From Dehalococcoidia bacterium (GTDB lineage Bacteria > Chloroflexota > Dehalococcoidia > SpSt-223), in the NCBI GenBank assembly GCA_025054935.1, contig JANWZD010000002.1, forward strand, positions 16,149-80,148: a stretch of DNA of 64,000 nt. Reading direction: 5' to 3'. The notes under the pieces were generated by a model. It did not search any database and had not been told where the DNA came from. It saw only the letters and a program-made list of their open reading frames with translations. Positions within the stretch are counted from its first letter, which is position 1. The number at the start of each line of letters is the position of its first letter. The translations under genes were made by a program, and so were the position numbers. Shown here piece by piece: positions 1 through 64,000 of the stretch.

Positions 1-717
1 GCGTTTGGGCCGCTGTCGGCGGTAGATGTGGCGGAGCTGCGGCGGGTGCTGGATGATGCGGCGAGCCGGCAGCAGCAGGTGATTGTGGAGCTGCACAACT
101 TTGGGGCCTATTATGGGCGGAAGCTGACGGTGGCGGATGGGGCGCAGTTTGCGGATGTGTGGGCGAAGCTGGCGGGGGCGTTGGTGGGGCATCCGGGGCT
201 GTATGGGTATGAGCTGATGAACGAGCCGGGGGACCTGCCGGGGGGAAGCGCGACGTGGAAGGTGCTGGCGCAGGCGGGGGTGGAGGGGGTGCGGCGGGTG
301 GACCGGCAGGCGTGGGTGCTGGTGCCGGGGTATCACTGGCAGAAGGCGAACACGTGGCGGGAGTACAACGAGGAGCTGCTGGTGGAAGACCCGGTGGGGA
401 AGGTGCTGTATGCGGCGCATGTGTATTTTGACGGGGAGGCGCCGGGGTTTCACCGGTATGGGTATGAGGCGGGGGGGGCGTATCCGGAGATAGGGGTGGA
501 GCGGGTGCGGCCGTTTGTGGAGTGGCTGCGGGCGCATGGGGTGCTGGGGATAATCACGGAGTATGGGGTGGTGGACCGGGATGAGCGGTGGCTGACGGTG
601 CTGGACAATTTTCTGCGGGTGGTGGATAGCGAGGAGCGGGTGGTGGGGGCGGTGGCGTGGGCGGCGGGGCCGTTGTGGGGGACGCCGCGGGAGCTGGGGC
701 TGGACCCGCTGAATGGG
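1..717 (+). other. Segment of foreign-looking, C-poor, G-ending codon usage
   Basis: Within the GH5 gene, third positions here are nearly all G or T and C is strongly avoided at the third position. From about 718 the same reading frame uses C- and G-ending codons typical of the window. The change occurs within a few codons and leaves the frame intact. This is seen directly; recombination or recent acquisition is inferred. Confidence 0.75.
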
Positions 718-972
718 CGCGACCAGCCCCAAATGCAGGTGATCGCCCGCTATGCCGGCGGCACCGTCCAGCCCGGGGTGCGCCGCTCGGCCATCTCGCC
801 GCGGGAGGAGCCGGCTGCTGCCACGGCGGTCGGGCGAGCGATCGCGGCTGCCTGTCAGGCGATTGGCCAGCCGCATGAGCAGTGCCTAGTCCGGCGAGTG
901 TTGCTGACCGGGTGGAGCTGGCTGAGCGATCGGGTGAAGACCTTCTCGTCCCCTTCGCGTGCGGACGGCTAG
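1..972 (+). CDS. Glycoside hydrolase family 5 (cellulase-like), 5' end outside window
   Basis: The frame is open from the first base, so the N-terminus is missing; 323 residues are visible. It carries the GH5 hallmarks: ELMNEP with the acid/base Glu (codon at 223), a HVYFDG strand, and ITEYG with the nucleophile Glu (codon at 559). The likely role is hydrolysis of beta-1,4-glycans. The domain ends near DQPQMQVIARYAGG; the last 75 or so residues are unconserved in appearance. Codons up to about 717 end almost only in G or T (gcg, ggg, gtg, cgg, gat, tat), then switch abruptly to C/G-ending codons like all neighbours. The stop codon overlaps the convergent flippase stop (shared CTAG). Confidence 0.85.
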   Translation, partial: AFGPLSAVDVAELRRVLDDAASRQQQVIVELHNFGAYYGRKLTVADGAQFADVWAKLAGALVGHPGLYGYELMNEPGDLPGGSATWKVLAQAGVEGVRRVDRQAWVLVPGYHWQKANTWREYNEELLVEDPVGKVLYAAHVYFDGEAPGFHRYGYEAGGAYPEIGVERVRPFVEWLRAHGVLGIITEYGVVDRDERWLTVLDNFLRVVDSEERVVGAVAWAAGPLWGTPRELGLDPLNGRDQPQMQVIARYAGGTVQPGVRRSAISPREEPAAATAVGRAIAAACQAIGQPHEQCLVRRVLLTGWSWLSDRVKTFSSPSRADG

Positions 973-2291
973 GCGGTCGGCTGGGGTGCGCTCCGCGCCT
1001 GCGTGACGGCGCGAAGGACAATCGGCGCGGTGAAAATCGCTTCGAGGGTGACCGCACTCAGCCAGCCAAGCGCTACTCCCGGCAGGCCAGCTAGGAGCGC
1101 GCCGAGGGCCGCGAGCGCGATCTCGCCGGCCCCGCCGATGACCATCACCCGCGCTGCTTCTCGCACCCGTCCTTCGACCCGGCAAATGGCGACATAGTGG
1201 TCTTTGACGATGAGCGGAAAGACCCCAAGAGCGAGAATGCGGAGGCTCGGCAGCGCGCCATCGGCATAGCCCGGACCGAAGAGGGTGAGCAGCGGCTCAG
1301 CGGCAACGAGGAGGACGAGGTTCGCTGCTCCTCCGAGCGCGGCGGCGAGGGGGATGGTAAAGCGCGTGCGCTGCCCGATCAGCTGGGGGGTCCGTGCCCC
1401 GACGGCAAAAATCCCCATTGTGAGCGCAAACGGCGGCATGCTGACGAAGTTCGCGATCATGATCGCGATGTAGAAGTACGCGGCGGCTTCCGCGGAGATG
1501 AGCGCCGTTGCGACTAAGGGAAGCAGGTAATACCACAGCTGCAGCGACAGATTGAGGGTATTGTGGTCGAATGCGCCGCTGCGGGATCGCCAAACCCAGC
1601 CGAGCGAGGGCCAGGCGAGGAGCCGCGCGGAGGGGAAGCGGCGGACGAGCACAGCCGCGACATACCCGACCGATACCAGATTGCCTGCCAGCCAGAGGGC
1701 GTAGATCGTCATGCCGTTTGCCCCGGGCAGGAGGCTGCCGGCAAGCGGAACGAAGAGCAGTTTGGCAAGGCTGAAAATGGTGTTGCGCCACACCTGCACC
1801 GAGCCGAGGAGAAGCCCAAGAAAGGCTTGATCGAGCACCAGCGTCATCGCCGTCACTGCCACGCCCAGGCTGAACAGCAGATTGAGGGGAAGGCTCGTCG
1901 CGAGCATCTGCAGGTCTGCGACGAAAACGCCGGCGGCTGCGCCGGCGAGCGACCCGAGCGCGAACGCGACAATGCCGGCAGCAACAGCGGCGCTCGCGAT
2001 GAGCGCCGGTTCCCGGCCGGGCTGGCGCGGCAGTTCGGCGATCAGCATCGTTCCCAGCCCGACCATGCCGATGTTCGCGAGGAGGGTCATCGCAGAGACG
2101 GCCGTTGCGGCAATCCCGACCTCCGCCGGTAGGAACGATCGCGCCGCAACCGTCCAGAAGGCGAAGCCGAGGAGCGAGGTGATGGCGGTCGTGCCGACCA
2201 TCGAGAAAGCAGTGCGGAGAACCGCGCGATTGGCAGTCGAACTGAAGGCGGCGCGCGTCCGCGCGACGACCGTTCGCGGCGCGCTGCTCAT
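969..2291 (-). CDS. Polysaccharide flippase-like multi-pass membrane protein (Wzx/MATE-type)
   Basis: About 440 residues with 12-14 hydrophobic segments and few charges. The N-terminal part (RTAFSMVGTTAITSLLGFAFWTVAARSFLPAEVGIAA) matches the opening helices of lipid-linked oligosaccharide flippases (Wzx/RfbX, MVF superfamily). It probably moves lipid-linked glycan across the membrane. The ATG chosen lies in an ATGA overlap with the upstream gene; an upstream in-frame start at 2441 would run inside that gene. It is the last gene of the minus-strand glycan operon. Specific substrate cannot be read from sequence. Confidence 0.75.
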   Translation of the reverse strand: MSSAPRTVVARTRAAFSSTANRAVLRTAFSMVGTTAITSLLGFAFWTVAARSFLPAEVGIAATAVSAMTLLANIGMVGLGTMLIAELPRQPGREPALIASAAVAAGIVAFALGSLAGAAAGVFVADLQMLATSLPLNLLFSLGVAVTAMTLVLDQAFLGLLLGSVQVWRNTIFSLAKLLFVPLAGSLLPGANGMTIYALWLAGNLVSVGYVAAVLVRRFPSARLLAWPSLGWVWRSRSGAFDHNTLNLSLQLWYYLLPLVATALISAEAAAYFYIAIMIANFVSMPPFALTMGIFAVGARTPQLIGQRTRFTIPLAAALGGAANLVLLVAAEPLLTLFGPGYADGALPSLRILALGVFPLIVKDHYVAICRVEGRVREAARVMVIGGAGEIALAALGALLAGLPGVALGWLSAVTLEAIFTAPIVLRAVTQARSAPQPTA

Positions 2292-3037
2292 GCCGGCTCC
2301 CGGTTCCAGAGCACCGTCTGCCGATATGGCGTGGTCGCGTTGGGCGGCCGGTAGACCTGAGCAGTCACTGCCTGCCAAGCGTCGGGAAGCAGAACGCGGC
2401 CGGTCCAGCGTGCGCCGTTTTCGAGGGGTACCGGCGACCACCGTGCTGCTACTCGGCCGTCGATCAGCACGTCAACACGGTAGGTTTCGGCTGCGCCCTC
2501 GTGGTTCGCGAGACTAACGACAACCTCGCCCGCAAAAGGAGGGCGGCTCAAGGACAGCTGCGTGAAGGTTGTTTGGGGTGCAGTGAGCGCGCCCGCAACG
2601 CCGAGACCGGCTGCCAAGGTTGCCTGGATGAGCGCGATCCCCGCGATCAGCCATATCCGCGAGCTTTTTGGTCGCTGCCGTGCGACGCGAGGACCGGCTG
2701 CTGCTTGGGGTCCTGGTGGTGGCGCCTGCACAGTGGTCAGCCATATCAGCATGAGCATGAGCGCTATTAGACCGAGCCACATCAGCCCATCAAGAGGGAA
2801 CCCTGCTGCCGAGAGGAGAAGCCCGCCGAGGATGAGCGCGACGAAGACGAGGGCGAGCGAGGCAGCGAAGCGCTCCCACCACTCGAACAGGGTCGGCGGG
2901 AAGGCAGCGAGACCGAGCAGGGCAGCGAGCGCAGCAAGCGCAGTGAGCGTGGCAAGGGCGGCGACGACGGGGATGCCGCGCCCGATCAGCAGGAGGAGCG
3001 CTGCGAGGATGCCGAGCGTACCCCAGAGACTAGCCAC
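2288..3037 (-). CDS. DUF1616-like membrane protein of glycan operon
   Basis: 249 residues. Residues 1-105 hold about four transmembrane helices; a further helix lies near 128-150. The C-terminal about 95 residues form a predicted extracytoplasmic beta domain with the phrase VVVSLANHEGAAETYRVDVLIDG, resembling the C-terminal region of DUF1616 proteins. It starts with GTG inside the last 8 bp of the upstream GT-C-like gene and ends in an ATGA overlap with the flippase gene, so translation is coupled. A role in assembly or export of the glycan is inferred only from context. Confidence 0.6.
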   Translation of the reverse strand: MASLWGTLGILAALLLLIGRGIPVVAALATLTALAALAALLGLAAFPPTLFEWWERFAASLALVFVALILGGLLLSAAGFPLDGLMWLGLIALMLMLIWLTTVQAPPPGPQAAAGPRVARQRPKSSRIWLIAGIALIQATLAAGLGVAGALTAPQTTFTQLSLSRPPFAGEVVVSLANHEGAAETYRVDVLIDGRVAARWSPVPLENGARWTGRVLLPDAWQAVTAQVYRPPNATTPYRQTVLWNREPA

Positions 3038-5006
3038 CGATCACCGACTGCAGATCGTAGATGGCAATGTTGCCGCTGTCGTAAATCTTGTCGATACCAA
3101 ACAAGCCGTCGAGCTTTGCCAACGCTGCCCGACTGATCGGCTGGACATAGCCGAAGGCGCCCGGTTCGGTCGGGTCGAAATACATCCCGAGCACGGGAAG
3201 GGCGGTGCTCAGCCGGCGGTCCACGAGCAGATAGCGCACACGCCCGCGCCGGAGCAGCTCGATCTCCCGCGGGCCGAACTGCTCCGACTGGAAGACCGGC
3301 GCGAGCTCCACGCCGTCGGCAAGGCCGTGCACGATCCGCTGTTCGCCGTAGGCATTCTGGAGCAGCCGATTGATCCGGTCGGCGGCCATTCGGTTGTCCC
3401 GGCCGAGCGCCTCGCGCGTCCACTGAGCCGCGGCTCGCCCTTCGGCCTCGATCGAGCGCGTATCTGCCGAAACGAGGTAGGGGCCCGGCAGGCGGGCCCA
3501 GTACGGCCAGCCGACCACGAGGCCGCTCGCGAAAATGACCGCCACGACGCCGGTCACTAGCCACGGCCGAGCGCTGCCGGTCCAGCGGAGCCACCGGCTC
3601 CAGACCAGCCCAAGCGCGATCACAAACGCAATCCCGACGAAGAGAAAAGCGACTGCCCGGCTGGCAAGCTCCGACCCGACATTCACGAGGCGGAGGACTA
3701 ACGTTGCGGGGTAGCCGAGCGCAGGTGCGGCGAGGGCGAGGATCAGCGCATCAATCGGCTCTCGGCGCCACAGGACCCACAGCCCGACCGGCAGCGTGAG
3801 GAGGACGAGAAGAACCCCGCTGTATCCCAGCGCTTGGTCGAACAGCGGCGCTGTCTCCCCGCTTGCAGCGCGGAACAGCTGGCGCGCCGGCGCTTCGCCG
3901 CTTGCGAGCCGGACAACATCCTGAATGCCGCGCGTCACCGGCGCAGCGACATAGTCGACCGTCACGGTGGCGACGAACACGGTCCAGAGGACGATCAAGC
4001 AGCCGAGCGTGAGAGTGGGGAAGATCACCAGCCGTTGCGCGCTCAGGCTCGGCAGGAGCCGACCGGCCCATCGGCGAAGCGGGGCGGGGCCTCCCTCTTT
4101 TCGGGCTGAGGCGTCGGCAGGAAGGACGATCGCGAGCGTGCTCCAGAAGACCAAGAAAATCAGCAGCACGTAGGAGGTGACGTGATGGGTAACGGTGACT
4201 GCGGCGAGCGTCGCCACTAGCACGACCCAATGCCGCCACAGGGGGAGCTGTCGGCGCGTCGCGCGCGCGATGAGGAAAAGCGCGAACACAGCGAGCGGAA
4301 GGGCGAGGGTCTCGTAGGCGAACTGCGAGCCGAAGTAGACAAAGTTTGGGTTGCCGGCATAGAGGGCGACGGCAACGCCCGCGACCCGCACTGAGCGCCC
4401 GACTGTCTCGAAGAAGAGGAAGAGTGCAAGCGCAAGCAGAACCCGCGCCGCTGCCACGACGAGAAATCCCGCGAGCAGAAGCGGGATCTCGCCGAGCGTT
4501 ACTAAAGCGCTAACGATGATCTCCAAGCCGGGAAAGAGCGGGCTCGCCGGCAGAAGCGCATTCTCGTGGAACAGTTCCCCCGTCCCGATGATGTCGAGCG
4601 CGGTGCGCCAGTGGAGCAGTTCATCGAAGAACGTCAACTCCAACGGGCTATGCAGCGCCTTCACCGCGAACAGCGCAACGTAGAGCAGCCCGACGGTGAG
4701 TAGGCGGTCACGGCGGCGAGGATACGATGAGGCTAAGTAGGCGGTCGGAGGAACGATGATGGCGATGATCCCCGCCCAGTAGAGAGGGAGGGCGACCGGC
4801 GATCCCCACCGGGCGAGGCTATAGGCGGCGGCGATCAAGCAGAGCGCGCTTCCCGCAATAACAACGAGGGAGGCAACCCCGAGCCCTGCCGGAGCAGCGG
4901 GAACAGCGCGCTCTCCTGTCGCCGGCCTGACAAGCGGCGGAATGGCGGTCCAGAGGGCAGGGAAGAGGCGGGGAGACGCATGCCCAGTGCGGGAGTTCGC
5001 CGTCAC
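3030..5006 (-). CDS. Large multi-pass membrane glycosyltransferase-like protein (GT-C type)
   Basis: About 658 residues with a dozen or so transmembrane helices and a C-terminal soluble stretch (from about residue 525, ...DTRSIEAEGRAAAQWTREALG...). FFDELLHWRT in an early loop after the second or third helix resembles the acidic loop motif of GT-C/PMT-like and DUF2206-type membrane glycosyltransferases that use polyprenyl-linked sugars. The start is uncertain. GTG at 5006 lies just after the upstream stop; GTG at 5030 and ATG at 5078 would overlap that gene by 13 and 61 bp. It is part of the operon with GT4, GT2 and flippase genes. Confidence 0.7.
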   Translation of the reverse strand: MTANSRTGHASPRLFPALWTAIPPLVRPATGERAVPAAPAGLGVASLVVIAGSALCLIAAAYSLARWGSPVALPLYWAGIIAIIVPPTAYLASSYPRRRDRLLTVGLLYVALFAVKALHSPLELTFFDELLHWRTALDIIGTGELFHENALLPASPLFPGLEIIVSALVTLGEIPLLLAGFLVVAAARVLLALALFLFFETVGRSVRVAGVAVALYAGNPNFVYFGSQFAYETLALPLAVFALFLIARATRRQLPLWRHWVVLVATLAAVTVTHHVTSYVLLIFLVFWSTLAIVLPADASARKEGGPAPLRRWAGRLLPSLSAQRLVIFPTLTLGCLIVLWTVFVATVTVDYVAAPVTRGIQDVVRLASGEAPARQLFRAASGETAPLFDQALGYSGVLLVLLTLPVGLWVLWRREPIDALILALAAPALGYPATLVLRLVNVGSELASRAVAFLFVGIAFVIALGLVWSRWLRWTGSARPWLVTGVVAVIFASGLVVGWPYWARLPGPYLVSADTRSIEAEGRAAAQWTREALGRDNRMAADRINRLLQNAYGEQRIVHGLADGVELAPVFQSEQFGPREIELLRRGRVRYLLVDRRLSTALPVLGMYFDPTEPGAFGYVQPISRAALAKLDGLFGIDKIYDSGNIAIYDLQSVIGG

Positions 5007-5017
5007 GCCTCGCGGGA

Positions 5018-6283
5018 CTACTCGGACCACTCCTCTTCCCGGCTCGCGGTGGCGCTCGACTGTCCGGTCTCTTGGCAAAGTCGGCGGTAGATTGCCTCGA
5101 CCCGCGGCACCACTGTCCCCGCTTGAAAGGAACGAACGCGGCGCAATCCCGCGCGTCCGAGCTGCTCGCGCAGCGCTGGGTCGTGAAGCAGGCGGCGCAG
5201 CGCGTCGCGCAGCGCGGCAGGGTCGGCAGGAGGAACAAGGAGACCGGTCTCGCCGTCGACGACGATATCAGTCAAGCCGCCCGTTGCCGAAGCGACGACC
5301 GCTTGGCCGCAGGCCATCGCTTCAAGGGCGGTGGTGGGACAGGGGTCGGGCCAGATGGAGGGGACGACGGCGAGAAGCGCATTGCGGCGCGCTGCCATCA
5401 CCGCTCCGTGCGGCCACGACTCCTCAATCACCGCCCCTGGCGGGATCGGCGCGGTCAGTGTCGGCGTCCGGCGGCCGATCAAGACGAGCGGCGGCGGGGA
5501 TTCAAGCTGAGCATAGGCAGTGAGCAATCCGTTTACCCCTTTGTCGTCGCTCAGGTCGCCAACATACAGCAAATAGGGAGACGATGGTAAGCGGCTGAGA
5601 TAGTCAGAATGCGGATCATCGACGCGCGCGACGTCGTCTGGGACGAAGTTGGGCACCACCTCGAACGGTAGCCGTTGTTCGGCGAGGCGGCTGCTGGCGG
5701 CCACAGCCCTGCTTACGGGCAGGAAGAGATCGACGCAGCGCGCCTCTACTGGCAGCGCGAGCCGGAGCGCGAGTGTCGTCACGGCGCCCTTGAGGGGGCC
5801 GTAATGCTCGGCGGCGCAGCCAAGGCATTTCCGCAGCGCGGGGCCGTGGCACGGCTGGCCGCGGTACATCAGCCGCTTCTTGGCGCAGATCAAGCTGTAG
5901 TCGTGCAGGCTCAGCACCAGCGGCGGGCCGTCGCGGCGCTTGAGCGGCACGTACGAATGGACCATCCAGTTATGGGCGTGAACGACCTGAGGGCGAAATT
6001 CGCCGACGAGCCGGCGCAAGGCGCGCGTCATCTCGGGGTCAGGAGCGGGAGGAGCGTGACGGCGCTCGTCTGAGAAAAGACGCGGAAGCCGATGCACCGT
6101 TCCGCGCAGCCGCTCGACCCGAACGGCTCCATCCCGCTCGGAGGCAGCGCCTTCTGTCAGCGCCGTCGTGGCGACGACCACCTCATGGCCGCGCGCCGCA
6201 AGCCCCTGCGCCAGCGCGCGGACGTGACGCTCTTCACCACCGATGACCGGAGGGTAGAACTGGGCGAGCATCAGGATACGCAT
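5018..6283 (-). CDS. Glycosyltransferase family 4
   Basis: 421 residues with the two-Rossmann GT-B layout. The N-terminal acceptor side has MRILMLAQFYPPVIGGEERHV, and the donor side has YLLYVGDLSDDKGV followed by the E-x7-E type motif around PCPTTALEAMACGQAVVAS and GLTDIVVDGETGLLVPP. It transfers a nucleotide-sugar residue onto a glycan or lipid carrier in the cytoplasm. A Cys-rich insert (CAKKRLMYRGQPCHG...CLGC, about 130-160) is common in GT4 enzymes of this sort. The ATG overlaps the upstream GT4 stop as TGATG. Confidence 0.88.
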   Translation of the reverse strand: MRILMLAQFYPPVIGGEERHVRALAQGLAARGHEVVVATTALTEGAASERDGAVRVERLRGTVHRLPRLFSDERRHAPPAPDPEMTRALRRLVGEFRPQVVHAHNWMVHSYVPLKRRDGPPLVLSLHDYSLICAKKRLMYRGQPCHGPALRKCLGCAAEHYGPLKGAVTTLALRLALPVEARCVDLFLPVSRAVAASSRLAEQRLPFEVVPNFVPDDVARVDDPHSDYLSRLPSSPYLLYVGDLSDDKGVNGLLTAYAQLESPPPLVLIGRRTPTLTAPIPPGAVIEESWPHGAVMAARRNALLAVVPSIWPDPCPTTALEAMACGQAVVASATGGLTDIVVDGETGLLVPPADPAALRDALRRLLHDPALREQLGRAGLRRVRSFQAGTVVPRVEAIYRRLCQETGQSSATASREEEWSE

Positions 6284-7362
6284 CAGCGCGCTGCCAACGC
6301 CTCGAAATAGACCAGCTCAAGCTGCTGAACGCAGCGGTCCCAAGTCGGCAGCTCGTAGGGAGGAGGAGGCTTGCCGACTTGCGCAAGCAGCGTCTCCGCG
6401 ATCTCCTCCGGCGAGCTGCGCCGGTCGACTGCCCCGGCCAAGCCTTCCTCGGCGATCTCGGCGAGACCCGACGTCCGCATCACCACCACGGGGCGCCGGA
6501 GCGCTAAGGCCTCCATCACGGCGACCGGATGCGCTTCATAGTCGCTCAGCAGGGCGACCACGTCGGCTCGAGCATAGACGGCACTCATTGCGGCGCGGTC
6601 GGCTGGCGGCACCGCGAAGATACGCACCCGGTCCGCCACGCCCTCCCGCTCGGCGAGCGCGCGCAGCGCCCCTTCGTAGGGTCCGGCGCCGACGACCCAG
6701 ACCCGCGCATTCGGCTGGCAGCGGAGCATGGCCGGCAGGGCGGCGATTACGCGATGATGCCCCTTGTAGCGCTCAAGCCGGCCGACGGAGGCGATGATGA
6801 GCCCATCATCGTCGAAAGGAGGACGGCCTGGCGGCGGCGGCAGGAGACCGCCGTTCGGGATGACGGTGAACTGCGCGGCAGGAAGCCGCAGCAGGCGCTG
6901 AAAGAAGGTCGCCTCGAAGCGGGAGACGCCAATCAGCTTGCGCGCACCGGCAAAGAGCGGACGGAGGAGCCACCATTGCAGGGCGCGGATTCGATTGCGC
7001 CACGCTTGGGAGTGGCCGCCGGTGTGGAAGGTGACAACATACGGCAGCCCGCCTCGCTGCGCGCCGAGCATCGCGAACGGAGGAACGGCGGTGTGGCAGC
7101 CTTGGACATGAACGAGATCCCAGCCGCCAGCGGCGATCCGGCGCGCGATGTCGGGCACCACATAGAAATCGGAGTTGGCGAAAGCGCGGATGGGAAGCCG
7201 AACGATCCGCAGCCCTTCGCGCTCCTCCTCAGCCGGACCATTGCCAGGCGGAAGGGAGGTAAGGACGGTCACCTCCCAGCCGCGGCGGGCGAGGCGGGTG
7301 CCCACTTCGTGAACGTGGGTCTCGATTCCCCCCATGAGCGGAAGGTAGCGTGCTGCTGCCAT
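6283..7362 (-). CDS. Glycosyltransferase family 4
   Basis: About 359 residues, GT-B fold. The N-terminus is ARYLPLMGGIETHVHEVGTRLARRGWEVTVLTS, the donor domain starts at IIASVGRLERYKGHHRVIAAL, and the nucleotide-sugar motif region is VALLSDYEAHPVAVMEALALRRPVVVM. ATG at 7362 (or GTG at 7365) is chosen because upstream in-frame codons lie within the preceding GT2 gene. It is followed by the second GT4 with a one-base TGATG overlap, so the two are probably translated together in the same glycan pathway. Confidence 0.87.
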   Translation of the reverse strand: MAAARYLPLMGGIETHVHEVGTRLARRGWEVTVLTSLPPGNGPAEEEREGLRIVRLPIRAFANSDFYVVPDIARRIAAGGWDLVHVQGCHTAVPPFAMLGAQRGGLPYVVTFHTGGHSQAWRNRIRALQWWLLRPLFAGARKLIGVSRFEATFFQRLLRLPAAQFTVIPNGGLLPPPPGRPPFDDDGLIIASVGRLERYKGHHRVIAALPAMLRCQPNARVWVVGAGPYEGALRALAEREGVADRVRIFAVPPADRAAMSAVYARADVVALLSDYEAHPVAVMEALALRRPVVVMRTSGLAEIAEEGLAGAVDRRSSPEEIAETLLAQVGKPPPPYELPTWDRCVQQLELVYFEALAAR

Positions 7363-7387
7363 CACGACCCGCCGACGGGAGGTCGTG

Positions 7388-8326
7388 TTAGATGAGGTGC
7401 TCAATCCTCCCCTGAAGATATCCGAGCGCCGTGACGACAAGACCGAGGCCGATCGCAGCGGCGCGCTGCACTCCCTCAGCCCGCCCGCTCACAAGCTCGC
7501 GCACGATGGCGCGCGGCACGGTGACGAGCGCGTAGCGGCGCTCCTCCGCGAGCGCAGACTGTGCGCCCACGAGCCGGGCGAGGTGCGCTTTCGCCAGTCC
7601 TTCGGTATAACAGCGCCGGAGGAAATACTGCATCGTTGTCCGCTCGGGTGGAACAGCGTGGCGAATCAGTGCTGATGGTTCGTAGAGAATCGTCGCGCGA
7701 GGAAGACGCTGCGTCAAGCGGATACAGAGCTCGGTGTCGTCGCCACGCTGCATACTGGGGCCAATCTGACCGATAGCGTGGTTGAAGCCGCCGACAGCGA
7801 GAATTGCCCAGCGCCGAAACGACATGTTCGCGCCGATGACGTTCCGAACAGGACAGCTTGCGGTTGGCAGCCCGCGGTAGCTGCAGCCGATGGTCCACAG
7901 AAATTCCGCCGGCAGCCACGAGGGCGGCTGGCCGAGCCAGCGGGGCGCGACTGCGCCGCCGACGCCGATGATGCGCGCATCGGCAGCGTAGGCAGCTGCC
8001 AAGCGCTCAAGCCACGTCGGCTCGGCGACAGCGTCATCGTCGAGAAACGCGACGAGCGGAGCGGTGGTGGCGGCAACTCCGGCGTTGCGGGCGCCAGAGA
8101 GGCCGGGAGGACCGGGATTGCGGATCACGCGGGCGCCGTCGACGATCGCTTGAAGACGCGCGAACAGTCGCTCATTGCCGTCGGCAACGACGACGATTTC
8201 ATCGGGCGGCAGCGTCTGCGCTTGGACGGAGGCGAGAGCGGCGAGGAGCAGATCTCGGCGCTGTTCGGTGTAGGTGCAGATAACGACAGCGAAACCGCTC
8301 CCCTCGGCAGGGGTCAGGGCGGTCAC
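7388..8326 (-). CDS. Glycosyltransferase family 2
   Basis: 312 residues. GT-A fold: FAVVICTYTEQRRDLLLAALASV at the start, the acidic DXD-like cluster AFLDDDAVAEPTWL near residue 95, and a downstream GGFN...RGDDTELCIRL segment typical of GT2 catalytic domains. It uses a nucleotide-sugar donor at the inner membrane face. A hydrophobic stretch near the C-terminus (AAAIGLGLVVTALGYL) may attach it to the membrane. The start overlaps the upstream GT2 stop by ATGA. Confidence 0.86.
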   Translation of the reverse strand: MTALTPAEGSGFAVVICTYTEQRRDLLLAALASVQAQTLPPDEIVVVADGNERLFARLQAIVDGARVIRNPGPPGLSGARNAGVAATTAPLVAFLDDDAVAEPTWLERLAAAYAADARIIGVGGAVAPRWLGQPPSWLPAEFLWTIGCSYRGLPTASCPVRNVIGANMSFRRWAILAVGGFNHAIGQIGPSMQRGDDTELCIRLTQRLPRATILYEPSALIRHAVPPERTTMQYFLRRCYTEGLAKAHLARLVGAQSALAEERRYALVTVPRAIVRELVSGRAEGVQRAAAIGLGLVVTALGYLQGRIEHLI

Positions 8327-9162
8327 GCGGCTGGTCGGGTGACAGGAGCAGCCGGCTTCAGCGGTGAGCTGGCCCTGCTTTCAGCGAGAGTGGTTCCCGG
8401 GTCGGCAGCGGCTTCGCACGCCTGCGCGAGCAGAGCGCGTTCCCGCTTCCCGAAGACGCGGTCGACCCGTCGGACATCTACTGTCGGGCAAAACCGCTCG
8501 CGAAGGATGGTCTTCAGCACGCGCCAGCCGTCTGGGAACGCGCGCAGCCGCCCTTCGCCATGGATGCGGGGCGCTTCGAAGCTGGGCACTTCGGCGACCT
8601 TCAGCCCTGCGCGGAGCGCGCGAATATTCATGAGGGTCTCGATCTCAAAGCCGTCTGCATCGAGGGCGAGCAGCGGCAGGACGCGCCGCCAGAACGCGTT
8701 GTAGCCGTAGCAGAGGTCGGTATACTTTCCGCCGAACAGCAGCCGGACGAGCATCGTCAGGCCCCAATTGCCCTGCTGGCGATAGAGCGGCATGTCGGCC
8801 GTGCCGCCCCCTTGGAGAAACCGCGACCCTTTGACATAGTCCGCGCCGGCCAGCAGCGCGCCGACGAACACTGGGATTTCACGCGGGTCAGTCGAGCCGT
8901 CCGCGTCGATCGCGACGACAATATCGCCAGTTGCGGCTTCGAATCCAGCGCGGAGAGCGTCACCCTTCCCCTTGCCGGGCTGCTCGATCACCCGAATATC
9001 TGGCATGATCGCTCGCGCCACCGCGACGGTATCGTCGGTGGAGTGACCGTCAACGAGGATGACTTCGTCGACCTCCTCGGTCGGAATATCGCGGAGGACG
9101 TAGGGGAGGTTCTCTGCCTCGTTGAGCGCAGGGATGATGACAGAGACGGTTGGTCGGTTCAT
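8323..9162 (-). CDS. Glycosyltransferase family 2 (dolichyl/polyprenyl-phosphate sugar transferase-like)
   Basis: About 279 residues. SVIIPALNEAENLPYVL, VILVDGHSTDDTV, AIDADGSTDP and the FEIETLMNIRA region match the DPM1/UgtP-like GT2 group that loads a sugar on polyprenyl phosphate. ATG at 9162 has a strong AGAAGGAGAG ribosome site about 9 bases upstream, so it is preferred to the in-frame start at 9255, which would overlap the preceding gene. No C-terminal membrane domain is present, as in soluble DPM1-type enzymes. Such a product would be the substrate for the GT-C-like protein in this operon. Confidence 0.86.
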   Translation of the reverse strand: MNRPTVSVIIPALNEAENLPYVLRDIPTEEVDEVILVDGHSTDDTVAVARAIMPDIRVIEQPGKGKGDALRAGFEAATGDIVVAIDADGSTDPREIPVFVGALLAGADYVKGSRFLQGGGTADMPLYRQQGNWGLTMLVRLLFGGKYTDLCYGYNAFWRRVLPLLALDADGFEIETLMNIRALRAGLKVAEVPSFEAPRIHGEGRLRAFPDGWRVLKTILRERFCPTVDVRRVDRVFGKRERALLAQACEAAADPGTTLAESRASSPLKPAAPVTRPAA

Positions 9163-9163
9163 G

Positions 9164-9628
9164 TTATGAACTCTCCTTCTTGCTGCGACGAGCGGCAAGA
9201 GAGTATTCCTCACCCTGCCCTCCAGCATCAGCGGCAGTCCAGCCGCACACTGCATCCAAGAACAGGTCGACGCCGGCAGGCTGGCGCTTGCGCACTTCGA
9301 GAATGCATAGGTCGTCGCGATTTAAGCTAATAAGTACAACGCGCATGCTCGGCTGCAGGTTCCCCTCGGGGCCGAGCAGGGCGGTGATCAAGTCGGTGGG
9401 CATCTGGTCGGCAACGATGACGGTCGGGCGGTGCTCGGTTAGCGCTGTCGGCTGGAATTCTCGAAGATGGCAGGTGTGCACGACCATCGCGCCGTTCGCC
9501 GAGCGGAGCAGGTGATAAGCGACGTCGCGAAGGAGCGCGTCCCGATAGACGAGCAGCACCCGCTGCTCGGTCGTTGTTCCGGCAGGAACTTTCATGGTGG
9601 CCTGGGCGACTGCTCGGTCCTTCGGCAT
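9164..9628 (-). CDS. Degenerate receiver-like protein heading the glycan operon
   Basis: 154 residues. The pattern RVLLVYRDALLRDVAYHLL...PTVIVADQMPTDLI...MRVVLISL resembles a CheY-type alpha/beta receiver. The usual acidic pair after the first strand is replaced by YRD; an Asp (VIVADQ) is present at or near the phospho-site. There is no output domain. The start has GAGG five bases upstream. Only one base separates its TAA from the next ATG (9162), so it belongs to the glycosyltransferase operon. A regulatory or scaffolding role is inferred; sequence similarity to receivers is weak. Confidence 0.5.
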   Translation of the reverse strand: MPKDRAVAQATMKVPAGTTTEQRVLLVYRDALLRDVAYHLLRSANGAMVVHTCHLREFQPTALTEHRPTVIVADQMPTDLITALLGPEGNLQPSMRVVLISLNRDDLCILEVRKRQPAGVDLFLDAVCGWTAADAGGQGEEYSLAARRSKKESS

Positions 9629-10921
9629 ATTGCCTCGTCACCGCCGACTATAGAGATCTGGGGCGCCGGTTTCATCCTCAGGATCGCCGTTCTTCTGTCA
9701 TCTCTTACGACGAGAAGACCGTAGAACGAGGTACGACACTTTGCGTATCCTCTCCTCAATCGCTTTGCGGCGCGCTCTGCGGCACGATGCCCCCGCGTGG
9801 GGCGTCATAAGCACGCGTCGGTATCGCATCCCCCTCTCGGGAGGTATCTCTCCGGTTGTGCTGGGCCATGCTTTCAGCAAGCGGGCAACGATGGGGGCTC
9901 TCGGCGGCGCCGAGGCAAACCAGCGCTCTGCCTTCATCTGGCTTCCCAGCGTCGCGACAGCGCGTCAAAATCGCTGCCCGCTTCTGCCTTTCCACTGGCC
10001 AATCATGTCAGGAGAGCGCTGCTTGTCGCGCGAACGACAAATGCAGTAGGCGCTTCTACGAATTGACGCGACGAGAGGGAGCGAAGAAGATCGCGCCGAG
10101 GAACTGCGCGGTAACGCGTGGGCACGGCAGACGGGGCCCGCGAGGCGCGTGTTTTTCCCTAGGCCTCGGCGCGGTAGCGACCCTCGCGCGTGGCTTCCTG
10201 CGCGCGAAGAGGCTGCGCTCGCCGGCGCGGCGGGAACAGGTAGTCGGCATGATCTGGAGGGTGACAGGCATCTGCTGGCGTCGCCGAAGAACAGTCCATA
10301 GCGCTGCCCGACCCCGCGCGCGAGAGAGGCGCCTCCCGCACCGCCGGCAGTCCACGAGCCGGCGGGGGCAGCGAGCGTGGCCGATCCCTAATGGCCGCCT
10401 CGGAGCTGGCTGTGCCGTCTCGGCGGAGCGGCTGCGGGCGGCAGTTCGGAGGGAAGGGCGCAAAAAGGCGCCGGCTCGCCGTGCCGCGGTCCGTCGGCGG
10501 ATCGCGGGGCTGGCCATCGCGGCCTGGCCGCTGGGCGCTCCTCTGCGTGCTCGTCACGAGCCGACGGATCTCCGCGAAGCGGAACGGCAGTCCCCGCGCC
10601 GAGGGGAAAGCGGTGCCGAGCCTCCTTCGCGCTGACAGGGCGGCGCGGCGCGCGGGGACTGACAGAGGAGGCGGCGAATCACTCCGCTGCGTGGGGCGCC
10701 CCGACGCTCGTGCCCATTCCGGCGTCCGGCCTATGGCGCAGACGATCGTCCGCGAGGAGCGCGCCGCCCTCCTCCAGCCGTCGCTGGAGACGAGAGGCCG
10801 GCAGCGGATGGGAGCGTCTCGGTTCGGCCGCACAGTGCGGCGCCGCGTGGCCGCCGTCGCTTGGGGTCTCGGAGGGGGAGGGAAGCGCACGCGGACTCGC
10901 AATCCCATGGAGGAATTCGCA
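9629..10921. other. Gene-poor stretch of about 1.3 kb
   Basis: All six frames give only short or Arg/Pro/Ser-rich translations with no recognisable domain, and the codon-position composition looks non-coding. The stretch lies between the divergent glycan operon and the response regulator gene, so it must contain their promoters. It contains one copy of a CGACA..TTT.CGTATCCT motif at 9734-9755 that recurs near 59094. No tRNA or recognised riboswitch was seen. Confidence 0.5.
9734..9755 (+). repeat. Motif shared with 59094-59116
   Basis: The sequence CGACACTTTGCGTATCCTCT is close to CGACATTTTTCGTATCCTTC at 59094, and both are followed after a short gap by CTTTGCG. Two copies 49 kb apart in otherwise unrelated contexts suggest a shared regulatory site or promoter, but chance cannot be excluded. 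Confidence 0.35.
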
Positions 10922-11698
10922 ATGCCTCGAGATGAGAGCGCTGCTGCTCCGCGCGCGCCGGAGGGCGATCGCGCCCGGGTTCTCATCGTTGATGATCAGC
11001 CCCGCACGCGACAGGCGCTCGCTCAGCTCTTGGAAGACCATCCGCGGCTGGCGGTGGTGGGGGGCGCTGCGACTGCAGAAGAAGCGCTCGCGCAGGTCGC
11101 TTCCCTCGAACCGGATGTCGTCCTCCTTGAGCTGTATCTCGGGGGAGCCGACGGCGTGGCGATCATCGCCGAGATCCGCCGGCTGCGGCCGACAGCCAAA
11201 GTGGTCGTCCTGACAATGTCTGAGGACGACAACGACCTCCTCCGGGCAGTCATGGCGGGTGCCAGCGGCTATGTCATCAAGAGCGCGGACATCTCCTCGC
11301 TTGTCACTTCGCTCGAATGGGTCGTTGCCGGCGAAGCAGCGCTGTCGCGGGCGCTGACGGCTCGGCTCGTGAACCGCTTGCGCGATGCGGCGTTCCAGCT
11401 GCGCGCCGAGGGAGCGCTTGAACGGAGCGTGCCGCGCGCTCGGCTCGAACGCCTCTCGCCGCGGGAACGGGAGGTGCTGGCGCTGATTACGCGCGGCGCA
11501 TCCAACCGTCAGATTGCGCGAGCGCTGGGGCTGTCGGAGCATACTGTCCGTACTCACGTCACCAATATCCTTGCCAAGCTCGGGCTTGAGAATCGCGTTC
11601 AGGCGGCGGCAGCAGCAATCCGACTCGACTTCCTCAGCAGCGCTGGATCCGCCAGCTCGCCGTCGTCCTCCTCGGAGCCAGCCGCTTCACCCGAGTGA
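10922..11698 (+). CDS. NarL/LuxR-family response regulator with Glu at the phospho-site
   Basis: 258 residues. An N-terminal receiver (VLIVDDQPRTRQAL near residue 20) is followed by a LuxR-type HTH (LSPREREVLALITRGASNRQIARALGLSEHTVRTHVTNIL). The position normally holding the phospho-accepting Asp reads LLELYL (GAG), so it is Glu, while the Thr (VLTMSE) and Lys (VIKSA) are kept. This suggests phosphorylation-independent activity. ATG at 10922 has GGAGG eight bases upstream. A similar regulator lies convergently at 11913-12599. No histidine kinase is nearby. The C-terminus is Ser/Pro-rich. Confidence 0.88.
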   Translation: MPRDESAAAPRAPEGDRARVLIVDDQPRTRQALAQLLEDHPRLAVVGGAATAEEALAQVASLEPDVVLLELYLGGADGVAIIAEIRRLRPTAKVVVLTMSEDDNDLLRAVMAGASGYVIKSADISSLVTSLEWVVAGEAALSRALTARLVNRLRDAAFQLRAEGALERSVPRARLERLSPREREVLALITRGASNRQIARALGLSEHTVRTHVTNILAKLGLENRVQAAAAAIRLDFLSSAGSASSPSSSSEPAASPE

Positions 11699-11912
11699 CA
11701 GCGGAGCGGTGTTGCGGCAATGGCGCGGCGGGTGATCGGGGCGCGTGCGCGTCCTCGCGCCGCAAGAACCGCGGTTGACCCGGCGCGCTTCGACCAGCAG
11801 GGCAACGCCGGCGCTGCCGCACGTGCTGCTCCTCGGCGCAGAGAGGAGAGGGACGGCGCGTCGCGCTGACCACGATGAGAGAGCCGGGCGGCACCGCGCT
11901 CGTCCCCGCCGT

Positions 11913-12599
11913 TTAGGTGCCTCGCAGCGTCTCCGGAAGGGTGCAGTCATTTTGGACTGCGAACGCCGCCGCTTGGACCCGGTTCGTGAACCCGAGCTTG
12001 CTGAGCAGGTTCGTCACATGCGTGCGGACGGTGTGCTCGGAGATATGGAGGCTGCGGGCGATCTCCTTGTTTGCTGCCCCCTTAGCGAGATAGGCAAGGA
12101 TGACGCGCTCACGCTCGCTCAGCCGCTCCAACAAGGGGTCGGGCGGGCGCGGCGGCGGGGGCGACCCGGTTTTCACGCTCTGCAGTTGCTGAAGCTTGAG
12201 CGTCAGGCGGGTTGTCAATGCCCGCGAGAGCGCGACCTCGCCGGCGGCGACGCCGTGCAGTGACTTCACCAGCGCGGCGAACTCCGTGCTCTTGGGAATG
12301 TAGCCGCTGGCGCCCGCGACGAGCACGGCGACGAGCTGATCGTCGTCGATCTCATCGCTGAGAACAACGACCCGGACAGCGGGAAACTCCCGCCGGATTT
12401 GGCGGAGCAGGTCGAGACTGTCGCAGTCCGCGAGCCGAAGATCGAGAAGGACGATATCTGGCCGGGCTTGGCGTATCTTGGCGATCGCCTCAGCGCAGTT
12501 TGACGCCTCGCCGACGACATCGAACGCCTTCTGCTCGCGGAACAGGCCAGCAAGCCCCGCGCGAACAAGCTGGTGATCGTCGACGAGGACGAGCCTCAC
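11913..12599 (-). CDS. NarL/LuxR-family response regulator
   Basis: 228 residues. The receiver is RLVLVDDHQLVRAGLAGL with phospho-acceptor in DIVLLDLRLADCD, the conserved Ser in VVVLSDE and Lys in YIPKS. After a Pro-rich linker (PPPPRPPDP) the LuxR HTH follows: LSERERVILAYLAKGAANKEIARSLHISEHTVRTHVTNLL. It is paralogous to the upstream convergent regulator (shared ALVKSL..GVAAGEVALSRALT-like segment), but keeps a normal Asp. It would activate genes on phosphorylation by an unlinked kinase. Confidence 0.9.
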   Translation of the reverse strand: MRLVLVDDHQLVRAGLAGLFREQKAFDVVGEASNCAEAIAKIRQARPDIVLLDLRLADCDSLDLLRQIRREFPAVRVVVLSDEIDDDQLVAVLVAGASGYIPKSTEFAALVKSLHGVAAGEVALSRALTTRLTLKLQQLQSVKTGSPPPPRPPDPLLERLSERERVILAYLAKGAANKEIARSLHISEHTVRTHVTNLLSKLGFTNRVQAAAFAVQNDCTLPETLRGT

Positions 12600-12818
12600 G
12601 GAACTCCCTCAAGTAGCGTAGCGCATCCTCCCTCGTCTTGCTGAGGGATTGGCGACAAGTATAGGGCTGGCAGGCGCGAAAGGGAGCATCTCCGCCCCAA
12701 GTGCAGGCAACGTTGCCTCTGCATCGACGTCTTTCGGCACCAAGCGAGGATCTCTGCAGCCCCATCACGACGCTCGGTGCGCTGCCGAAGGGCGGCGTGT
12801 CCCCGCGGAGAGCGAGAG
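12600..12818. other. Intergenic stretch without a supported gene
   Basis: Between the response regulator start and the promoter at 12819 there is no convincing coding frame. The stretch presumably holds the response regulator promoter on the minus strand; no clear boxes were recognised. Confidence 0.4.
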
Positions 12819-12848
12819 TTGACAGGAGAGATTAATCTTGATTAAGAT
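12819..12848 (+). promoter_or_regulatory. Sigma-70-type promoter overlapped by a palindrome (operator candidate)
   Basis: A perfect -35 TTGACA (12819-12824) is followed after 18 bp by TAAGAT (12843-12848). The spacer and -10 are covered by TTAATCTTGATTAA (12832-12845), a 6+6 perfect inverted repeat. It also overlaps the near-palindrome ATCTTGATTAAGAT. AT-rich dyads over a -10 are typical repressor sites, and the adjacent gene is a DtxR/MntR-type regulator, so this is a candidate operator for it. The promoter points into the 3' end of that regulator gene. Confidence 0.55.
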
Positions 12849-12880
12849 GCGAGCTAAAGGTGAGCAAAGCGAGGCTGGCA

Positions 12881-13003
12881 ATGGAACTGGCGTTGGCGCC
12901 ACGCAAGATCCTCGGGTTTGAGCTTCTCGAGCGCTGGATCCGCGCGCTGCTGGCGGCGAAGCCGCTCTACGCCGGAGGCGCATTCTCGTCGCGCCGGACG
13001 TAG
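12881..13003 (+). CDS. Possible 40-residue small protein downstream of the operator-like promoter
   Basis: ATG with GAGG seven bases upstream opens a 40-codon frame (MELALAPRKILGFELLERWI, then a short hydrophobic stretch, ending SSRRT). An in-frame GTG at 12860 would give 47 codons. It sits about 30 bp after the -10 at 12843 and overlaps the last 37 bp of the DtxR-type gene on the opposite strand. It could be a small protein of an MntS-like type (a short MntR-repressed protein known in E. coli), but there is no sequence similarity I can claim. It may be non-coding. Confidence 0.25.
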   Translation: MELALAPRKILGFELLERWIRALLAAKPLYAGGAFSSRRT

Positions 13004-13707
13004 ATCAGCGCCGCCGACCGCTGCTCGAGGCGGATCTCCCTTCCGCTTTCGGTGCGAGCGGTCACCGCGCCAGTTTTCTGGTCGACGGCGATGATATCGA
13101 GGGGGGTCCCCGGCTTCACGCCGTTCCGTTCAAGATATTCCAACAGATCGAGGTCCGCCTCGGCTTCCTCTGTGATCCGTGCCAGCCAAACGCGCTCCCC
13201 CGGCGACACTTCGCTGAGATAGAGGCCGCTGTAGTCCATCTCCGCGCCGCTGCCCGGGATTGGATTGCCGTGCGGGCAGTGCGTCGGTCGCCCGATCGAC
13301 TCGAAGAGGCGGTCGAGGAGCTTCTCGTCGAACCCTGCTTCGAAGGCGTGCGCAGCTTCGTGCGCTTCAGTAGAGCTGAGGCGCAGTTCGCCCTGCAGCC
13401 AGCGTTCGATCAGCCGATGTTTGCGGGTCGCCGCTTCCCCGATCGCGCGTCCGGCCTCGGTGAGGACAATCTCTTTGCGGTCGCCACGATCGATCAGTTG
13501 GACATAGCCCGCCTTTGCGAGCCGCTGTAAGGTCTGAGTGATCGAAGGCGGAGAGACGCGCAAGTGCTCGGCGAGGCGCGCGCCGATCAACGTCTTCCGT
13601 TCCGCCGTCAGCGCATAGATGGCCTGCAGGTAGTTCTCCGTTGCCGGCGTCACCTTCACCGTGTTGGGCTTGCCCTTCTCCGCCGATGAACGGTGAGTGT
13701 GGGGCAT
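12967..13707 (-). CDS. DtxR/MntR-family metal-dependent transcriptional regulator
   Basis: 246 residues. The N-terminal winged helix (ATENYLQAIYALTAERKTLIGARLAEHLRVSPPSITQTLQRLAKAGYV) is followed by the dimerisation and metal-binding region (HRLIERWL, HEAAHAFEAGFDEKLLDRL, CPHGNPIPG) and a C-terminal FeoA/SH3-like domain (LSEVSPGERVWLARI). It represses metal uptake genes when bound to Mn or Fe. ATG at 13707 has AAGGAG eight bases upstream, better than the GTG at 13716 which overlaps that site. No metal transporter is next to it; a palindromic promoter lies just past its 3' end. Confidence 0.9.
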   Translation of the reverse strand: MPHTHRSSAEKGKPNTVKVTPATENYLQAIYALTAERKTLIGARLAEHLRVSPPSITQTLQRLAKAGYVQLIDRGDRKEIVLTEAGRAIGEAATRKHRLIERWLQGELRLSSTEAHEAAHAFEAGFDEKLLDRLFESIGRPTHCPHGNPIPGSGAEMDYSGLYLSEVSPGERVWLARITEEAEADLDLLEYLERNGVKPGTPLDIIAVDQKTGAVTARTESGREIRLEQRSAALIYVRRDENAPPA

Positions 13708-13788
13708 CGTCAGCACTCCTTGCGACGCGCCGGCGGTCTCTCCGACTCGTCGTCTCAGGCGCCGGCGCTTCCCCCAATACTACCAGAC

Positions 13789-14301
13789 TTAGTCGGCCGC
13801 TGGGGTCAGTTCGCCAACGTCGACACCGCGCAGCTTCGCAAGGATCGTCGCCCGCTCGTTCCAGACTTGGCGGAGGGTGTCGATGATGACCGGTACTTCA
13901 AGGTAGTCGATGGCGATCGCAATCCACGCTACCCAGCCGTTCCAGGTGACAATCGACTGCTCCGCAAACGCTTTCACCACCAACTCATCGGTGATCCAGA
14001 AGATGTGGATATATTGAGTATTGAGCAGCAGCAGATAAAGCAGCGGCCGCCAGTGGATCGCCGAACGGAGCTGGTTGAGATAGAGCAGCGAGACCGAGAC
14101 AAGGGTCGGAATTTCCAGATAATCCGGGATGGCGTAGAACGGGCTGCTTTCCGGGATGAAGAGGATCCGCCAGCCGAACAGGTTGTCGACGATGTATCCC
14201 GTCAGCCAGTAGAGGTGGATCAGTTGGAGCAGAAAGATTCCTGTCGAAACGATCAGATTGGCAAGGTAGTGCCGGTTGTACCATTCCCAAAACGCGCGCA
14301 T
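13789..14301 (-). CDS. Conserved integral membrane protein, function unknown
   Basis: About 170 residues, rich in aromatic residues, with about four or five transmembrane helices (YLANLIVSTGIFLLQLIHLYWLTGYIV; LLYLLLLNTQYIHIFWITDELVV; NGWVAWIAIAIDYLEVPVIIDTL). Conserved-looking His and Asp lie within helices. ATG at 14301 has GGAGG seven bases upstream; the in-frame TTG at 14322 has none. It precedes the DtxR-type gene on the same strand with an 81-bp gap and could be co-transcribed. I do not recognise a characterised family. Confidence 0.7.
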   Translation of the reverse strand: MRAFWEWYNRHYLANLIVSTGIFLLQLIHLYWLTGYIVDNLFGWRILFIPESSPFYAIPDYLEIPTLVSVSLLYLNQLRSAIHWRPLLYLLLLNTQYIHIFWITDELVVKAFAEQSIVTWNGWVAWIAIAIDYLEVPVIIDTLRQVWNERATILAKLRGVDVGELTPAAD

Positions 14302-14408
14302 TGGATCGCCTCCGTCCGACAAGCGTACCGGACGGGAGCCCCAATTAGTCTAGATCCAACCGATCGTCTTTGGCATGCCTAATGAGGCCGACAGAAGGAG
14401 CGCAACCG

Positions 14409-15215
14409 ATGAGCGACACGACGTTCGATTGGCCGGCTCTCGTCGAGGCGTTGACCCGGCTGCTGCGTCTCAAAACCCTGCCTATCGGCATGAAGCTGTT
14501 CAGTGACGAGGCCGCGTTGGCCGCGATGCCGGGAGTGCGCCGTCCGAAAGCGCGCCACACGCTCGATCAGATCGTCGGCCAAGCGGCGCGGCTCGGCTGG
14601 ACAGTCGGCATCACAGCCGACGACCTCGCGCTTCAGCAGTGCGGGGCAGTGGTGGGGCTGCACCCGCAAGATGAGCAGTTTCAGGCGGGCGCGTTCCTGA
14701 CCGGGGTCTGGTATGCCACTCCCGCCGACTCAGCCGCCCACCAGCGCGCGCTTACCACGGTGCCCTATGGGCGGTATCGGGCGCTCGTCGTTTCGCCTCT
14801 TGCGCGTGGGCTGCTCGACCCGCCGGATATCTGTCTCATCTACGCGACGCCCGGCCAGATGATCCTGCTGATCAACGGTCTCCAATATCGGGGCTACCGA
14901 AAGTTCGAATGGAGTGCTGTCGGCGAAACGGCCTGCGCCGACTCTTGGGGCCGCGCGCTGGCGACGGGCGAGCCAAGCCTGTCGATCCCGTGCTACGCCG
15001 AGCGGCGTTTCGGCGGCGTCGCCGATGACGAGCTCCTGCTTGCGCTGCCGCCGCGGTATCTCCCGCCTTTGATCGACGGGCTCCAGCAGCTTGCCGCAAA
15101 CGGCGTGCGGTATCCCATCCCCCCGTTTGGGATCCAAGCTGATGTCCGGCCCGGCTTGCCGGCGCACTATCCTGTTCTTGGCCGGGGAGCGCGACCCGGC
15201 GAGAAGCCGGCTTAG
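14409..15215 (+). CDS. DUF169 domain protein
   Basis: 268 residues. The opening WPALVEALTRLLRLKTLPIGMKLF and later ARHTLDQIVGQAARLGWTVGITADDLALQQCGAVVGL match the DUF169 family, whose members have a conserved Cys near this position and unknown biochemical role. A central hydrophobic strand set (DICLIYATPGQMILLINGLQY) is typical. ATG at 14409 has AAGGAG eight bases before it. Its TAG overlaps the convergent ctaB stop by two bases. Function cannot be assigned beyond the family. Confidence 0.8.
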   Translation: MSDTTFDWPALVEALTRLLRLKTLPIGMKLFSDEAALAAMPGVRRPKARHTLDQIVGQAARLGWTVGITADDLALQQCGAVVGLHPQDEQFQAGAFLTGVWYATPADSAAHQRALTTVPYGRYRALVVSPLARGLLDPPDICLIYATPGQMILLINGLQYRGYRKFEWSAVGETACADSWGRALATGEPSLSIPCYAERRFGGVADDELLLALPPRYLPPLIDGLQQLAANGVRYPIPPFGIQADVRPGLPAHYPVLGRGARPGEKPA

Positions 15216-16069
15216 CGCGTAAGGAGCCGGTCAACCGCCATCGCCGCAAAGAGGAGCGCCAGATAGTTGTTCGAGTAGGTGAAGAGCGCGCGCGCGCGCC
15301 GCGTCGTCTTCTCCCGGTAGAGCATGACGGCATACCAGATGAAGACGACCGTCAAGAGCACGGCGGCGGTGAGGTAAAGCCAGCCCATTGTGCCGCCGCC
15401 GAACAGCAGCATCGTCACCGGCAGGAGAAGGATCGCGTAGAGCACGATTTGGCGGCGCGTCTCGTCGTCGCCGCGCACGACGGGCAGCATCGGCACGCCC
15501 GCGGCAGCATAGTCTCGCTTCGTCATGAGGGCGAGCGCCCAGAAGTGGGGCGGGGTCCAGAAGAAGATGATGGCGAACAGATACCACGCCGGCAGGTCGA
15601 CCCGTCCGGTTGCGGCCGCCCACCCGACGAGCGGCGGGATAGCGCCTGCCGCTCCGCCGATGACGATGTTATGGATGGTCGCCCGTTTCAGAAGGAGCGT
15701 ATAGACCACGATGTACAGCAGCGCCCCGCTCAGCCCGAGGAGGGCAGTCAGCCAGTTGACGGCAACGCCAAGCAGGAGGACGGCGAGGGCGATCAAGGCG
15801 AGACCAAACCCGAGCGCCCGGTTCGGGGCAACAACGCCGCTGGCAGTCGGCCGGCGTCGCGTCCGCGCCATCAGCGAGTCGATGTCGCGGTCGAAGAAGC
15901 AATTGACCGCGTTTGCACCGCCGGCTGCGAACGCCCCGCCGATGATCGTCGCGAGGATGGTCGGCCAGCTCGGAAGCTCGCCGGCGGCGAAGAGCATGGT
16001 CATGACGGTCGTGCAGAGCAGGAGCAGAACGACGACCGGCTTCGTCAGCGGAAGATAGCGGCGGATCAT
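15212..16069 (-). CDS. ctaB: Protoheme IX farnesyltransferase (heme O synthase)
   Basis: 285 residues, UbiA prenyltransferase superfamily, about eight or nine transmembrane helices. The prenyl-diphosphate site is NCFFDRDIDSLMARTRRRP (near residue 60-80). The second acidic region is TKRDYAAAGVPMLPVVRG, and YLPLTKPVVVLLL is the usual start. It converts heme B to heme O in the membrane. The ATG is in an ATGA overlap with ctaA; a longer in-frame extension would run inside ctaA and is rejected. It supplies heme O to CtaA encoded just upstream. Confidence 0.95.
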   Translation of the reverse strand: MIRRYLPLTKPVVVLLLLCTTVMTMLFAAGELPSWPTILATIIGGAFAAGGANAVNCFFDRDIDSLMARTRRRPTASGVVAPNRALGFGLALIALAVLLLGVAVNWLTALLGLSGALLYIVVYTLLLKRATIHNIVIGGAAGAIPPLVGWAAATGRVDLPAWYLFAIIFFWTPPHFWALALMTKRDYAAAGVPMLPVVRGDDETRRQIVLYAILLLPVTMLLFGGGTMGWLYLTAAVLLTVVFIWYAVMLYREKTTRRARALFTYSNNYLALLFAAMAVDRLLTR

Positions 16070-16983
16070 GTCGTCGGTTGGAGCCGGGCAGGGGCGGCGC
16101 TCGGTGCGGGAGCTCCCGATGTCCGCGGCAGCGCGACGAAAGCGGTCATCAGGACAAATGTCGTCCAGACTGCGGCAGCAAGCGCGAGGTGGAGCCCCGG
16201 CCAAGGCCCGTTCAGCCGCTCGATCACCACGAAGGCGCCCACTGCGACCTGAAGAAGGAACAAGACGACGGTGGCCGCCGCGGTCCAGCCCAGCGCCGGC
16301 GCGCGGTCGCGATGGCGCCAAACGCGCCAGCAGGTCCAAAAGACGGCGACCCCAACGACGGCCGCAACCAGCCGATGGGAGTAGTTCACCCAGTCGCTCA
16401 GCCGGCTGGGAAGAATGCCGCTCTCGCAGAACGGCCAACCGCTGCAGGCAAGCGATGTGCCCGAGCCGAACACGTATGAGCCGCTGACGATCAGCAGAAA
16501 CATAGCGAGCGCGGTGCCGAGCGTCAGCCGGCGCAGTCCCGCCTCAGTCGAGGGGGGGCGCCACGTCTCGGGCAGGGAGACGACTACTCCGACGAGGATC
16601 AGCGCGAGGATCACCATCGCGAAGAGGAGATGCAGGTTGACCGCAAGGCCGGGCAGCTCGGTCAGGACGACGATGGCACCGAGGAGGATCTGAAGGATGA
16701 GCAGGAAAGCGGCGGCCGACAGCCACGGCGCGGCGGGACGGCGCCGCGGCCAGTAGGCGCCGACCAGCGCCGCGAGACTGATCAGCGACATTGCGAGGGC
16801 GGTGACGCGGTGGGACACTTCGATCCAGGCGTCGACCCGCGCCGGGGGAATGACTTGGCCTTCGCAAAGCGGCCAATCGGGGCATCCCAGCCCGGACCCC
16901 GTCACGCGGACGATGCCCCCGACGACGATCAGGAGATACGTTGCGAGAGCAGATGCCACGATCAGCCAGCGGTAGGGTGTCAT
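16066..16983 (-). CDS. ctaA: Heme A synthase (COX15/CtaA)
   Basis: 305 residues, eight transmembrane helices in two repeats. Four heme-ligand His are visible in VSHRVTALA, NLHLLFAMV, YSHRLVAAV and GLHLALAAA. Each half has an extracytoplasmic Cys pair (GCPDWPLC and ACSGWPFC), as in Bacillus-type CtaA. Glu in WIEVSHR is kept. It oxidises heme O to heme A for cytochrome c oxidase. It overlaps both neighbours by ATGA, giving a tightly coupled three-gene unit. Confidence 0.95.
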   Translation of the reverse strand: MTPYRWLIVASALATYLLIVVGGIVRVTGSGLGCPDWPLCEGQVIPPARVDAWIEVSHRVTALAMSLISLAALVGAYWPRRRPAAPWLSAAAFLLILQILLGAIVVLTELPGLAVNLHLLFAMVILALILVGVVVSLPETWRPPSTEAGLRRLTLGTALAMFLLIVSGSYVFGSGTSLACSGWPFCESGILPSRLSDWVNYSHRLVAAVVGVAVFWTCWRVWRHRDRAPALGWTAAATVVLFLLQVAVGAFVVIERLNGPWPGLHLALAAAVWTTFVLMTAFVALPRTSGAPAPSAAPARLQPTT

Positions 16984-17249
16984 AGGCGGAACCCTCCTCC
17001 GATGCTGGCAGTGCGGTCGGCCAGCGCGATCTCGGCGCCCGCCGCGACGCGAAGCGTCAGGATCACCAGCAGCCCGAGCAGCAGCGGCGGCAGCACCGCC
17101 CAGATCAGCTCGAGTGCTGGATGGGACCGACCGGCGATGGCGGAGGGCGCCTGCCGGCCGCGTCGGCGAAGGTACCCAACGAGGAACGCGGTTTCGACCG
17201 CAAGAAACAGCGCGGCCGCGATCATGGTCACGACGAGCGGCGGTGTCAC
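16980..17249 (-). CDS. Stand-alone cytochrome c oxidase subunit II-type transmembrane hairpin
   Basis: 89 residues with two transmembrane helices. The second helix region HPALELIWAVLPPLLLGLLVI follows the COX2 transmembrane pattern (LE-IxWTxxP) and the first ends in a basic loop (LRRRGRQ). The cupredoxin CuA domain that normally follows is absent and the frame ends shortly after the second helix. The gene overlaps ctaA by ATGA and heads the heme A operon. It could assist oxidase assembly or be a remnant; other oxidase subunits are not in the window. Confidence 0.65.
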   Translation of the reverse strand: MTPPLVVTMIAAALFLAVETAFLVGYLRRRGRQAPSAIAGRSHPALELIWAVLPPLLLGLLVILTLRVAAGAEIALADRTASIGGGFRL

Positions 17250-17308
17250 GCCACGATTCTAGCGGCTGGGATGGCTGCGTGCCGGGCTATCATACCGGGG
17301 GAGGAATG

Positions 17309-18187
17309 ATGCGCGTTGTACTGATCTCCGGGGCAAGCAGCGGGATTGGCCGCGAGACTGCCGACTATCTCGCCAAGCGTGGGTATCGCGTCTTCGCCGG
17401 GGCGCGTCGGCCAGAGCGTGCCGCCGTCCTTGCCGAAACCGGCCGCCGGCTCGCGCTGCCGCTCGAAGTCGTGCCGCTCGCGGTCGACGACCCCGACTCG
17501 GTTGCCCAGGCGGTCGAACTGGTCGTTTCCCGGGCTGGCCGGCTCGACGCCGTCATCAATAACGCCGGCATCGGCTTTTTCGGGCCTGTCGAGTTGACAA
17601 CCGATGAGCAGGTCCGACGCGTGCTGGAGACAAACCTGCTTGGAGCGTGGCGGCTCACGCGGGCAGCGCTCCCTCACCTCCGCCGCTCAGCTGGGGTTGT
17701 CGTGCAGGTCAGTTCGGTCCAGGGCCGGCTTGTCGCTCCCTTCGGCGGGCTGTATGCCGCAAGCAAGTGGGCGCTGGAAGCGTTCTCGGAGGCGCTCCGC
17801 GCCGAGGCGAAGCCGTTCGGCGTCCGCGTTGTCGTCATCGAGCCGGGATTTGTCCTCACCCCGTTCGTGCAGAACCGCGAATCGGCGACGATCCCGCCGG
17901 ACTCGCCGTACGCCCCGGCGCTTGCTGCGCTCCGCCCCCGCCTCGAGCGCGCCGCCGAGCGGGGCGTCCCCCCCTCTAAAGTCGCGGCGGCGATCTACCG
18001 CGCGCTCACCGACCGGCGCGCGCCCTTCCGCATCCCGGTCGGTCCCGATGCGCAGCTCTTCCTGCGGCTGCGGGCGCTCCTGCCAGACGCCGTCGTTTTC
18101 GCTGCCATCGACCGGCTGCTTGCCCGCGCGGCCGTCCCCGCGCCGTCGGCGCCGCTTAGCGTCGACGCCGTTGCGCCGGGCGCGTAG
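17309..18187 (+). CDS. Short-chain dehydrogenase/reductase (SDR)
   Basis: 292 residues. The NAD(P)-binding TGxxxGIG-type motif is SGASSGIGRETA, NNAGIGFFGPVE marks the NAG motif, the catalytic Ser lies in VVQVSSVQGR and the YxxxK is YAASK. The tail is about 40 residues longer than a minimal SDR. The substrate is not predictable; similarity is to classical SDRs acting on steroids, retinol or lipids. ATG at 17309 follows GGGGGAGGA; the directly preceding ATG at 17306 is an alternative. A TATCAT -10-like box lies at 17289-17294. Confidence 0.88.
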   Translation: MRVVLISGASSGIGRETADYLAKRGYRVFAGARRPERAAVLAETGRRLALPLEVVPLAVDDPDSVAQAVELVVSRAGRLDAVINNAGIGFFGPVELTTDEQVRRVLETNLLGAWRLTRAALPHLRRSAGVVVQVSSVQGRLVAPFGGLYAASKWALEAFSEALRAEAKPFGVRVVVIEPGFVLTPFVQNRESATIPPDSPYAPALAALRPRLERAAERGVPPSKVAAAIYRALTDRRAPFRIPVGPDAQLFLRLRALLPDAVVFAAIDRLLARAAVPAPSAPLSVDAVAPGA

Positions 18188-18191
18188 AGGC

Positions 18192-19415
18192 TCACTCGGC
18201 CTCCATCGCGCCGGCGAGCCGCTGCCCCAGGGAACAGGCGGCGCAGTTCTTCTCCCGGCACCAGCGCCGATAGAGATAGAGCAGTCCTTGCTGCCGCCGC
18301 GCGCCGGTGACAGCGCGGCGGCCTGCCGGGGTGAAGACGAGGTCGCTCATCGCGCGGGTGATGGCGTTCTCGGGGAGCAGCGGCAGCGAGGGAAAGCGCG
18401 TGAGCGTTCCGTCAACGACGGCAAGCGGCAGCGCCACATTGACCACGATCGTCCGCGCCCGCTCGGCACCAAGCGCGCCGCCGGCGCCGGCGACGATGGC
18501 GGCGGCCGCCCTGCGCGGCGGAAGCGCGGCAAGCCGCCGCAGCCACGACGCCGGTCCCTCACCGTGGCAGGTGACTGCGAGCCGTGCCAGCGCGCGAATG
18601 CGGGCTGCCGGCTGGTTTGCCGGGCGGACGGCGGTCGTCGTCCATCGAATCGGGCTTAGGGGCGCGGGTGCGCCAAGCTCCTGCCAGCGCGCACGCTCCT
18701 TCCCGTCGCGCGCAAGCCCGGCAGCCCCAAGCAGCAGCGCCGTGACGCGCTCGATCGCCTCCTCGCCGCGTCCGATCATCCCGCTGAGATAGCCCCACGG
18801 GAGCGCCTCTGCGAGCGCAAGGAACCCGGGGCCGTTGCCGCCGTAGCCCATCGCCTCGGCGAGCGCTCTCCAGACAGCATCGTCCTCGCCGAGCAGATCG
18901 ATCTGGCCCGCGAGGCGCAGCGCCCGCTCGGCGAGCCAGGCGTCGCCCGCCGCGTCGACGGCCGCTGCAGCCGCGTCACGATCGCCGCTCGGACAAACAA
19001 TGCCGGACAGGCCAGCCGCGACCAGCGGGCGGGGGGAGCGCGGGCGGACAATCGCCGACGGAACCTGGGCTCCCGACGCGAGGCGCACGGGCGCTAGGGG
19101 ACCGAGCGCGACGAGGTGGAGCGCGACGGTGTTGTAGGCGGCATCGCGGTCGTGCCGGTGGCGATACCAATCGGCCGCGCGGAGGTGAAGCTCAATGTCG
19201 CCGCGCAGCAGCGTCCCGTCCTCGGCAGCGAGAATGGCGTCGCGGAAGTCGGGGCCCGGCAGTCCCGACCGGCGGCCGGGGTAGACGACCTGGAGGCGCC
19301 GCCCGGCAGAGTCGAGGAGCGGCTGCTCGACCTGACTGCTCGCCCAGGCAGCGACCAGTTCCGCCTCCGTCGGCGCTGCGGAACGGTTACGAGGGGCGCT
19401 CGTAGGTTGCGGCAC
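18192..19415 (-). CDS. DUF2851 family protein
   Basis: 407 residues. Features match DUF2851: an N-terminal stretch with GLPGPDFRDAILAAEDGTLLRGDIELHLRAADWYRHRHDRDAAYN, a central GYGGNGPGFLALAEALPW, and a Cys-containing end QGLLYLYRRWCREKNCAACSLG. The N-terminal block (DxRxA, D-E-H-W-H) looks nuclease-like, but no activity is established for the family. The GTG start overlaps the upstream enoyl-CoA hydratase gene by 29 bp and lacks a strong ribosome site, so translation probably couples to it. Confidence 0.8.
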   Translation of the reverse strand: MPQPTSAPRNRSAAPTEAELVAAWASSQVEQPLLDSAGRRLQVVYPGRRSGLPGPDFRDAILAAEDGTLLRGDIELHLRAADWYRHRHDRDAAYNTVALHLVALGPLAPVRLASGAQVPSAIVRPRSPRPLVAAGLSGIVCPSGDRDAAAAAVDAAGDAWLAERALRLAGQIDLLGEDDAVWRALAEAMGYGGNGPGFLALAEALPWGYLSGMIGRGEEAIERVTALLLGAAGLARDGKERARWQELGAPAPLSPIRWTTTAVRPANQPAARIRALARLAVTCHGEGPASWLRRLAALPPRRAAAAIVAGAGGALGAERARTIVVNVALPLAVVDGTLTRFPSLPLLPENAITRAMSDLVFTPAGRRAVTGARRQQGLLYLYRRWCREKNCAACSLGQRLAGAMEAE

Positions 19416-20220
19416 GCTTTTCGACGAAGGCGCGCATACCTTCCATCAGGTCGTGGGAGGCGGCGGTGTTCTTGACGCGCTCAAGCGCCTCTTGGCGGCG
19501 CTTCTCGAGGTACTCCTCAGTGAAGAGGTTCCCGCTTTCGATCTGGCGGCGGATCGACCCCTCCTTCAGGTGACGCAAGGAGTCTGGACCGCTCGTCAGT
19601 ACCATCTCGGCCAGTTCAAGCGCGGCCTTCATCAGCTCGGCGCGGGGCACCACGCGGTTGACGTAGCCGAAGTGGAGGCATTCCTGGGCGGTCAGTCGGC
19701 CGTTGGCCATCGTGAGGTAGTTTGCAATTGGCCACGGCAGCTCATAGGCGAGGCAGTTCATCCCGAAGACATTCACTTTGGCGTGCAGGTCGGCGATGTA
19801 GGTGTCGTCGGCCATCACGCGCAGGTCGCACATCTGGACGATCTCGAGCCCGCCGCCGACGGCGTAGCCGTTGATGGCGGCGATGAGCGGCTTGCGGACA
19901 ATGTAGTGGTTGCACAGCTTGCCGAACATCGGATGATTCGGGTCGTCGATCGGCCGGAGCTTCTCTGTCTTCCCCTCGCCGTAGAACTCGATAAACTCCT
20001 TGATATCCCGCCCGGCGCAGAAGGCGCGATCCCCGGCTCCGGTGACGATAGCGACGCGGATCTCGGGGTTGTTATTGATCTCGTCCCACGCCCAGACGAC
20101 ATCGCGGTGCATCCCGGTATTGAGCGCGTTTCTCGCCTCCGGACGGTTGAGCGTCACGATGGCGATGGGACCGCGCTGCTCGAAAATCGCGCACTCCATG
20201 GTGACGATCCGGTCGGTCAT
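19387..20220 (-). CDS. Enoyl-CoA hydratase/isomerase family protein
   Basis: 277 residues. The crotonase fold is shown by AIVTLNRPEARNALN, the oxyanion-hole segments GAGDRAFCAGRDIKEF and INGYAVGGGLEIVQMCDLRVM, and RAELMKAALELAEMV. The position of the second catalytic Glu of hydratases reads VNVFGMNCLAYELPW, which departs from the usual ExxxGxxP, so the reaction may differ from simple hydration. ATG is preceded by GGAGGAGCC. It is a likely acyl-CoA enzyme of fatty or aromatic acid metabolism. Confidence 0.87.
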   Translation of the reverse strand: MTDRIVTMECAIFEQRGPIAIVTLNRPEARNALNTGMHRDVVWAWDEINNNPEIRVAIVTGAGDRAFCAGRDIKEFIEFYGEGKTEKLRPIDDPNHPMFGKLCNHYIVRKPLIAAINGYAVGGGLEIVQMCDLRVMADDTYIADLHAKVNVFGMNCLAYELPWPIANYLTMANGRLTAQECLHFGYVNRVVPRAELMKAALELAEMVLTSGPDSLRHLKEGSIRRQIESGNLFTEEYLEKRRQEALERVKNTAASHDLMEGMRAFVEKRAATYERPS

Positions 20221-20317
20221 GGCTCCTCCGCTCGCGCGGTGATTTCGGAGCTATTGTATCCAGCGTCCTGCGCTGAAGGCGCGGCAGGAAGGCGGGGTGG
20301 CCGGCGTCCCCGTTGGG

Positions 20318-23300
20318 CTAGCGCCCGTCTCGGATCGCGAAGTAGATGGCGTCGGGATGATGGATGACCAGCGCGGCGGTCGACTGTTCCGGGTCGAGTT
20401 GATGGGCGGGAGTGAGGGAGACGCCGATCTCGCTGCCGGGGAGGATCCGGAACAAGATCTCCTGCTCAGCCAGGTCTGGGCAGGCGGGGTAGCCCCAGCT
20501 GTAGCGGCGGCCAGTTTCCGGACCGAGGCCGAGCTCCGCCTTGATCCGGCGGTGCGTCCACTCGGCGAGGCCTTCGGCAACTTGGACGCTCAGCCCATGG
20601 ATATAGAGCATGTCGCTGTAGTTGCCCGCCTGCTGGAGGTGATTGATGTAGTCAGACGCCCGCCGGCCGGCGGTGACAATCTGAAGAGGCAGGACGTCGT
20701 AGCGGCCGCTCTCGCGCTCGGCGAGATAGTCGGCGAGGCAGAGATGGCGCTCGTCCGGCTGGCGGGGAAAGGTGAAGCGGCCGAGTTCGCGAGACCAGTC
20801 TGCGGGGTCGTAGACGATCACCTGCTGGCCGTCGGCTTGACAGGGGTAGTAGCCGTAGATGACCGCCGGCGCGAGCCAGCCCTCCGTTTCGGCGCGCTGT
20901 TGGAGGGTCGCCAGCAGCGGCTGGAACTCCTCGGCGATCAGCCGGTCCCACGCTGCGCCCTTGGCTTTCGCGCCGCCCCAGTGCAGCCGAAAGAGGGTGT
21001 TCAGGTCGAGGAGCGGCCACACCTCTGCCAGCGGCACGCTGCGCACGACGCGGTAGCCCCAGAATGGCGGTGTCGGCGGCTGGTCGAGCGGGCGCACCGA
21101 CGAGCGAGGCAGATCAGGACGGAGAACGGCAGGTCCCGCGAGCCCAACTGTGCCGGCACGTCCATCGGCGAGCGCAGCCTCGCGATGGATCTGTTCGAGG
21201 AGCGCCGGCCGCCTCTCCGGGTCCATCAGCTGATCCATCACTTCGAGGCCTTCGAAGGCATCCTTGCAGTAGAAGACGCCCGCTTCGTACTTCGTCCCGT
21301 CCTCGAGCGTCAGGATCCGGCGTCCGAACGCGCGGTTGATCGACGCGCCGCCGATCAACACCGGAATTTTCAGCCCGCGGCGGTGGAGTTCGTTGACGGT
21401 GAGCGGCATCTGCTTCGAGGTGGAGACGAGGAGCGCGGAGAGCCCGATAGCGTCGGCCCCGACCTCGACGGCGCGGTCGATGATCGTGTTGACCGGCACC
21501 TGCTTGCCGAGGTTGTAGACGGTGTAGCCGTTGTTGGTCAGGATCGTATCGACGAGGTTCTTGCCGATATCGTGGACATCCCCGTAGACAGTCGCCAGAA
21601 CGACCTTGCCCTTGCTCACGCCCTCTTTCTTTTCAAGGTACTGTTCGAGATGAGCGACCGCCCGCTTCATCACTTCAGCCGACTGTAGGACAAACGGCAG
21701 GATCAGTTCGCCCGCGCCGAATTTATCGCCGACGTCTTTCATTGCGGGGAGGAGAATGTCGTTCAGCACGGCGACGGGCGAGCGCCGGGTGAGGGCCTCG
21801 TCGATCAGCGCCTCAATGCCTTCCTTCTTGCGGTGCAGGATCTGCCAGTGGATCCGCTCCTCGGCGCTCATCCCGGCGGTGGGATCGCTCGTCGAGGCGG
21901 CAGCAGCGGGGACGGCGTGCTCGAAATGAGCGATAAACCGGGCGAGGGCGTCGGGCCGGCGGTCGAAGATGAGATCATCCGCTAGGTCGCGCTCCTCGGG
22001 CGGGATCTCAGCGTAGGGCGTCACCTCGGCGGGGTGAACCATCGCGAGATCGAGCCCATGCTGCACCGCGTGGTAGAGAAAGACGCTGTTCAGCACTGCC
22101 CGCGCTGCAGCCTTCAAGCCGAAGGAGACATTGGAAATGCCGAGACTGGTGTACGCCCCGGGCAGGGAGGTCTTGATAGCGCGGATCCCCTCGAGGGTCG
22201 CGATCGCGGAGCGGCGGAATTCCTCTTCGCCGGTGGCGAGCGTGAAGGTGAGCGGGTCGAAGATCAGCCACTCCGGCGGGATCTCATACTCCTCGGTCGC
22301 GATCTGATAGATGCGCCGGGCGATGGCGAGCTTGCGCTCTGCCGTCTTCGCCATTCCCTCTTCATCGATGGTGAGCGCAACGACAGCCGCGCCATACTCC
22401 CGAACGAGGGGCAGAACGGCATCGAGCCGGGCGCGCCCATTTTCGAGGTTGATCGAGTTGACGATCGCGCGCCCGGGGTAGTGCTTGAGCGCCGCTTCGA
22501 CGACATTCGCTTCGGTCGTGTCGATCATGAGCGGCGCATCGACCCCCATCTGCAGCTTGCGGACGGCAGCAACCATCTGCTGCTCCTCGTCGGAGCGCTC
22601 AGTGACGGCGACGCAGAGATCGAGCGCATGGGCGCCGCCTTCGACCTGCTCGCGGGCGATCGTCAGGAGGCCGTCGTAATCCTCGGCGAGAACGAGGCGC
22701 TTGACGCGGCGCGACCCCTGGGTGTTGACGCGCTCGCCGATGAGAAGGGGGCGCGGCTCCTGGTCGAGGGGGACGGACTTGATCGCCGAGGCGATGGCCG
22801 GCACGGGGCGCGCTCGGCGCGGCTTCGGCCGGATCCCCGCCGCCAGCTCGGCGAGCAGCCGAATATGCTCTGGCGTCGTGCCGCAGCAGCCGCCGATCGC
22901 GTTAACGCCGAACTCGCGGGCGAATTCGATCAGGGTCTCTGCGAGCGGGGCCGGCTCCATCGGGTAGCAGGCGCGGCCGTTGACGTTAATCGGCAGCCCC
23001 GCATTCGGGATCACCGAGATCGGCCGGCTCGAGAACTCGGCGAGATAGCGCACTGGCTCGCGCATGTAATCCGGCCCGGTCGAGCAGTTCAGCCCGATCA
23101 CATCGACCGGCAGCGCTTCAAGCGTGGTGAGCGCGGCGCCGATATCGGTGCCGAGCAGCATCCGCCCATTGGTGTCGAGGGTCACCTGCACCTGCAGCGG
23201 AACCCAGCGGCCGGAGTCCCGGAAGTAGCGTCCGATCCCGACCACCGCCGCCTTCGCTTCGAGGAGGTCCTGCACGGTCTCGACGAGCAGCAAGTCGCAG

Positions 23301-23797
23301 CCGCCTTCGATGAGGGCACGGGCCTGCTCGTAAAAGATGTCCGCCAGTTCGTCGAACGTGATGGCCGAGAGGCTCGGGTCGTCGGACGAGGGCAGCATCC
23401 CGGTCGGCCCAAGAGAGCCGGCGACGAAGCGGGGCCGCTCCGGCGTTGCGAATTCATCGGCGACGCGCCGCGCCAGCTGCGCCGCCCGGAAATTCACCTC
23501 GTACACCCGGTCGCCAAGCCCGTATTCGGCCAGCTTCAGCCGGTTGCCGCCGAAGGTGTTCGTTTCGATGACGTCCGCTCCCGCTGCGAGAAAGGAGCGG
23601 TGGATCGTCTCGATCACGTCAGGGCGGGTGATGACGAGGTAGTCATTCGCCCCCTCGAGCCCGCCGAAATCGGCCGCCGATAACTCGAGCGCCTGGATCG
23701 AGGTGCCCATCGCTCCGTCGAAGACAACGACCCGTTCCTTGAGCGCGTCGAGATAGGGACTTGATCGCGTAGCCGGTCGAGAGCGTTGGGCGAGCAT
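20318..23797 (-). CDS. metH: Cobalamin-dependent methionine synthase
   Basis: About 1159 residues with all four modules. The homocysteine domain has FDGAMGTSIQ, a central Cys (GLNCSTGP) and GGCCGT zinc ligands. The pterin domain begins at GERVNTQGSRRVKRL. The B12 domain has the GDVHDIGKNL motif. The C-terminal AdoMet reactivation domain has RRYSWGYPACPD. It transfers a methyl group from methyl-tetrahydrofolate to homocysteine through cobalamin. ATG at 23797 has AAGGTGG just upstream; an in-frame TTG at 23830 is less likely. No riboswitch was recognised in the 5' region. Confidence 0.96.
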   Translation of the reverse strand: MLAQRSRPATRSSPYLDALKERVVVFDGAMGTSIQALELSAADFGGLEGANDYLVITRPDVIETIHRSFLAAGADVIETNTFGGNRLKLAEYGLGDRVYEVNFRAAQLARRVADEFATPERPRFVAGSLGPTGMLPSSDDPSLSAITFDELADIFYEQARALIEGGCDLLLVETVQDLLEAKAAVVGIGRYFRDSGRWVPLQVQVTLDTNGRMLLGTDIGAALTTLEALPVDVIGLNCSTGPDYMREPVRYLAEFSSRPISVIPNAGLPINVNGRACYPMEPAPLAETLIEFAREFGVNAIGGCCGTTPEHIRLLAELAAGIRPKPRRARPVPAIASAIKSVPLDQEPRPLLIGERVNTQGSRRVKRLVLAEDYDGLLTIAREQVEGGAHALDLCVAVTERSDEEQQMVAAVRKLQMGVDAPLMIDTTEANVVEAALKHYPGRAIVNSINLENGRARLDAVLPLVREYGAAVVALTIDEEGMAKTAERKLAIARRIYQIATEEYEIPPEWLIFDPLTFTLATGEEEFRRSAIATLEGIRAIKTSLPGAYTSLGISNVSFGLKAAARAVLNSVFLYHAVQHGLDLAMVHPAEVTPYAEIPPEERDLADDLIFDRRPDALARFIAHFEHAVPAAAASTSDPTAGMSAEERIHWQILHRKKEGIEALIDEALTRRSPVAVLNDILLPAMKDVGDKFGAGELILPFVLQSAEVMKRAVAHLEQYLEKKEGVSKGKVVLATVYGDVHDIGKNLVDTILTNNGYTVYNLGKQVPVNTIIDRAVEVGADAIGLSALLVSTSKQMPLTVNELHRRGLKIPVLIGGASINRAFGRRILTLEDGTKYEAGVFYCKDAFEGLEVMDQLMDPERRPALLEQIHREAALADGRAGTVGLAGPAVLRPDLPRSSVRPLDQPPTPPFWGYRVVRSVPLAEVWPLLDLNTLFRLHWGGAKAKGAAWDRLIAEEFQPLLATLQQRAETEGWLAPAVIYGYYPCQADGQQVIVYDPADWSRELGRFTFPRQPDERHLCLADYLAERESGRYDVLPLQIVTAGRRASDYINHLQQAGNYSDMLYIHGLSVQVAEGLAEWTHRRIKAELGLGPETGRRYSWGYPACPDLAEQEILFRILPGSEIGVSLTPAHQLDPEQSTAALVIHHPDAIYFAIRDGR

Positions 23798-23872
23798 TCC
23801 ACCTTCGCGCACGAAGCGGTCTTTTTGCAATGATACCGGCCTGTTTCGGGGGGATCCACGCGCTCCGCAACA

Positions 23873-23901
23873 CCGCCGGGGGGCGGACGCTCCCCCGGCG
23901 G
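23873..23901. repeat. GC-rich 10-bp inverted repeat between metH and nrtR
   Basis: CCGCCGGGGG (23873-23882) and CCCCCGGCGG (23892-23901) pair perfectly around a 9-nt loop. It lies between the divergent metH and nrtR genes, just before the nrtR promoter. There is no T-run, so it is not a standard terminator; it could insulate the two promoters. Confidence 0.5.
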
Positions 23902-23918
23902 CGGGCGGGGAAGCGCGC

Positions 23919-23947
23919 TTGACAGGGACATTTGCGCGGCGTAAATT
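23919..23947 (+). promoter_or_regulatory. Promoter of the nrtR-nadBCA operon
   Basis: TTGACA (23919-23924), a 17-bp spacer and TAAATT (23942-23947). The expected transcription start (about 23954) coincides with the nrtR ATG at 23955, so the mRNA is probably leaderless. No Shine-Dalgarno sequence precedes the ATG. Confidence 0.75.
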
Positions 23948-23966
23948 TTGCTCTATGAGAGCAGAA
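23946..23966. promoter_or_regulatory. Operator candidate: inverted repeat centred on the nrtR start codon
   Basis: TGCTCT (23949-23954), ATG (23955-23957) and AGAGCA (23958-23963) form a perfect 6-3-6 dyad. With one mismatch pair it extends two more base pairs on each side. It overlaps the expected transcription start and the first codons of nrtR, an ideal place for autorepression by NrtR. This binding is inferred; known NrtR sites are palindromes of about 21 bp whose sequence varies by lineage. Confidence 0.6.
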
Positions 23967-24689
23967 ATCGCGCCGGTCCTGACGAGTGACCTGACGGCGG
24001 CGATCGCAGTCGACGTGGTGGTCTTTATCTACCGCGCCGGGGGGGACGGCACGCCAGCCGAGCGCGTGAACGTCCTTCTGACGGGCGAGCCGGGCGCGTG
24101 GGCCTTGCCTGGCGCGCTCGTCCATGTCGATGAGCCGTTTGAAGCGGCCGCCCGCCGTGCGCTTGTGCGGAAAACGGGCTACGACCCGGCGGATTGGTAT
24201 CTCGACCAGCTGGCGACGTTTGGCGCCGTTCACCGCGACAGCCGCGGGCGTGTCGTCTCGGTGGGGCATCTGGCCTTAGCGCGGCTGGACGACCTGGTGA
24301 TCGTCAACCCGGAAGCGGCAGCGCGAGCGTGGTGGTGTCCTCTCCCTTCCATCCCGTGGGAGGAACTGCGCTGGGATCATCCCGATATCCTTCGCACCGG
24401 GATCACGCGCTTGCGCTCAAAACTGCGCTACTCCTGGGTAGCCTTTGAACTGCTGCCCAATCCGTTTGCCGTCTCCGAGCTCCGCGACCTTTACGCGGCG
24501 TTCTACGGTCCGAAGGTTGGCAAGCTGTCGACCAGCAATGTCTTGAAGGCGTTCCGTCCGCTGCTTGAGAGCAAGCAGCTGCTCCCGGTGGGAGAGGTTG
24601 CCCGGCTGCGTCGGCGCGGCCGCCCGCCAGCGCGTTACCGCTTTGTGGGCAACCCCGAAGGGGCGCGCGACCGTGAGCTTCCGTGGTAG
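23955..24689 (+). CDS. nrtR: NrtR-type NUDIX-related repressor of NAD biosynthesis
   Basis: 244 residues: an N-terminal NUDIX-fold domain (to about 135) and a C-terminal winged helix (ELRDLYAAFYGPKVGKLSTSNVLKAFRPL...RRRGRPPARYRF). The Nudix box is degenerate. The REUxEE catalytic glutamates are replaced (RALVRK, box within residues 50-70), which fits a ligand sensor and not a hydrolase. NrtR proteins bind ADP-ribose and repress NAD genes; here nadB, nadC and nadA follow directly. ATG at 23955 is chosen because the promoter and the dyad place the transcript start there; an upstream in-frame start at 23919 lies in the -35 box. Confidence 0.88.
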   Translation: MRAEIAPVLTSDLTAAIAVDVVVFIYRAGGDGTPAERVNVLLTGEPGAWALPGALVHVDEPFEAAARRALVRKTGYDPADWYLDQLATFGAVHRDSRGRVVSVGHLALARLDDLVIVNPEAAARAWWCPLPSIPWEELRWDHPDILRTGITRLRSKLRYSWVAFELLPNPFAVSELRDLYAAFYGPKVGKLSTSNVLKAFRPLLESKQLLPVGEVARLRRRGRPPARYRFVGNPEGARDRELPW

Positions 24690-24704
24690 ATCGGTGAGGT
24701 TGGC

Positions 24705-26258
24705 ATGGCAGAACGCGTAATCGTGGTCGGTGGTGGCGCTGCGGGGATGACCGCCGCCTTGGCAGTGGCGAATGCGGGCGGCAAGGTGACCTTGATCACA
24801 AATGCGATTGGTGGGGGGTCGTCTCCCTGGGCGCAAGGCGGCGTTGCCGCAGCCATCGGCGCGGACGACTCGCCCGAACAGCACCTGCGCGATACGCTCG
24901 CGTGCGGGGGCGGGCTGGTTGACGAAGAGGCGGCGCGCCTGATGGCAGAAGAGGCGGCAGCGCGCATCGCCGACCTTATCGCTGCGGGCGTCCCCTTCGA
25001 CCGAGAGCCAGACGGCTCGCTCGCGCTCGGCCTCGAAGGGGGCCACCATCGCCGGCGCATCATCCATGCCGGCGGCGGCGCCACCGGCTGGCATATTGTC
25101 CGCGCCCTCGCCAACGTGGTTCTCGCTACGGCTGAGATCTCGGTGCTTGAAGGACCGACTGTCGCTGCGCTGCAGGTGAAAGCGGGGCGGGTGACCGGCG
25201 TCGAGCTCCGCTGGCCGGATGGGATCGACGGCGTGCTGGAGGGGCCGGTCGTCCTCGCGACGGGCGGCTGCGCCGGTCTCTACGGCCGGAGCACGAACCC
25301 TGAGACGGTCAACGGCCGCGGCATCGCTCTCGCGTGGCAGGCAGGCGCGGCGCTCGCCGACCTCGAGTTTGTCCAGTTCCACCCCACCGCGCTCGACTTG
25401 CCGGTCGCTGCGATGGGCCACAAAGCGCTTTTGCTGACCGAGGCGCTGCGCGGGGAGGGAGCCTATCTTCTCGACGCTCATGGGCGCCGGTTCTTGACTG
25501 CGGGGCCGCTCGCGCATCCGCTCGCCGAGCTCGCTCCCCGCGACGTCGTCGCGCGGGCGATCCATTATGCCCGCCAGGATGGTCCGGTCTTCCTCTCCCT
25601 CCGTCACCTCGACCCGGACCACGTCCGCGCTCGCTTCCCGAACCTCGTCTCTCTGCTCGCGTCGATCGGGCTGGATCTCGCGACCGACCTGCTGCCTGTC
25701 GCGCCGGCAGCGCACTATCTGATGGGAGGGGTGTGGTCGGACCGGAATGGCGCCTCCACCGTGCCGGGGCTGTACGTCGCGGGTGAGGTAGCCTGCACGG
25801 GAGTGCACGGGGCGAACCGGCTGGCGTCGAACTCGCTGCTCGAATGCCTCGTCTTCGGCCGGCGCGCCGGGCTTGCGGCCCTCGAGGGGGTTGCGCCAAG
25901 CGGGTTCGAAGAGGCGCTCAACCGCGGCTATGAATTGGACGCCCACCCGCCGGCGCCGCCGGAGCAGGGGGTCAGCGGCGAGGCGTTGGGAGCGCTGCTC
26001 GACAGCAATCTCGGCGTGATCCGTAACGAAGCGGGTCTCAGCGAAGCGCTCGCCCGGCTTGCGGAAGACGAGGCGGGCGTCGTGGCGCGGCGGATCGCGC
26101 TTGGCGCGTGGCTCCGCCGCGAGTCGCGGGGGGCGCATTACCGGAACGATTTTCCGGAGACGGTCGAGAGGTGGCGCGGCCGCATTATTCAGCAGCGCGG
26201 GCGTGCCCCCCATTTTGCCCCAGTCCGCGCTCCGGTGGCGGCGGCAGAGCGGCCATGA
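24705..26258 (+). CDS. nadB: L-aspartate oxidase
   Basis: 517 residues, FAD-dependent. The dinucleotide motif is VIVVGGGAAGMTAALA, followed by SSPWAQGGVAAAIG, the active-site region EFVQFHPTALDLP, LLTEALRGEGAYLLD, and PAAHYLMGGVWSDRNGASTVPGLYVAGEVACTGVHGANRLASNSLLE. It oxidises aspartate to iminoaspartate, the first step of NAD synthesis. GGTGAGG precedes the ATG; the gene begins 15 bp after nrtR and overlaps nadC by ATGA. Confidence 0.96.
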   Translation: MAERVIVVGGGAAGMTAALAVANAGGKVTLITNAIGGGSSPWAQGGVAAAIGADDSPEQHLRDTLACGGGLVDEEAARLMAEEAAARIADLIAAGVPFDREPDGSLALGLEGGHHRRRIIHAGGGATGWHIVRALANVVLATAEISVLEGPTVAALQVKAGRVTGVELRWPDGIDGVLEGPVVLATGGCAGLYGRSTNPETVNGRGIALAWQAGAALADLEFVQFHPTALDLPVAAMGHKALLLTEALRGEGAYLLDAHGRRFLTAGPLAHPLAELAPRDVVARAIHYARQDGPVFLSLRHLDPDHVRARFPNLVSLLASIGLDLATDLLPVAPAAHYLMGGVWSDRNGASTVPGLYVAGEVACTGVHGANRLASNSLLECLVFGRRAGLAALEGVAPSGFEEALNRGYELDAHPPAPPEQGVSGEALGALLDSNLGVIRNEAGLSEALARLAEDEAGVVARRIALGAWLRRESRGAHYRNDFPETVERWRGRIIQQRGRAPHFAPVRAPVAAAERP

Positions 26259-27151
26259 TCGACACCGTCCTGCGCCCCTGCCGGGTGTCGCCCGACCTCC
26301 CGGGGCTTGCTGACCAAGTCGCGCGCGCGCTCGCCGAAGACGTGGGCCGAGGCGACCTGACGACGCGCCTGACCGTGCCCGCTGAGATGCGCGCCCGCGC
26401 CTCGCTCATCCAGAAATCGCCCGGCGTGCTCGCGGGTGCGCCGGTCTTCGAGGCGGTCTTTGCGCTTGTTCCAGGAGAGGTCTCGATTGCTTGGCTCGTC
26501 GAGGAGGGCAGCGTCTCACCCGGGCCGCGTACCGTCGCCGAACTCGAAGGCAGCGCGCGCGCCTTACTGACGGGGGAGCGGACAGCGCTCAACTATCTCC
26601 AGCGCTTGTCGGGGATCGCCACGCTCGCCGCCCGCGCGGCGGAGATCATCGCGCCCTATAACGTCACTCTGCTCGACACGCGCAAGACGACGCCAGGATT
26701 GCGGCTCCTTGAGAAGTACGCGACGCGGGTCGGCGGGGCGCGCAACCACCGCTTCGGCCTCGATGACGGCATCTTGATCAAGGACAACCATATCGTGGCT
26801 GCGGGCGGGATCACCGCGGCGGTGCAGGCGGCCCGCGCAGGTGCCCCGCCGGGAATGCTTATCGAAGTCGAGGTGACCACCTTCGCGGAGCTGGACGAAG
26901 CGCTCGCCGCCGGCGCCGACATCATTCTGCTCGACAATTGGGATCCCGCCGACCTCCGCCGCGCGATCGAGATCTGCGACAGCGCAGACGTCTGGACCGA
27001 GGTCTCGGGAGGAATCTCGCTGGAGACGATCGCCCGCTACGCCGCCGCACGGCCGGATTTCATCTCGATGGGGGCACTGACCCACTCGGCGACCGCGCTC
27101 GATTTTTCGCTCGACTTCGTCATGGAGAGGCCAGCATGGTCAGCTCGCTGA
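26255..27151 (+). CDS. nadC: Nicotinate-nucleotide pyrophosphorylase (quinolinate phosphoribosyltransferase)
   Basis: 298 residues. The family signature is seen in LAEDVGRGDLTTRL, ERTALNYLQRLSGIATLAA, TLLDTRKTTPGLRLLEKYATRVGGARNHRFGL, ILIKDNHI and EVSGGISLETI. It makes nicotinate mononucleotide from quinolinate and PRPP. The ATG lies in an ATGA overlap with nadB; longer in-frame starts would sit within nadB. Its end overlaps the start of nadA by 16 bp, so the three enzymes are coupled. Confidence 0.95.
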   Translation: MIDTVLRPCRVSPDLPGLADQVARALAEDVGRGDLTTRLTVPAEMRARASLIQKSPGVLAGAPVFEAVFALVPGEVSIAWLVEEGSVSPGPRTVAELEGSARALLTGERTALNYLQRLSGIATLAARAAEIIAPYNVTLLDTRKTTPGLRLLEKYATRVGGARNHRFGLDDGILIKDNHIVAAGGITAAVQAARAGAPPGMLIEVEVTTFAELDEALAAGADIILLDNWDPADLRRAIEICDSADVWTEVSGGISLETIARYAAARPDFISMGALTHSATALDFSLDFVMERPAWSAR

Positions 27152-28122
27152 TTCAGATCGCTCCACCGCCAGTTCAGGAGTCCGAGGAGGAGCTGATCGC
27201 CCAGATCCAGCAGCTCCGCAAAGAGCGCAACGCCGTCATCATGGCGCACAACTATCAAATCCCGCAGATTCAGGACCTCGCCGATTTTGTCGGCGACTCG
27301 CTCGCCCTTGCGCGGGAGGCAACCCGCGTCAAGGCGGATGTCATCGTCCTCTGCGGCGTCTATTTCATGGCAGAGACGGCGAAGCTGCTCAATCCGGACC
27401 GCATTGTCATCATTCCGGATCCCAACGCTGGCTGCTCGCTCGCCGACTCGATAACGGCAGAGCAGCTTCGGGAATGGAAGGCACAGCATCCCGGGGCGGT
27501 TGTTGTAAGTTATGTCAATACAACGGCAGCGGTGAAAGCCGAGACCGATATCTGCTGCACCTCTAGCAACGCCGAGAAGGTGATCCGTTCGATCCCCGAG
27601 GAGACGCCGATCCTGTTCTGTCCCGACCTGTTCCTCGGCGACTATCTGAAGCGGATCACCGGCCGCAAGAACATGGAGATTTGGCCGGGCGAGTGCCATG
27701 TTCATGCCGGTATCCGCCCCGAAGAAGTGCGGGAATTGCTGGAGAGCACTCCGGATGCCGAGCTGCTCATCCATCCCGAGTGTGGCTGCACCAGTTCGCT
27801 GGTGTGGGCCCGCGGACAGGGCATGTTGCCCAACAACACCTATATGCTGTCGACCGACGGCATGATCCGCCACGCGCGCGCCAGCGCTGCCAAGAACTTC
27901 ATTGTCGCCACGGAGACTGGCCTGCTGCACCGCCTGCAGCATGAGAACCCAGCGAAGCGCTTCTTCCCCGCCGATCGCGCTGCCGTCTGTGTCTACATGA
28001 AGATGATCACCTTGCCGAAGCTCCGCAACGCCTTGCGCGACTTGCAGCCGCAGGTGACGATCCCGGAGGAGATCGCTGTCCCGGCGCGGCGCGCGATCGA
28101 GCGGATGCTGGCGGTCAGCTGA
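27136..28122 (+). CDS. nadA: Quinolinate synthase
   Basis: 328 residues. NAVIMAHNYQIPQIQDLADFVGDSLALAREA is the N-terminal signature. The three Cys that bind the [4Fe-4S] cluster are most likely those in VLCGVYFMAE, the WPGECHVH region and HPECGC. It condenses iminoaspartate with dihydroxyacetone phosphate to quinolinate. ATG at 27136 is preceded by GGAGAGG and lies within the last 16 bp of nadC; the longer in-frame start lies deep inside nadC. It is the last gene of the NrtR-controlled operon. Confidence 0.95.
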   Translation: MVSSLIQIAPPPVQESEEELIAQIQQLRKERNAVIMAHNYQIPQIQDLADFVGDSLALAREATRVKADVIVLCGVYFMAETAKLLNPDRIVIIPDPNAGCSLADSITAEQLREWKAQHPGAVVVSYVNTTAAVKAETDICCTSSNAEKVIRSIPEETPILFCPDLFLGDYLKRITGRKNMEIWPGECHVHAGIRPEEVRELLESTPDAELLIHPECGCTSSLVWARGQGMLPNNTYMLSTDGMIRHARASAAKNFIVATETGLLHRLQHENPAKRFFPADRAAVCVYMKMITLPKLRNALRDLQPQVTIPEEIAVPARRAIERMLAVS

Positions 28123-28284
28123 TCACCGTCGGAGCGCGAGCGCGCCGTCGCCGGCGGACCGTGCCGCTCTCTGACGCCGCCGTTCGGTCGCTGGCAGCGG
28201 CGAATAGTGCGCCTCGCCGAGCGTCGACCGGATCCGCGCGGGGAGCCGGATAGCTGCTGCGACGCGCAGCGACGGAGCGGCGCG

Positions 28285-30087
28285 CTAGCGCGTTTCGAAG
28301 ACGCGGACGGCACTTATTGCGACCGTCAGGTTCTGGCCGACAACGATACCAAAGGTACCCTCGCGCCGCGCTTCGGGCTTCGTCTCGATGACGTCAGCTA
28401 CCCAGATATCGTTGATGTAGAGGGTGATGTTGTTCCCCCGCGCGACGACTTTCAGCCGGTTTTTGGCATTTCCAAGATTGATCACTCCCGGCGGGGCACG
28501 CGTCGGCTCGATCATCAGGTCGTAGCCGGCTTGATTCTGCCGCTGCAGCGCCTCAACGTAACGCCCGAGCGAATAGGTACCGTTGCCGCGTATGAGAAAG
28601 TCGTAGCCGTCGACCCCAACGAGGCGGAACCCGATCCCGTAGCCTTTGTCGTCCGGCCCGTCGAGCTTCTCTAGGTCGGCCTCGAGCACGAGCGAAGCGT
28701 AGATGGTGCGGTGATTGCGCGGCGTCGTCTGCCAATTTGTGCTTGTCGGGTAGAAGTTCTCAATGATGTATCGGCCGCCTCGGAAGTAGGCCCGCACGTT
28801 GTTATTGTCCACGACGTCCCAGCCGTTGGCGTTGGCGGCCATGTTGTCCTGAAAAAGCACGCGCCCGACTGGGATCGTGGTCGGCGTAGGGGGAACGCGG
28901 GTTGGCGTGTTCGGCGGACGCGTCGGCGACCCAGCCGCCGGCGTTGGCGTGCGCGGCGTGGCGGTGCCCGGGGGCCGCGTGGCGGTCGCGGTGGCGAGCC
29001 CGACAGGCTCCGGCTCCGAAAAAAGCGCGCCGGCCACCACGAGCGCGCCGAAGCCGCCGACGCAGCCGCAGAGGAGCAAGACGACCGCCGCGATCCCGAT
29101 CAGGAGCCAATTCGGCCCGCCCCGACGCGGAGAAGCGGCGCTGGCGGGCGGCGGCGTGCTCCCCACGGCGGGCGGCGGCATGGCGCCGGGGGGCGCGCCG
29201 CCCGGCGGCGCAACGACCGTCGGCGGGGTCACGCTCGCGAGGGGGGCAGTCTGCTCAGGCGGCAGGAGCGCGCTGCTGGCCGCGACCCGGTCCAGAGCGG
29301 CTTTCAGCTCGGCGGCGGTTTGGTAGCGCTGCTCAGGGGATTTCTGGGTCGCTTTCTCGGGGATCGCCACGTGCGCGGGCGGCACGAGGGGATTGACACT
29401 GCTCGCTTTCGGCAGCGGCGTCTCGACGTGCTGCCGCACGATTGAGAACGAGTCCGGCCCGCTGAACGGCTGGCGGCCGGTGACCATCTCGAACAGCACA
29501 ACGCCGAGCGAGTAAATATCCGCCCTGCCGTCGACCGGCCGACCGAGCGCCTGCTCGGGGCTCATGTATTCTGGGGTGCCGATCCCGGTGCCGATGCTCG
29601 TCAGCCCTTGCGCCTCAACGAGCCGGGCGATCCCGAAGTCGGCGAGCATTGCCCAGTCCTCGCGCGCCATCAGGATGTTGGTCGGCTTGACATCCCGGTG
29701 GACAATTCCGCGCGCATGGGCGTAGTCAAGCGCGTCCGCGATCTGGCTGGCGATCCGGCAGGCAAGCGGAAGGGACAGCCGACCGATGCGCTCGCGCAGC
29801 GTGCCGCCGAGCACGAGCATCATCGCAATGTAGAATGTCTCCCCATCTTGCCCGAAGTCGTAAATCGGCAGGATATTGGGATGCTGCAAGCTGGCGGCTG
29901 CATTCGCCTCGCGGCGGAACCGCTCGACAAAGGTCGGGTCGGCCGCCAGCGAGGGGGGCAGCACTTTCAGCGCGACGTTGCGGTTGAGCGACGCTTGGAC
30001 CGCTTTGTAGACGGACGCCATGCCGCCGCGACCCAGTCGTTCGACAATCTGATAGGGGCCGATGTTGCGTCCGATAAGGTCCTGCAT
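28285..30087 (-). CDS. Membrane Ser/Thr protein kinase (PknB-type) with extracytoplasmic sensor-like domain
   Basis: 600 residues. The kinase domain (about 10-270) has the Gly loop LGRGGMASVY, Lys41, HRDVKPTN (130-137) and DFG (150-152). A Pro-rich linker follows, then one transmembrane helix (about 327-356). A Thr-Pro-rich stalk and a C-terminal domain of about 170 residues come next (LFQDNMAANANGWDVVDNN...). That domain resembles the DUF1080/laminin-G-like domain found behind Chloroflexota kinases. It presumably senses an external cue and phosphorylates cytoplasmic proteins. ATG at 30087 has GAGAGGG upstream; the first in-frame start at 30141 lacks one. Confidence 0.9.
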   Translation of the reverse strand: MQDLIGRNIGPYQIVERLGRGGMASVYKAVQASLNRNVALKVLPPSLAADPTFVERFRREANAAASLQHPNILPIYDFGQDGETFYIAMMLVLGGTLRERIGRLSLPLACRIASQIADALDYAHARGIVHRDVKPTNILMAREDWAMLADFGIARLVEAQGLTSIGTGIGTPEYMSPEQALGRPVDGRADIYSLGVVLFEMVTGRQPFSGPDSFSIVRQHVETPLPKASSVNPLVPPAHVAIPEKATQKSPEQRYQTAAELKAALDRVAASSALLPPEQTAPLASVTPPTVVAPPGGAPPGAMPPPAVGSTPPPASAASPRRGGPNWLLIGIAAVVLLLCGCVGGFGALVVAGALFSEPEPVGLATATATRPPGTATPRTPTPAAGSPTRPPNTPTRVPPTPTTIPVGRVLFQDNMAANANGWDVVDNNNVRAYFRGGRYIIENFYPTSTNWQTTPRNHRTIYASLVLEADLEKLDGPDDKGYGIGFRLVGVDGYDFLIRGNGTYSLGRYVEALQRQNQAGYDLMIEPTRAPPGVINLGNAKNRLKVVARGNNITLYINDIWVADVIETKPEARREGTFGIVVGQNLTVAISAVRVFETR

Positions 30088-30153
30088 CTGCTGCCCTCTC
30101 GTCGTGCGATTGTAGCTCACCCCCGAGAGGGCGAACTGCAAATCGCTCCTCTC

Positions 30154-31152
30154 TCAGGAAGGGTGAGCGTAGGCGAGCCGGTCGAGCGTCCGAACTGCGG
30201 TGAAGCCGGCCCGGAAGAGCGCCGCTTCTGCCGCGCTTTCGCTCGCGCGGACATCGGCGCGCACTGTGCCGGTCGGCAGGAAGGCGAGCGCGCCGGCGAC
30301 TAGGTCCTCCTCGACAGTGCCCCGCGCTGCGGGATGAATCGTCAGTTTGAGCCGGTGCGCCGTCCCCCTGCCTCGAATCTCGATCTCGGCGGCGCCGGCC
30401 AAGCGGCCGTTGCGCTCAGCGACGAGGATCGTGCTCTGAACGCCGGTCAGCAGGCGTCCGACGATGCCGAGACTGGCGGCAAGGGTGGTTGCCATCACTT
30501 GCTGCTCCTGGACCGGAGTAAAGCGTCGAACGAGGTCGGGCGCTGCCGCGTCGAGCAGGGCTGCCAGCGCGCGCCACTCCCGCGCGCGGAGCGGACGGAT
30601 GCAGGACGGACCGGATTGCGGCGCCCGCAGTTCCGGTCGCCGAAGTTCGAGGGTCTGGTCGATGCGCATGAAGCCGAGCGACCGGTAGAGGGCGTAGGCA
30701 GCCGCATTATCAGCCCGCACATCGAGGATGGTGACGCGCCCGCCCCGGCGCTCGATTTCGGCCAGGGCGGCGGTGGTCAGTCGGCGGGCGATACCCGCGC
30801 GCCGATAGGCCGGGTCGACGGCGACATTGCCGATCATCCAGCGCGTGGCATCGCCTCCAAGCCGTCCCAGCGTGACATTCCCGACGATCTGCCCGTCCTG
30901 CTCCCAGACGAAGCCGGCGAACAGGTCGCGCGCTGCCGGAAGGAGGACCCCTGCCGCCCTGAGGAAGGGAGCCGCAAGCTGCAGGGCAAGCACCTCCTGC
31001 GGCAGCAGCCGGTCGTCGGCGTCCTCTCCGGCGAATGCGCGCTCGATCAGCCGGACCACGCCCCGCAGATCGCGCGCAAGCTGAAACGGCCGCAGCACGC
31101 CGCCGGGAGGCGTCGCGTCACTCGCTCCAGTAGCGAGCGCGCCGCTCGCCAT
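30154..31152 (-). CDS. GNAT-family N-acetyltransferase with two GNAT-like halves
   Basis: 332 residues. The first half carries the acetyl-CoA motif (MIGNVAVDPAYRRAGIARRLTTAAL) and the following ADNAAAYALYRSLGF motif. The second half (from about 185) repeats a weaker GNAT pattern (STILVAERNGRLAGAAEIEI) without a clear Q/RxxGxG/A loop. The fused arrangement resembles other tandem GNAT proteins where one half is inactive. The acetyl acceptor is unknown. It starts 3 bp after the yajC stop, so it is in one transcript with yajC. Confidence 0.82.
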   Translation of the reverse strand: MASGALATGASDATPPGGVLRPFQLARDLRGVVRLIERAFAGEDADDRLLPQEVLALQLAAPFLRAAGVLLPAARDLFAGFVWEQDGQIVGNVTLGRLGGDATRWMIGNVAVDPAYRRAGIARRLTTAALAEIERRGGRVTILDVRADNAAAYALYRSLGFMRIDQTLELRRPELRAPQSGPSCIRPLRAREWRALAALLDAAAPDLVRRFTPVQEQQVMATTLAASLGIVGRLLTGVQSTILVAERNGRLAGAAEIEIRGRGTAHRLKLTIHPAARGTVEEDLVAGALAFLPTGTVRADVRASESAAEAALFRAGFTAVRTLDRLAYAHPS

Positions 31153-31154
31153 CG

Positions 31155-31412
31155 CTATGTCCGCGAGGTCCGACTGATGGCGCTGGGAAGACAGCGCACG
31201 CGCGTTTTCGGCGCGATTTCCACTTCGATAATGCCCGCGTCGACCCGGTGGACCTTCCCAAGCACGCCGTTCAGGATGATGACGGGGTCGCCATGACTGA
31301 GCTCACGGATCAGCCGGCGCTGCCGCCGCGCCTGCAAATAGGGCAGCCCGACAAACAAAGCGAGCATCCAGACACCCAAGAGGATCAGAAGAACAATCGA
31401 TGCTGGGTCCAT
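31155..31412 (-). CDS. yajC: Preprotein translocase YajC family protein
   Basis: 85 residues: one N-terminal transmembrane helix (ASIVLLILLGVWMLALFVGLPYL) followed by RRQRRLIRELSHGDPVIILNGVLGKVHRVDAGIIEVEIAPKTRVRCLPSAI, the usual YajC core with its G-x-V-x-ΦxG pattern. It assists the SecDF part of the Sec translocase. GAGGA lies seven bases before the ATG. The secD and secF genes are not in the window. Divergent from the sigma factor gene. Confidence 0.82.
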   Translation of the reverse strand: MDPASIVLLILLGVWMLALFVGLPYLQARRQRRLIRELSHGDPVIILNGVLGKVHRVDAGIIEVEIAPKTRVRCLPSAISRTSRT

Positions 31413-31458
31413 ACGTCGTTCCTCGCGTCAGTCGTTCGCACTGCTTGCGCTGAGTGTA

Positions 31459-31476
31459 CTGTCTCGCGCGAGACAG
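31459..31476. promoter_or_regulatory. Perfect 18-bp palindrome between yajC and the sigma factor gene
   Basis: CTGTCTCGCGCGAGACAG reads the same on both strands. It lies 47 bp from the yajC start and 56 bp from the sigma factor start, the usual place for an operator controlling one or both divergent genes. The binding protein is unknown. Confidence 0.5.
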
Positions 31477-31531
31477 GGGCTGCAACCAGCTCGCCGCCTC
31501 GCGCGTGATACTGGTGGGAGAAGGGGCAGGC

Positions 31532-32194
31532 ATGACGGCACAGGGATCGGTACGATGCAACATCGGTCTTCAACTGGCACTGCCGGCGATGGCGGCCTGG
31601 GTGAGCGGGGTCGTGGACTATGCAGCGCTCAGCGACGAGACGCTCGCCGCGAACTTTCTCGCGGGAGACCTCGACGCCTTTGAAGCGTTGGTGGTCCGCT
31701 ACAGCCGGCCGCTCTATAACTTTGCCTTCCGCTTCGTGGGCAATGCCGACGACGCCAAAGATGTCGCTCAGGCCACCTTCCTGCAGCTGTATACGCACCT
31801 TGCCAGCGCGCGGCTCGATCAAACGCTCCGGCCGTGGCTGTTTCAGATCGCGCGCAACAAGGCGATCGACCTCCTGCGCGCCCGTCGCCAGCTCCTCTTC
31901 TCCGATCTTGAGCATGCGGGGGAGGAGGACGCCCCGCTCGATTTGGTGCCGGATGAGGCGCCGCTCCCCGAGGCGATCGTCGAGCGCGCCGACCTGCAGC
32001 GCCTCCTGAGCGACGCGATCACGCGCCTGCCGCAGAAGTACCGCGAGGTCGTTGCCTTGCGCTACACCACCGACCTGACGTTCAAGGAGATGGGAGAGGC
32101 GCTGGGGATGCCGGAAAACACCGTGAAGACGCTCTTTCAGCGCGCCAAAGTGCGGCTTCGCCGGCTTCTCGGCGATGTCGCTCGAGGAGAGTGA
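31532..32194 (+). CDS. ECF-type RNA polymerase sigma factor
   Basis: 220 residues. Region 2 (FEALVVRYSRPLYNFAFRFVGNADDAKDVAQATFLQLY...LRPWLFQIARNKAIDLLRARR) and region 4 (RLPQKYREVVALRYTTDLTFKEMGEALGMPENTVKTLFQRAKVRLRRLL) are present without regions 1 and 3. GAAGGGG precedes ATG at 31532; ATG at 31589 is an alternative and would give about 201 residues. The next genes encode membrane proteins, the first probably its anti-sigma factor. Confidence 0.88.
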   Translation: MTAQGSVRCNIGLQLALPAMAAWVSGVVDYAALSDETLAANFLAGDLDAFEALVVRYSRPLYNFAFRFVGNADDAKDVAQATFLQLYTHLASARLDQTLRPWLFQIARNKAIDLLRARRQLLFSDLEHAGEEDAPLDLVPDEAPLPEAIVERADLQRLLSDAITRLPQKYREVVALRYTTDLTFKEMGEALGMPENTVKTLFQRAKVRLRRLLGDVARGE

Positions 32195-32215
32195 AACTGA
32201 AACGGGAGCGGCAGC

Positions 32216-32656
32216 GTGACGGTAATGACCAGAGATAAGAGGATGGCAGACGAGCCGATGGACGATCTTGACCGCCTCTATGCCCGGCTCGAGCCGCTTC
32301 CTCTCCCGGCCGACTTTGTCGTCCACGTCATGACGCAGGTACGCCGACAGGAAGCGCGGGCACGCCGCCGCCGGTTTGCCGGCTGGCTGGTCGCCGATCT
32401 GGTTGCGGCGCTGGTGCTGGGGTGGGCTGCCTTCAGCGTCGGCCGAGTGCTCGCCCTCGGCGCCTTCGACCAAGGGGCGGTGGAGCTGCTTTTCGACCTT
32501 GACCTCGCTCTTGCTGCCCCGCTTCCTTGGCTGATTGCGATCGGGGAGCTCGCTCCGGTCGTCGCCTTCGTCTGCCTCATTGCTGCCGGCGCCGTTGTCG
32601 CGGTGGCGACGCGCGCGCTTCTGAGCGGCGCAGCCCGCGGCGCGAGGGTGATCTGA
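32216..32656 (+). CDS. Probable membrane anti-sigma factor
   Basis: 146 residues. A short cytoplasmic N-terminus (LDRLYARLEPLPLPADFVVHVMTQVRRQEARAR) is followed by two or three transmembrane helices. It lacks the zinc-binding HxxxCxxC of common anti-sigma factors. Assignment as anti-sigma rests on the position 21 bp after the ECF sigma gene and on the N-terminal helix pattern. The start is GTG with GGGAG seven bases before; ATG codons at 32225 and 32243 are alternatives. Confidence 0.55.
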   Translation: MTVMTRDKRMADEPMDDLDRLYARLEPLPLPADFVVHVMTQVRRQEARARRRRFAGWLVADLVAALVLGWAAFSVGRVLALGAFDQGAVELLFDLDLALAAPLPWLIAIGELAPVVAFVCLIAAGAVVAVATRALLSGAARGARVI

Positions 32657-33123
32657 TGGCGGGCGCTCAGCGGAGAGATATCGCCTTCTGGCTGCGCCGC
32701 TGGCTCGTCCCGGCCGTTGCGGCGGGCGGGATCGCCGGCGCCGGCATCTTCGCCGGCTACGCGTCCACCGAGCCGGTCACGACGGCGGTGCCCGCTGTCG
32801 CGGAAACGAAGGTCGCAGCGCCGTTGCCGACCCGTCAGCCCGTGCAGCAGGCGCCGCGAGTTAATGCCGTCGAAGGGACGGTGATCCGGCTCGGCCGGAC
32901 CTCGGAGGCGGGCCGCGTCCTCTTCGTCCAAGACCGCGCCGGTCGTGTCTTTCAGGTGCTTGTCACGCCCGAGACAGTGGTGAAACGAGCCGGCCGCCTT
33001 GTCCGCCCGACGCAGGTCCGCCTCGGCGACCAGATTGTTGGCGTCGGGGCGCGGCAGCCAAACGGCCAGTTCAAGGCGAGCGGCGTACGCATCCTTCCTC
33101 CGCTCAACGAGCCGACGCAGTAA
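32656..33123 (+). CDS. Membrane-anchored DUF5666-like protein
   Basis: 155 residues. An N-terminal transmembrane segment (WLVPAVAAGGIAGAGIFAGYA) is followed by a Pro-rich stretch and a C-terminal OB-like beta domain (VEGTVIRLGRTSEAGRVLFVQDRAGRVFQVLVTPETVV...LGDQIVGVGARQPNGQFKASGVRIL), as in DUF5666 proteins. The ATG overlaps the stop of the preceding gene (TGATG), making a three-gene unit with the sigma factor. It probably acts outside the membrane; activity unknown. Confidence 0.65.
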   Translation: MAGAQRRDIAFWLRRWLVPAVAAGGIAGAGIFAGYASTEPVTTAVPAVAETKVAAPLPTRQPVQQAPRVNAVEGTVIRLGRTSEAGRVLFVQDRAGRVFQVLVTPETVVKRAGRLVRPTQVRLGDQIVGVGARQPNGQFKASGVRILPPLNEPTQ

Positions 33124-33207
33124 CGCTGGCGGCGGCGTTCTCCTGCGCTTCGGCGGCTGCACCCGCCGTGCAGGAACGCTGTCGGAATGAGCTGGCGCGC
33201 TTCCCCG

Positions 33208-34038
33208 TCAGGCGGCGAGGGGACGTCCCAACAGGAAGTCGCGCACCGTCTTCGCCCAGACACCGTCCTTTTCTAGCGGCCCAGCTCGGTGCTCTTTCGG
33301 CACCAGCTTCCCGATCGCGTTCTTCATTCGCTCGACGATCGTCGGGTGCGCGCGCACCAAATCGCCGCCCTCATTGTGGAGAACGAGCGTCGGCGCCTCG
33401 ATCAGGACGACACGGTCCCAGAAGGGGTAGCGGCACATCACCCACGGCGCTGCTCCGTCCCACCCCATGTGGCCGTATGCTTCGACCGGTTGGGGCCCGA
33501 GGTTAACTTTGTAGAGGTTGAGAAAGAAGAGGGAGACGATCTCAATCCCGATCAGGTCGAGCGCGCCGGCGTGCTTGTTCCACAGCTCGAGGAGGTGCGA
33601 CCCATCGGGGCGAGGCGGAACGATCGCGTGGATTCGTTCGTGCACGGCGCGGCGGCTCTCGGTGTTCCAGTTGAAGGCCTCGGAGAGGACGAGCTTGTCG
33701 ACCCGCTCAGGGAAGGCGGCGGCGACTTCCGTAGCGATCTCGGCGCCGGTCAGGTGACCGACAACGTGCGCCCGCTCGATGCCGAGCCCGTCGAGCAGCC
33801 AGGTCACCCCGCGCGCATACTGGATCATCTCGGTGTAGGGAGGATTGGGCCGGTCGGAGTCGCCGTATCCCATGGTGTCCATGGCGATGACCCGAAAGTG
33901 GGGCGCGAGGACCGGAATGGTGTTGATATAGAAATTCCAGGAGTGCGGGCTCGGATGCAGGAGCACGACCGGCGCCCCTTCGCCCGCAGTGACGTAGTGG
34001 ATCTGGCCGTCGGGCGTATCGACGAAGCCACGGCGCAT
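33208..34038 (-). CDS. Alpha/beta-hydrolase-fold protein lacking the nucleophile Ser
   Basis: 276 residues. The fold is clear: VVLLHPSPHSWNFYINTIPVLAPHFRVIAMDTMGYGDSDRP, then the nucleophile elbow AHVVGHLTGAEIATEVAAAFPERVDKLVL, and the acid strand APTLVLHNEGGD. The elbow reads G-H-L-T-G, with Leu (CTG) where Ser is expected, so classical ester hydrolysis is unlikely. The candidate His near VPKEHRAGPLEKDG is present. It may bind a small ligand or use another chemistry. ATG at 34038 has GGAGG four bases upstream. Divergent from sua5. Confidence 0.82.
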   Translation of the reverse strand: MRRGFVDTPDGQIHYVTAGEGAPVVLLHPSPHSWNFYINTIPVLAPHFRVIAMDTMGYGDSDRPNPPYTEMIQYARGVTWLLDGLGIERAHVVGHLTGAEIATEVAAAFPERVDKLVLSEAFNWNTESRRAVHERIHAIVPPRPDGSHLLELWNKHAGALDLIGIEIVSLFFLNLYKVNLGPQPVEAYGHMGWDGAAPWVMCRYPFWDRVVLIEAPTLVLHNEGGDLVRAHPTIVERMKNAIGKLVPKEHRAGPLEKDGVWAKTVRDFLLGRPLAA

Positions 34039-34103
34039 GAGGCCTCCATGAAAGATGCAAGCTGGGTCTCTGGCAACAGTATACATGTCGGAGGCGAGCC
34101 CTC

Positions 34104-35150
34104 GTGACCGGAACTCGGCGCGTCCGGGTCGATCCGGAGCGCCCGGACGACGCGGTCCTCGCCGACGCCGGGGCGGTGATCCGTCGCGGCGGGCTGGTCG
34201 CTTTCCCGACGGAGACAGTCTATGGCCTCGGCGCAAACGCCCTCGACGAAGCGGCCGTTGCGCGCATCTTTGCCGCTAAAGAGCGTGCGCTCTCTGACCC
34301 GGTGATCGTCCATCTCGCCGACCCAGCCGAGATCGCCCGGGTCGCGGCGGCAGTGCCGCCGGCAGCGCGTCTCCTCGCCGAGCGTTTCTGGCCCGGGCCG
34401 CTCACGCTTGTCCTCCCGAAGCAGAATCATGTTCCTGCGAACGTCACCGCCGGCCGGCCCACGGTTGGGGTCCGGGTGCCGCGGCATCCAGTCGCCCAGG
34501 GGCTGATCCGCGCCGCTGGCGTGCCGATTGCTGCCCCGAGCGCTAACCGCTTTACCCGCACCAGCGCAACGCTGGCGGAGCACGTGCTTGACGACCTTGA
34601 AGGGCGCGTCGACCTCATCTTAGACGCGGGGCCAGCGCCCATCGGCATCGAGTCGACGGTCGTCGCCGTTGATGCGGCGAGCGTCCGCCTGCTGCGCCCC
34701 GGCGCAGTGAGCGCGGAGGAGATCGCGGCCGTCATCGCGCCGCTTGGGGTTGAGCTGCGGCGAGGAGCGCTCGACCCCTCGGAAGCGCCGGGCTTGATGA
34801 AGCGCCACTATGCTCCGCGCGCCCGGCTGACCGTCTTTCACGGCCCGCCTGACCGCGCGGTCGCGGCGGCGCTCGCTCAGGCGGCAGCCGCGATCGCGGC
34901 GGGGAGGCGGGTCGGCGCGCTTTTCGCCGACGATGATGCGCCGGAAGTGCCGCCAGGCCTTCTTGTCGAGCGGTTGGGGCCGCGCTCCGACCTGCCGGCC
35001 ATCGCCCGCCACTTGTTCGCGGCGCTGCGCCGGCTCGACCGCGCCGGCGTCGAGCTGATCGTTGCGCCGACGTTCGGCGAGACCGGCCTCGGAGCGGCGA
35101 TCTTCGACCGTCTCAGTCGCGCCGCGGAAGGCCGGGTCGTCACGGTGTGA
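34104..35150 (+). CDS. sua5: L-threonylcarbamoyladenylate synthase (Sua5/YrdC type)
   Basis: 348 residues. The YrdC domain (about 15-200) has GGLVAFPTETVYGLGANAL, IFAAKERALSDPVIVHL, FWPGPLTLVLP, VGVRVPRHP, APSANRF and IESTVV. The C-terminal Sua5 domain (from about 240) begins after the linker PGLMKRHYAPRA. It makes threonylcarbamoyl-AMP for the t6A37 modification of tRNAs. The GTG start follows GGAGGCGAG. The modified base made here is the substrate of MtaB, encoded at 47741. Confidence 0.93.
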   Translation: MTGTRRVRVDPERPDDAVLADAGAVIRRGGLVAFPTETVYGLGANALDEAAVARIFAAKERALSDPVIVHLADPAEIARVAAAVPPAARLLAERFWPGPLTLVLPKQNHVPANVTAGRPTVGVRVPRHPVAQGLIRAAGVPIAAPSANRFTRTSATLAEHVLDDLEGRVDLILDAGPAPIGIESTVVAVDAASVRLLRPGAVSAEEIAAVIAPLGVELRRGALDPSEAPGLMKRHYAPRARLTVFHGPPDRAVAAALAQAAAAIAAGRRVGALFADDDAPEVPPGLLVERLGPRSDLPAIARHLFAALRRLDRAGVELIVAPTFGETGLGAAIFDRLSRAAEGRVVTV

Positions 35151-35206
35151 TCCCCGCCTTGCGCGTCGCTTCTTCTGCCTGGTGCCGGCGCGCCGAGGCG
35201 CGCTGC

Positions 35207-36193
35207 CTAGCCGCGTCGCGGGGCGAAGCTGGGCGGCCGCGTTACGACATCGGTCCAAGCTGAGGCCGCATCGAGCCGCTGGAGCTGCTCCGGCGAGAGA
35301 CGGACCGCGACGGCGTTGAGCGTATCCCGCACCTGCTCGACGGTGCGGGCGCCGAGGATCGGCGCGGTCACCGCAGGCTGGTGGAGCAGCCACGCGACGG
35401 CCGTTGCGGCAGGTGTCGCGCCCGCCTCGCGCGCGACCTCCAGCAATGCGTCGAGAGCGCGCCAGCTGGCCTCGTTGTAGTAGCGGCGTTGGACGCCGGC
35501 AGCGCGCTGGCTGTCGGGGAGGGAGTCGCGCTGATATTTGCCGGAGAGGAAGCCGCTGGCGAGAGGGAAGAAGGGGATAACGCCGAGGCCGTAGGTCAGG
35601 CAGACGGAGCGCAGCTCCCGCTCAAACTCCTCGCGATGCACAAGGTTGTAGTGGGGCTGCAGGCAGTCGTATCGCGCTGTTCCCAGCTTGTCCGCGGTCC
35701 AGAGCGCTTGCATCAGCTCCCAGGCGCGATGGTTCGACGCCCCGAGATAGCGCACCTTGCCCGCGCGGACGGCGTCGTCGAGGGCGCGCAGGGTCTCCTC
35801 GACCGGGGTGTCGTAGTCGTAGAAGTGGGTCTGGTAGAGGTCGATGTAGTCGACGCCAAGGCGGCGCAGCGACGCCTCAAGGGCCGCGAGGATATGGCGG
35901 CGTGATCCTCCATAGTCGTTCGGTCCCTCGCCGACCTTCATCCCGACCTTCGTCGCGAGGATGATGGCATCGCGGTTGCCGCGGGCTTTCAGCCAGCGGC
36001 CGACGATCTCTTCAGACCGCCCGCCGCCGTAGACATTGGCGGTGTCGATGAAGTTGCCTCCCGCCTCGACGTAGGCGTCGAGGATGGCGAACGCTGTCTC
36101 CTCGTCTGCCTGCCAGCCGAAGGTCATGGTGCCCATGCAGAGCGGCGCCACCTTCAGCCCCGTGCGGCCGAGCGGGCGGTAGTCCATACTCAT
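35207..36193 (-). CDS. Aldo/keto reductase
   Basis: 328 residues. A TIM-barrel [24 protein letters not shown], the catalytic Asp and Tyr in [15 protein letters not shown], Lys in ILATKVG, and the His-type position in [14 protein letters not shown]-binding features lie near [16 protein letters not shown]. It probably reduces aldehydes or sugars. It starts in an ATGA overlap with galE, so the pair is co-translated; a link to sugar metabolism is inferred from this. Confidence 0.9.
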
Positions 36194-37182
36194 GGTTGTG
36201 TCTCCTCCTTCGGGTAGCCGTCAGGGTGCCGGCGCGCCCACTCCCAAGCCGAGCCGATGATTGTCTCCAAGTCGGGGAAGCGGGGGCGCCAGCCGAGCTC
36301 GGCGGCGATTTTGTCGGAAGCGGCGACCAAGCGCGGCGGGTCGCCCGGCCGCCGCGGTCCCTCAACTGCCGGGATCGGATGACCGGTGACGCGCCGCGCG
36401 GCCGCAAGCACTTCGCGCACGGAAAAGCCGGCGCCGTTGCCGAGGTTGTAGATGCGGCTTCCCCGCTCCAGCGCTTCAAGCGCCAGCACATGCGCCGCCG
36501 CGAGGTCGGCGACGTGAATATAGTCGCGAATGCAGGTACCGTCCGGCGTCGGGTAGTCGGTGCCGAAGATCTCGGCGTGCTCACGCTTGCCGAGCGCCAC
36601 CTGCAGCAGCAGCGGGATCAGGTGGGTTTCGGGGTCGTGGTCCTCGCCGAGCCGGGCAGTTGCCCCAGCCGCGTTGAAATAGCGGAGGGAGATGAAGCGG
36701 ATGCCGAAGGCGGCTTCATACCACGGGAGTGCCTGTTCGATCGCCAGTTTGGTCGCTCCATAGGGATTGGTCGGCGTCGTCGGCTCTTCTTCCGTGATCG
36801 GGAGGCGGTCCGGGTCGCCGTAGACCGCCGCTGTCGAAGAGAAGACGAAGCGCCGGATCCCATGGCGCCGCATGACGTCAAGCAGCCCGAGGGTGACAGT
36901 CACATTGTTGTGGTAGTAGCGGTCCGGGCGTTGGACCGATTCGCCGACTAGGCTGTAGGCGGCGAAGTGGAGCACGCCGTCCGGTTCGGCGCGGCCGAAG
37001 ACGCTGTCGAGTGCGGCGACATCCGCGAGGTCGACCCGTTCCAGCGTTGCCCCCTCGGGCACGGCTGCGGCGTGGCCTTTCCGCAGGTCGTCGACGACGA
37101 TCACCTGATGCCCGCGCTCAACGAGGAGTTCGGCGACGACGCTCCCGATGTACCCAGCGCCGCCGGTGACAATCAGGCGCAT
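36190..37182 (-). CDS. galE: UDP-glucose 4-epimerase
   Basis: 330 residues, extended [23 protein letters not shown] binds [30 protein letters not shown] (Ser/Thr) and [12 protein letters not shown] (Tyr-x3-Lys) form the active site. RYFNAAGA and [20 protein letters not shown] are typical of GalE. It interconverts UDP-glucose and UDP-galactose and can feed the glycan clusters at 969-9628 and 41031-45741. Confidence 0.93.
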
Positions 37183-37198
37183 TCCTTAGGGCGGCGGG

Positions 37199-37651
37199 CT
37201 AGGCGCTCGCGAGCGAGAGGTCGTCTCCCCGCAGCACGGTCGACTGGCCGATGCCGACGAGAGAGTCGCCCCGAACTTCGATCGGCCGCAGTTTCAAAGC
37301 GACATAGGCAGTGCGAGACTCCGGCGTCAAGCTGGCCTTCGTGCGCGGGTATTTGTCGCCGTAGCGCTCGCGGATCGCCCAGACGGTGTCGGGGTCGTCG
37401 ATAACCTCAACGTCAGCCTTAATCTGGAGATATTTGTTCGTCGCCGGGTCGAATGCCGTGAGCAGCGCTTTGCCCGTGCGGGCGATCTGCTTCAGCTTCG
37501 TCGACCCCTTCGGCGTCGGCACCCAGCAGGTGAACCCCTCGTTGATAAACCCGACGCGCCGGCCGGTCGGGTAGCCGTGGCGGTCGATGGTGATGAGGGT
37601 GACCACGCCGCGTTCGCTCAGGTAGTCATGCACGAGCTGCCGGTCGTTCAC
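37199..37651 (-). CDS. PPOX-class flavin/F420-binding protein
   Basis: 150 residues with a split-barrel fold: VVTLITIDRHGYPTGRRVGFINEGFTCWVPTPKGSTKLKQIARTGKALLTAF. The pattern fits the pyridoxamine 5'-phosphate oxidase-like family, many members of which bind FMN or F420 in Chloroflexota and Actinobacteria. Cofactor and substrate cannot be told apart from sequence. It ends 16 bp from the galE start and may be in the same transcript. Confidence 0.75.
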   Translation of the reverse strand: MNDRQLVHDYLSERGVVTLITIDRHGYPTGRRVGFINEGFTCWVPTPKGSTKLKQIARTGKALLTAFDPATNKYLQIKADVEVIDDPDTVWAIRERYGDKYPRTKASLTPESRTAYVALKLRPIEVRGDSLVGIGQSTVLRGDDLSLASA

Positions 37652-37688
37652 GCTCCGCTCCTTCCGAGAGTCCGGCGCGGATGATACC

Positions 37689-38942
37689 TCAGTCGTGGCG
37701 GAGGGCGGCGACGGGGTCGAGGCTCGCCGCGCGGTAGGCAGGATACAGGCCGGCGGCCACGCCGACGATCACCGCAAAAACGAGCGCTCCCGCCGCCAGC
37801 CACCACGGCACATAGGAGAGGCTGCCGACGAACGTGATCTGCTGGCTTTCGAGGTAGCGGTGGGCGATCCAATCGACCAAGAGGGAGAGCAGCCAGCCGG
37901 CGACCAGGCCGGTCACCCCGGCGATCGCGCCCATCATTCCGGATTCGACAAGAAAGAGCCGCAGCACGTCGCCCCGCGAGGCCCCCGTGGCCTTCATGAT
38001 CCCGATCTCGCGCGTCCGCTCGTAGACCGACATTAGCATCGTGTTGACCACTCCAAGGCTCGCGACGAATAGCGCCAACCCGCCGACCCCCGCCAGCAGC
38101 GCCTGCAGAATCGCGAACACCCGATTGACGACGTCGAGGATCGCTTGGACCGAGGTGACCGAGAAGCCGCGCGCGGTCACGGCTTCGCTGATTGCCGGCA
38201 CTGCCCCGAGCGAGGCGGCGCGCAAGGTGACCGCGTCATACCCTTGCGTTGTCAGCACATCCGGCTCGTCGTTCCACCAGCTGACCACAGCGGCAGCATC
38301 GCGAAAGCCGAGCGTGATTTCCGGACGGTCGCCATCGTCAACGCCTCGGACGATGACGCGGAACGTCTCCTGGTCGCCGCGGGAAGTGCGGGCAAGAAGG
38401 GTGATCGGTTCGCCGATGAGACGCGCCCACTCGGCCCGCTCCGTAATCCCGAGCCGCTCGAGAGCGTTTCGGGAGAGAACGGCGCCTCGCTCTTCCCCAT
38501 CGACCGGCGTGCCGGCGAGCAGTTTCGGCTGCAGCTGGGCGAAAGGTGGGCGGGTCGCGGTTGTCGGCGCGACGCGCGTCTCGCGGCCATCGATCTGCAC
38601 GCGCAGGTCGACGGCGGTCGGGATCGCCACGACCGGGATCGCAGCGACCACCCCCGGCAGGGCCCGCAGTTCCTCGACGACGGCAGGAGTGAGCGGGGTC
38701 GTCCGCGGCGCCTGGAACAGCCCGCGCGGCAGCCCCGTCTCTTGGGTCCGCGGCGTCACCCGCACCAAGTCCAGCCCAAGCTCCTCGATATTCCGCGCAA
38801 TCTCGCGCTGCACGCCCGCTGCAAGCGCCACCATCGTCACGATTGTCACGATCCCGACGAAAATGCCGAAGGTGGTCAGCGCAGTTCGGAGCTTGCGCCG
38901 CGTCAGATTGCGCACCGCGTGCCGCACGAGTTCGCCGATCAT
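37689..38942 (-). CDS. MacB/FtsX-type ABC transporter permease
   Basis: 417 residues. An N-terminal helix after RRKLRTALTTFGIFVGIVTIV is followed by a large extracytoplasmic domain (about 45-275). Three C-terminal transmembrane helices follow (LLAGVGGLALFVASLGVVNTMLMSVYERTREIGIMKATGAS; LFLVESGMMGAIAGVTGLVAGWLLSLLVDW; LAAGALVFAVIVGVAAGLYPAYRAASLDPVAALRHD), the MacB layout. It overlaps the ATPase gene by ATGA. It works with the two upstream genes as a LolA-like protein plus MacB-type mechanotransmission transporter. Confidence 0.92.
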   Translation of the reverse strand: MIGELVRHAVRNLTRRKLRTALTTFGIFVGIVTIVTMVALAAGVQREIARNIEELGLDLVRVTPRTQETGLPRGLFQAPRTTPLTPAVVEELRALPGVVAAIPVVAIPTAVDLRVQIDGRETRVAPTTATRPPFAQLQPKLLAGTPVDGEERGAVLSRNALERLGITERAEWARLIGEPITLLARTSRGDQETFRVIVRGVDDGDRPEITLGFRDAAAVVSWWNDEPDVLTTQGYDAVTLRAASLGAVPAISEAVTARGFSVTSVQAILDVVNRVFAILQALLAGVGGLALFVASLGVVNTMLMSVYERTREIGIMKATGASRGDVLRLFLVESGMMGAIAGVTGLVAGWLLSLLVDWIAHRYLESQQITFVGSLSYVPWWLAAGALVFAVIVGVAAGLYPAYRAASLDPVAALRHD

Positions 38943-39673
38943 GCTGCCCGCTCTTCGATCGCCTCGATCCGGCCGTCGCGCAGGCGCACCTGGCGCTGCG
39001 CGATCGCTGCGACCTCGGGGTCGTGGGTCACGATGACAATGGTCAGGGTCCGCTCGCGGTTCAGCTCGGTCAGCAGCGCGAGGATTTCGCGGCCGGTTGC
39101 CGAGTCGAGATTGCCGGTCGGCTCATCCGCGAGGAGGAGCTCCGGATTGCCGACCAGTGCCCGCGCGATCGCTACCCGCTGCTGCTCGCCGCCGGACAGC
39201 TCGGCGGGGAGGTGATGAAGCCGGTGGCCGAGCCGCACGCGCTCGAGGAGGGCGATAGCGCGCTGGCGGCGCTCGCTCGGGCTGACGCCGCTCCACACCA
39301 GCGGCAGTTCGACATTCTCGACCGCGCGTAGCCGGGGCAGCAGGTTGAAGCTCTGAAAGACGAACCCGACGACCCGTCGCCGGTGCTGGGTCAGCTCGCG
39401 TTCGCTCGCGCGCCCAAGATCGACGCCGGCGACACGCACTGTGCCTGCAGTCGGCCGGTCCAGCCCGCCGAGCAGGTTGAGCAGCGTCGACTTGCCCGAC
39501 CCTGATGGGCCGGTCAGCGCGATCAGCTCCCCGCGTCTGATCGTCAGGTCGACGCCGCGAAGCGCGCCGACGGTGCTGCCGCCAAGCAGGTAGTGCCGCT
39601 CCACGCCGTTCAACTCGACAAGAGGAGCGGCCATCGCGGCTGGTGCAGCCTTCGCTGGCTGGACGGCGGTCAT
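38939..39673 (-). CDS. MacB/LolD-type ABC transporter ATP-binding protein
   Basis: 244 residues. Walker A is TGPSGSGKSTLL, the Q-loop FQSFNLLPRL, signature LSGGEQQRVAIARAL, Walker B LLLADEPTGNLDSATG and H-loop VTHDPEV. It powers the permease encoded by the overlapping downstream gene. An N-terminal 15-residue Ala-rich extension precedes the domain; ATG at 39634 (MAAPLVELNGVERHY) is an alternative start. Confidence 0.93.
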   Translation of the reverse strand: MTAVQPAKAAPAAMAAPLVELNGVERHYLLGGSTVGALRGVDLTIRRGELIALTGPSGSGKSTLLNLLGGLDRPTAGTVRVAGVDLGRASERELTQHRRRVVGFVFQSFNLLPRLRAVENVELPLVWSGVSPSERRQRAIALLERVRLGHRLHHLPAELSGGEQQRVAIARALVGNPELLLADEPTGNLDSATGREILALLTELNRERTLTIVIVTHDPEVAAIAQRQVRLRDGRIEAIEERAA

Positions 39674-39833
39674 GGCGCTTCTTCTGTCCGGCCGATCGTT
39701 GCCCTGCCCGCGCGCGCCGACCGAGGTCCCCGGCAGCGCGGTGGCGCGGCGCTCCTCCTCCGCTGTCGTGACGGCCGCCTACGCTCCGATGACAGCGCGC
39801 GCACTGGTGGGTGAGGGCGCAGCCGCGGGCTGG

Positions 39834-40952
39834 TCAGGGGCGAAGCGCGGCGGCGAGGCGGAGAGCGTCGTCGCGGCTCAGCCGCCCGCTGATGGCGTAG
39901 GCGAAGCTGTGCTCGCTCCACGTGAGCGCAATCATGCCGTCAGCTTCGCGGAGTGCGCCGCTGACGCCGCGCACCGTCACCCGCTCCACATCGCGACCGG
40001 TAAGGCGCGGTGCAGCGTCGGCTGGTCCGCTCCAGATCACGAACTCACGGTTGCCGGCCGCGTACGTCTGAACCACGCTCTGCCCGACCCGCTCGATCTT
40101 GACGAGGCTGGCGCCGCCCGGCAGCGTCTCCGGGATCAGCACTTTCGGGGAGGCCAGCGCCCGCGCTTGGTCGAGGGTGAGCGGCTGTGGGCGCAGGTCG
40201 GCGGCGCGGAGAACCTCTGCCCCGGCCGGCGGGGTGAAGCGCCACAGCGCAGCGTCAAGCTTCGGGTTCAGGTCGATATTCTTGGCGGTGATCGTGAGCG
40301 TGCCTTCGTTAGTGGTGAACACTGCCTTCACCGGGATGCTGCGCGACTGATCGATCCAGACTGTCGCAGATCCGCGCCGCTCGGTCGTCCCCGGCTTTGG
40401 CGTTGCCTCCAGCTTGTAGGTCCGGATGCCGTCGACAGTTTCGCTGCCGAGCAGCCGCACCTCGGCGCGCTTGAACAGCTCGTCCACCGCGGCGTTCAGG
40501 TCTAGGGCTTGGGCGGGCAGCTGCTCTTTCGGCGCGATCGCCTCGAGTTCGGCACGGGAGCCGACGATCACTTGGTTCTTGCTCCGGAGATAGAGAGAGG
40601 CTGTCTGGCCGTCAGCCACCGCAAGCGCCCCGTTCAGTTCGGACAAGGGCGATTGCCGCACTTCTGCCCGCGCCTTGCCGGGCTTCTCCGACCATACCTC
40701 AGCGACAATCGGACCGCCGAGGCGGCTGTCGCTGCTCGAGACAGCGATAGTGGCGCGAACGCTTGTCGTCGTCTTCGCTTGGTCGGCGACGCGACGGACG
40801 ATCTGGTCGGCGCTTGGCGTTTGCCCGAAGGCGGGCAGGACTGCGATCCCCAATCCTGCGGCGGCGAGACCGCTCATCAAAGTTCCTGCGATGATGGCGC
40901 GACGATTGAACACGGTCTGCTCCTTCGTGGTCGGCATGGCATTGCGGCCCAT
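39834..40952 (-). CDS. Exported LolA/RseB-like lipoprotein-sorting-type protein
   Basis: 372 residues. A signal peptide with RR (FNRRAIIAGTLMSGLAAAGLGIAVLPAFG) is followed by a LolA/DUF2092-like beta domain (QIVRRVADQAKTTTSVRATIAVSS...VWSEKPGKARAEVR...LYLRSKNQVIVGS). The C-terminal part (from about 265, PKVLIPETLPGGASLVKIERVGQSVVQTYAAGN...) resembles DUF4367. It lies upstream of the ABC ATPase and permease on the same strand, so it may deliver or sense the transporter's substrate. The first ATG is used; ATG at 40937 is possible. Confidence 0.75.
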   Translation of the reverse strand: MGRNAMPTTKEQTVFNRRAIIAGTLMSGLAAAGLGIAVLPAFGQTPSADQIVRRVADQAKTTTSVRATIAVSSSDSRLGGPIVAEVWSEKPGKARAEVRQSPLSELNGALAVADGQTASLYLRSKNQVIVGSRAELEAIAPKEQLPAQALDLNAAVDELFKRAEVRLLGSETVDGIRTYKLEATPKPGTTERRGSATVWIDQSRSIPVKAVFTTNEGTLTITAKNIDLNPKLDAALWRFTPPAGAEVLRAADLRPQPLTLDQARALASPKVLIPETLPGGASLVKIERVGQSVVQTYAAGNREFVIWSGPADAAPRLTGRDVERVTVRGVSGALREADGMIALTWSEHSFAYAISGRLSRDDALRLAAALRP

Positions 40953-41017
40953 GCGCTCTTATTGTCGTCGATCGGTTCAATCGCAGGCGAGCCGAGGTGA
41001 GCGCCCGCTCTGCCCGC

Positions 41018-41030
41018 TATACTCACCGCG
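41018..41030 (+). promoter_or_regulatory. -10-like TATACT seven bases before a GTG start
   Basis: TATACT (41018-41023) lies 7 bp before the GTG of the next gene and no Shine-Dalgarno sequence is present, suggesting a leaderless transcript. No good -35 box is seen. Confidence 0.5.
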
Positions 41031-42809
41031 GTGACGACCTCCCCCAACGCCCTCACTGTCGGGCGCCTCGCGGGCCGCGTGACGTGGCGCTCCCGCGCTG
41101 CCTCGCTGCTGGCGCTGACACTGCTCTATCTCGCAGCAGGGGGATGGATCATTCGCGGCATCCTCGCTGACCCGAGCGGCACGATCCCGGGTTGGCCGGG
41201 CGACAATTTTTACTTCCTCTGGCAGCTTGTCTGGGTTCGAGAAGCGATCCTCGCGGGCGTTTCGCCCCTGTGGGCACCGCACATCTTCTTTCCCGAAGGC
41301 TTCCACCTCGCTCGCGATGATATGACGCTGCTGAACACCTTGCCCGGCGCGCTTCTCGGCGGAGTGGTCGGCGACGCGCTCGCGTATAACCTGCTGCTCC
41401 TCCTCTCGAGCACGCTCTCCGGGCTGTTCATGGCGCTCTGGGTACGCCGCCTCACGGGGTCGCTCGCGGTCGGCGCGGTCTGCGGCCTCGCGTTTGTGCT
41501 GCTCCCCTTCCGGGTTATCCGCCACGCCGGTCATCTTGACCTCGTGACAACATGGCCGCTTCCGTTCACGCTGCTCTTCCTTGACCGCGCGCTTGCGGAT
41601 GAGCGCAAGCGCGATTGGGCGCTTGCGGGGCTGGGGTTCGCGCTCACGGGGCTGGGCGCCTGGTATTTCGCGCCCTTCTTCGCGCTCGCTCTGCCCGGCT
41701 ATGCCCTTGTCCGGGGCGGGCTTGCCGGGTGGCGGAGGCGCCGGCGCTGGGTCGGCCTCGGCCTCTTCGCGCTCGTCGCCGGCGGCTTGCTCCTGCCGGC
41801 GGCGCTGCCCTATCTCCTCCTGCCGGGCGGCCTCCGGCATCCCATCCGCGAGGCGCTGAAGGGGTCAGCCAGTCCGACAGATTATGTCGTCCCGAGCGTG
41901 CTGCATCCTCTGTGGGGCGAGGCGGCGCGCGCCTACTTCGCCTCAAGCGAATTCGGTCATGTCGACCGGGCGCTCTCGCCCGGCTTCGTCGTCCTTGCGC
42001 TTGCGACGCTTGCGCTGCTGATCCGGCGTGACCGCACCGTGGGCGCGCTGCTGACGCTTGGCGGGGTGGCGTTTCTCTTTTCGCTGGGACCGGCGCTGCA
42101 GTGGGCGGGACAGGGCATCCTCGTTCCGTGGCCGCCGGCGCTAGGCGCTTGGGTAACCAGCCTTTCACCGACGCTCAACGACTATCTCGGCCCGACAGCG
42201 GTGCGGATGGTGCGGGAAGGAACCGGCTTCATCCCTCTGCCCGCACTTGCGGTCAGCGTCATCGTCCCCTTCGGCCAAGCGATCCGGGCGTGGTCGCGCT
42301 TCGGGATCGTTGTCGATGTCGCGCTGATCGCCTTGGCCGGCCTCAGCCTCGCCTGGCTTGCGCGGCGGTGGCGTCTTGCTCTTCCTGTGGCGGCGCTGCT
42401 CGTCCTCGGCGACCTTGCAGTCGTTCCTCTCGAAACAACGTCGATCGCGCCTCGTCCTGTCGACCGCTGGCTGCGCGCGCATGATGATGGAGCGCCGATC
42501 ATTGTCCTCCCGGTGACAGCAGCGAACGAGCCTCGCGAGATGTGGGCGACGCTTCATCACCGGCGGACGATCGTGCACGGCCACGCGACTCATCAGCCTC
42601 CCACCTTCCGCGCCGCGCGGTCGGACCTCGCCGAGTTTCCGAGCGCGGCGGCGATTGCTGTCCTCAAACACTGGGGGGTCCGCCAGGTGGTGCTCCTTCC
42701 CGACGCCTATGGGCCAGCCTGGCCGACGGTCGCAGAGCGGCTCGCGGCGACAGCGGAGCTGCGGCGGCTTGCGGCGCTCGACGGAGCAGAGGTCTGGGAG
42801 ATCCGATGA
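41031..42809 (+). CDS. Multi-pass membrane protein, GT-C glycosyltransferase-like
   Basis: 592 residues with about a dozen transmembrane helices and a C-terminal soluble stretch (from about 475, DRWLRAHDDGAPIIVLPVTAANEP...). The first periplasmic loop has PGWPGDNFYFLWQLVWVREAIL and SPLWAPHIFFPEGFHLARDD, resembling the acidic loop-1 motif of YfhO/GT-C membrane glycosyltransferases. It opens a cluster with a methyltransferase and a polysaccharide ABC exporter and overlaps the methyltransferase gene by ATGA. The start is GTG. Confidence 0.72.
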   Translation: MTTSPNALTVGRLAGRVTWRSRAASLLALTLLYLAAGGWIIRGILADPSGTIPGWPGDNFYFLWQLVWVREAILAGVSPLWAPHIFFPEGFHLARDDMTLLNTLPGALLGGVVGDALAYNLLLLLSSTLSGLFMALWVRRLTGSLAVGAVCGLAFVLLPFRVIRHAGHLDLVTTWPLPFTLLFLDRALADERKRDWALAGLGFALTGLGAWYFAPFFALALPGYALVRGGLAGWRRRRRWVGLGLFALVAGGLLLPAALPYLLLPGGLRHPIREALKGSASPTDYVVPSVLHPLWGEAARAYFASSEFGHVDRALSPGFVVLALATLALLIRRDRTVGALLTLGGVAFLFSLGPALQWAGQGILVPWPPALGAWVTSLSPTLNDYLGPTAVRMVREGTGFIPLPALAVSVIVPFGQAIRAWSRFGIVVDVALIALAGLSLAWLARRWRLALPVAALLVLGDLAVVPLETTSIAPRPVDRWLRAHDDGAPIIVLPVTAANEPREMWATLHHRRTIVHGHATHQPPTFRAARSDLAEFPSAAAIAVLKHWGVRQVVLLPDAYGPAWPTVAERLAATAELRRLAALDGAEVWEIR

Positions 42810-43657
42810 TCGAGGCGAACGTTTACGCTCCGCCACGGCTGGTGGCGGGGCCGGAGGAGTGTTACTTCTACCACACCATGGAGCTTCCCGGCGTCGGGCT
42901 GGTCGAGGGTGAATGGGACCTGCGGGAGAACGTCGCGGCCTATCTCGGCAATGTTGATCTCCGAGGGAAGCGCGTCCTCGAGATGGGCGCCGCGAGCGGC
43001 TTCCTCACGTTCGCGATGGAACGGATGGGCGCCGAGGTTGTCGCCTACGACTTGTCGGAGCAGCAGGCGTGGGATGTCGTTCCCTATGCGGACCAAGATG
43101 TCGAGGGGTTCCTCGCGGAGCGGCGCGAGCATATCCGTCGCCTGAACAATAGCTGGTGGCTGGCGCATCGGCTGCTCGGCTCCCGGGCCCGGGTCGTCTA
43201 CGGCACGGCCTATGACGTCCCAGCCGCGATCGGGGCAGTTGATGTCTGCACGTTCGGCTGCATCCTGCAGCATCTGCGCGACCCCTTCCTCGCGCTCCAC
43301 CAGGCATTGCGGCTGACGCGCGAGCTGGTGGTCGTCACCGACCTGCCGCCGCCCGGCTATTTCGCGGGACGACGCTACACCGCGTGGTATCACCGCCTCT
43401 GGCAGCGGCTGCCGTGGCTTCGGCCCCGGATGAGCGAGTGGCTGCGCGCCGAGAGCATCAGTTTCCGTCCTGAACCGGCGGCCGGCGCCCCGAAGGAGAC
43501 ATGGTGGCTGCTGGCACCGGAGACGGTGGCGCGAATGATCGGCGTCCTCGGCTTCGACCTCGTGTCGCTCACCTTTCATCTTCAGAAAAACCGCGGTCAC
43601 GACATCCTGCTGTATACCGTGGTCGGCCAGCGGCGGCGCGGCAGAGCAATCGGCTGA
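42806..43657 (+). CDS. SAM-dependent class I methyltransferase
   Basis: 283 residues. Motif I is RGKRVLEMGAASGFLTFAMERMGAEVVAYDLSE, followed by a region of DVCTFGCILQHLRDPFLALHQALRLTRELVVVTDLPP typical of UbiE/Tam-like folds. The acceptor is unknown; within this cluster it may methylate a sugar or terminal residue of the exported glycan. The ATG overlaps the upstream stop (ATGA). A longer in-frame start inside the GT-C gene is rejected. Confidence 0.87.
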   Translation: MIEANVYAPPRLVAGPEECYFYHTMELPGVGLVEGEWDLRENVAAYLGNVDLRGKRVLEMGAASGFLTFAMERMGAEVVAYDLSEQQAWDVVPYADQDVEGFLAERREHIRRLNNSWWLAHRLLGSRARVVYGTAYDVPAAIGAVDVCTFGCILQHLRDPFLALHQALRLTRELVVVTDLPPPGYFAGRRYTAWYHRLWQRLPWLRPRMSEWLRAESISFRPEPAAGAPKETWWLLAPETVARMIGVLGFDLVSLTFHLQKNRGHDILLYTVVGQRRRGRAIG

Positions 43658-43673
43658 GCCCCCATCGAACGAG

Positions 43674-43702
43674 TGGGCAGCCGCTCGGACGCTACCTATA
43701 AT
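43674..43702 (+). promoter_or_regulatory. Promoter of the polysaccharide ABC exporter pair
   Basis: TGGGCA (43674-43679), a 17-bp spacer and a perfect TATAAT (43697-43702), nine bases before the ATG at 43712. The transcript would be leaderless or nearly so. Confidence 0.6.
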
Positions 43703-43711
43703 CGCCTCGCC

Positions 43712-44935
43712 ATGGCACTCATTCAGTTCTTCGACGTTTCGAAGCGCTTTGTGCTGCATCATGAGCGCTCGCGCTCCTTCCAGGAGCTGTTTGTCAACAT
43801 GTTCCGTCCCCGGAGGGCGCGCGAGGAGTTTTGGGCATTGCGCAACGTCTCGTTCGAGATCGATCAAGGGGAAAGCGTCGCGATTATCGGACCGAATGGC
43901 TCCGGCAAGAGCACGACGCTGAAACTGGTCTCCCGCATCCTCCAGCCGACAAGCGGCAAGGTCGTGGTGACCAAGCGGGTCTCAGCCCTCCTTGAGCTCG
44001 GCGCGGGCTTTCATCCTGAACTGACAGGCCGCGAAAACATCTTTCTCAACGGCTCCCTACTCGGCTTCAGCCGGGCTGACATGCGCGCTCGCTTCGATGA
44101 CATCGTCGAGTTCGCGGAGCTAGAGCAGTTCATCGACACCCCGATCAAGCATTACAGCACCGGGATGGTCACCCGGCTCGGCTTCGCGATCGCTGTCTAC
44201 ACCGACCCCGAGATCCTGATCACCGACGAGGTGCTGGCCGTCGGCGACGAGGGCTTCCAGCGCAAATGCCTCGACCGAATCTGGCAGTTCCGGCGGGAAG
44301 GGCGGACGATCATCTTCGTCTCTCACTCGCTCAGCACCGTGCGCACGCTCTGCGCGCGGTCGATCTGGCTGAACAAGGGCCGGCTGGTCGCCGATGGCCC
44401 CTCTGCTGAGGTGGTCGACGCGTACATGATCGACGCCTACAAAACCCTCGAGTCGAAGAGCGCCGCCGAACGCCACGTCGGCACGCAGCGGTGGGGCAGC
44501 GGCGAGGCGATCATCACCGACGTCTCGTTTCTCGACGGATCGCGGCGGCGGCGCGACGTGTTCGAGACGGGGGAGACGCTGATCATCCGCGTCGAGTTTC
44601 TGGCGCGCGAGCGGATCGAGCGGCCACAGTTCGGCATCGGCATCCACCGCGCGGACGGCGTGCATGTTGCCGCGCCGAACAATGTCGCGGCGCGCTGTGA
44701 GGTCGCCGCCATTGAGGGGCGCGGCGCGTTCGAATACCGCGTCGACCGCTTGCCGCTGCTCCAAGGCGACTACGAGATCACTGCCGCGCTCTACGATCAC
44801 GAGGCGATCCATCCCTACGACCATCATCACCGGATGTACACCCTGCATGTTTGGAACGGACCGGGCGCTGCGGATCGCTGGGGGCTTGTGCATATGCCGG
44901 GAACGTGGCGGGTCGAGGAGGGCGGCTCGCCATGA
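43712..44935 (+). CDS. Polysaccharide ABC exporter ATPase (Wzt/TagH type)
   Basis: 407 residues. Walker A is IIGPNGSGKSTTLKLVSRIL. GFHPELTGRENIFLNGSLLGFS and the signature YSTGMVTRLGFAIAVYTDPEILITDEVLAVGDEGFQRKC are typical of Wzt/KpsT ATPases. A C-terminal Wzt-like beta domain (about 265-407, VSFLDGSRRRRDVFETGETLIIRVEF...QGDYEITAALYDH) probably recognises the glycan end. ATG at 43712 is chosen because a TATAAT lies nine bases upstream; the earlier in-frame start at 43673 is in the promoter. Confidence 0.92.
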   Translation: MALIQFFDVSKRFVLHHERSRSFQELFVNMFRPRRAREEFWALRNVSFEIDQGESVAIIGPNGSGKSTTLKLVSRILQPTSGKVVVTKRVSALLELGAGFHPELTGRENIFLNGSLLGFSRADMRARFDDIVEFAELEQFIDTPIKHYSTGMVTRLGFAIAVYTDPEILITDEVLAVGDEGFQRKCLDRIWQFRREGRTIIFVSHSLSTVRTLCARSIWLNKGRLVADGPSAEVVDAYMIDAYKTLESKSAAERHVGTQRWGSGEAIITDVSFLDGSRRRRDVFETGETLIIRVEFLARERIERPQFGIGIHRADGVHVAAPNNVAARCEVAAIEGRGAFEYRVDRLPLLQGDYEITAALYDHEAIHPYDHHHRMYTLHVWNGPGAADRWGLVHMPGTWRVEEGGSP

Positions 44936-45741
44936 CGGTCATCGTCTCGAGCGAGCGCGGCAGAAGCTGGCTCGCCGAGGTTGTGCACTACCGGGAGTTT
45001 CTCTTCAACCTCGTCAAGCGCGACTTGAAGGTGCGCTACCGCAACTCGATCCTCGGCTTTATCTGGTCGCTTCTCAATCCGCTCCTGATGATGGTCGTCT
45101 TTTCCGTTGTCTTCAGCGTCCTGAGCGCCGGTGCGCCGGTGCAGAACTATCCGATCTTTATCCTCGTCGCCCTTCTGCCCTGGAATTACACCGCGGCGTC
45201 GGTGACAGGCGCGGTGAATGCGATCGTCGGCAATGCCCATCTGATCAAGCGGGTCTACTTCCCGCGCGAGATCTTGCCCGCCTCGCTGGTGATCTCGAAC
45301 CTGGTCAACCTGCTGCTGGCGCTGCCGGTGCTGTTTCTCCTCAAGCTTGCGCTCGGCTCTCCTTTCTCAGAGTATGTGCTGCTCCTTCCGCTCGTTCTTG
45401 CGCTGCAGACGGTTTTTCTCCTCGGCGTGGCGTTCTTTCTCTCCAGCATCAACGTCTACTTTCGTGATACCGAAGTGATTGTCGATGTCTTCATCCTCGC
45501 GTGGTTCTTCTTGTCTCCCGTGGTTTACAACATGGAGCAGCTCGCCCCCGATTTCGCCCAAGTGCTCTACTGGGTCAATCCCATGGCCTCGCTCCTTTCT
45601 TCCTATCGGCTGATCCTGTATAACAATGCGCCTCCCGACCCGCTCTTCATGCTCCGGACGACATTAACCTGCGTCGTCACGTTCCTCGTCGGGTATCTCA
45701 TCTTCCGTCGGCTCGCCCCGAACTTTGGGGAGGAAGTCTGA
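44932..45741 (+). CDS. Polysaccharide ABC exporter permease (Wzm/TagG type, ABC-2)
   Basis: 269 residues, six transmembrane helices. NLVKRDLKVRYRNSILGFIWSLLNPLLMMVVFSVVFS at the start, NAHLIKRVYFPREILP in the cytoplasmic loop and the last helix region ending RRLAPNFGEEV are hallmarks of O-antigen or teichoic acid exporters. It forms the channel with the overlapping ATPase (ATGA). Together they export a lipid-linked glycan. Confidence 0.93.
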   Translation: MTVIVSSERGRSWLAEVVHYREFLFNLVKRDLKVRYRNSILGFIWSLLNPLLMMVVFSVVFSVLSAGAPVQNYPIFILVALLPWNYTAASVTGAVNAIVGNAHLIKRVYFPREILPASLVISNLVNLLLALPVLFLLKLALGSPFSEYVLLLPLVLALQTVFLLGVAFFLSSINVYFRDTEVIVDVFILAWFFLSPVVYNMEQLAPDFAQVLYWVNPMASLLSSYRLILYNNAPPDPLFMLRTTLTCVVTFLVGYLIFRRLAPNFGEEV

Positions 45742-45932
45742 CCGCGAAGAAAGGCCGCGAGCGCGCTGATACGGCGAGCGTCGCTTCGCTGCCTTCAGTG
45801 ACCGCCGCCGCCGAGACCGCTGGTCGGTCACGAAAGACGGAGGACCCCCGCGCGGCGTTGCGGAGAACGGCGCTGTCTCCCCCACGGCGCGATTCCGAAC
45901 TGCTTCCGGCGGGCGGGCCGTGTCAGCGAGCC

Positions 45933-47573
45933 CTAGCTGCCTCCCGGAGAGGTCGGGGTTGGGGTTGGCGTCACTGTTGCGGTTGCGGTCGGGGTGGCCG
46001 TTGAGGTTCGGGTCGGGGTCGCTGTGGGGAGGGGAGTGGGCGTGTGCTGACGGATCAGGACGTTGGTTACCTCGATTGAGCGCGAAGTGATGGACGTCGC
46101 AGTCGGTTGCTGCGCCGACCCTCGCGTGGCGGTGGGCGAGGGGGTGGCGGTCGGAGTTGGAGAAGGAGTGGCGGTTGGGGTCGGAGAAGGAGTAGCGGTC
46201 GGAGTTGGAGAACCGGGGCAGGGCGCGAGAGAGCAGACCGCTTCATACACGTCGATCCGCCGCTTCGTCACGCCGTTGCGCGCGTCGAAGATCGGCTTGC
46301 CGGTGGAGGCGAGCGCACTCTGCCAGCCGTTGATGCCGGCACTGGGGTTCGCTGAGGCGAGCACGGCGATCAAGCCGGCAGCATGGGGCGCCGCTTGGGA
46401 GGTACCGGAGAACTGCCAGCCGCCGGCCGCGATCCGCGCGCCCGGCGCAAGCGCAGTCAGGTACGCGGCGGACTGGGAGAAACAGGCGATAACATCGGCG
46501 GCCGGCGACTGAGTGGGGCAGACACCGAGCGGGGGGAAGGTCGAGTCGTAGACCGCGCCGACGCTGAGCGCGCCGGGCGCGCAGGCAGGGTCTGCGAGGC
46601 CATCCGCATAACTTCCGCCGACAATGGCGCTGTTCCCGGCTGCGACAACCGGAATGACGCCCGCGGCGCGCAGTGCCGAAAAGGCGCTGCTGGCGAAGGA
46701 GGCGACGCAAGGCGTCGGGAAGTGACTAGTGTCGCCAAGCGAGAGGTTGACAGCGCGAATGTTGTAGGTCGCGCGATTGGCGATCACCCAGTCGATTGCA
46801 GCGAGAATGTCGGGGTCGCGGGCATAATCGCCGGAAAACACATCGAGCGCGACGATCTTCGCTCCCGGCGCGACCCCGACAACGATCGCGGCGACGTTCG
46901 TGCCGTGCCCATCGGCATCGCGTTGTCCATCCTCGGGCGCGAAGTCGCGGGCGTCCACCACTTTACAGGTGTCGGGCGGAGTGTTCAGCCCCGTGCAGCC
47001 GAAGGGCGAAGCGAGATAGTCGACGCCGGTGTCGATCACGGCCACACTCACGCCCGTGCCAAGGTATCCCGCGGCCGCCGCTTGCGGCTGCTTAATCAGC
47101 GGAAGGCTTTCCCCAAGGAGTGCCCGCCGCTCGCCGACGCGCACAATCGAAGCGACGCCGGGCCGGGTCAGTGCCTGCTGCGCTTCCTCGACCGAACGGA
47201 AGCGGACGAGCTGGACGCCAAGATACGGATAGTCGCGAACGACGTCGAACGGCCCGGCGCGCTGCTTGATCGCGGCAAGTTCTGCGCGCTGAAGCGCGGG
47301 CAGGTCGGCCAGGTGATGGCCGCGGCGCGCGCGTTCTGCGCTGAGCGCCGCTCGCATAGGGCGGTCGTCGAAGATGAGAAACGCCTCGACCTCCGCTTCG
47401 CCCTCCAGAGCAGCGAGCACATGAGGGTCGAGGTGCGGGGAAGGCGCCTGCGCTCTCTCCGGCGCGCCGCCGTCTTCCCGCAGCTGCGGCACCGCCGGTC
47501 CTGCAGCGAGGGGTGCAGCGGCCAGCGCGAGGAGGGTGACGGCCGCGCCGATGAGGAGAGGCCGGGAGAGCAA
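45933..47573 (-). CDS. Secreted subtilisin-like serine protease (S8) with Thr-Pro repeat tail
   Basis: About 546 residues. Signal-like helix RPLLIGAAVTLLALAAAPLAAGP, an inhibitor I9-like prodomain (...VRDYPYLGVQLVRFRSVEEAQQAL), and the peptidase: VIDTGVD (Asp), DGHGTNVAA (His), VPVVAAGNS (oxyanion Asn) and FSGTSQAAPHAAG (Ser). The tail has repeated TPTATPSP units and a Thr-rich end, probably wall-spanning. Start uncertain: TTG at 47573 places the signal peptide at the N-terminus; the first ATG at 47714 would add 47 unlikely residues. Function: extracellular proteolysis. Confidence 0.87.
   Translation of the reverse strand: MLSRPLLIGAAVTLLALAAAPLAAGPAVPQLREDGGAPERAQAPSPHLDPHVLAALEGEAEVEAFLIFDDRPMRAALSAERARRGHHLADLPALQRAELAAIKQRAGPFDVVRDYPYLGVQLVRFRSVEEAQQALTRPGVASIVRVGERRALLGESLPLIKQPQAAAAGYLGTGVSVAVIDTGVDYLASPFGCTGLNTPPDTCKVVDARDFAPEDGQRDADGHGTNVAAIVVGVAPGAKIVALDVFSGDYARDPDILAAIDWVIANRATYNIRAVNLSLGDTSHFPTPCVASFASSAFSALRAAGVIPVVAAGNSAIVGGSYADGLADPACAPGALSVGAVYDSTFPPLGVCPTQSPAADVIACFSQSAAYLTALAPGARIAAGGWQFSGTSQAAPHAAGLIAVLASANPSAGINGWQSALASTGKPIFDARNGVTKRRIDVYEAVCSLAPCPGSPTPTATPSPTPTATPSPTPTATPSPTATRGSAQQPTATSITSRSIEVTNVLIRQHTPTPLPTATPTRTSTATPTATATVTPTPTPTSPGGS
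46138..46209. repeat. Three 24-bp tandem repeats inside the protease gene
   Basis: Three near-identical 24-bp units (46138-46161, 46162-46185, 46186-46209) encode repeated ATPSPTPT-like octapeptides in the protease tail. This is a coding microsatellite-type repeat, not a CRISPR. Copy number may vary between strains. Confidence 0.85.
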
Positions 47574-47740
47574 TCGCTTCGTGATGACCCTCAGGCGTGC
47601 ATCTTCATCGCAAGGCGATGGGGCACGCTTGCTGACGAATTGTATGCGTTGCCTTCCTCGAGATGCTAGGACGCCGCATGGTGGTCCATCCGCCGAGCGA
47701 GCAAACTGCCGCATGCTATACTCGCCCGAGGCGCTCGGCG

Positions 47741-49039
47741 ATGAAAGTATTTCTGACCGCTCTTGGCTGCAAGTTGAACCAAGCCGAAGTCGATCGCTTC
47801 GCTGAGCAGTTCGTCGATGCCGGCTACGCGGTCGTCGAGGAGGCGCGCCATGCTGACTTGGCGATTGTGCACTCCTGCACGGTCACGCACGTTGCGGACA
47901 AGAAGTCGCGTCAGGCGATCCGCCAAGCGAAGCGGGCGAACCCGGCGGCGCGCGTGATCGTGAGTGGGTGCTACGCTGAGACCGCAGCGGGGGAACTTGC
48001 CGGCCTTCCGGAGGTCGATCTCGTCGTCAGTCAGCGGGAGACGCCGCGCCTGATTGAACTGGCAAGCGCCCTCGGCGTGGTGCCCGAGCCGTTGCGCGAT
48101 GGGAGTGTTCCTCACCCATTCCCGCTGCCTCGTACCCGGACGCGCGCCTTCGTCAAAATCCAGGACGGCTGCAACGACTTTTGCGCGTACTGCATCATCC
48201 CCTACTCGCGTGGGCGTGTCCGCAGCGTGCCGGTGGACGCGGTCATCGCCGACATCGAGCGCAAGCTGGAGCGCGGCTATCGCGAAATTGTCCTGACGGG
48301 GGTGAGCATCGGCGCCTACGGCCACGACCAGGGGCCGAAGCGAGCCACGACCAGTCTCTCTCAGCTGATAGGCGAGATCCTCGATCGGACGAAGGTCGAA
48401 CGACTGCGGATCACCTCGCTCGAGCCGCACGACTTCGACCCCCAGCTCCTGCCGTATTTTCGCGACGAACGGGTCTGCCCGCATCTCCATCTCTGTCTCC
48501 AGAGCGGCAGCGATGCGACCTTACGTCGGATGCGCCGCCGCTACGATACTGCCGAGTATGCCGCGGTTGCTGCAGCGCTGCGCGCGGCCAATCCGCGGAT
48601 GCAGCTGACGACCGATGTGATCGTGGGCTTTCCCGGCGAGACGGACGAGGAGTTCGCCGAGACGCTCGCGTTCGTGGAACGTCTCGGGTTTGCGGCCCTC
48701 CATGTCTTCCGCTATTCGCCGCGGGCGGGGACGCGAGCCGCAAGCTTTCCCAATCAGGTTCCGGAACCAGTGAAGAAGGCTCGGAGCGAAACGTTGATGG
48801 CTCTCGGGGAGCGGCTCGCTGCCGCGGCGCGGGCGGCGCAGCCGGGTCAGCGCGCTCGCGTGCTGTTCGAGGAGGCGGCGCGCCTCAACGGCCAGCCGGC
48901 ATGGGTCGGACTGACAGAACAGTACTTCCGCACGATCGTGCCGGCGAGGGAGCCGCTCGACGGCCAAATCCGCTCCGTTGTCATCACAGGGGCAACCTCG
49001 ACACTGCTTGTCGGCTGCTTGGCTAAGGAGATCGCGTGA
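47741..49039 (+). CDS. mtaB: tRNA t6A37 methylthiotransferase MtaB
   Basis: 432 residues, radical-SAM methylthiotransferase. The N-terminal UPF0004 domain (MKVFLTALGCKLNQAEVDRF, HSCTVTHVADKKSRQAIRQAKRANPAARVIVSGCYAE) carries the three cluster Cys; the radical-SAM motif is CNDFCAYC; a C-terminal TRAM-like domain follows (about 370-432). The start GCKLNQAE is the MtaB variant. It converts t6A37 to ms2t6A37. ATG at 47741 has GAGG upstream and TATACT at 47717; the earlier in-frame start at 47663 precedes that box. Confidence 0.94.
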   Translation: MKVFLTALGCKLNQAEVDRFAEQFVDAGYAVVEEARHADLAIVHSCTVTHVADKKSRQAIRQAKRANPAARVIVSGCYAETAAGELAGLPEVDLVVSQRETPRLIELASALGVVPEPLRDGSVPHPFPLPRTRTRAFVKIQDGCNDFCAYCIIPYSRGRVRSVPVDAVIADIERKLERGYREIVLTGVSIGAYGHDQGPKRATTSLSQLIGEILDRTKVERLRITSLEPHDFDPQLLPYFRDERVCPHLHLCLQSGSDATLRRMRRRYDTAEYAAVAAALRAANPRMQLTTDVIVGFPGETDEEFAETLAFVERLGFAALHVFRYSPRAGTRAASFPNQVPEPVKKARSETLMALGERLAAAARAAQPGQRARVLFEEAARLNGQPAWVGLTEQYFRTIVPAREPLDGQIRSVVITGATSTLLVGCLAKEIA

Positions 49040-49707
49040 ACGTCTTCAACCGCCTGATCGTTGTGCTCCTCGCCGTCCTCACTATCATCTGCTCAGCGTT
49101 CACGATCCTCGCGCTCGCCCTCTACCAAGGCGAGGTGATCGACATCTTCCGGCAAGTGGCCGCTGCCTACCCGCGCGGCGTTGGGCTCGAGACGGAGGTT
49201 GTCATCGGAATTGGCGTGTTCGCGGCGCTGCTGTCGGTCCTCGCTGCGATTGTGCTCTGGTTTGAGGTCGTTCCCGCCGGCGCGTCCGGGGTCCGTCTTC
49301 AGTCTGTCGGCGGGGCGATCGCTATTGTCACGAACGACGCGATCGTTCAGCGGGTCCGCTACGAGACTGAGCGGGTGCCGGGGGTCCGTCAGGCGCGCGC
49401 CTCGATGAAGACCAACGGCCGCGAGGCGATTATCCGGATCGATGCCCGACTGGCGGCCGACGTGCCCGTTGCTCCAGTTGTCGATCAAATTTCGGGGGTT
49501 GTGCGCGAGGCGGTCGAAGGGCAGATGGGCGTGCGGATTCGCCAGCTGCAGGTGTACGTCAGGAATGAGCCGGGGAGCGCGCGTCCTGCTCCAAGCGCAG
49601 CGGTGAGCCCGGCGCCTCCTCCGCTGCCGACCGGCGCCGCATCCGCTTCCGACCCCGCGTCAGGCTCGAGCGGCGGCTCGCTCCTCCATCCTGACAGCCG
49701 GCTGTAG
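49036..49707 (+). CDS. amaP: Alkaline shock response membrane anchor-like protein (AmaP type)
   Basis: 223 residues. Two N-terminal transmembrane helices (LIVVLLAVLTIICSAFTILALALY; VVIGIGVFAALLSVLAAIVLWF) precede an Asp23-like domain (GGAIAIVTNDAIVQRVRYETERVPGVRQARASMKTNGREAIIRIDARLAADVPVAPVVDQISGVVREAVEGQMGVRI). A Pro/Ser-rich tail follows. AmaP anchors Asp23 at the membrane in Firmicutes; here both parts seem fused. The GTG overlaps mtaB (GTGA). Confidence 0.75.
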   Translation: MNVFNRLIVVLLAVLTIICSAFTILALALYQGEVIDIFRQVAAAYPRGVGLETEVVIGIGVFAALLSVLAAIVLWFEVVPAGASGVRLQSVGGAIAIVTNDAIVQRVRYETERVPGVRQARASMKTNGREAIIRIDARLAADVPVAPVVDQISGVVREAVEGQMGVRIRQLQVYVRNEPGSARPAPSAAVSPAPPPLPTGAASASDPASGSSGGSLLHPDSRL

Positions 49708-49718
49708 CCGAGGGACAT

Positions 49719-50267
49719 CTGACACTCGCGGCGATCCTCGAAGCAGTGCTCTTCGTCGCGGAGGCGCCCGTCAGCCTGCGCCGTCTCGCTGAAGTCGCCG
49801 GCTGCGATGAGGCGGCTGTCGCCGAAGCGCTGGAGGAGCTCGAACAGCAACTCGCCGGTCGCGGCATTCGCCTCCAGCGCCACCATGAACTGGTCCAGCT
49901 CGTCACCGCGCCGGAAGCGGCCGCCGCAGTCGAGCGGTTCCTCGGCCTCGATGGGACGGTTCGCCTCTCGAACGCGGCCTTGGAGACGCTCGCGGTTATC
50001 GCCTACCGCCAGCCGGTCACCCGCGCTCAGATCGAGCAGGTGCGCGGCGTCAGCGCCGACCGCGCGATCGCGACCTTGATCGCTCATGGCTTGATTGAGG
50101 AAGTAGGGCGCCTCAATGCGGTTGGGCGGCCGGCGCTCTTCGGCACGACCGTCGAGTTCTTAGAACATTTCGGTCTGCGCAGCCTCGCTGACCTGCCGCC
50201 CCTGCCTCAAGCAGAAGAGGAGAGCGCCGACCCCCTCGGCTCTTCCGGGGAGGAGCTTATGGAGTGA
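49719..50267 (+). CDS. scpB: Segregation and condensation protein B, probable CTG start
   Basis: 182 residues. Two winged-helix domains: LAAILEAVLFVAEAPVSLRRLAEVAGC and LSNAALETLAVIAYRQPVTRAQIEQVRGVSADRAIATLIAHGLIEEVGRLNAVGRPALFGTTVEFLEHFGL. ScpB is the kleisin-associated subunit of the SMC condensin. The usual first helix requires starting at CTG 49719, which has GAGG five bases upstream; an in-frame TGA at 49692 and no ATG, GTG or TTG before GTG 49746 leave few alternatives. scpA is not adjacent. Confidence 0.88.
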   Translation: MTLAAILEAVLFVAEAPVSLRRLAEVAGCDEAAVAEALEELEQQLAGRGIRLQRHHELVQLVTAPEAAAAVERFLGLDGTVRLSNAALETLAVIAYRQPVTRAQIEQVRGVSADRAIATLIAHGLIEEVGRLNAVGRPALFGTTVEFLEHFGLRSLADLPPLPQAEEESADPLGSSGEELME

Positions 50268-50961
50268 GGGGAACTGACGGCGCGCCGGGGGAAGCGGTCA
50301 CGCCCCAGACCTGAAGCAGCGCTTCGCTGGTAGTGACGCCGCCGTCGGGGAGGTAGCGGCGGAGCGCCGCGATCGCCGCATCGTGAGCGGCGCAGTCGGT
50401 CTGGGCGACGCAGTCCTCCGGGACGACCACATAGTAATCAAGCTGGACGCCGAGGCGCGCTGTCCAATCGACGCAGGCGCTGGTCATCGTTCCGGTTGCG
50501 ATCACCGTCTGAACCCCGTTTGCCCGCAGCAGCTGGTCAAGGTCGGTGCCGATCCACGGCGGCTGACGATGCTTGCGGACGACAAGGTCGCCGGGCTGGG
50601 GCGCGACCGCAGCGCAGATTTGATGTCCCCATGTTCCCTCAAGACAGAGTTCCGGGCAGTCTCCGCCGTGCAGCTTCAGCCGGTAGGCGAGGTAGGCCGG
50701 GGACTCGGTCGCGCCGTCCCGAGCAACGGTATGCTGGACGTAAACGACGCGCGTCCCCGCTCGGCGCGCTCCATCGAGCAGCCGGCGGAGCTTGGTGAGC
50801 ATGGTCTGGAGCGGCGTTATGTCTTGTCCGCGCCGGTGCACGTAGCCGCCGAGCGAGCAGAAGTCGTTCTGCACGTCAACGACGACAACTGCCGAATGCG
50901 TCGGGTTCACCCACTCCTCGAGCGTCATCAGGACGTTCTTGCCGAAGTACGTGATCGCCAT
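50257..50961 (-). CDS. Cysteine hydrolase of the isochorismatase family
   Basis: 234 residues. The Asp-Lys-Cys triad is visible in VVVVDVQNDFCS, LVVRKHRQPPW and ATGTMTSACVDWTARLG. Close to nicotinamidase/isochorismatase/biuret-type amidohydrolases; the exact amide or vinyl-ether substrate cannot be told. ATG at 50961 has AAAGGAG upstream. Its 3' end overlaps the convergent scpB end by 11 bp. Confidence 0.88.
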   Translation of the reverse strand: MAITYFGKNVLMTLEEWVNPTHSAVVVVDVQNDFCSLGGYVHRRGQDITPLQTMLTKLRRLLDGARRAGTRVVYVQHTVARDGATESPAYLAYRLKLHGGDCPELCLEGTWGHQICAAVAPQPGDLVVRKHRQPPWIGTDLDQLLRANGVQTVIATGTMTSACVDWTARLGVQLDYYVVVPEDCVAQTDCAAHDAAIAALRRYLPDGGVTTSEALLQVWGVTASPGAPSVPLTP

Positions 50962-51049
50962 AGCGTTCTCCTTTCGCTTTACCGGGAGCACGGGCGCGGT
51001 CTCCAGCGCGGCCGCCAGCAGTGCCCGCGGCGCAGGATGAGAACGCAGT

Positions 51050-52396
51050 CTAACCTTTTGGCCGTTCGTCGATGATGCGCCGCGCTTTCATCGTGCTCCC
51101 AGGAACATAGATTGCCGCCAGATCGACGACTTCGACTGTGGGGGTAACGCGGACCGCATTGCGCACTTCGGCGATGATGGCGCGGGTTACCGCCTCAGCG
51201 TCGCCGGTGACAGCAAGCCGGAGCAGCATCTCGTCCATCGAATACGGGTCGGTAGGGTCTTCCTTCCGAAAGATCACTTGATACTCTTGAACCTCAGGGC
51301 GAGCGCTGAGCAGGTTATGGAGGACGTCGGGGTTGACGAGCATGCCCCGCACCTTCGTCAGATGGTCAGCGCGGAAGGGGGGCTGGAGGACGCGCTCCGT
51401 CGTCAGCCCGCAATCGGGGCATCGGCCGCGCGCGAGCGCGGTGATATCGCCGAGGACATACCGCAGAAGCACCGTGCCTCGACGGTTGAGGTGGGTCATG
51501 ACGAGCAAGCCCTGCTCGCCGTCGGGAAGACGTTCTCCCGTCTCTGGATGAACGATCTCGAAGTAGTAAAGGTCGGGGGCAGGGTTCATAAGCGGTCCGC
51601 CTTCGCGGCACTCAACGAAAGCGGACTGGGCTTCGGTGAAGCCTAGCCGGACGTTGATCGCGGGCGAGACGGCACCGAGGCGGGTCAGTCGTGCTCGAAT
51701 ATCCTCGCGGAGACCGGCCGGACACGGTTCCCCGGTGAAGCACGCGAGGCGGACGCTCGAGAAATCGGCGCCAAGCTCTTCGGCGCGGATGAGCAGACGG
51801 CGGAGAAAGCTTGGTACCGAACCGAGAACGGTGGGACGCTTGCGCTCGACAAGCCGGATGACGTCGTCGAGCGACCGCTGCACGGGAAACTCCGGGTAGC
51901 GCGCGCCGGGCATGGCGTTGAGGACGAGCGCTCCAGTCCCTTGAATGGCAGTGCGCAGAAAGGCGCCGCTGGGATAGGCGGTGAGCGGAAAGAGATTGGC
52001 GACGATGTCGTCCTCGCGCACGCCGGCGATGCGAAAGAGGCGCGTCCAGCATTCGATGGTTGCATAGAAGTCGTGCGTCGTGCTGTAGACCGGCGTCGGG
52101 CGCCCGGTCGTGCCGGTGGTGTAGGCAATATCCCAAATGACCTGCTCGTGGACGGGGAGGTCCGGCGCCTGCAGCCGAAAGGCCTCCGGGTCGGCCATGA
52201 GGTCGGCCTTGCGGGTGAGCGGCAGGCGCTGCAGGTCGTCGACCGTTTGGAGATCGGCGGCGGTGAGCCCCTGTTCGCGAAACAGCCGCTGGTAGAACGG
52301 ATGGGCGCGCTCGCAGAGCGCCACCATCCGCGCGAGCGCCGCGTTTTGGCGCGCGCGCAGTTCCTCCGGCGCTAAGGTGAGGACCGCGGCAACCAT
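51050..52396 (-). CDS. Phenylacetate-CoA ligase family protein (PaaK-like)
   Basis: 448 residues, adenylate-forming enzyme. P-loop-type motif AYTTGTTGRPTPVYST; the later motif LRYVLGDITAL; a Cys pair CPDCGLTTER of PaaK-like zinc motifs; C-terminal ACT-like domain ending MKARRIIDERPKG with the catalytic Lys region. N-terminal ARQNAALARMVALCERAHPFYQRLF is typical. It activates an aryl or acyl acid to its CoA thioester. The acid cannot be named from sequence; no phenylacetate pathway genes are near. Confidence 0.87.
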   Translation of the reverse strand: MVAAVLTLAPEELRARQNAALARMVALCERAHPFYQRLFREQGLTAADLQTVDDLQRLPLTRKADLMADPEAFRLQAPDLPVHEQVIWDIAYTTGTTGRPTPVYSTTHDFYATIECWTRLFRIAGVREDDIVANLFPLTAYPSGAFLRTAIQGTGALVLNAMPGARYPEFPVQRSLDDVIRLVERKRPTVLGSVPSFLRRLLIRAEELGADFSSVRLACFTGEPCPAGLREDIRARLTRLGAVSPAINVRLGFTEAQSAFVECREGGPLMNPAPDLYYFEIVHPETGERLPDGEQGLLVMTHLNRRGTVLLRYVLGDITALARGRCPDCGLTTERVLQPPFRADHLTKVRGMLVNPDVLHNLLSARPEVQEYQVIFRKEDPTDPYSMDEMLLRLAVTGDAEAVTRAIIAEVRNAVRVTPTVEVVDLAAIYVPGSTMKARRIIDERPKG

Positions 52397-52463
52397 GCGC
52401 CCCCTCGCCAGTCGATGTGTCGGCCGATCCTACTGGCGAGGGAAGCGCGCTGGCAACGCGGCG

Positions 52464-54023
52464 TTACTCCCAGCGCATTTCAACGTAGTAGCGAGCGTCG
52501 GAGCCGCCGACAGGGATGAGCAGCCCTTTCTTCGTGGCGCTCGGCGTGAACGGCTGGATCAGGAAGAGCGAGACTGCCTCGGAGTGAAGCCGAGCTGCTG
52601 CCTGCTGATAGAGCCGCGCGCGCTGCTCTCGGTCGAGGGTTGTCTTTGCCTGCTGATAGAGGCGGTCAAACTCGGCGTCTTCCCAGCGTCGGCCGCGCTC
52701 CCAGGTGAAGTCGCTGCTGAACCAGCGGTAGACGCTCTGCGCCTCGAAGGTTTGATCCCAGTTCAGCACCTGCATCCAGATCGCGGCGTTCTTCTGGTCG
52801 TTATTGTTCTCGGCGGTCCACAGCGCCAGTTCGCGGATCTGGACATTGGCGGTGATGCCGACATCGCGCAGCTGCCCCTGGATCAGCTCGGCGAGGTCCT
52901 TCGGCGTCGTCCCGGTGGTCGCGTGGGTCATCGCGACGGTGAAGCCGTTGGCATAGCCCGCTTCGGCGAGCAGCTGCCGCGCCCGCGCTGGGTCATAAGG
53001 ATACGGCTGCAGAGCAGGATTGAAGCCGAGCGCGGCCGGCCCGAGCAGGTGGCTGTCGATGCGGGCTGCGCCGCCGTAGATCGCTTGGACGATTGCCTCT
53101 TTGTCAATCGCATAGTTGATGGCGAGGCGCACGCGCCGGTCAGCCGTGGGACCGCTTCGCGTCTCCAGCAGGTAGCTCACAGTCGCGTTTCCGGCTCCGC
53201 GGTAGATGGTGAAGCCGGCCGCTTCCAGCTGGCGGACAGCGCTCGCAGGGATCCCGGCCGCCATGTCGACTTGACCGGTCTGCAGTGCCGCAACGCGCTG
53301 CGAAGCCTCGGGGACGAAGCGAAGCTCGAGCTCTTTCACCTTGGGGCGGCCGCGCGGCGAGCGGTGCTCGGGGCCCATCGCCTCATAGACGTTCGCGATC
53401 TGGTAGTCGGTCGAAACCACCCGGAACGGCCCGCTCCCGATCGGTTTGCGGAAGAACTCGTCGGGCCCCTGCTCGCGCAGTTCCTGCATCGGCGTGATCA
53501 TGGCGAGCCCGATCACGGCCGGGAAGGTGGGATCGACGACCTTCATGGTGAAAGTTATCGTTTTGCCGGAGCCGTCGAACCGGTCGACGGTGGTAAAGAG
53601 CGCCAGCGCCGGCAGCCGCTCGTTCGGGTCGCTGTAGCGCCGGAAGGTGCCCAGCACGTCCTCGATCGTGACCGCTCGTCCGTTGTGGAATGTCCAGTCG
53701 CCGAGCGTAAACTCCCACGTCTTGTCGTCAATCGTCCGCCACGAGGTGGCGAGCGCCGGCTGCACCTGCCCCTTATCGTCGATAAACGTCAGCCCGTCGA
53801 ACACCGGCCAGAGGGTCGCCAGCGACGCACTCACGGTGGCGCGCCCCGTCTCCATACTGGCGATGGTCTGAGCGCCGATGGCGATGGTGATCTTTCCGGT
53901 CGGCCCCGCTGCTTGAGGCGGCGCCGGCGCCGCGGATGGCGCGGCAGGAGTACAGGCGACAAGGGTGACGAGAGCGACGATGCCGAGGGGAGAAGAGAAC
54001 CAGCGCGGACGAAGGCGAGCCAT
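52464..54023 (-). CDS. ABC transporter substrate-binding lipoprotein (family 5, dipeptide/oligopeptide type)
   Basis: 519 residues. A lipobox (TLVAC) in the N-terminal signal (PRWFSSPLGIVALVTLVACTPAAP) gives a lipid-anchored protein. The SBP_bac_5 pattern is seen: TWEFTLGDWTFHNGRAVTIEDVLGTFRRY, LRFVPEASQRVAALQTGQVDMAAGIP, RRVRLAINYAIDKEAIVQAI and AYGGAA-like helices. It binds peptides, nickel or similar ligands for an ABC importer. No permease or ATPase genes adjoin, so it is an orphan here. ATG has GGAG upstream; TATAAT on the minus strand at 54058-54063. Confidence 0.9.
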   Translation of the reverse strand: MARLRPRWFSSPLGIVALVTLVACTPAAPSAAPAPPQAAGPTGKITIAIGAQTIASMETGRATVSASLATLWPVFDGLTFIDDKGQVQPALATSWRTIDDKTWEFTLGDWTFHNGRAVTIEDVLGTFRRYSDPNERLPALALFTTVDRFDGSGKTITFTMKVVDPTFPAVIGLAMITPMQELREQGPDEFFRKPIGSGPFRVVSTDYQIANVYEAMGPEHRSPRGRPKVKELELRFVPEASQRVAALQTGQVDMAAGIPASAVRQLEAAGFTIYRGAGNATVSYLLETRSGPTADRRVRLAINYAIDKEAIVQAIYGGAARIDSHLLGPAALGFNPALQPYPYDPARARQLLAEAGYANGFTVAMTHATTGTTPKDLAELIQGQLRDVGITANVQIRELALWTAENNNDQKNAAIWMQVLNWDQTFEAQSVYRWFSSDFTWERGRRWEDAEFDRLYQQAKTTLDREQRARLYQQAAARLHSEAVSLFLIQPFTPSATKKGLLIPVGGSDARYYVEMRWE

Positions 54024-54107
54024 TGCACTACTCCACTGCGCACTGCGCGGATACAACATTATAAACGCGCATGCAAATGACTGCCGTGATTTCCTTCGCC
54101 CCTCGGC

Positions 54108-54119
54108 TAGAATCTCTGC
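54108..54119 (+). promoter_or_regulatory. -10-like TAGAAT six bases before a GTG start
   Basis: TAGAAT (54108-54113) lies 6 bp before the GTG of the next gene, with no Shine-Dalgarno sequence, consistent with a leaderless transcript. Confidence 0.5.
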
Positions 54120-54884
54120 GTGCCGACCTACGAGCGCCTTTTTCTCCCGGTCAGTCTTGCTCTCGTCGGCCTTGCGTTCTCGCTCGTCGTGCAGCCGCCA
54201 TGGTTTTGGCTTGTCGCGGCGGCGGTAGTCGGGGTCGTGTGTGTGGGGACGGACTCGCTCGTGCGGTCCCATCCGAAGCACTACCTGCACGATGTCACCC
54301 AGTCGCTCTTCTTCTGGATTCTCCCGGCGCTGATTGCGCTGGGCGCTGCCCTCTTCCTGCGCCTCGTCGGCGGCGGACTGCCCGTTGTCGGCGGTCTTGC
54401 CCTCGCCGGGGTCCTCTTGACGCTGGTGATGCTCGCTGAGTATCTCTCGGTCGACCCGCGGGAAGCGACGTTTGCGGTCGCCCGCTTAGCGCTCAACTTG
54501 ACCACCTACCTGGCAGCGTTCGCCCTCTTTACCGCGATCTATGCCACCAAAGAGCGAAGCCTCTACACCGCGACGACCGCAACCCTCGTTGCCGGCCTGC
54601 TGTCGATCGAGCTGTACCGCTCGGCGGAGGCGCCGCCTTGGCGCATGTGGCTTTATGCTGCGATCACCGGCCTGATGGTCGGCGAAGTGACGTGGGGCCT
54701 GAACTACTGGCCGATTGGCGGCTTGGCTGGGGGAGTGATCTTGCTCCTCGTCTTCTACGCCATCAGCGGGCTGGTGCAGCATCACCTCCTCGGGCGGCTG
54801 AGCCGAGGCGTGGTGGTCGAGTTTGGGATCGTCGGCGCCGCGGGAATGGCCATCCTCGCGAACTCGAACTTCTGGGTGCGCTGA
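54120..54884 (+). CDS. Conserved multi-pass membrane protein (DUF5656-like)
   Basis: 254 residues with eight or nine transmembrane helices and short loops (RSHPKHYLHDVTQSLFFWILPALIALGAALFLRL; TTYLAAFALFTAIYATKERSLYTATTATLVAGLLSIELYRSAE). The pattern fits the DUF5656 group of uncharacterised Chloroflexota membrane proteins. The GTG start has a TAGAAT box six bases upstream. It overlaps the nucleotidyltransferase gene by TGATG, so they are co-translated. Confidence 0.6.
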   Translation: MPTYERLFLPVSLALVGLAFSLVVQPPWFWLVAAAVVGVVCVGTDSLVRSHPKHYLHDVTQSLFFWILPALIALGAALFLRLVGGGLPVVGGLALAGVLLTLVMLAEYLSVDPREATFAVARLALNLTTYLAAFALFTAIYATKERSLYTATTATLVAGLLSIELYRSAEAPPWRMWLYAAITGLMVGEVTWGLNYWPIGGLAGGVILLLVFYAISGLVQHHLLGRLSRGVVVEFGIVGAAGMAILANSNFWVR

Positions 54885-55387
54885 TGGGGGTGCGCACGCT
54901 CGCCGAGCTTATCCCTTGGCGCGAGGAACTGCGCCGCGCCGGCAAGACGCTCGTTCTGACAAACGGCGTCTTCGACCTGGTGCATGTCGGGCATGTCCGC
55001 TATCTTGATGCGGCGCGTCGTCTCGGCGATGCGCTCGTCGTCGCTGTCGACAGCGACGAGTCGGTGCGGGCCCTCGGCAAGGGAGCAGAGCGGCCGATCG
55101 TGCCGGCGGCCGAGCGCGCCGAAATCGTCGCCGCGCTGCGCTCCGTTGACGCCGCCGTGATCTTCGACGGCCCGACCGCCTGTGAGGTGGTCGCCGCGCT
55201 GCAACCAGATATTTATGTCAAAGGAGGCGACTACGCTGCCGGTGCCAAACCGCTCCCCGAGGCGGCAGTGGTGACACGCTATGGCGGCCGGGTCGCCTTT
55301 GTTGACCTTGTGCCCGGGCGCTCAACGACCGACCTCGTCGCCAGAATCCAGCGCCGCCTCGCCGACCAGCACCCGCAGCCGGGATGA
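54884..55387 (+). CDS. rfaE2: RfaE2-like nucleotidyltransferase (heptose-1-phosphate adenylyltransferase type)
   Basis: 167 residues. LTNGVFDLVHVGHVRYLDAARRLGDALVVAVDSDESVRALGKGAERPIVPAAERAEIVAALRSVDAAVIF has the HxGH signature and R-P-Ixx-xxR motif of cytidylyltransferase-fold enzymes. VKGGDYAAGAKPLPEAAVV matches the RfaE domain II (D-beta-D-heptose 1-phosphate adenylyltransferase). It could serve glycan synthesis; other heptose genes are absent. The start overlaps the upstream stop by TGATG. Confidence 0.85.
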   Translation: MGVRTLAELIPWREELRRAGKTLVLTNGVFDLVHVGHVRYLDAARRLGDALVVAVDSDESVRALGKGAERPIVPAAERAEIVAALRSVDAAVIFDGPTACEVVAALQPDIYVKGGDYAAGAKPLPEAAVVTRYGGRVAFVDLVPGRSTTDLVARIQRRLADQHPQPG

Positions 55388-56320
55388 CGCCTCTTGAACG
55401 AGCCGGACCAGGGCCGCATAGCGTGCTGCGTCGCGCGAGACATTGACGAGCAGCCCGAGGTCGTTCGGCGAGGTGGTGAGACCGTCCAAGTTGGCGAGCA
55501 CGCCCTCGATATCGAGGGCGTCCGCTCGGCTCGCGATCGTGTCGGCGAGCTGCTCGACCCCGCGCTGAAGCCGTTCCAGTTCGGCGCGCGCCGCCGCGCG
55601 CTGGCGTTCGGCAGCGCTCAGGAGCGCTTCGAGCCGGCCGGCGACGTCGTTCATCGCGGTCACATCGCGCTGCAAGTCGGCGACGCGCGCGGCGAGGGTC
55701 GTCAGCATCGTTCGGGCCTCGGCGACCGCGTCAGCAGCGGCCAATTCACTCGGCGCCGGCGCGGCCGCGGACGGGACGGCAGCTGCGCCGGCGCCCGCCT
55801 CTCCGCTCGCGCTTTCCGGCATCGGAGCGGCGCGCTGCGCCGGCTCAGGCGGTTGCGCGGGGAGCGGCTGCTCCCACGAGACACGTTCCTCACCTGAGAA
55901 CGCGGGGCGGGAGGACCACCCGCTCGGCGCAGCGTCGACAGCCGTGAGACCGCTCTCGACGGCAGGAGGGGCACTAGCCGAAGGAGGTTCGACGAGCGTT
56001 GCGCCGAGGTCTTCGGTGAATTGCAGATGAACCTCTCCCACCTGAATGATGTCGCCGGAGCGTAAGAGCACAGGACCGCTGATTGCCCGCTGATTAACGG
56101 CGGTGCCGTTAGTGCTGCCGAGGTCTTCGATCAGAAAGTTGCCGTCGGAGAAGAAGATACGGGCGTGGCGGCTCGACACCGTCGGGTGAGGGATAACGAT
56201 GTCGCAGCCAGGCTGGCGGCCAAGGACCTGCTCCGCTTGACGCAGCGCAAAGTCCGCGCTCGCCCCGCGCTGCTCGCTGAGGACAGTCAATCGCGCCTCG
56301 CGTCGGATGTTGCCGTACAT
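55322..56320 (-). CDS. FHA-domain protein with coiled-coil tail
   Basis: 332 residues. The FHA domain (about 25-105) has VLGRQPGCDIVIPHPTVSSRHARIFF and EDLGSTNGTAVNQ, the phosphothreonine-binding Arg, Ser and Asn-Gly residues. A Pro/Ala-rich linker and a C-terminal coiled-coil region (from about 205, EARTMLTTLAARVADLQRDVTAMNDV...) follow. It binds phosphothreonine peptides, perhaps targets of the kinase at 28285. ATG at 56320 has GAGAGGA upstream. Its end overlaps the convergent nucleotidyltransferase by 66 bp. Confidence 0.85.
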   Translation of the reverse strand: MYGNIRREARLTVLSEQRGASADFALRQAEQVLGRQPGCDIVIPHPTVSSRHARIFFSDGNFLIEDLGSTNGTAVNQRAISGPVLLRSGDIIQVGEVHLQFTEDLGATLVEPPSASAPPAVESGLTAVDAAPSGWSSRPAFSGEERVSWEQPLPAQPPEPAQRAAPMPESASGEAGAGAAAVPSAAAPAPSELAAADAVAEARTMLTTLAARVADLQRDVTAMNDVAGRLEALLSAAERQRAAARAELERLQRGVEQLADTIASRADALDIEGVLANLDGLTTSPNDLGLLVNVSRDAARYAALVRLVQEASSRLRVLVGEAALDSGDEVGR

Positions 56321-56429
56321 GAGTCCTCTCTTCTCGTCGTTCCGCCAGAATGGGGACGCCTGCGGCCCCTCCTCGGTTCCGCGCTTCAGTCTAACGGAGT
56401 TCGGCCTTGTCGGTTCAGGCGGTATCACT

Positions 56430-56729
56430 TGCCCTCCCTCGGCGAGGGCGTCTCAACGGATGCCGGCAGCGGCGGCACCGGAATGAGGTGGCCGCCGGCT
56501 GCTGGAGCGGCTATCCAGCAGCGTGCTGAGAGGCTGCTGACGCGCTCGCGCCGGCGTTGGGCGGAATAGGCGTTCTGCCTGCTCGCGCGCGGGCGGGGCT
56601 GGAGCGCGCTTAGGACGAGCGCGTCGACTGGCCCAAGGGCGGTCTTCGCCGCCCCGGAAAGACTGTCCAGCGAGCATCGGCGGGCGCGCCCCTGCAGGGA
56701 GCGGGCCCTGCCGCTCGTGCTCGGAGGGG
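56430..56729. other. Intergenic stretch without a supported gene
   Basis: No frame here looks coding. The only structure seen is the GC hairpin at 56694-56711, downstream of the tRNA. Confidence 0.4.
56694..56711 (-). terminator. GC hairpin downstream of tRNA-Phe
   Basis: GCAGGG and CCCTGC pair around a 6-nt loop about 20 nt after the tRNA 3' end. No U-run follows, so a terminator or processing signal is only possible. Confidence 0.3.
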
Positions 56730-56805
<76 letters not shown>

Positions 56806-57201
56806 GGGAGGAAGAACAATCCCCCGCTCCCGCGGGGGCGCAAGAATCGTAGCGAAGCGCTTCGCATCTCGTCAACCGCCGGATGGTGAGCCCCTCGCAG
56901 GCGAGCCGGGGTCGGTGGTCCGCGCGGTGCGGCGGCCGCGCCCACCGCGCCTAGGCCGGCCTGCGCCTCGTTCGCCCGACGAGCACCGGTTGCCCGCCCA
57001 TTCTCCCGGTCAAGCCAGAGGCACTGCAGCGAAGGGCAGACGGGGAGCCCTGTCGCGCTGCCGTCTCAGCGGCTTCTTGCCGCGGAAGTCCGACGCTGCC
57101 CGCGCGGCGTTCCTCCGCCTTGGGTGCCGGAAACGCGAGGGCTTGTCCGGAAGAGCGGCATCCGGGCAGACGGCGCTTCGTCCTCGCCGTGCGCCGCAAG
57201 C
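56806..57201. other. Intergenic stretch with a GC stem-loop, no supported gene
   Basis: CCCCCGC (56821-56827), loop TCCC, GCGGGGG (56832-56838) form a perfect 7-bp stem just upstream of the tRNA. The rest shows no coding frame; it should contain the tRNA promoter on the minus strand. Confidence 0.4.
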
Positions 57202-58062
57202 TCAGCGGCCCGCTCGAGCGAGCAGCCGCCGCGCTCGCGCCACGATCGGAGCGTCGATCATCATGCCGTCCAGCCCGATGGCCCCGAGCCCGCGCCGTTC
57301 GGCCTCCTCATATGCCTCGATGATGCGCTGCGCCTGGGCAATCTCGTCTTCGGTGGGCGCATAGCCGGCATTCACGATCGCAAGCTGAGCAGGGTGGATG
57401 CAGTAGCGCCCCTCAAAGCCGAGGTCGCGCGAGACGCGGGTGTCGGCGGCGAGCCAGTCGAGATCACGGTATTCGGGGTCGGGAGTGTCCAGCGGGATTA
57501 CGCCGGCTGCTTTACAGGCGAGCGCAACCCGCGCCCGTGCCGCGGCCAGCTGAGGGTTGTCGCGGGTGCGTGGGATGCCGAGGTCAGACGTAAAGTCTTC
57601 TGCGCCGAAGGAGGCAGCTAGGACGCGGGGCGATGCTGAGACGATGGCCTCGCAGTGCAGCACCGCCGCGGCTGTTTCGATCCAAGGCAGGATCGCGATC
57701 GACCGTGGCGGCAAACCCCGCAGGCGCTCCAGCAGGGTGAGATAGTGATCGACCTGCTGGACGACCGCGGGCGAGTTCGCTTTCGGAAGAGAGATGCCCG
57801 CAACGCCCGGCTGCACCACTGCGGCGAGGTCCTCCTCGAGCAGACCGGTTTCGAGACCGTTCACGCGGATGATCAGCGTCTTCACTGCCGCGGCCATTTC
57901 TGCGATCGCGCCGGCGACGAGTGTCCGCGCTTTCAGCTTGTCGTTCGACGCGACCGAGTCCTCAAGGTCGAGGCAGACCACATCGGCGGGGGCGCTCTTC
58001 GCCTTCTCGAACATCGGGGGCCGGATGCCCGGGGTGAAGAGGATGCTGACAAACCGCGCCAT
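57202..58062 (-). CDS. HpcH/HpaI aldolase / citrate lyase beta-like (CitE family)
   Basis: 286 residues. TIM-barrel CitE pattern: SILFTPGIRPPMFEKAKSAPADVVCLDLEDSVASNDK, IIRVNGLETG, GISLPKANSPAVVQQVD, ILPWIETAAAVLHCEAI and GAEDFTSDLG. This fits malyl-CoA/citramalyl-CoA/citryl-CoA lyases or thioesterases acting with Mg. It is divergent from a LysR regulator 84 bp away, which probably controls it. TTAAGGA precedes the ATG. Confidence 0.88.
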   Translation of the reverse strand: MARFVSILFTPGIRPPMFEKAKSAPADVVCLDLEDSVASNDKLKARTLVAGAIAEMAAAVKTLIIRVNGLETGLLEEDLAAVVQPGVAGISLPKANSPAVVQQVDHYLTLLERLRGLPPRSIAILPWIETAAAVLHCEAIVSASPRVLAASFGAEDFTSDLGIPRTRDNPQLAAARARVALACKAAGVIPLDTPDPEYRDLDWLAADTRVSRDLGFEGRYCIHPAQLAIVNAGYAPTEDEIAQAQRIIEAYEEAERRGLGAIGLDGMMIDAPIVARARRLLARAGR

Positions 58063-58132
58063 CGCACGTCTCCTTAAGAGAGGTTAATCTTCAATGGAGC
58101 CGAAGGGCTGATATCATTCCGCGCGTCAGACT

Positions 58133-58146
58133 TATACTGGATCGCG
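58133..58146 (+). promoter_or_regulatory. -10-like TATACT eight bases before the LysR gene
   Basis: TATACT (58133-58138) is followed after 8 bp by the LysR ATG (58147); no Shine-Dalgarno sequence, so the transcript may be leaderless. A TGATATCA palindrome (58109-58116) lies between the divergent genes and could be part of a LysR binding site. Confidence 0.5.
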
Positions 58147-59058
58147 ATGATCGACCTAGGCCAGCTGGAAGCGTTTCTGCAGGTCGCTGAGCACAGCAGC
58201 TTCAGTCGGGCGGCCGAGGTCCTGTTTCTGACCCAGCCGACAATCAGCGCCCGCATCCATGCGCTCGAACGCGAGCTTGGTGAGTTGCTGTTCGAGCGCT
58301 CAAGCCGCTCGGTGCGGCTGACGGAGGCAGGGCAGACCTTTCTCCCCTATGCGCGCCGCGCGCTTGAGACCTATCGCGAAGGGCGCGCCGCACTCGATGC
58401 GCTGCGGCAGGCCCAAGGGGGACGGCTGCGGATTGGCGCGTCGCGTGTCTTCGGCACTTACCTGCTGCCCGACATTCTGCAGGCTTTCAAGGCGCGCCAT
58501 CCGGGCGTCAGTCTCGCGGTGCGGACGGCACGCTCGGCGCAGATGCTTGAGCTTCTGCTTAGCGGCGAGATTGAGGTCGGTCTGACGCGGTTTATCGATC
58601 ACGACGAAGTGATCACGATAAAGCTCGCGGAGGACCCCGTCTACCTCGCAGTTCACCCCGACGATCCCCTCGCCTTGATGGAGGAGATGCCGCTTCGCTC
58701 CCTTGTTCGTGAGCCGCTCATTCTCTACGAACCGGACTCAAGCTACTACAGCCTCATCCTGAGCATGTGCCGCGACGCCGGCATCACCCCCGACATCTTC
58801 ATGGAGCTCGACGAGATTGAGGGGGCGAAACAGATGGTGGCGCGCGGTCTGGGCGTCTCGATTCTGCCGCTCTGCGCAATGCGCGAAGAGCTGCGCGCGG
58901 GCGTGCTGAAGGCCGTGCCGCTGAAGGGCGACCCGCGCAGTACTCCTATCTGTCTGGTCTACCGCAAACGTTCGCAAGCGAGCTATCTCGTCGATGCCTT
59001 TGTCAAAGTCGCCGCCGAGCAGTTCCGCGAGCTCTCGGAGGCGGCAGTTCCCTCGTAA
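58147..59058 (+). CDS. LysR-family transcriptional regulator
   Basis: 303 residues. The N-terminal HTH is LEAFLQVAEHSSFSRAAEVLFLTQPTISARIHALERELGELLFERSSRSVRLTEAG. The effector domain (about 90-295) begins RLRIGASRVFGTYLLPDILQAFKARHPGVSLAV, as in CysB/CbbR-like regulators. It is divergent from the CitE-like gene, the usual arrangement for a LysR regulator and its target. The effector is unknown. Confidence 0.92.
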   Translation: MIDLGQLEAFLQVAEHSSFSRAAEVLFLTQPTISARIHALERELGELLFERSSRSVRLTEAGQTFLPYARRALETYREGRAALDALRQAQGGRLRIGASRVFGTYLLPDILQAFKARHPGVSLAVRTARSAQMLELLLSGEIEVGLTRFIDHDEVITIKLAEDPVYLAVHPDDPLALMEEMPLRSLVREPLILYEPDSSYYSLILSMCRDAGITPDIFMELDEIEGAKQMVARGLGVSILPLCAMREELRAGVLKAVPLKGDPRSTPICLVYRKRSQASYLVDAFVKVAAEQFRELSEAAVPS

Positions 59059-59093
59059 TCGATAGAGGCCGCTCATCAAAGGAGCACAGTCGA

Positions 59094-59116
59094 CGACATT
59101 TTTCGTATCCTTCTCC
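59094..59116 (+). repeat. Motif shared with 9734-9755, upstream of the SirB-like gene
   Basis: CGACATTTTTCGTATCCTTC matches the copy at 9734 closely and sits about 25 bp before the next start codon. It may contain the promoter (TATCCT). Confidence 0.35.
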
Positions 59117-59140
59117 CAGCTTTGCGAGAAGGAGTGTTGC

Positions 59141-60064
59141 GTGGCGCGAGTCGGCTTGCTCAGTGTGTCTCACGGTCTTCCGGCAGGACCGGATGCGATG
59201 AAGCATCCCGTGAATGTGTTTCTCAAGGAATACCTCGAAGGCCTCAACTTGCCGGTGCCCTACGTCCATGACTACTGCCAGATCCCGGCTCGGCTCCAGC
59301 CGGCTATCGATCAGCTGACTGACCAAGGCGTCGATACGATCGTGGTCACCTTTCTCTACCCCACTTCAGTGAACCGCGAACTGCAGAACCCGCGCGCAGA
59401 ACTGGGGTTTGCCGAGCCGCCCCAAGGCTGGAAATTCCCCTTCAATCCTGTCAAGACGAACGCGCGCATTCTCCTCGGACGGACGCTCGGCAGCCACCCC
59501 TTGCTGGCGGACATGATCGAAGATCGGCTGCGCGCGGTTTCAACGGATCCCGCGAACGAGGTGGCGCACTTCATTATTCACGGCGATCAGGCGTATCCCT
59601 CTCATTGGCTTCACGAGCAGAAGTCGGAGGAGCTCGCCATTTTGCTGCGCCGCCGGGGGATCTGGGCGGATGTGACGTGGTCAACGTTCTACCCCAAGCC
59701 GAACACAGAAGAGGTCTGCCGCGCAATCCTCGAGCGGACCGGCAAAAAGATCGTCGCCACGACCACGATGCTCGAAGACACCTATTTCAACCGCGAAAAG
59801 CTTCCTGCTGGTCTCTTCGCTCTGCCCGAGGGCACCTACGCCTTCAATCCGGAGCCGCTTTTGCCCCATCCCGCAATCCGGCCCTATCTCCTCTTCTGTC
59901 TCGCCGAGACGCTGCGCGAGCACGGGCTGGACGAACTGGTGCCCGACGAGGCTCGCGGCTGCTGGTGCACGCGCGCGGACTGCAAACTGAATGCTGACCC
60001 GCGGGTCCATCGGGAGGAGCGCCCGCTGGCGTGCCTCTCGGTCGAGTGCGGCTGGCCGCGCTGA
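59141..60064 (+). CDS. Sirohydrochlorin chelatase-like (CbiX/SirB-fold) protein with Cys-rich end
   Basis: 307 residues. The N-terminal VGLLSVSHGLPAGPDAM resembles the chelatase-type strand-loop of CbiX/SirB/HemH folds, and two alpha/beta halves follow (TIVVTFLYPTSVNRELQ; VAHFIIHGDQAYPSHWLHEQKSEELAILLRRRGIW). The end carries CWCTRADCKLN...CLSVECGW, four or five Cys that might bind a metal or cluster. Substrate unknown; a chelatase or tetrapyrrole-binding role is inferred weakly. The start is GTG with AGAAGGAG upstream. Confidence 0.5.
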   Translation: MARVGLLSVSHGLPAGPDAMKHPVNVFLKEYLEGLNLPVPYVHDYCQIPARLQPAIDQLTDQGVDTIVVTFLYPTSVNRELQNPRAELGFAEPPQGWKFPFNPVKTNARILLGRTLGSHPLLADMIEDRLRAVSTDPANEVAHFIIHGDQAYPSHWLHEQKSEELAILLRRRGIWADVTWSTFYPKPNTEEVCRAILERTGKKIVATTTMLEDTYFNREKLPAGLFALPEGTYAFNPEPLLPHPAIRPYLLFCLAETLREHGLDELVPDEARGCWCTRADCKLNADPRVHREERPLACLSVECGWPR

Positions 60065-60170
60065 GTGACGCGAGGAAGGCCGGCTCCGTGCGCCGGTGAC
60101 CGTCAGCAGCGTGGCAGGCGCTGAGGCCGGCGTTCCTCGCGCTCGGCCCGTGGGCGGCGGGATGTCAGGA

Positions 60171-60200
60171 TTGACATGTTTCGCCGCTTCTTCGTAGCCT
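60171..60200 (+). promoter_or_regulatory. Promoter of the small protein gene at 60230
   Basis: A perfect -35 TTGACA (60171-60176) and an 18-bp spaced TAGCCT (60195-60200) precede the gene, giving a leader of about 20 nt with GAGGAGG. Confidence 0.5.
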
Positions 60201-60229
60201 TGGCGTGATCTTCCTCCGAGGAGGCAACT

Positions 60230-60643
60230 GTGGCAATCAAGCTGTCTGAGCTTTTTCCCCGCCTGCGCGACCTCGGGACGGTGCGTCTCGTTTCAAACAA
60301 TGGGACAGCAGTGCTCGAGTTCAACACGGTTATCGAGGATGTCTCTCTCGGCCCGCGCAGCTGGAACTTCAACCGTGACGGGAAGGAGTTCCATCTCTAC
60401 AAAGACAAGGTAAAAGCGGTCACGTTCTTCTACGGGGAGCATCCTCGCTTCAAGCGGATGCTTGGCGAGATCGACTTTCTCGACGAGGCGGGCAATGTCG
60501 GGATGATGCTCTTCCTTGCGGAGAATGCGGACGACCCGAATAACCCTGCCGTTCAGGCGATGCAGCGCCTTATCGCGGACTACGGTGAGCGTGCCGACGT
60601 TGAGGAGGAGAGCGCGCCGGCCGCCCCCGCCGCCGCTCACTAA
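60230..60643 (+). CDS. Conserved protein, possible heme-handling fold; function unknown
   Basis: 137 residues. Core: LGTVRLVSNNGTAVLEFNTVIEDVSLGPRSWNFNRDGKEFHLYKDKVKAVTFFYGEHPRFKRMLGEIDFLDEAGNVGMMLFLAEN. The alternating beta pattern loosely recalls the HemS/ChuX heme-utilisation fold, but I cannot confirm this. An Ala/Pro-rich tail ends the protein. Start GTG with GAGGAGG six bases upstream. It precedes the UGSC pair by 10 bp and might be in one transcript with it. Confidence 0.55.
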   Translation: MAIKLSELFPRLRDLGTVRLVSNNGTAVLEFNTVIEDVSLGPRSWNFNRDGKEFHLYKDKVKAVTFFYGEHPRFKRMLGEIDFLDEAGNVGMMLFLAENADDPNNPAVQAMQRLIADYGERADVEEESAPAAPAAAH

Positions 60644-60652
60644 AATGCGGAT

Positions 60653-61642
60653 GTGGACCTGATCGAGCAGTGCTACGCTGAAGGCTGGACCGACGGCCTG
60701 CCCGTCGTCCCGCCGACGCGGGAGCGCGTCGATGCCATGCTTGGCGGCCGCCCGCCAGACGAGGTGGTCGCCGTCCTCCCTCCTTCCGGCGCGGAGGCGA
60801 CCCTCGAGAAGATTGCCGCCAATGCCGTCATGGCGGGCTGCTTGCCGGCCTATTTTCCGGTCGTTGTTGCGGCGGTGCGGGCGGCCGCCGACCCGGCGTT
60901 CAGCCTCGAAAGCGTCCTGACGACGGTCCATTCGCAGTGGCCGCTTGTCCTCGTCAATGGGCCGGTCATCGAGCAGCTGGGCTTCACGACTGGAGCGAAC
61001 GCGCTCGCCGGCGGCGCGCGGGCGAACGCGACTGTCGGCCGCGCCGTCAGCTTGGTTATGCGCAATATCGCCGGCGCCCGCGAAGGCGGCCTCAATCCGA
61101 AGACCCTTGCCCATCCGGGCAGGTACAGCTTCTGTCTTGCCGAGGCGCACAGTGCCTGGACGCCTCACCATGTCGAGCGCGGCTACGCGCCGGCGACGAG
61201 CACGGTGACGCTCTTTGCGGCCGACGCGCCGCTCTGTCTCGCGGTGCTGAATGCGACGCGGCCTGAGCAAATCCTCGGCACCATCGCCGACGCGCTGCCG
61301 ATTGCCGGCACCTACAATCTCGTCTTTGGCGGCGAAGTGCTGGTCGTCTTCAGCCCGGAGCACGCCGCGATCTGCGCCGGGATGAGCAAGGCCGATATTC
61401 GCGCTTGGCTGTTTGAGCACGGACGCCGGCCGGTCCGAAGCCTCGCGGGGCTCGGTGTCCTTGAGACGGCGGAACTGCTCGGCCGGCGCGAGCGGCTTAC
61501 CGACCCGGACCAGCTAGTGGGACCGGTCCGCTCCCTAGAGAGCATCCGGATCGTGGTCGCCGGTGGGGAGGTGGGCGGCTACACGGCGCTCCTCTTCTGC
61601 AGCGGCCGCAGCGTCTGTGTTCCCATTGAGGAGGAAGGATGA
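60653..61642 (+). CDS. Partner protein of a UGSC-family protein (uncharacterised)
   Basis: 329 residues. LIEQCYAEGWTDGLPVVPPTRERVDAML at the N-terminus is typical of proteins encoded next to or fused with UGSC-motif proteins. Other conserved-looking parts are LEKIAANAVMAGCLPAYFPVVVAAVRA, RANATVGRAVSLVMRNIAGA and MSKADIRAWLFEHGRRPV, with Cys at several places. The start is GTG; TAAAAT lies six bases upstream and no ribosome site is seen. It overlaps the UGSC gene by ATGA. Biochemical role unknown. Confidence 0.65.
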   Translation: MDLIEQCYAEGWTDGLPVVPPTRERVDAMLGGRPPDEVVAVLPPSGAEATLEKIAANAVMAGCLPAYFPVVVAAVRAAADPAFSLESVLTTVHSQWPLVLVNGPVIEQLGFTTGANALAGGARANATVGRAVSLVMRNIAGAREGGLNPKTLAHPGRYSFCLAEAHSAWTPHHVERGYAPATSTVTLFAADAPLCLAVLNATRPEQILGTIADALPIAGTYNLVFGGEVLVVFSPEHAAICAGMSKADIRAWLFEHGRRPVRSLAGLGVLETAELLGRRERLTDPDQLVGPVRSLESIRIVVAGGEVGGYTALLFCSGRSVCVPIEEEG

Positions 61643-62172
61643 ACAGTCCGACGCTCGTCAGCCCGCTTGCGGAGCGGTTTCAGTCCCGGCCGCCGGCCGC
61701 TCCCCGCCGGCTGGCCGGGACCGACATCGCCCTGATCGACAGTATGCTCAATCCTGCTGCGGGCTGGGGCCAAGCCCTGCTCGACGGCGCGGCACAGGCG
61801 CTCGCTGCCACCGGGGCGCGCTTTGGCCGCGAACGGCGCGCCCCGCTCGCCGGGGCCCCGGTCGACGACTGGGCTGATGCGCTTGCATCGCGCTACGCCG
61901 CCGCTGTCATCGCGGTCGGGGACTGAGCGACGTGCACTTCGCGCAGTGTGCGCGACGGCATTGCGCTGGGAAAGCGCGCCCTTCCCGTGATCGTTCTCCT
62001 GCCGCGCGGGCTCCTTGGTCTCGCGCGCGATCAAGCGGCTTTTCTCGGGGTGCCTGACTTTCCGCTTGCCGGCATCGAGCGCTCGCTCTACGGCTGTTCC
62101 CGCGAGGAGATTGTCGCCGCTGCTCTCGCCCTTGGACCGGTAATCCGGCGGGCGCTGAACGCCGAGGCATAG
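61639..62172 (+). CDS. UGSC-family selenoprotein candidate with in-frame TGA (Sec96)
   Basis: Read through, 177 residues. The frame has a single internal TGA at 61924-61926, codon 96, between VIAVGD and ATCTSRSVRDGIALGKRALPVIVLL. UGSC-motif proteins have GD-(U/C)-GSC-T followed by a similar helix, so TGA sits exactly at the Sec/Cys position (here U-A-T-C). Both sides of the TGA continue one alpha/beta fold in the same frame with the same codon use. A SECIS-like hairpin follows. The start overlaps the upstream gene (ATGA) with GAGGAAGG before it. Alternative: a nonsense mutation of a Cys codon. No sel genes lie in the window. Confidence 0.7.
61944..61968 (+). promoter_or_regulatory. SECIS-like hairpin after the in-frame TGA
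   Basis: CAGTGTG (61944-61950) pairs with TGCGCTG (61962-61968), three wobble pairs included, around an 11-nt loop whose second base is G. The loop begins 24 nt after the TGA, within the usual bacterial range. A competing hairpin, CGTGCACT (61931-61938) with AGTGTGCG (61945-61952), has a 6-nt loop 12 nt after the TGA. Confidence 0.5.
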
Positions 62173-62331
62173 CGCTCCCGCAGCAGCGCCGAGGCGCTCC
62201 CTCCGCTCAGGCTGGCATCCCCCCGCGCTGGCACGTCATGCTGCCCAAGCGGCGGGCTGTCGTCTCCGCTAAGGAGAAGCTGCCTGCGGTGAGTGCGGAG
62301 GTTCTTGCCCGGCGATCGGATGATCTTTTGC

Positions 62332-63222
62332 TCAGCGGTGCGACCGCCGCCAACTGAGCGGGGTGACGCCGTGGATCCGGCGGAACTGCCGGATGAAGTA
62401 CGTTGGGTCGGCGTAGCCGACACGCTCGCCGATCGTCGCGATGTCTTCGTCTGTTTCAACGAGCAAGCGGCGCGCTTCGATCATGCGGCGAGCGGTGATC
62501 CATTCGAGCACCGTCCGCCCGGTTGCGTTTCGGATCGTGGTCGTCAGGTAGCCGGGCGTGCGGCCAACCGCGCGGGCAACGTCGACTAGCGAAATCGGCT
62601 CGGCGAAATGATCGTTGATGTAATTGAGGACAGCCTCCACCACGGGGCGGCGCGGAGCGGCGTGGTTATCGAGAAGAGGAGAGACGAGCCGCGCTGCGTC
62701 GATCAAGATGAGCTTGAGGAGCGCGTGGGCGGCCTCCCGGTAGCCTAGGCGCGGCAGCTCGAGTTCATGGGTGAGGCTTCGGAGGCGCGCTTCCCACCGC
62801 GGACGGTCTTCCGGCGGGATGGAGAGGTAACTCAACTCAATGCCGGGCGGACGCGCGAAAGGCAGCAGAGCGGGGTTTTCGGGCCAGACGAGGGAATCAA
62901 ACTCCAGCCGGCCGTCCCCAAGGGCGTCGGCAACAAAAAAGACAATCCAGCCCGCCGCCTGCTCTTCTTCGTAGCTATCGTGCACCTCGCCCGGAGCGAT
63001 GAGGAAGAGGTCGCCTGCTTGGGTCTCCCGCCGGACGGCGCCTGCCCGATGCCACCCGCCTCCCTGCTGGATGTAGACGAGCACAAAAAAGTCATGGACG
63101 TGGGGACCGAAATGGTCAAGCGGCCGCCCCTGCTCGAAGCGGGCGATGCCGAGTTGGGGCCGGTCCGGAGGCGGATAGACTGAGCGCGTGCGGTACGGCT
63201 TGGCAGGAACGTTGCGCAGCAT
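62332..63222 (-). CDS. AraC-family transcriptional regulator
   Basis: 296 residues. An N-terminal cupin-like sensor (HFGPHVHDFFVLVYIQQGGGWHRAGAVRRETQAGDLFLIAPGEVHDSYE) and two C-terminal AraC HTHs (EAVLNYINDHFAEPISLVDVARAVGRTPGYLTTTIRNATGRTVLEWITARRMIEARRLLVETDEDIATIGERVGYADPTYFIRQFRRIHGVTPLSWR). It binds a small ligand through the cupin and controls unknown genes. ATG at 63222 has GAGG upstream; an in-frame start at 63288 is less likely. Divergent from a PPOX gene, a possible target. Confidence 0.9.
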   Translation of the reverse strand: MLRNVPAKPYRTRSVYPPPDRPQLGIARFEQGRPLDHFGPHVHDFFVLVYIQQGGGWHRAGAVRRETQAGDLFLIAPGEVHDSYEEEQAAGWIVFFVADALGDGRLEFDSLVWPENPALLPFARPPGIELSYLSIPPEDRPRWEARLRSLTHELELPRLGYREAAHALLKLILIDAARLVSPLLDNHAAPRRPVVEAVLNYINDHFAEPISLVDVARAVGRTPGYLTTTIRNATGRTVLEWITARRMIEARRLLVETDEDIATIGERVGYADPTYFIRQFRRIHGVTPLSWRRSHR

Positions 63223-63340
63223 GCTGCCTCGCGCCGGTATCAGCCCTCCCCGCGCAATTCTACGCCAAATTTGCCCACCGCTTCGCAATTTCTGCGCCGA
63301 GCGCCGGCCGTGCTAGACTGCGCTCGCGGAGGAGACCCTC

Positions 63341-63898
63341 ATGGCAGACCGCCCCCCTTTGGACGCGGAGACGAAGGCGCGCGTCCGCGACGAGGCGATC
63401 GCGCTGATCGGCAGCCGCCGGATCGGCATTCTGGTCACGTATCCTCCGGGCGAGCCGTTCCCGCGGCTGAGAGCCATGGGTTTCGTTCACGACGGCTGGG
63501 TGTTCTACGTGTCAACGAGGCGCGGATGGCGGAAAGCAGCAGAGGTTGCCGCCAATCCTCATGTTAGTCTCCTCTTCTCTGACACGGCAAAACGCGCTGA
63601 CCATTTCATCCAGGTTGACTGCCGCGCCATCGAGGTGAGCGGCGGGGAGTTCGACCGCTGGCAGGAGAAGCGGTATCAGAAGGAGGGGGAGGCGCTCCGG
63701 CGTGCCACGGCGGGGATGACGCGTGACGACTGGGTCGGCTGGCGGCTCGAACCGCTCCGCGTGCGGATCAACGGACATATCAGCAGCGGACCATGGAGTG
63801 AAGCGCCCGTCGTCCTCTCCCGCCACGAACTCGGACTGCCGCCGCTCGGCAGGCCGCTCACGGGTCCAGCCGGCTCCGATGGAGAGCGGTCGGGATAA
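63341..63898 (+). CDS. PPOX-class flavin/F420-binding protein
   Basis: 185 residues with a split-barrel fold: SRRIGILVTYPPGEPFPRLRAMGFVHDGWVFYVSTRRGWRKAAEVAANPHVSLLFSDTA, and QVDCRAIEVSGGEFDRWQEKRYQKEGEALRRATAGMTRDDWVGWRLEPLRVRINGH. It resembles pyridoxamine phosphate oxidase-like proteins of the DUF1697/PPOX type. GGAGGAG precedes the ATG. The substrate and cofactor are unknown. TAGACT at 63314-63319 may be its -10 box. Confidence 0.82.
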   Translation: MADRPPLDAETKARVRDEAIALIGSRRIGILVTYPPGEPFPRLRAMGFVHDGWVFYVSTRRGWRKAAEVAANPHVSLLFSDTAKRADHFIQVDCRAIEVSGGEFDRWQEKRYQKEGEALRRATAGMTRDDWVGWRLEPLRVRINGHISSGPWSEAPVVLSRHELGLPPLGRPLTGPAGSDGERSG

Positions 63899-64000
63899 CG
63901 AGGAGCCGCTCGGCGAGCCGACCGGGCGGCTCCGGCAGCGCGAAGTTGACTGGCGGCTCAAGACCGACGTCGACGGCGGGGACAGCGCGCGGCGCTGGCT
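63857..64000. other. Partial coding sequence at window end, strand undecided
   Basis: Two frames stay open to the edge. On the plus strand, ATG at 63878 opens ...GEPTGRLRQREVDWRLKTDVDGGDSARRW. On the minus strand, a frame reads VPAVDVGLEPPVNFALPEPPG and ends at a TGA at 63857-63859. Third-position GC is a little higher for the plus frame. Neither can be named or decided from this fragment. Confidence 0.3.

Follow-up and report, generated by a model that had tools for sequence, protein, structure and literature searches.

A predicted NrtR operator spanning the start codon of an apparently leaderless nrtR-nadB-nadC-nadA operon in a Dehalococcoidia bacterium

Results

The nrtR-nad locus and its promoter

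The window analysed in this study, a stretch of 64,000 nucleotides from a Dehalococcoidia bacterium, carries a regulator gene, nrtR, directly followed by nadB, nadC and nadA, which links the regulator to genes of NAD synthesis (Table 1). These three downstream genes were part of the original prediction and were borne out by profile matches. Among relatives found in genome contigs, nad genes lie downstream of nrtR in 17 of 18. The nearest named relatives of the genome are Dehalococcoidia bacterium KatS3mg060 (90% NrtR protein identity) and Chloroflexi isolate HOT.Cluster.3 (81%). Upstream of nrtR and divergent from it is metH (methionine synthase-like, by translation; window 20318-23830, minus strand), which has this position in all three congeners compared. 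No Rfam riboswitch was found in the region, including the sequence 5' of metH. Between the divergent metH and nrtR genes the window also holds a GC-rich inverted repeat, perfect over 10 bp, CCGCCGGGGG / CCCCCGGCGG (23873-23901), that was not seen at the equivalent place in the sister species.

Table 1. Features of the nrtR-nad operon and its promoter region, in window coordinates
Feature	Position	Strand	Basis and remarks
-35 box TTGACA	23919..23924	+	read in sequence; TTGACW in three congeners; promoter scan
-10 box TAAATT	23942..23947	+	7 nt 5' of ATG; identical in 3/3 congeners; promoter scan
Proposed NrtR operator TTTTGCTC-TATGA-GAGCAGAA	23946..23966	+	centre 23956; conservation, matrix match, genome uniqueness
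Core dyad TGCTCT-ATG-AGAGCA	23949..23963	+	perfect; arms TGCTCT 23949-23954 and AGAGCA 23958-23963
Start codon of nrtR (ATG); predicted transcription start close to it (+1 near 23955)	23955..23957	+	5' end inferred from -10 spacing
nrtR, 244 aa, Nudix-like ligand domain and NrtR winged helix	23955..24689	+	PF00293, PF21906; PDB relatives 3gz5, 5bs6
nadB, L-aspartate oxidase	24705..26258	+	profile matches; order kept in congeners
nadC, nicotinate-nucleotide diphosphorylase	26255..27151	+	profile matches; overlap with nadB (ATGA)
nadA, quinolinate synthase	27136..28122	+	profile matches; overlap with nadC

The promoter had been predicted as TTGACA-17-TAAATT placed 7 nt 5' of the nrtR ATG, and both the sequence and a promoter scan agree with this. 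The spacing is TTGACA-17 nt-TAAATT-7 nt-ATG, and a scan of 401 bp on both strands returned this promoter as the single hit (0.1 expected). The -10 box lies 7 nt before the start codon in all three congeners and no Shine-Dalgarno sequence is present (TTGCTCT precedes the ATG in the window). The three species share a single start codon, the one at the position of the nrtR ATG, and in congener L041 an in-frame stop lies 8 codons upstream and GTG is the sole start. The predicted leaderless start of nrtR is well supported by the -10 spacing, the missing Shine-Dalgarno sequence and the single shared start codon, with the 5' end itself placed by the spacing. A TTG start at 23919, 12 codons upstream, was rejected because this TTG belongs to the -35 hexamer and because the reading frame does not stay open in L041. 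Across 464 kb (the window and 400 kb from a single contig) with rough ORF calls, TANNNT was found 12-14 nt before 25 starts, compared with ~12 expected from other distances. Leaderless transcription thus looks like a minor mode in this genome, in line with the leaderless share of ~5% in those Chloroflexi where it has been detected (PMC3160421).

The regulator is of the NrtR type

The nrtR product has an N-terminal Nudix-like domain (PF00293, 34.4 bits against a cut-off of 21.1) and a C-terminal NrtR winged helix, the latter by a narrow pass (PF21906, 27.8 bits against a cut-off of 27). Profile comparison with the PDB returned 3gz5/3gz6 (1.7e-22) and AraR 5bs6 (2e-26). Entries 3gz5/3gz6 are annotated as MutT/nudix family, and we take them to be the NrtR of S. 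oneidensis. In an alignment read by eye, the Nudix catalytic box is degenerate, with RALVRK in place of REUxEE and three Glu residues absent. Such a degenerate box belongs to the definition of NrtR given in PMC4666351. The sole NCBIfam match was NF050029 (76.3 bits against a cut-off of 400), which is a narrow equivalog model and gives no family definition. A conserved palindromic element is present at the nrtR promoter, as membership in the NrtR family leads one to expect. By its predicted Nudix and NrtR winged-helix domains, the regulator heading nadB-nadC-nadA is NrtR-type.

Conservation of the dyad at the start codon

The perfect inverted repeat TGCTCT-ATG-AGAGCA with the start codon at its centre is present as claimed. 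Taken alone, the dyad is not significant and lies within chance: when the 120-bp region was shuffled 5000 times, 308 shuffles (~6%) gave symmetry as good, and some perfect 6-bp dyad occurred in 10.7% of shuffled 60-mers. Because it is statistically weak alone, the dyad was tested by comparison, and it was judged real because it is conserved in congeners and matched by a motif matrix derived out of sample.

The conservation comparison covers three congeners only, the window species and two sister species of its genus. Both sister species keep the -35 box, the -10 box and TTTTGCTC-N5-GAGCAGAAATCGC; the -35/-10 spacer and the upstream DNA have diverged. Positions identical in all three number 6/6 in the -10 box, 6/7 in the next 7 nt and 13/14 from +4 to +17, and outside this block 5/17 in the spacer and 9/58 further upstream. 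The block runs on through silent codon positions at the start of nrtR and its conservation stops abruptly past codon 6. Elsewhere in nrtR the three congeners share an identical codon at 47 of 177 conserved residues, and the AGA at codon 2 is the sole one among ~204 Arg codons of five window genes (0.5%). On this codon comparison, the conservation of the block's coding part is not protein conservation.

The original prediction had named loss of the dyad at related nrtR-nadBCA loci as evidence against it, and the dyad is present in both congeners checked. However, its innermost pair (T 23954 / A 23958) is lost in both sister species, where the N5 is CATGA and TGTGG compared with TATGA in the window. 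Because this pair is free to vary, the element is taken to be TTTTGCTC-N5-GAGCAGAA. The placement of the dyad at the start codon therefore stands, but the 15-bp perfect repeat gives way to a predicted element of ~21 bp (23946-23966) that holds the start codon within its N5 and whose left half is overlapped by the -10 box TAAATT. The alignment of the three congeners showed no second conserved element upstream.

A related motif at nrtR promoters of two other families

An element of the TTTTGCTC-N5-GAGTATAA type is found at the -10 box of nrtR loci in family f66 (L042, L043, L071), and one of the TTTAGYTC-N5-GAACCAAA type at those in family f95 (L045, L051, L054, L056). A symmetric matrix was built from these seven sites, with the window's genus left out and the N5 ignored. 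The training sites had been selected by visual inspection for symmetry close to the -10 box, when the window site was already known; with this matrix, the window site came first in 464 kb of its own genome, scoring 20.6 compared with 18.1 for a runner-up that sits in apparently coding sequence. When each site was left out in turn and 180 bp around each nrtR start were scanned, the motif group scored 16.6-20.8 except for L056, a weak member that failed this test, and ten other nrtR promoters scored 7.8-13.3.

A search of the genome and of relatives for the 15-bp dyad, proposed along with the original prediction, gave a divided answer: the dyad is kept in congeners and a related motif is present at other nrtR-nad loci, but the genome holds no good second copy. 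The genome contains a single exact copy of the 15-mer TGCTCTNNNAGAGCA, and no further operator copy with two or fewer mismatches was found in all 3.57 Mb, so the regulon is probably the nrtR-nadBCA operon alone. A wider regulon was considered and rejected; the remaining genome sites have three mismatches, as many as the control. An exact-match search of 400 genomes of the phylum returned the start-codon-centred pattern TTTTGCTCNRTGNGAGCA from this genome alone.

A second group of nrtR-nad loci (L044, L046-L050, L052, L053, L055, L057), belonging to other Chloroflexota and Thermomicrobiales, has nrtR promoters without TTTnGYTC and often with a ATTCAAATC-type sequence. Within the winged helix, the residue that aligns with position 192 of the window's NrtR is Ser at 10/10 loci of the first group and Asn at 10/10 of the second. 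This position may be a candidate specificity residue, and the split may also reflect ancestry alone.

Relative to the -10 box and start codon, the motif takes three positions. The centre of the dyad in the window's genus falls on the second base of the start codon, 9 nt downstream of the -10 box. At the f95 loci the centre lies 10 nt past the -10 box, so the dyad again falls on the inferred transcription start, and these genes are leadered, with the start codon 24-34 nt after the -10 box. At the f66 loci the motif stands between -35 and -10, its centre 11 nt upstream of the -10 box end, and its right arm contains the -10 box; the start codon follows 6-9 nt after the -10 box, which makes these genes leaderless or nearly so. 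The genus thus appears to combine an operator on the start point, as in f95, with a leaderless start, as in f66. With both properties present, the start codon falls within the operator, and among the loci seen this happens in this genus only.

Discussion

The data presented in this study suggest, with a probability of about 0.78, that the element is an NrtR autorepressor operator on the leaderless sigma-70-type promoter of nrtR-nadB-nadC-nadA. This self-repression was proposed from the start and is supported by the regulator family, the operon, conservation in congeners, the motif in two further families and the sole copy in the genome. In the model, where binding, repression, ligand and 5' end are predictions for the window operon, the four genes form one operon, which would be read from TTGACA-17-TAAATT, and the transcript would start at or beside the A of the nrtR ATG, leaving nrtR leaderless. 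An NrtR dimer would sit on the 21-bp dyad TTTTGCTC-N5-GAGCAGAA, centred on the T of the start codon. It would cover the start point together with the 3' end of the -10 box and the first ten or so transcribed bases. RNA polymerase would thereby be blocked from opening or leaving the promoter, and both nrtR itself and de novo NAD synthesis would be repressed. By analogy, release would come from ADP-ribose (an NAD breakdown product) or NAD at the Nudix-like domain; in NrtRs that have been studied, both repression and its relief by ADP-ribose or NAD are known (PMC6800001; PMC4666351).

Three other explanations were weighed. The block could be kept only for promoter strength and leaderless translation (-10 box, discriminator and A-rich first codons), with incidental symmetry. 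Leaderless starts depend on the bases around the start codon, and this dependence, like the 6% of shuffles with a dyad this good, fits such an explanation. It is nevertheless improbable, as nrtR promoters in two other families have the same half-sites and N5 at other places relative to the start codon, and conservation ends abruptly after codon 6.

A slightly less probable explanation is that the element acts as RNA, with a transcript started further upstream folding into a TTTTGCTC/GAGCAGAAA hairpin that holds the AUG in its loop and limits nrtR translation. However, only one promoter was found, and from it transcription would begin past the left arm, so that this arm would not be transcribed, and the f66 motif, with the -10 box in its right arm, precedes the transcript and cannot act as RNA there. 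The predicted hairpin is stable in the three congeners (-9.3, -8.4 and -9.3 kcal/mol), and U-G pairing is allowed at position +-8, which is unpaired as DNA, and at the inner pair of L041; but the only pair that varies among congeners breaks in L040 without compensation. That the dyad is the operator of another or an additional regulator, with NrtR binding elsewhere, is the least likely of all: the motif is known from sequence alone, but it tracks nrtR across families, has no second conserved element beside it in the congeners' aligned upstream region and occurs only at nrtR in this genome.

With the NrtR operator as the preferred reading, one of the closest studied systems is NrtR of Mycobacterium smegmatis (PMC6800001), also an autorepressor linked to nadA, nadB and nadC. 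Its palindrome GTTTTCGA-N7-TCGAAAAC is likewise odd-centred, spans ~21-23 bp and has TTTT/AAAA in the same register as the window operator. However, the inner bases are TCGA-N7-TCGA rather than GCTC-N5-GAGC, and the M. smegmatis site is located between nrtR and the nad operon whereas the window operator lies over the nrtR start codon. As described second-hand in PMC4666351, NrtR of Shewanella and Synechocystis and NdnR of Corynebacterium resemble the window regulator in their degenerate Nudix-like box, winged helix and control of NAD genes, and their motifs are highly lineage-specific, as here.

Leaderless operons headed by their own repressor also have precedents. In the acuR-acuI-dddL operon of Rhodobacter sphaeroides (PMC3017554) the repressor gene comes first, the operator overlaps the promoter and the downstream genes have ribosome sites, as here; AcuR is of the TetR family, unlike NrtR, and its inverted repeat lies over the promoter, with no start-codon overlap reported. 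NreA of the leaderless nreAXY operon of Mesorhizobium (PMC12724321) is an autorepressor with a dyad operator and a very compact promoter, as here, but it belongs to the CsoR/RcnR family and its operator lies between -35 and -10, like that of the f66 nrtR loci and unlike that of the window. In the window, a Shine-Dalgarno-like GGTGAGG stands 5' of the nadB ATG (24690-24705), whereas nrtR lacks one. The acuR operon shows the same pattern, which suggests that translation of the regulator may be lower than that of the enzymes.

Leaderless autorepressor operons (AcuR, PMC3017554; NreA, PMC12724321) and NrtR autorepression are thus already known. The view that an operator over a start codon is unusual holds in that the arrangement was found in this genus alone, but is tempered by these known leaderless autorepressor operons. 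Within the limits of the literature surveyed, two things are new: the motif of this lineage, and the precise way in which operator and start codon overlap. It is somewhat more probable than an even chance that operator recognition dictates the N-terminal residues (R/G-A-E) and rare codons of its own repressor, one stretch of DNA serving as -10 end, both starts, first triplets and operator, with the operator elsewhere along the promoter in related lineages.

This study supplies a putative operator motif for Chloroflexota NrtR, TTTnGYTC-N5-GArY, for which no earlier description was found in the literature surveyed. Across related operons, one operator motif appears in three positions with respect to -10 box and start codon. 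A leaderless promoter would let operator and reading frame overlap, at a cost visible in codon choice. The arrangement would be a compact form of the known self-regulation of synthesis of NAD, the vitamin B3 cofactor.
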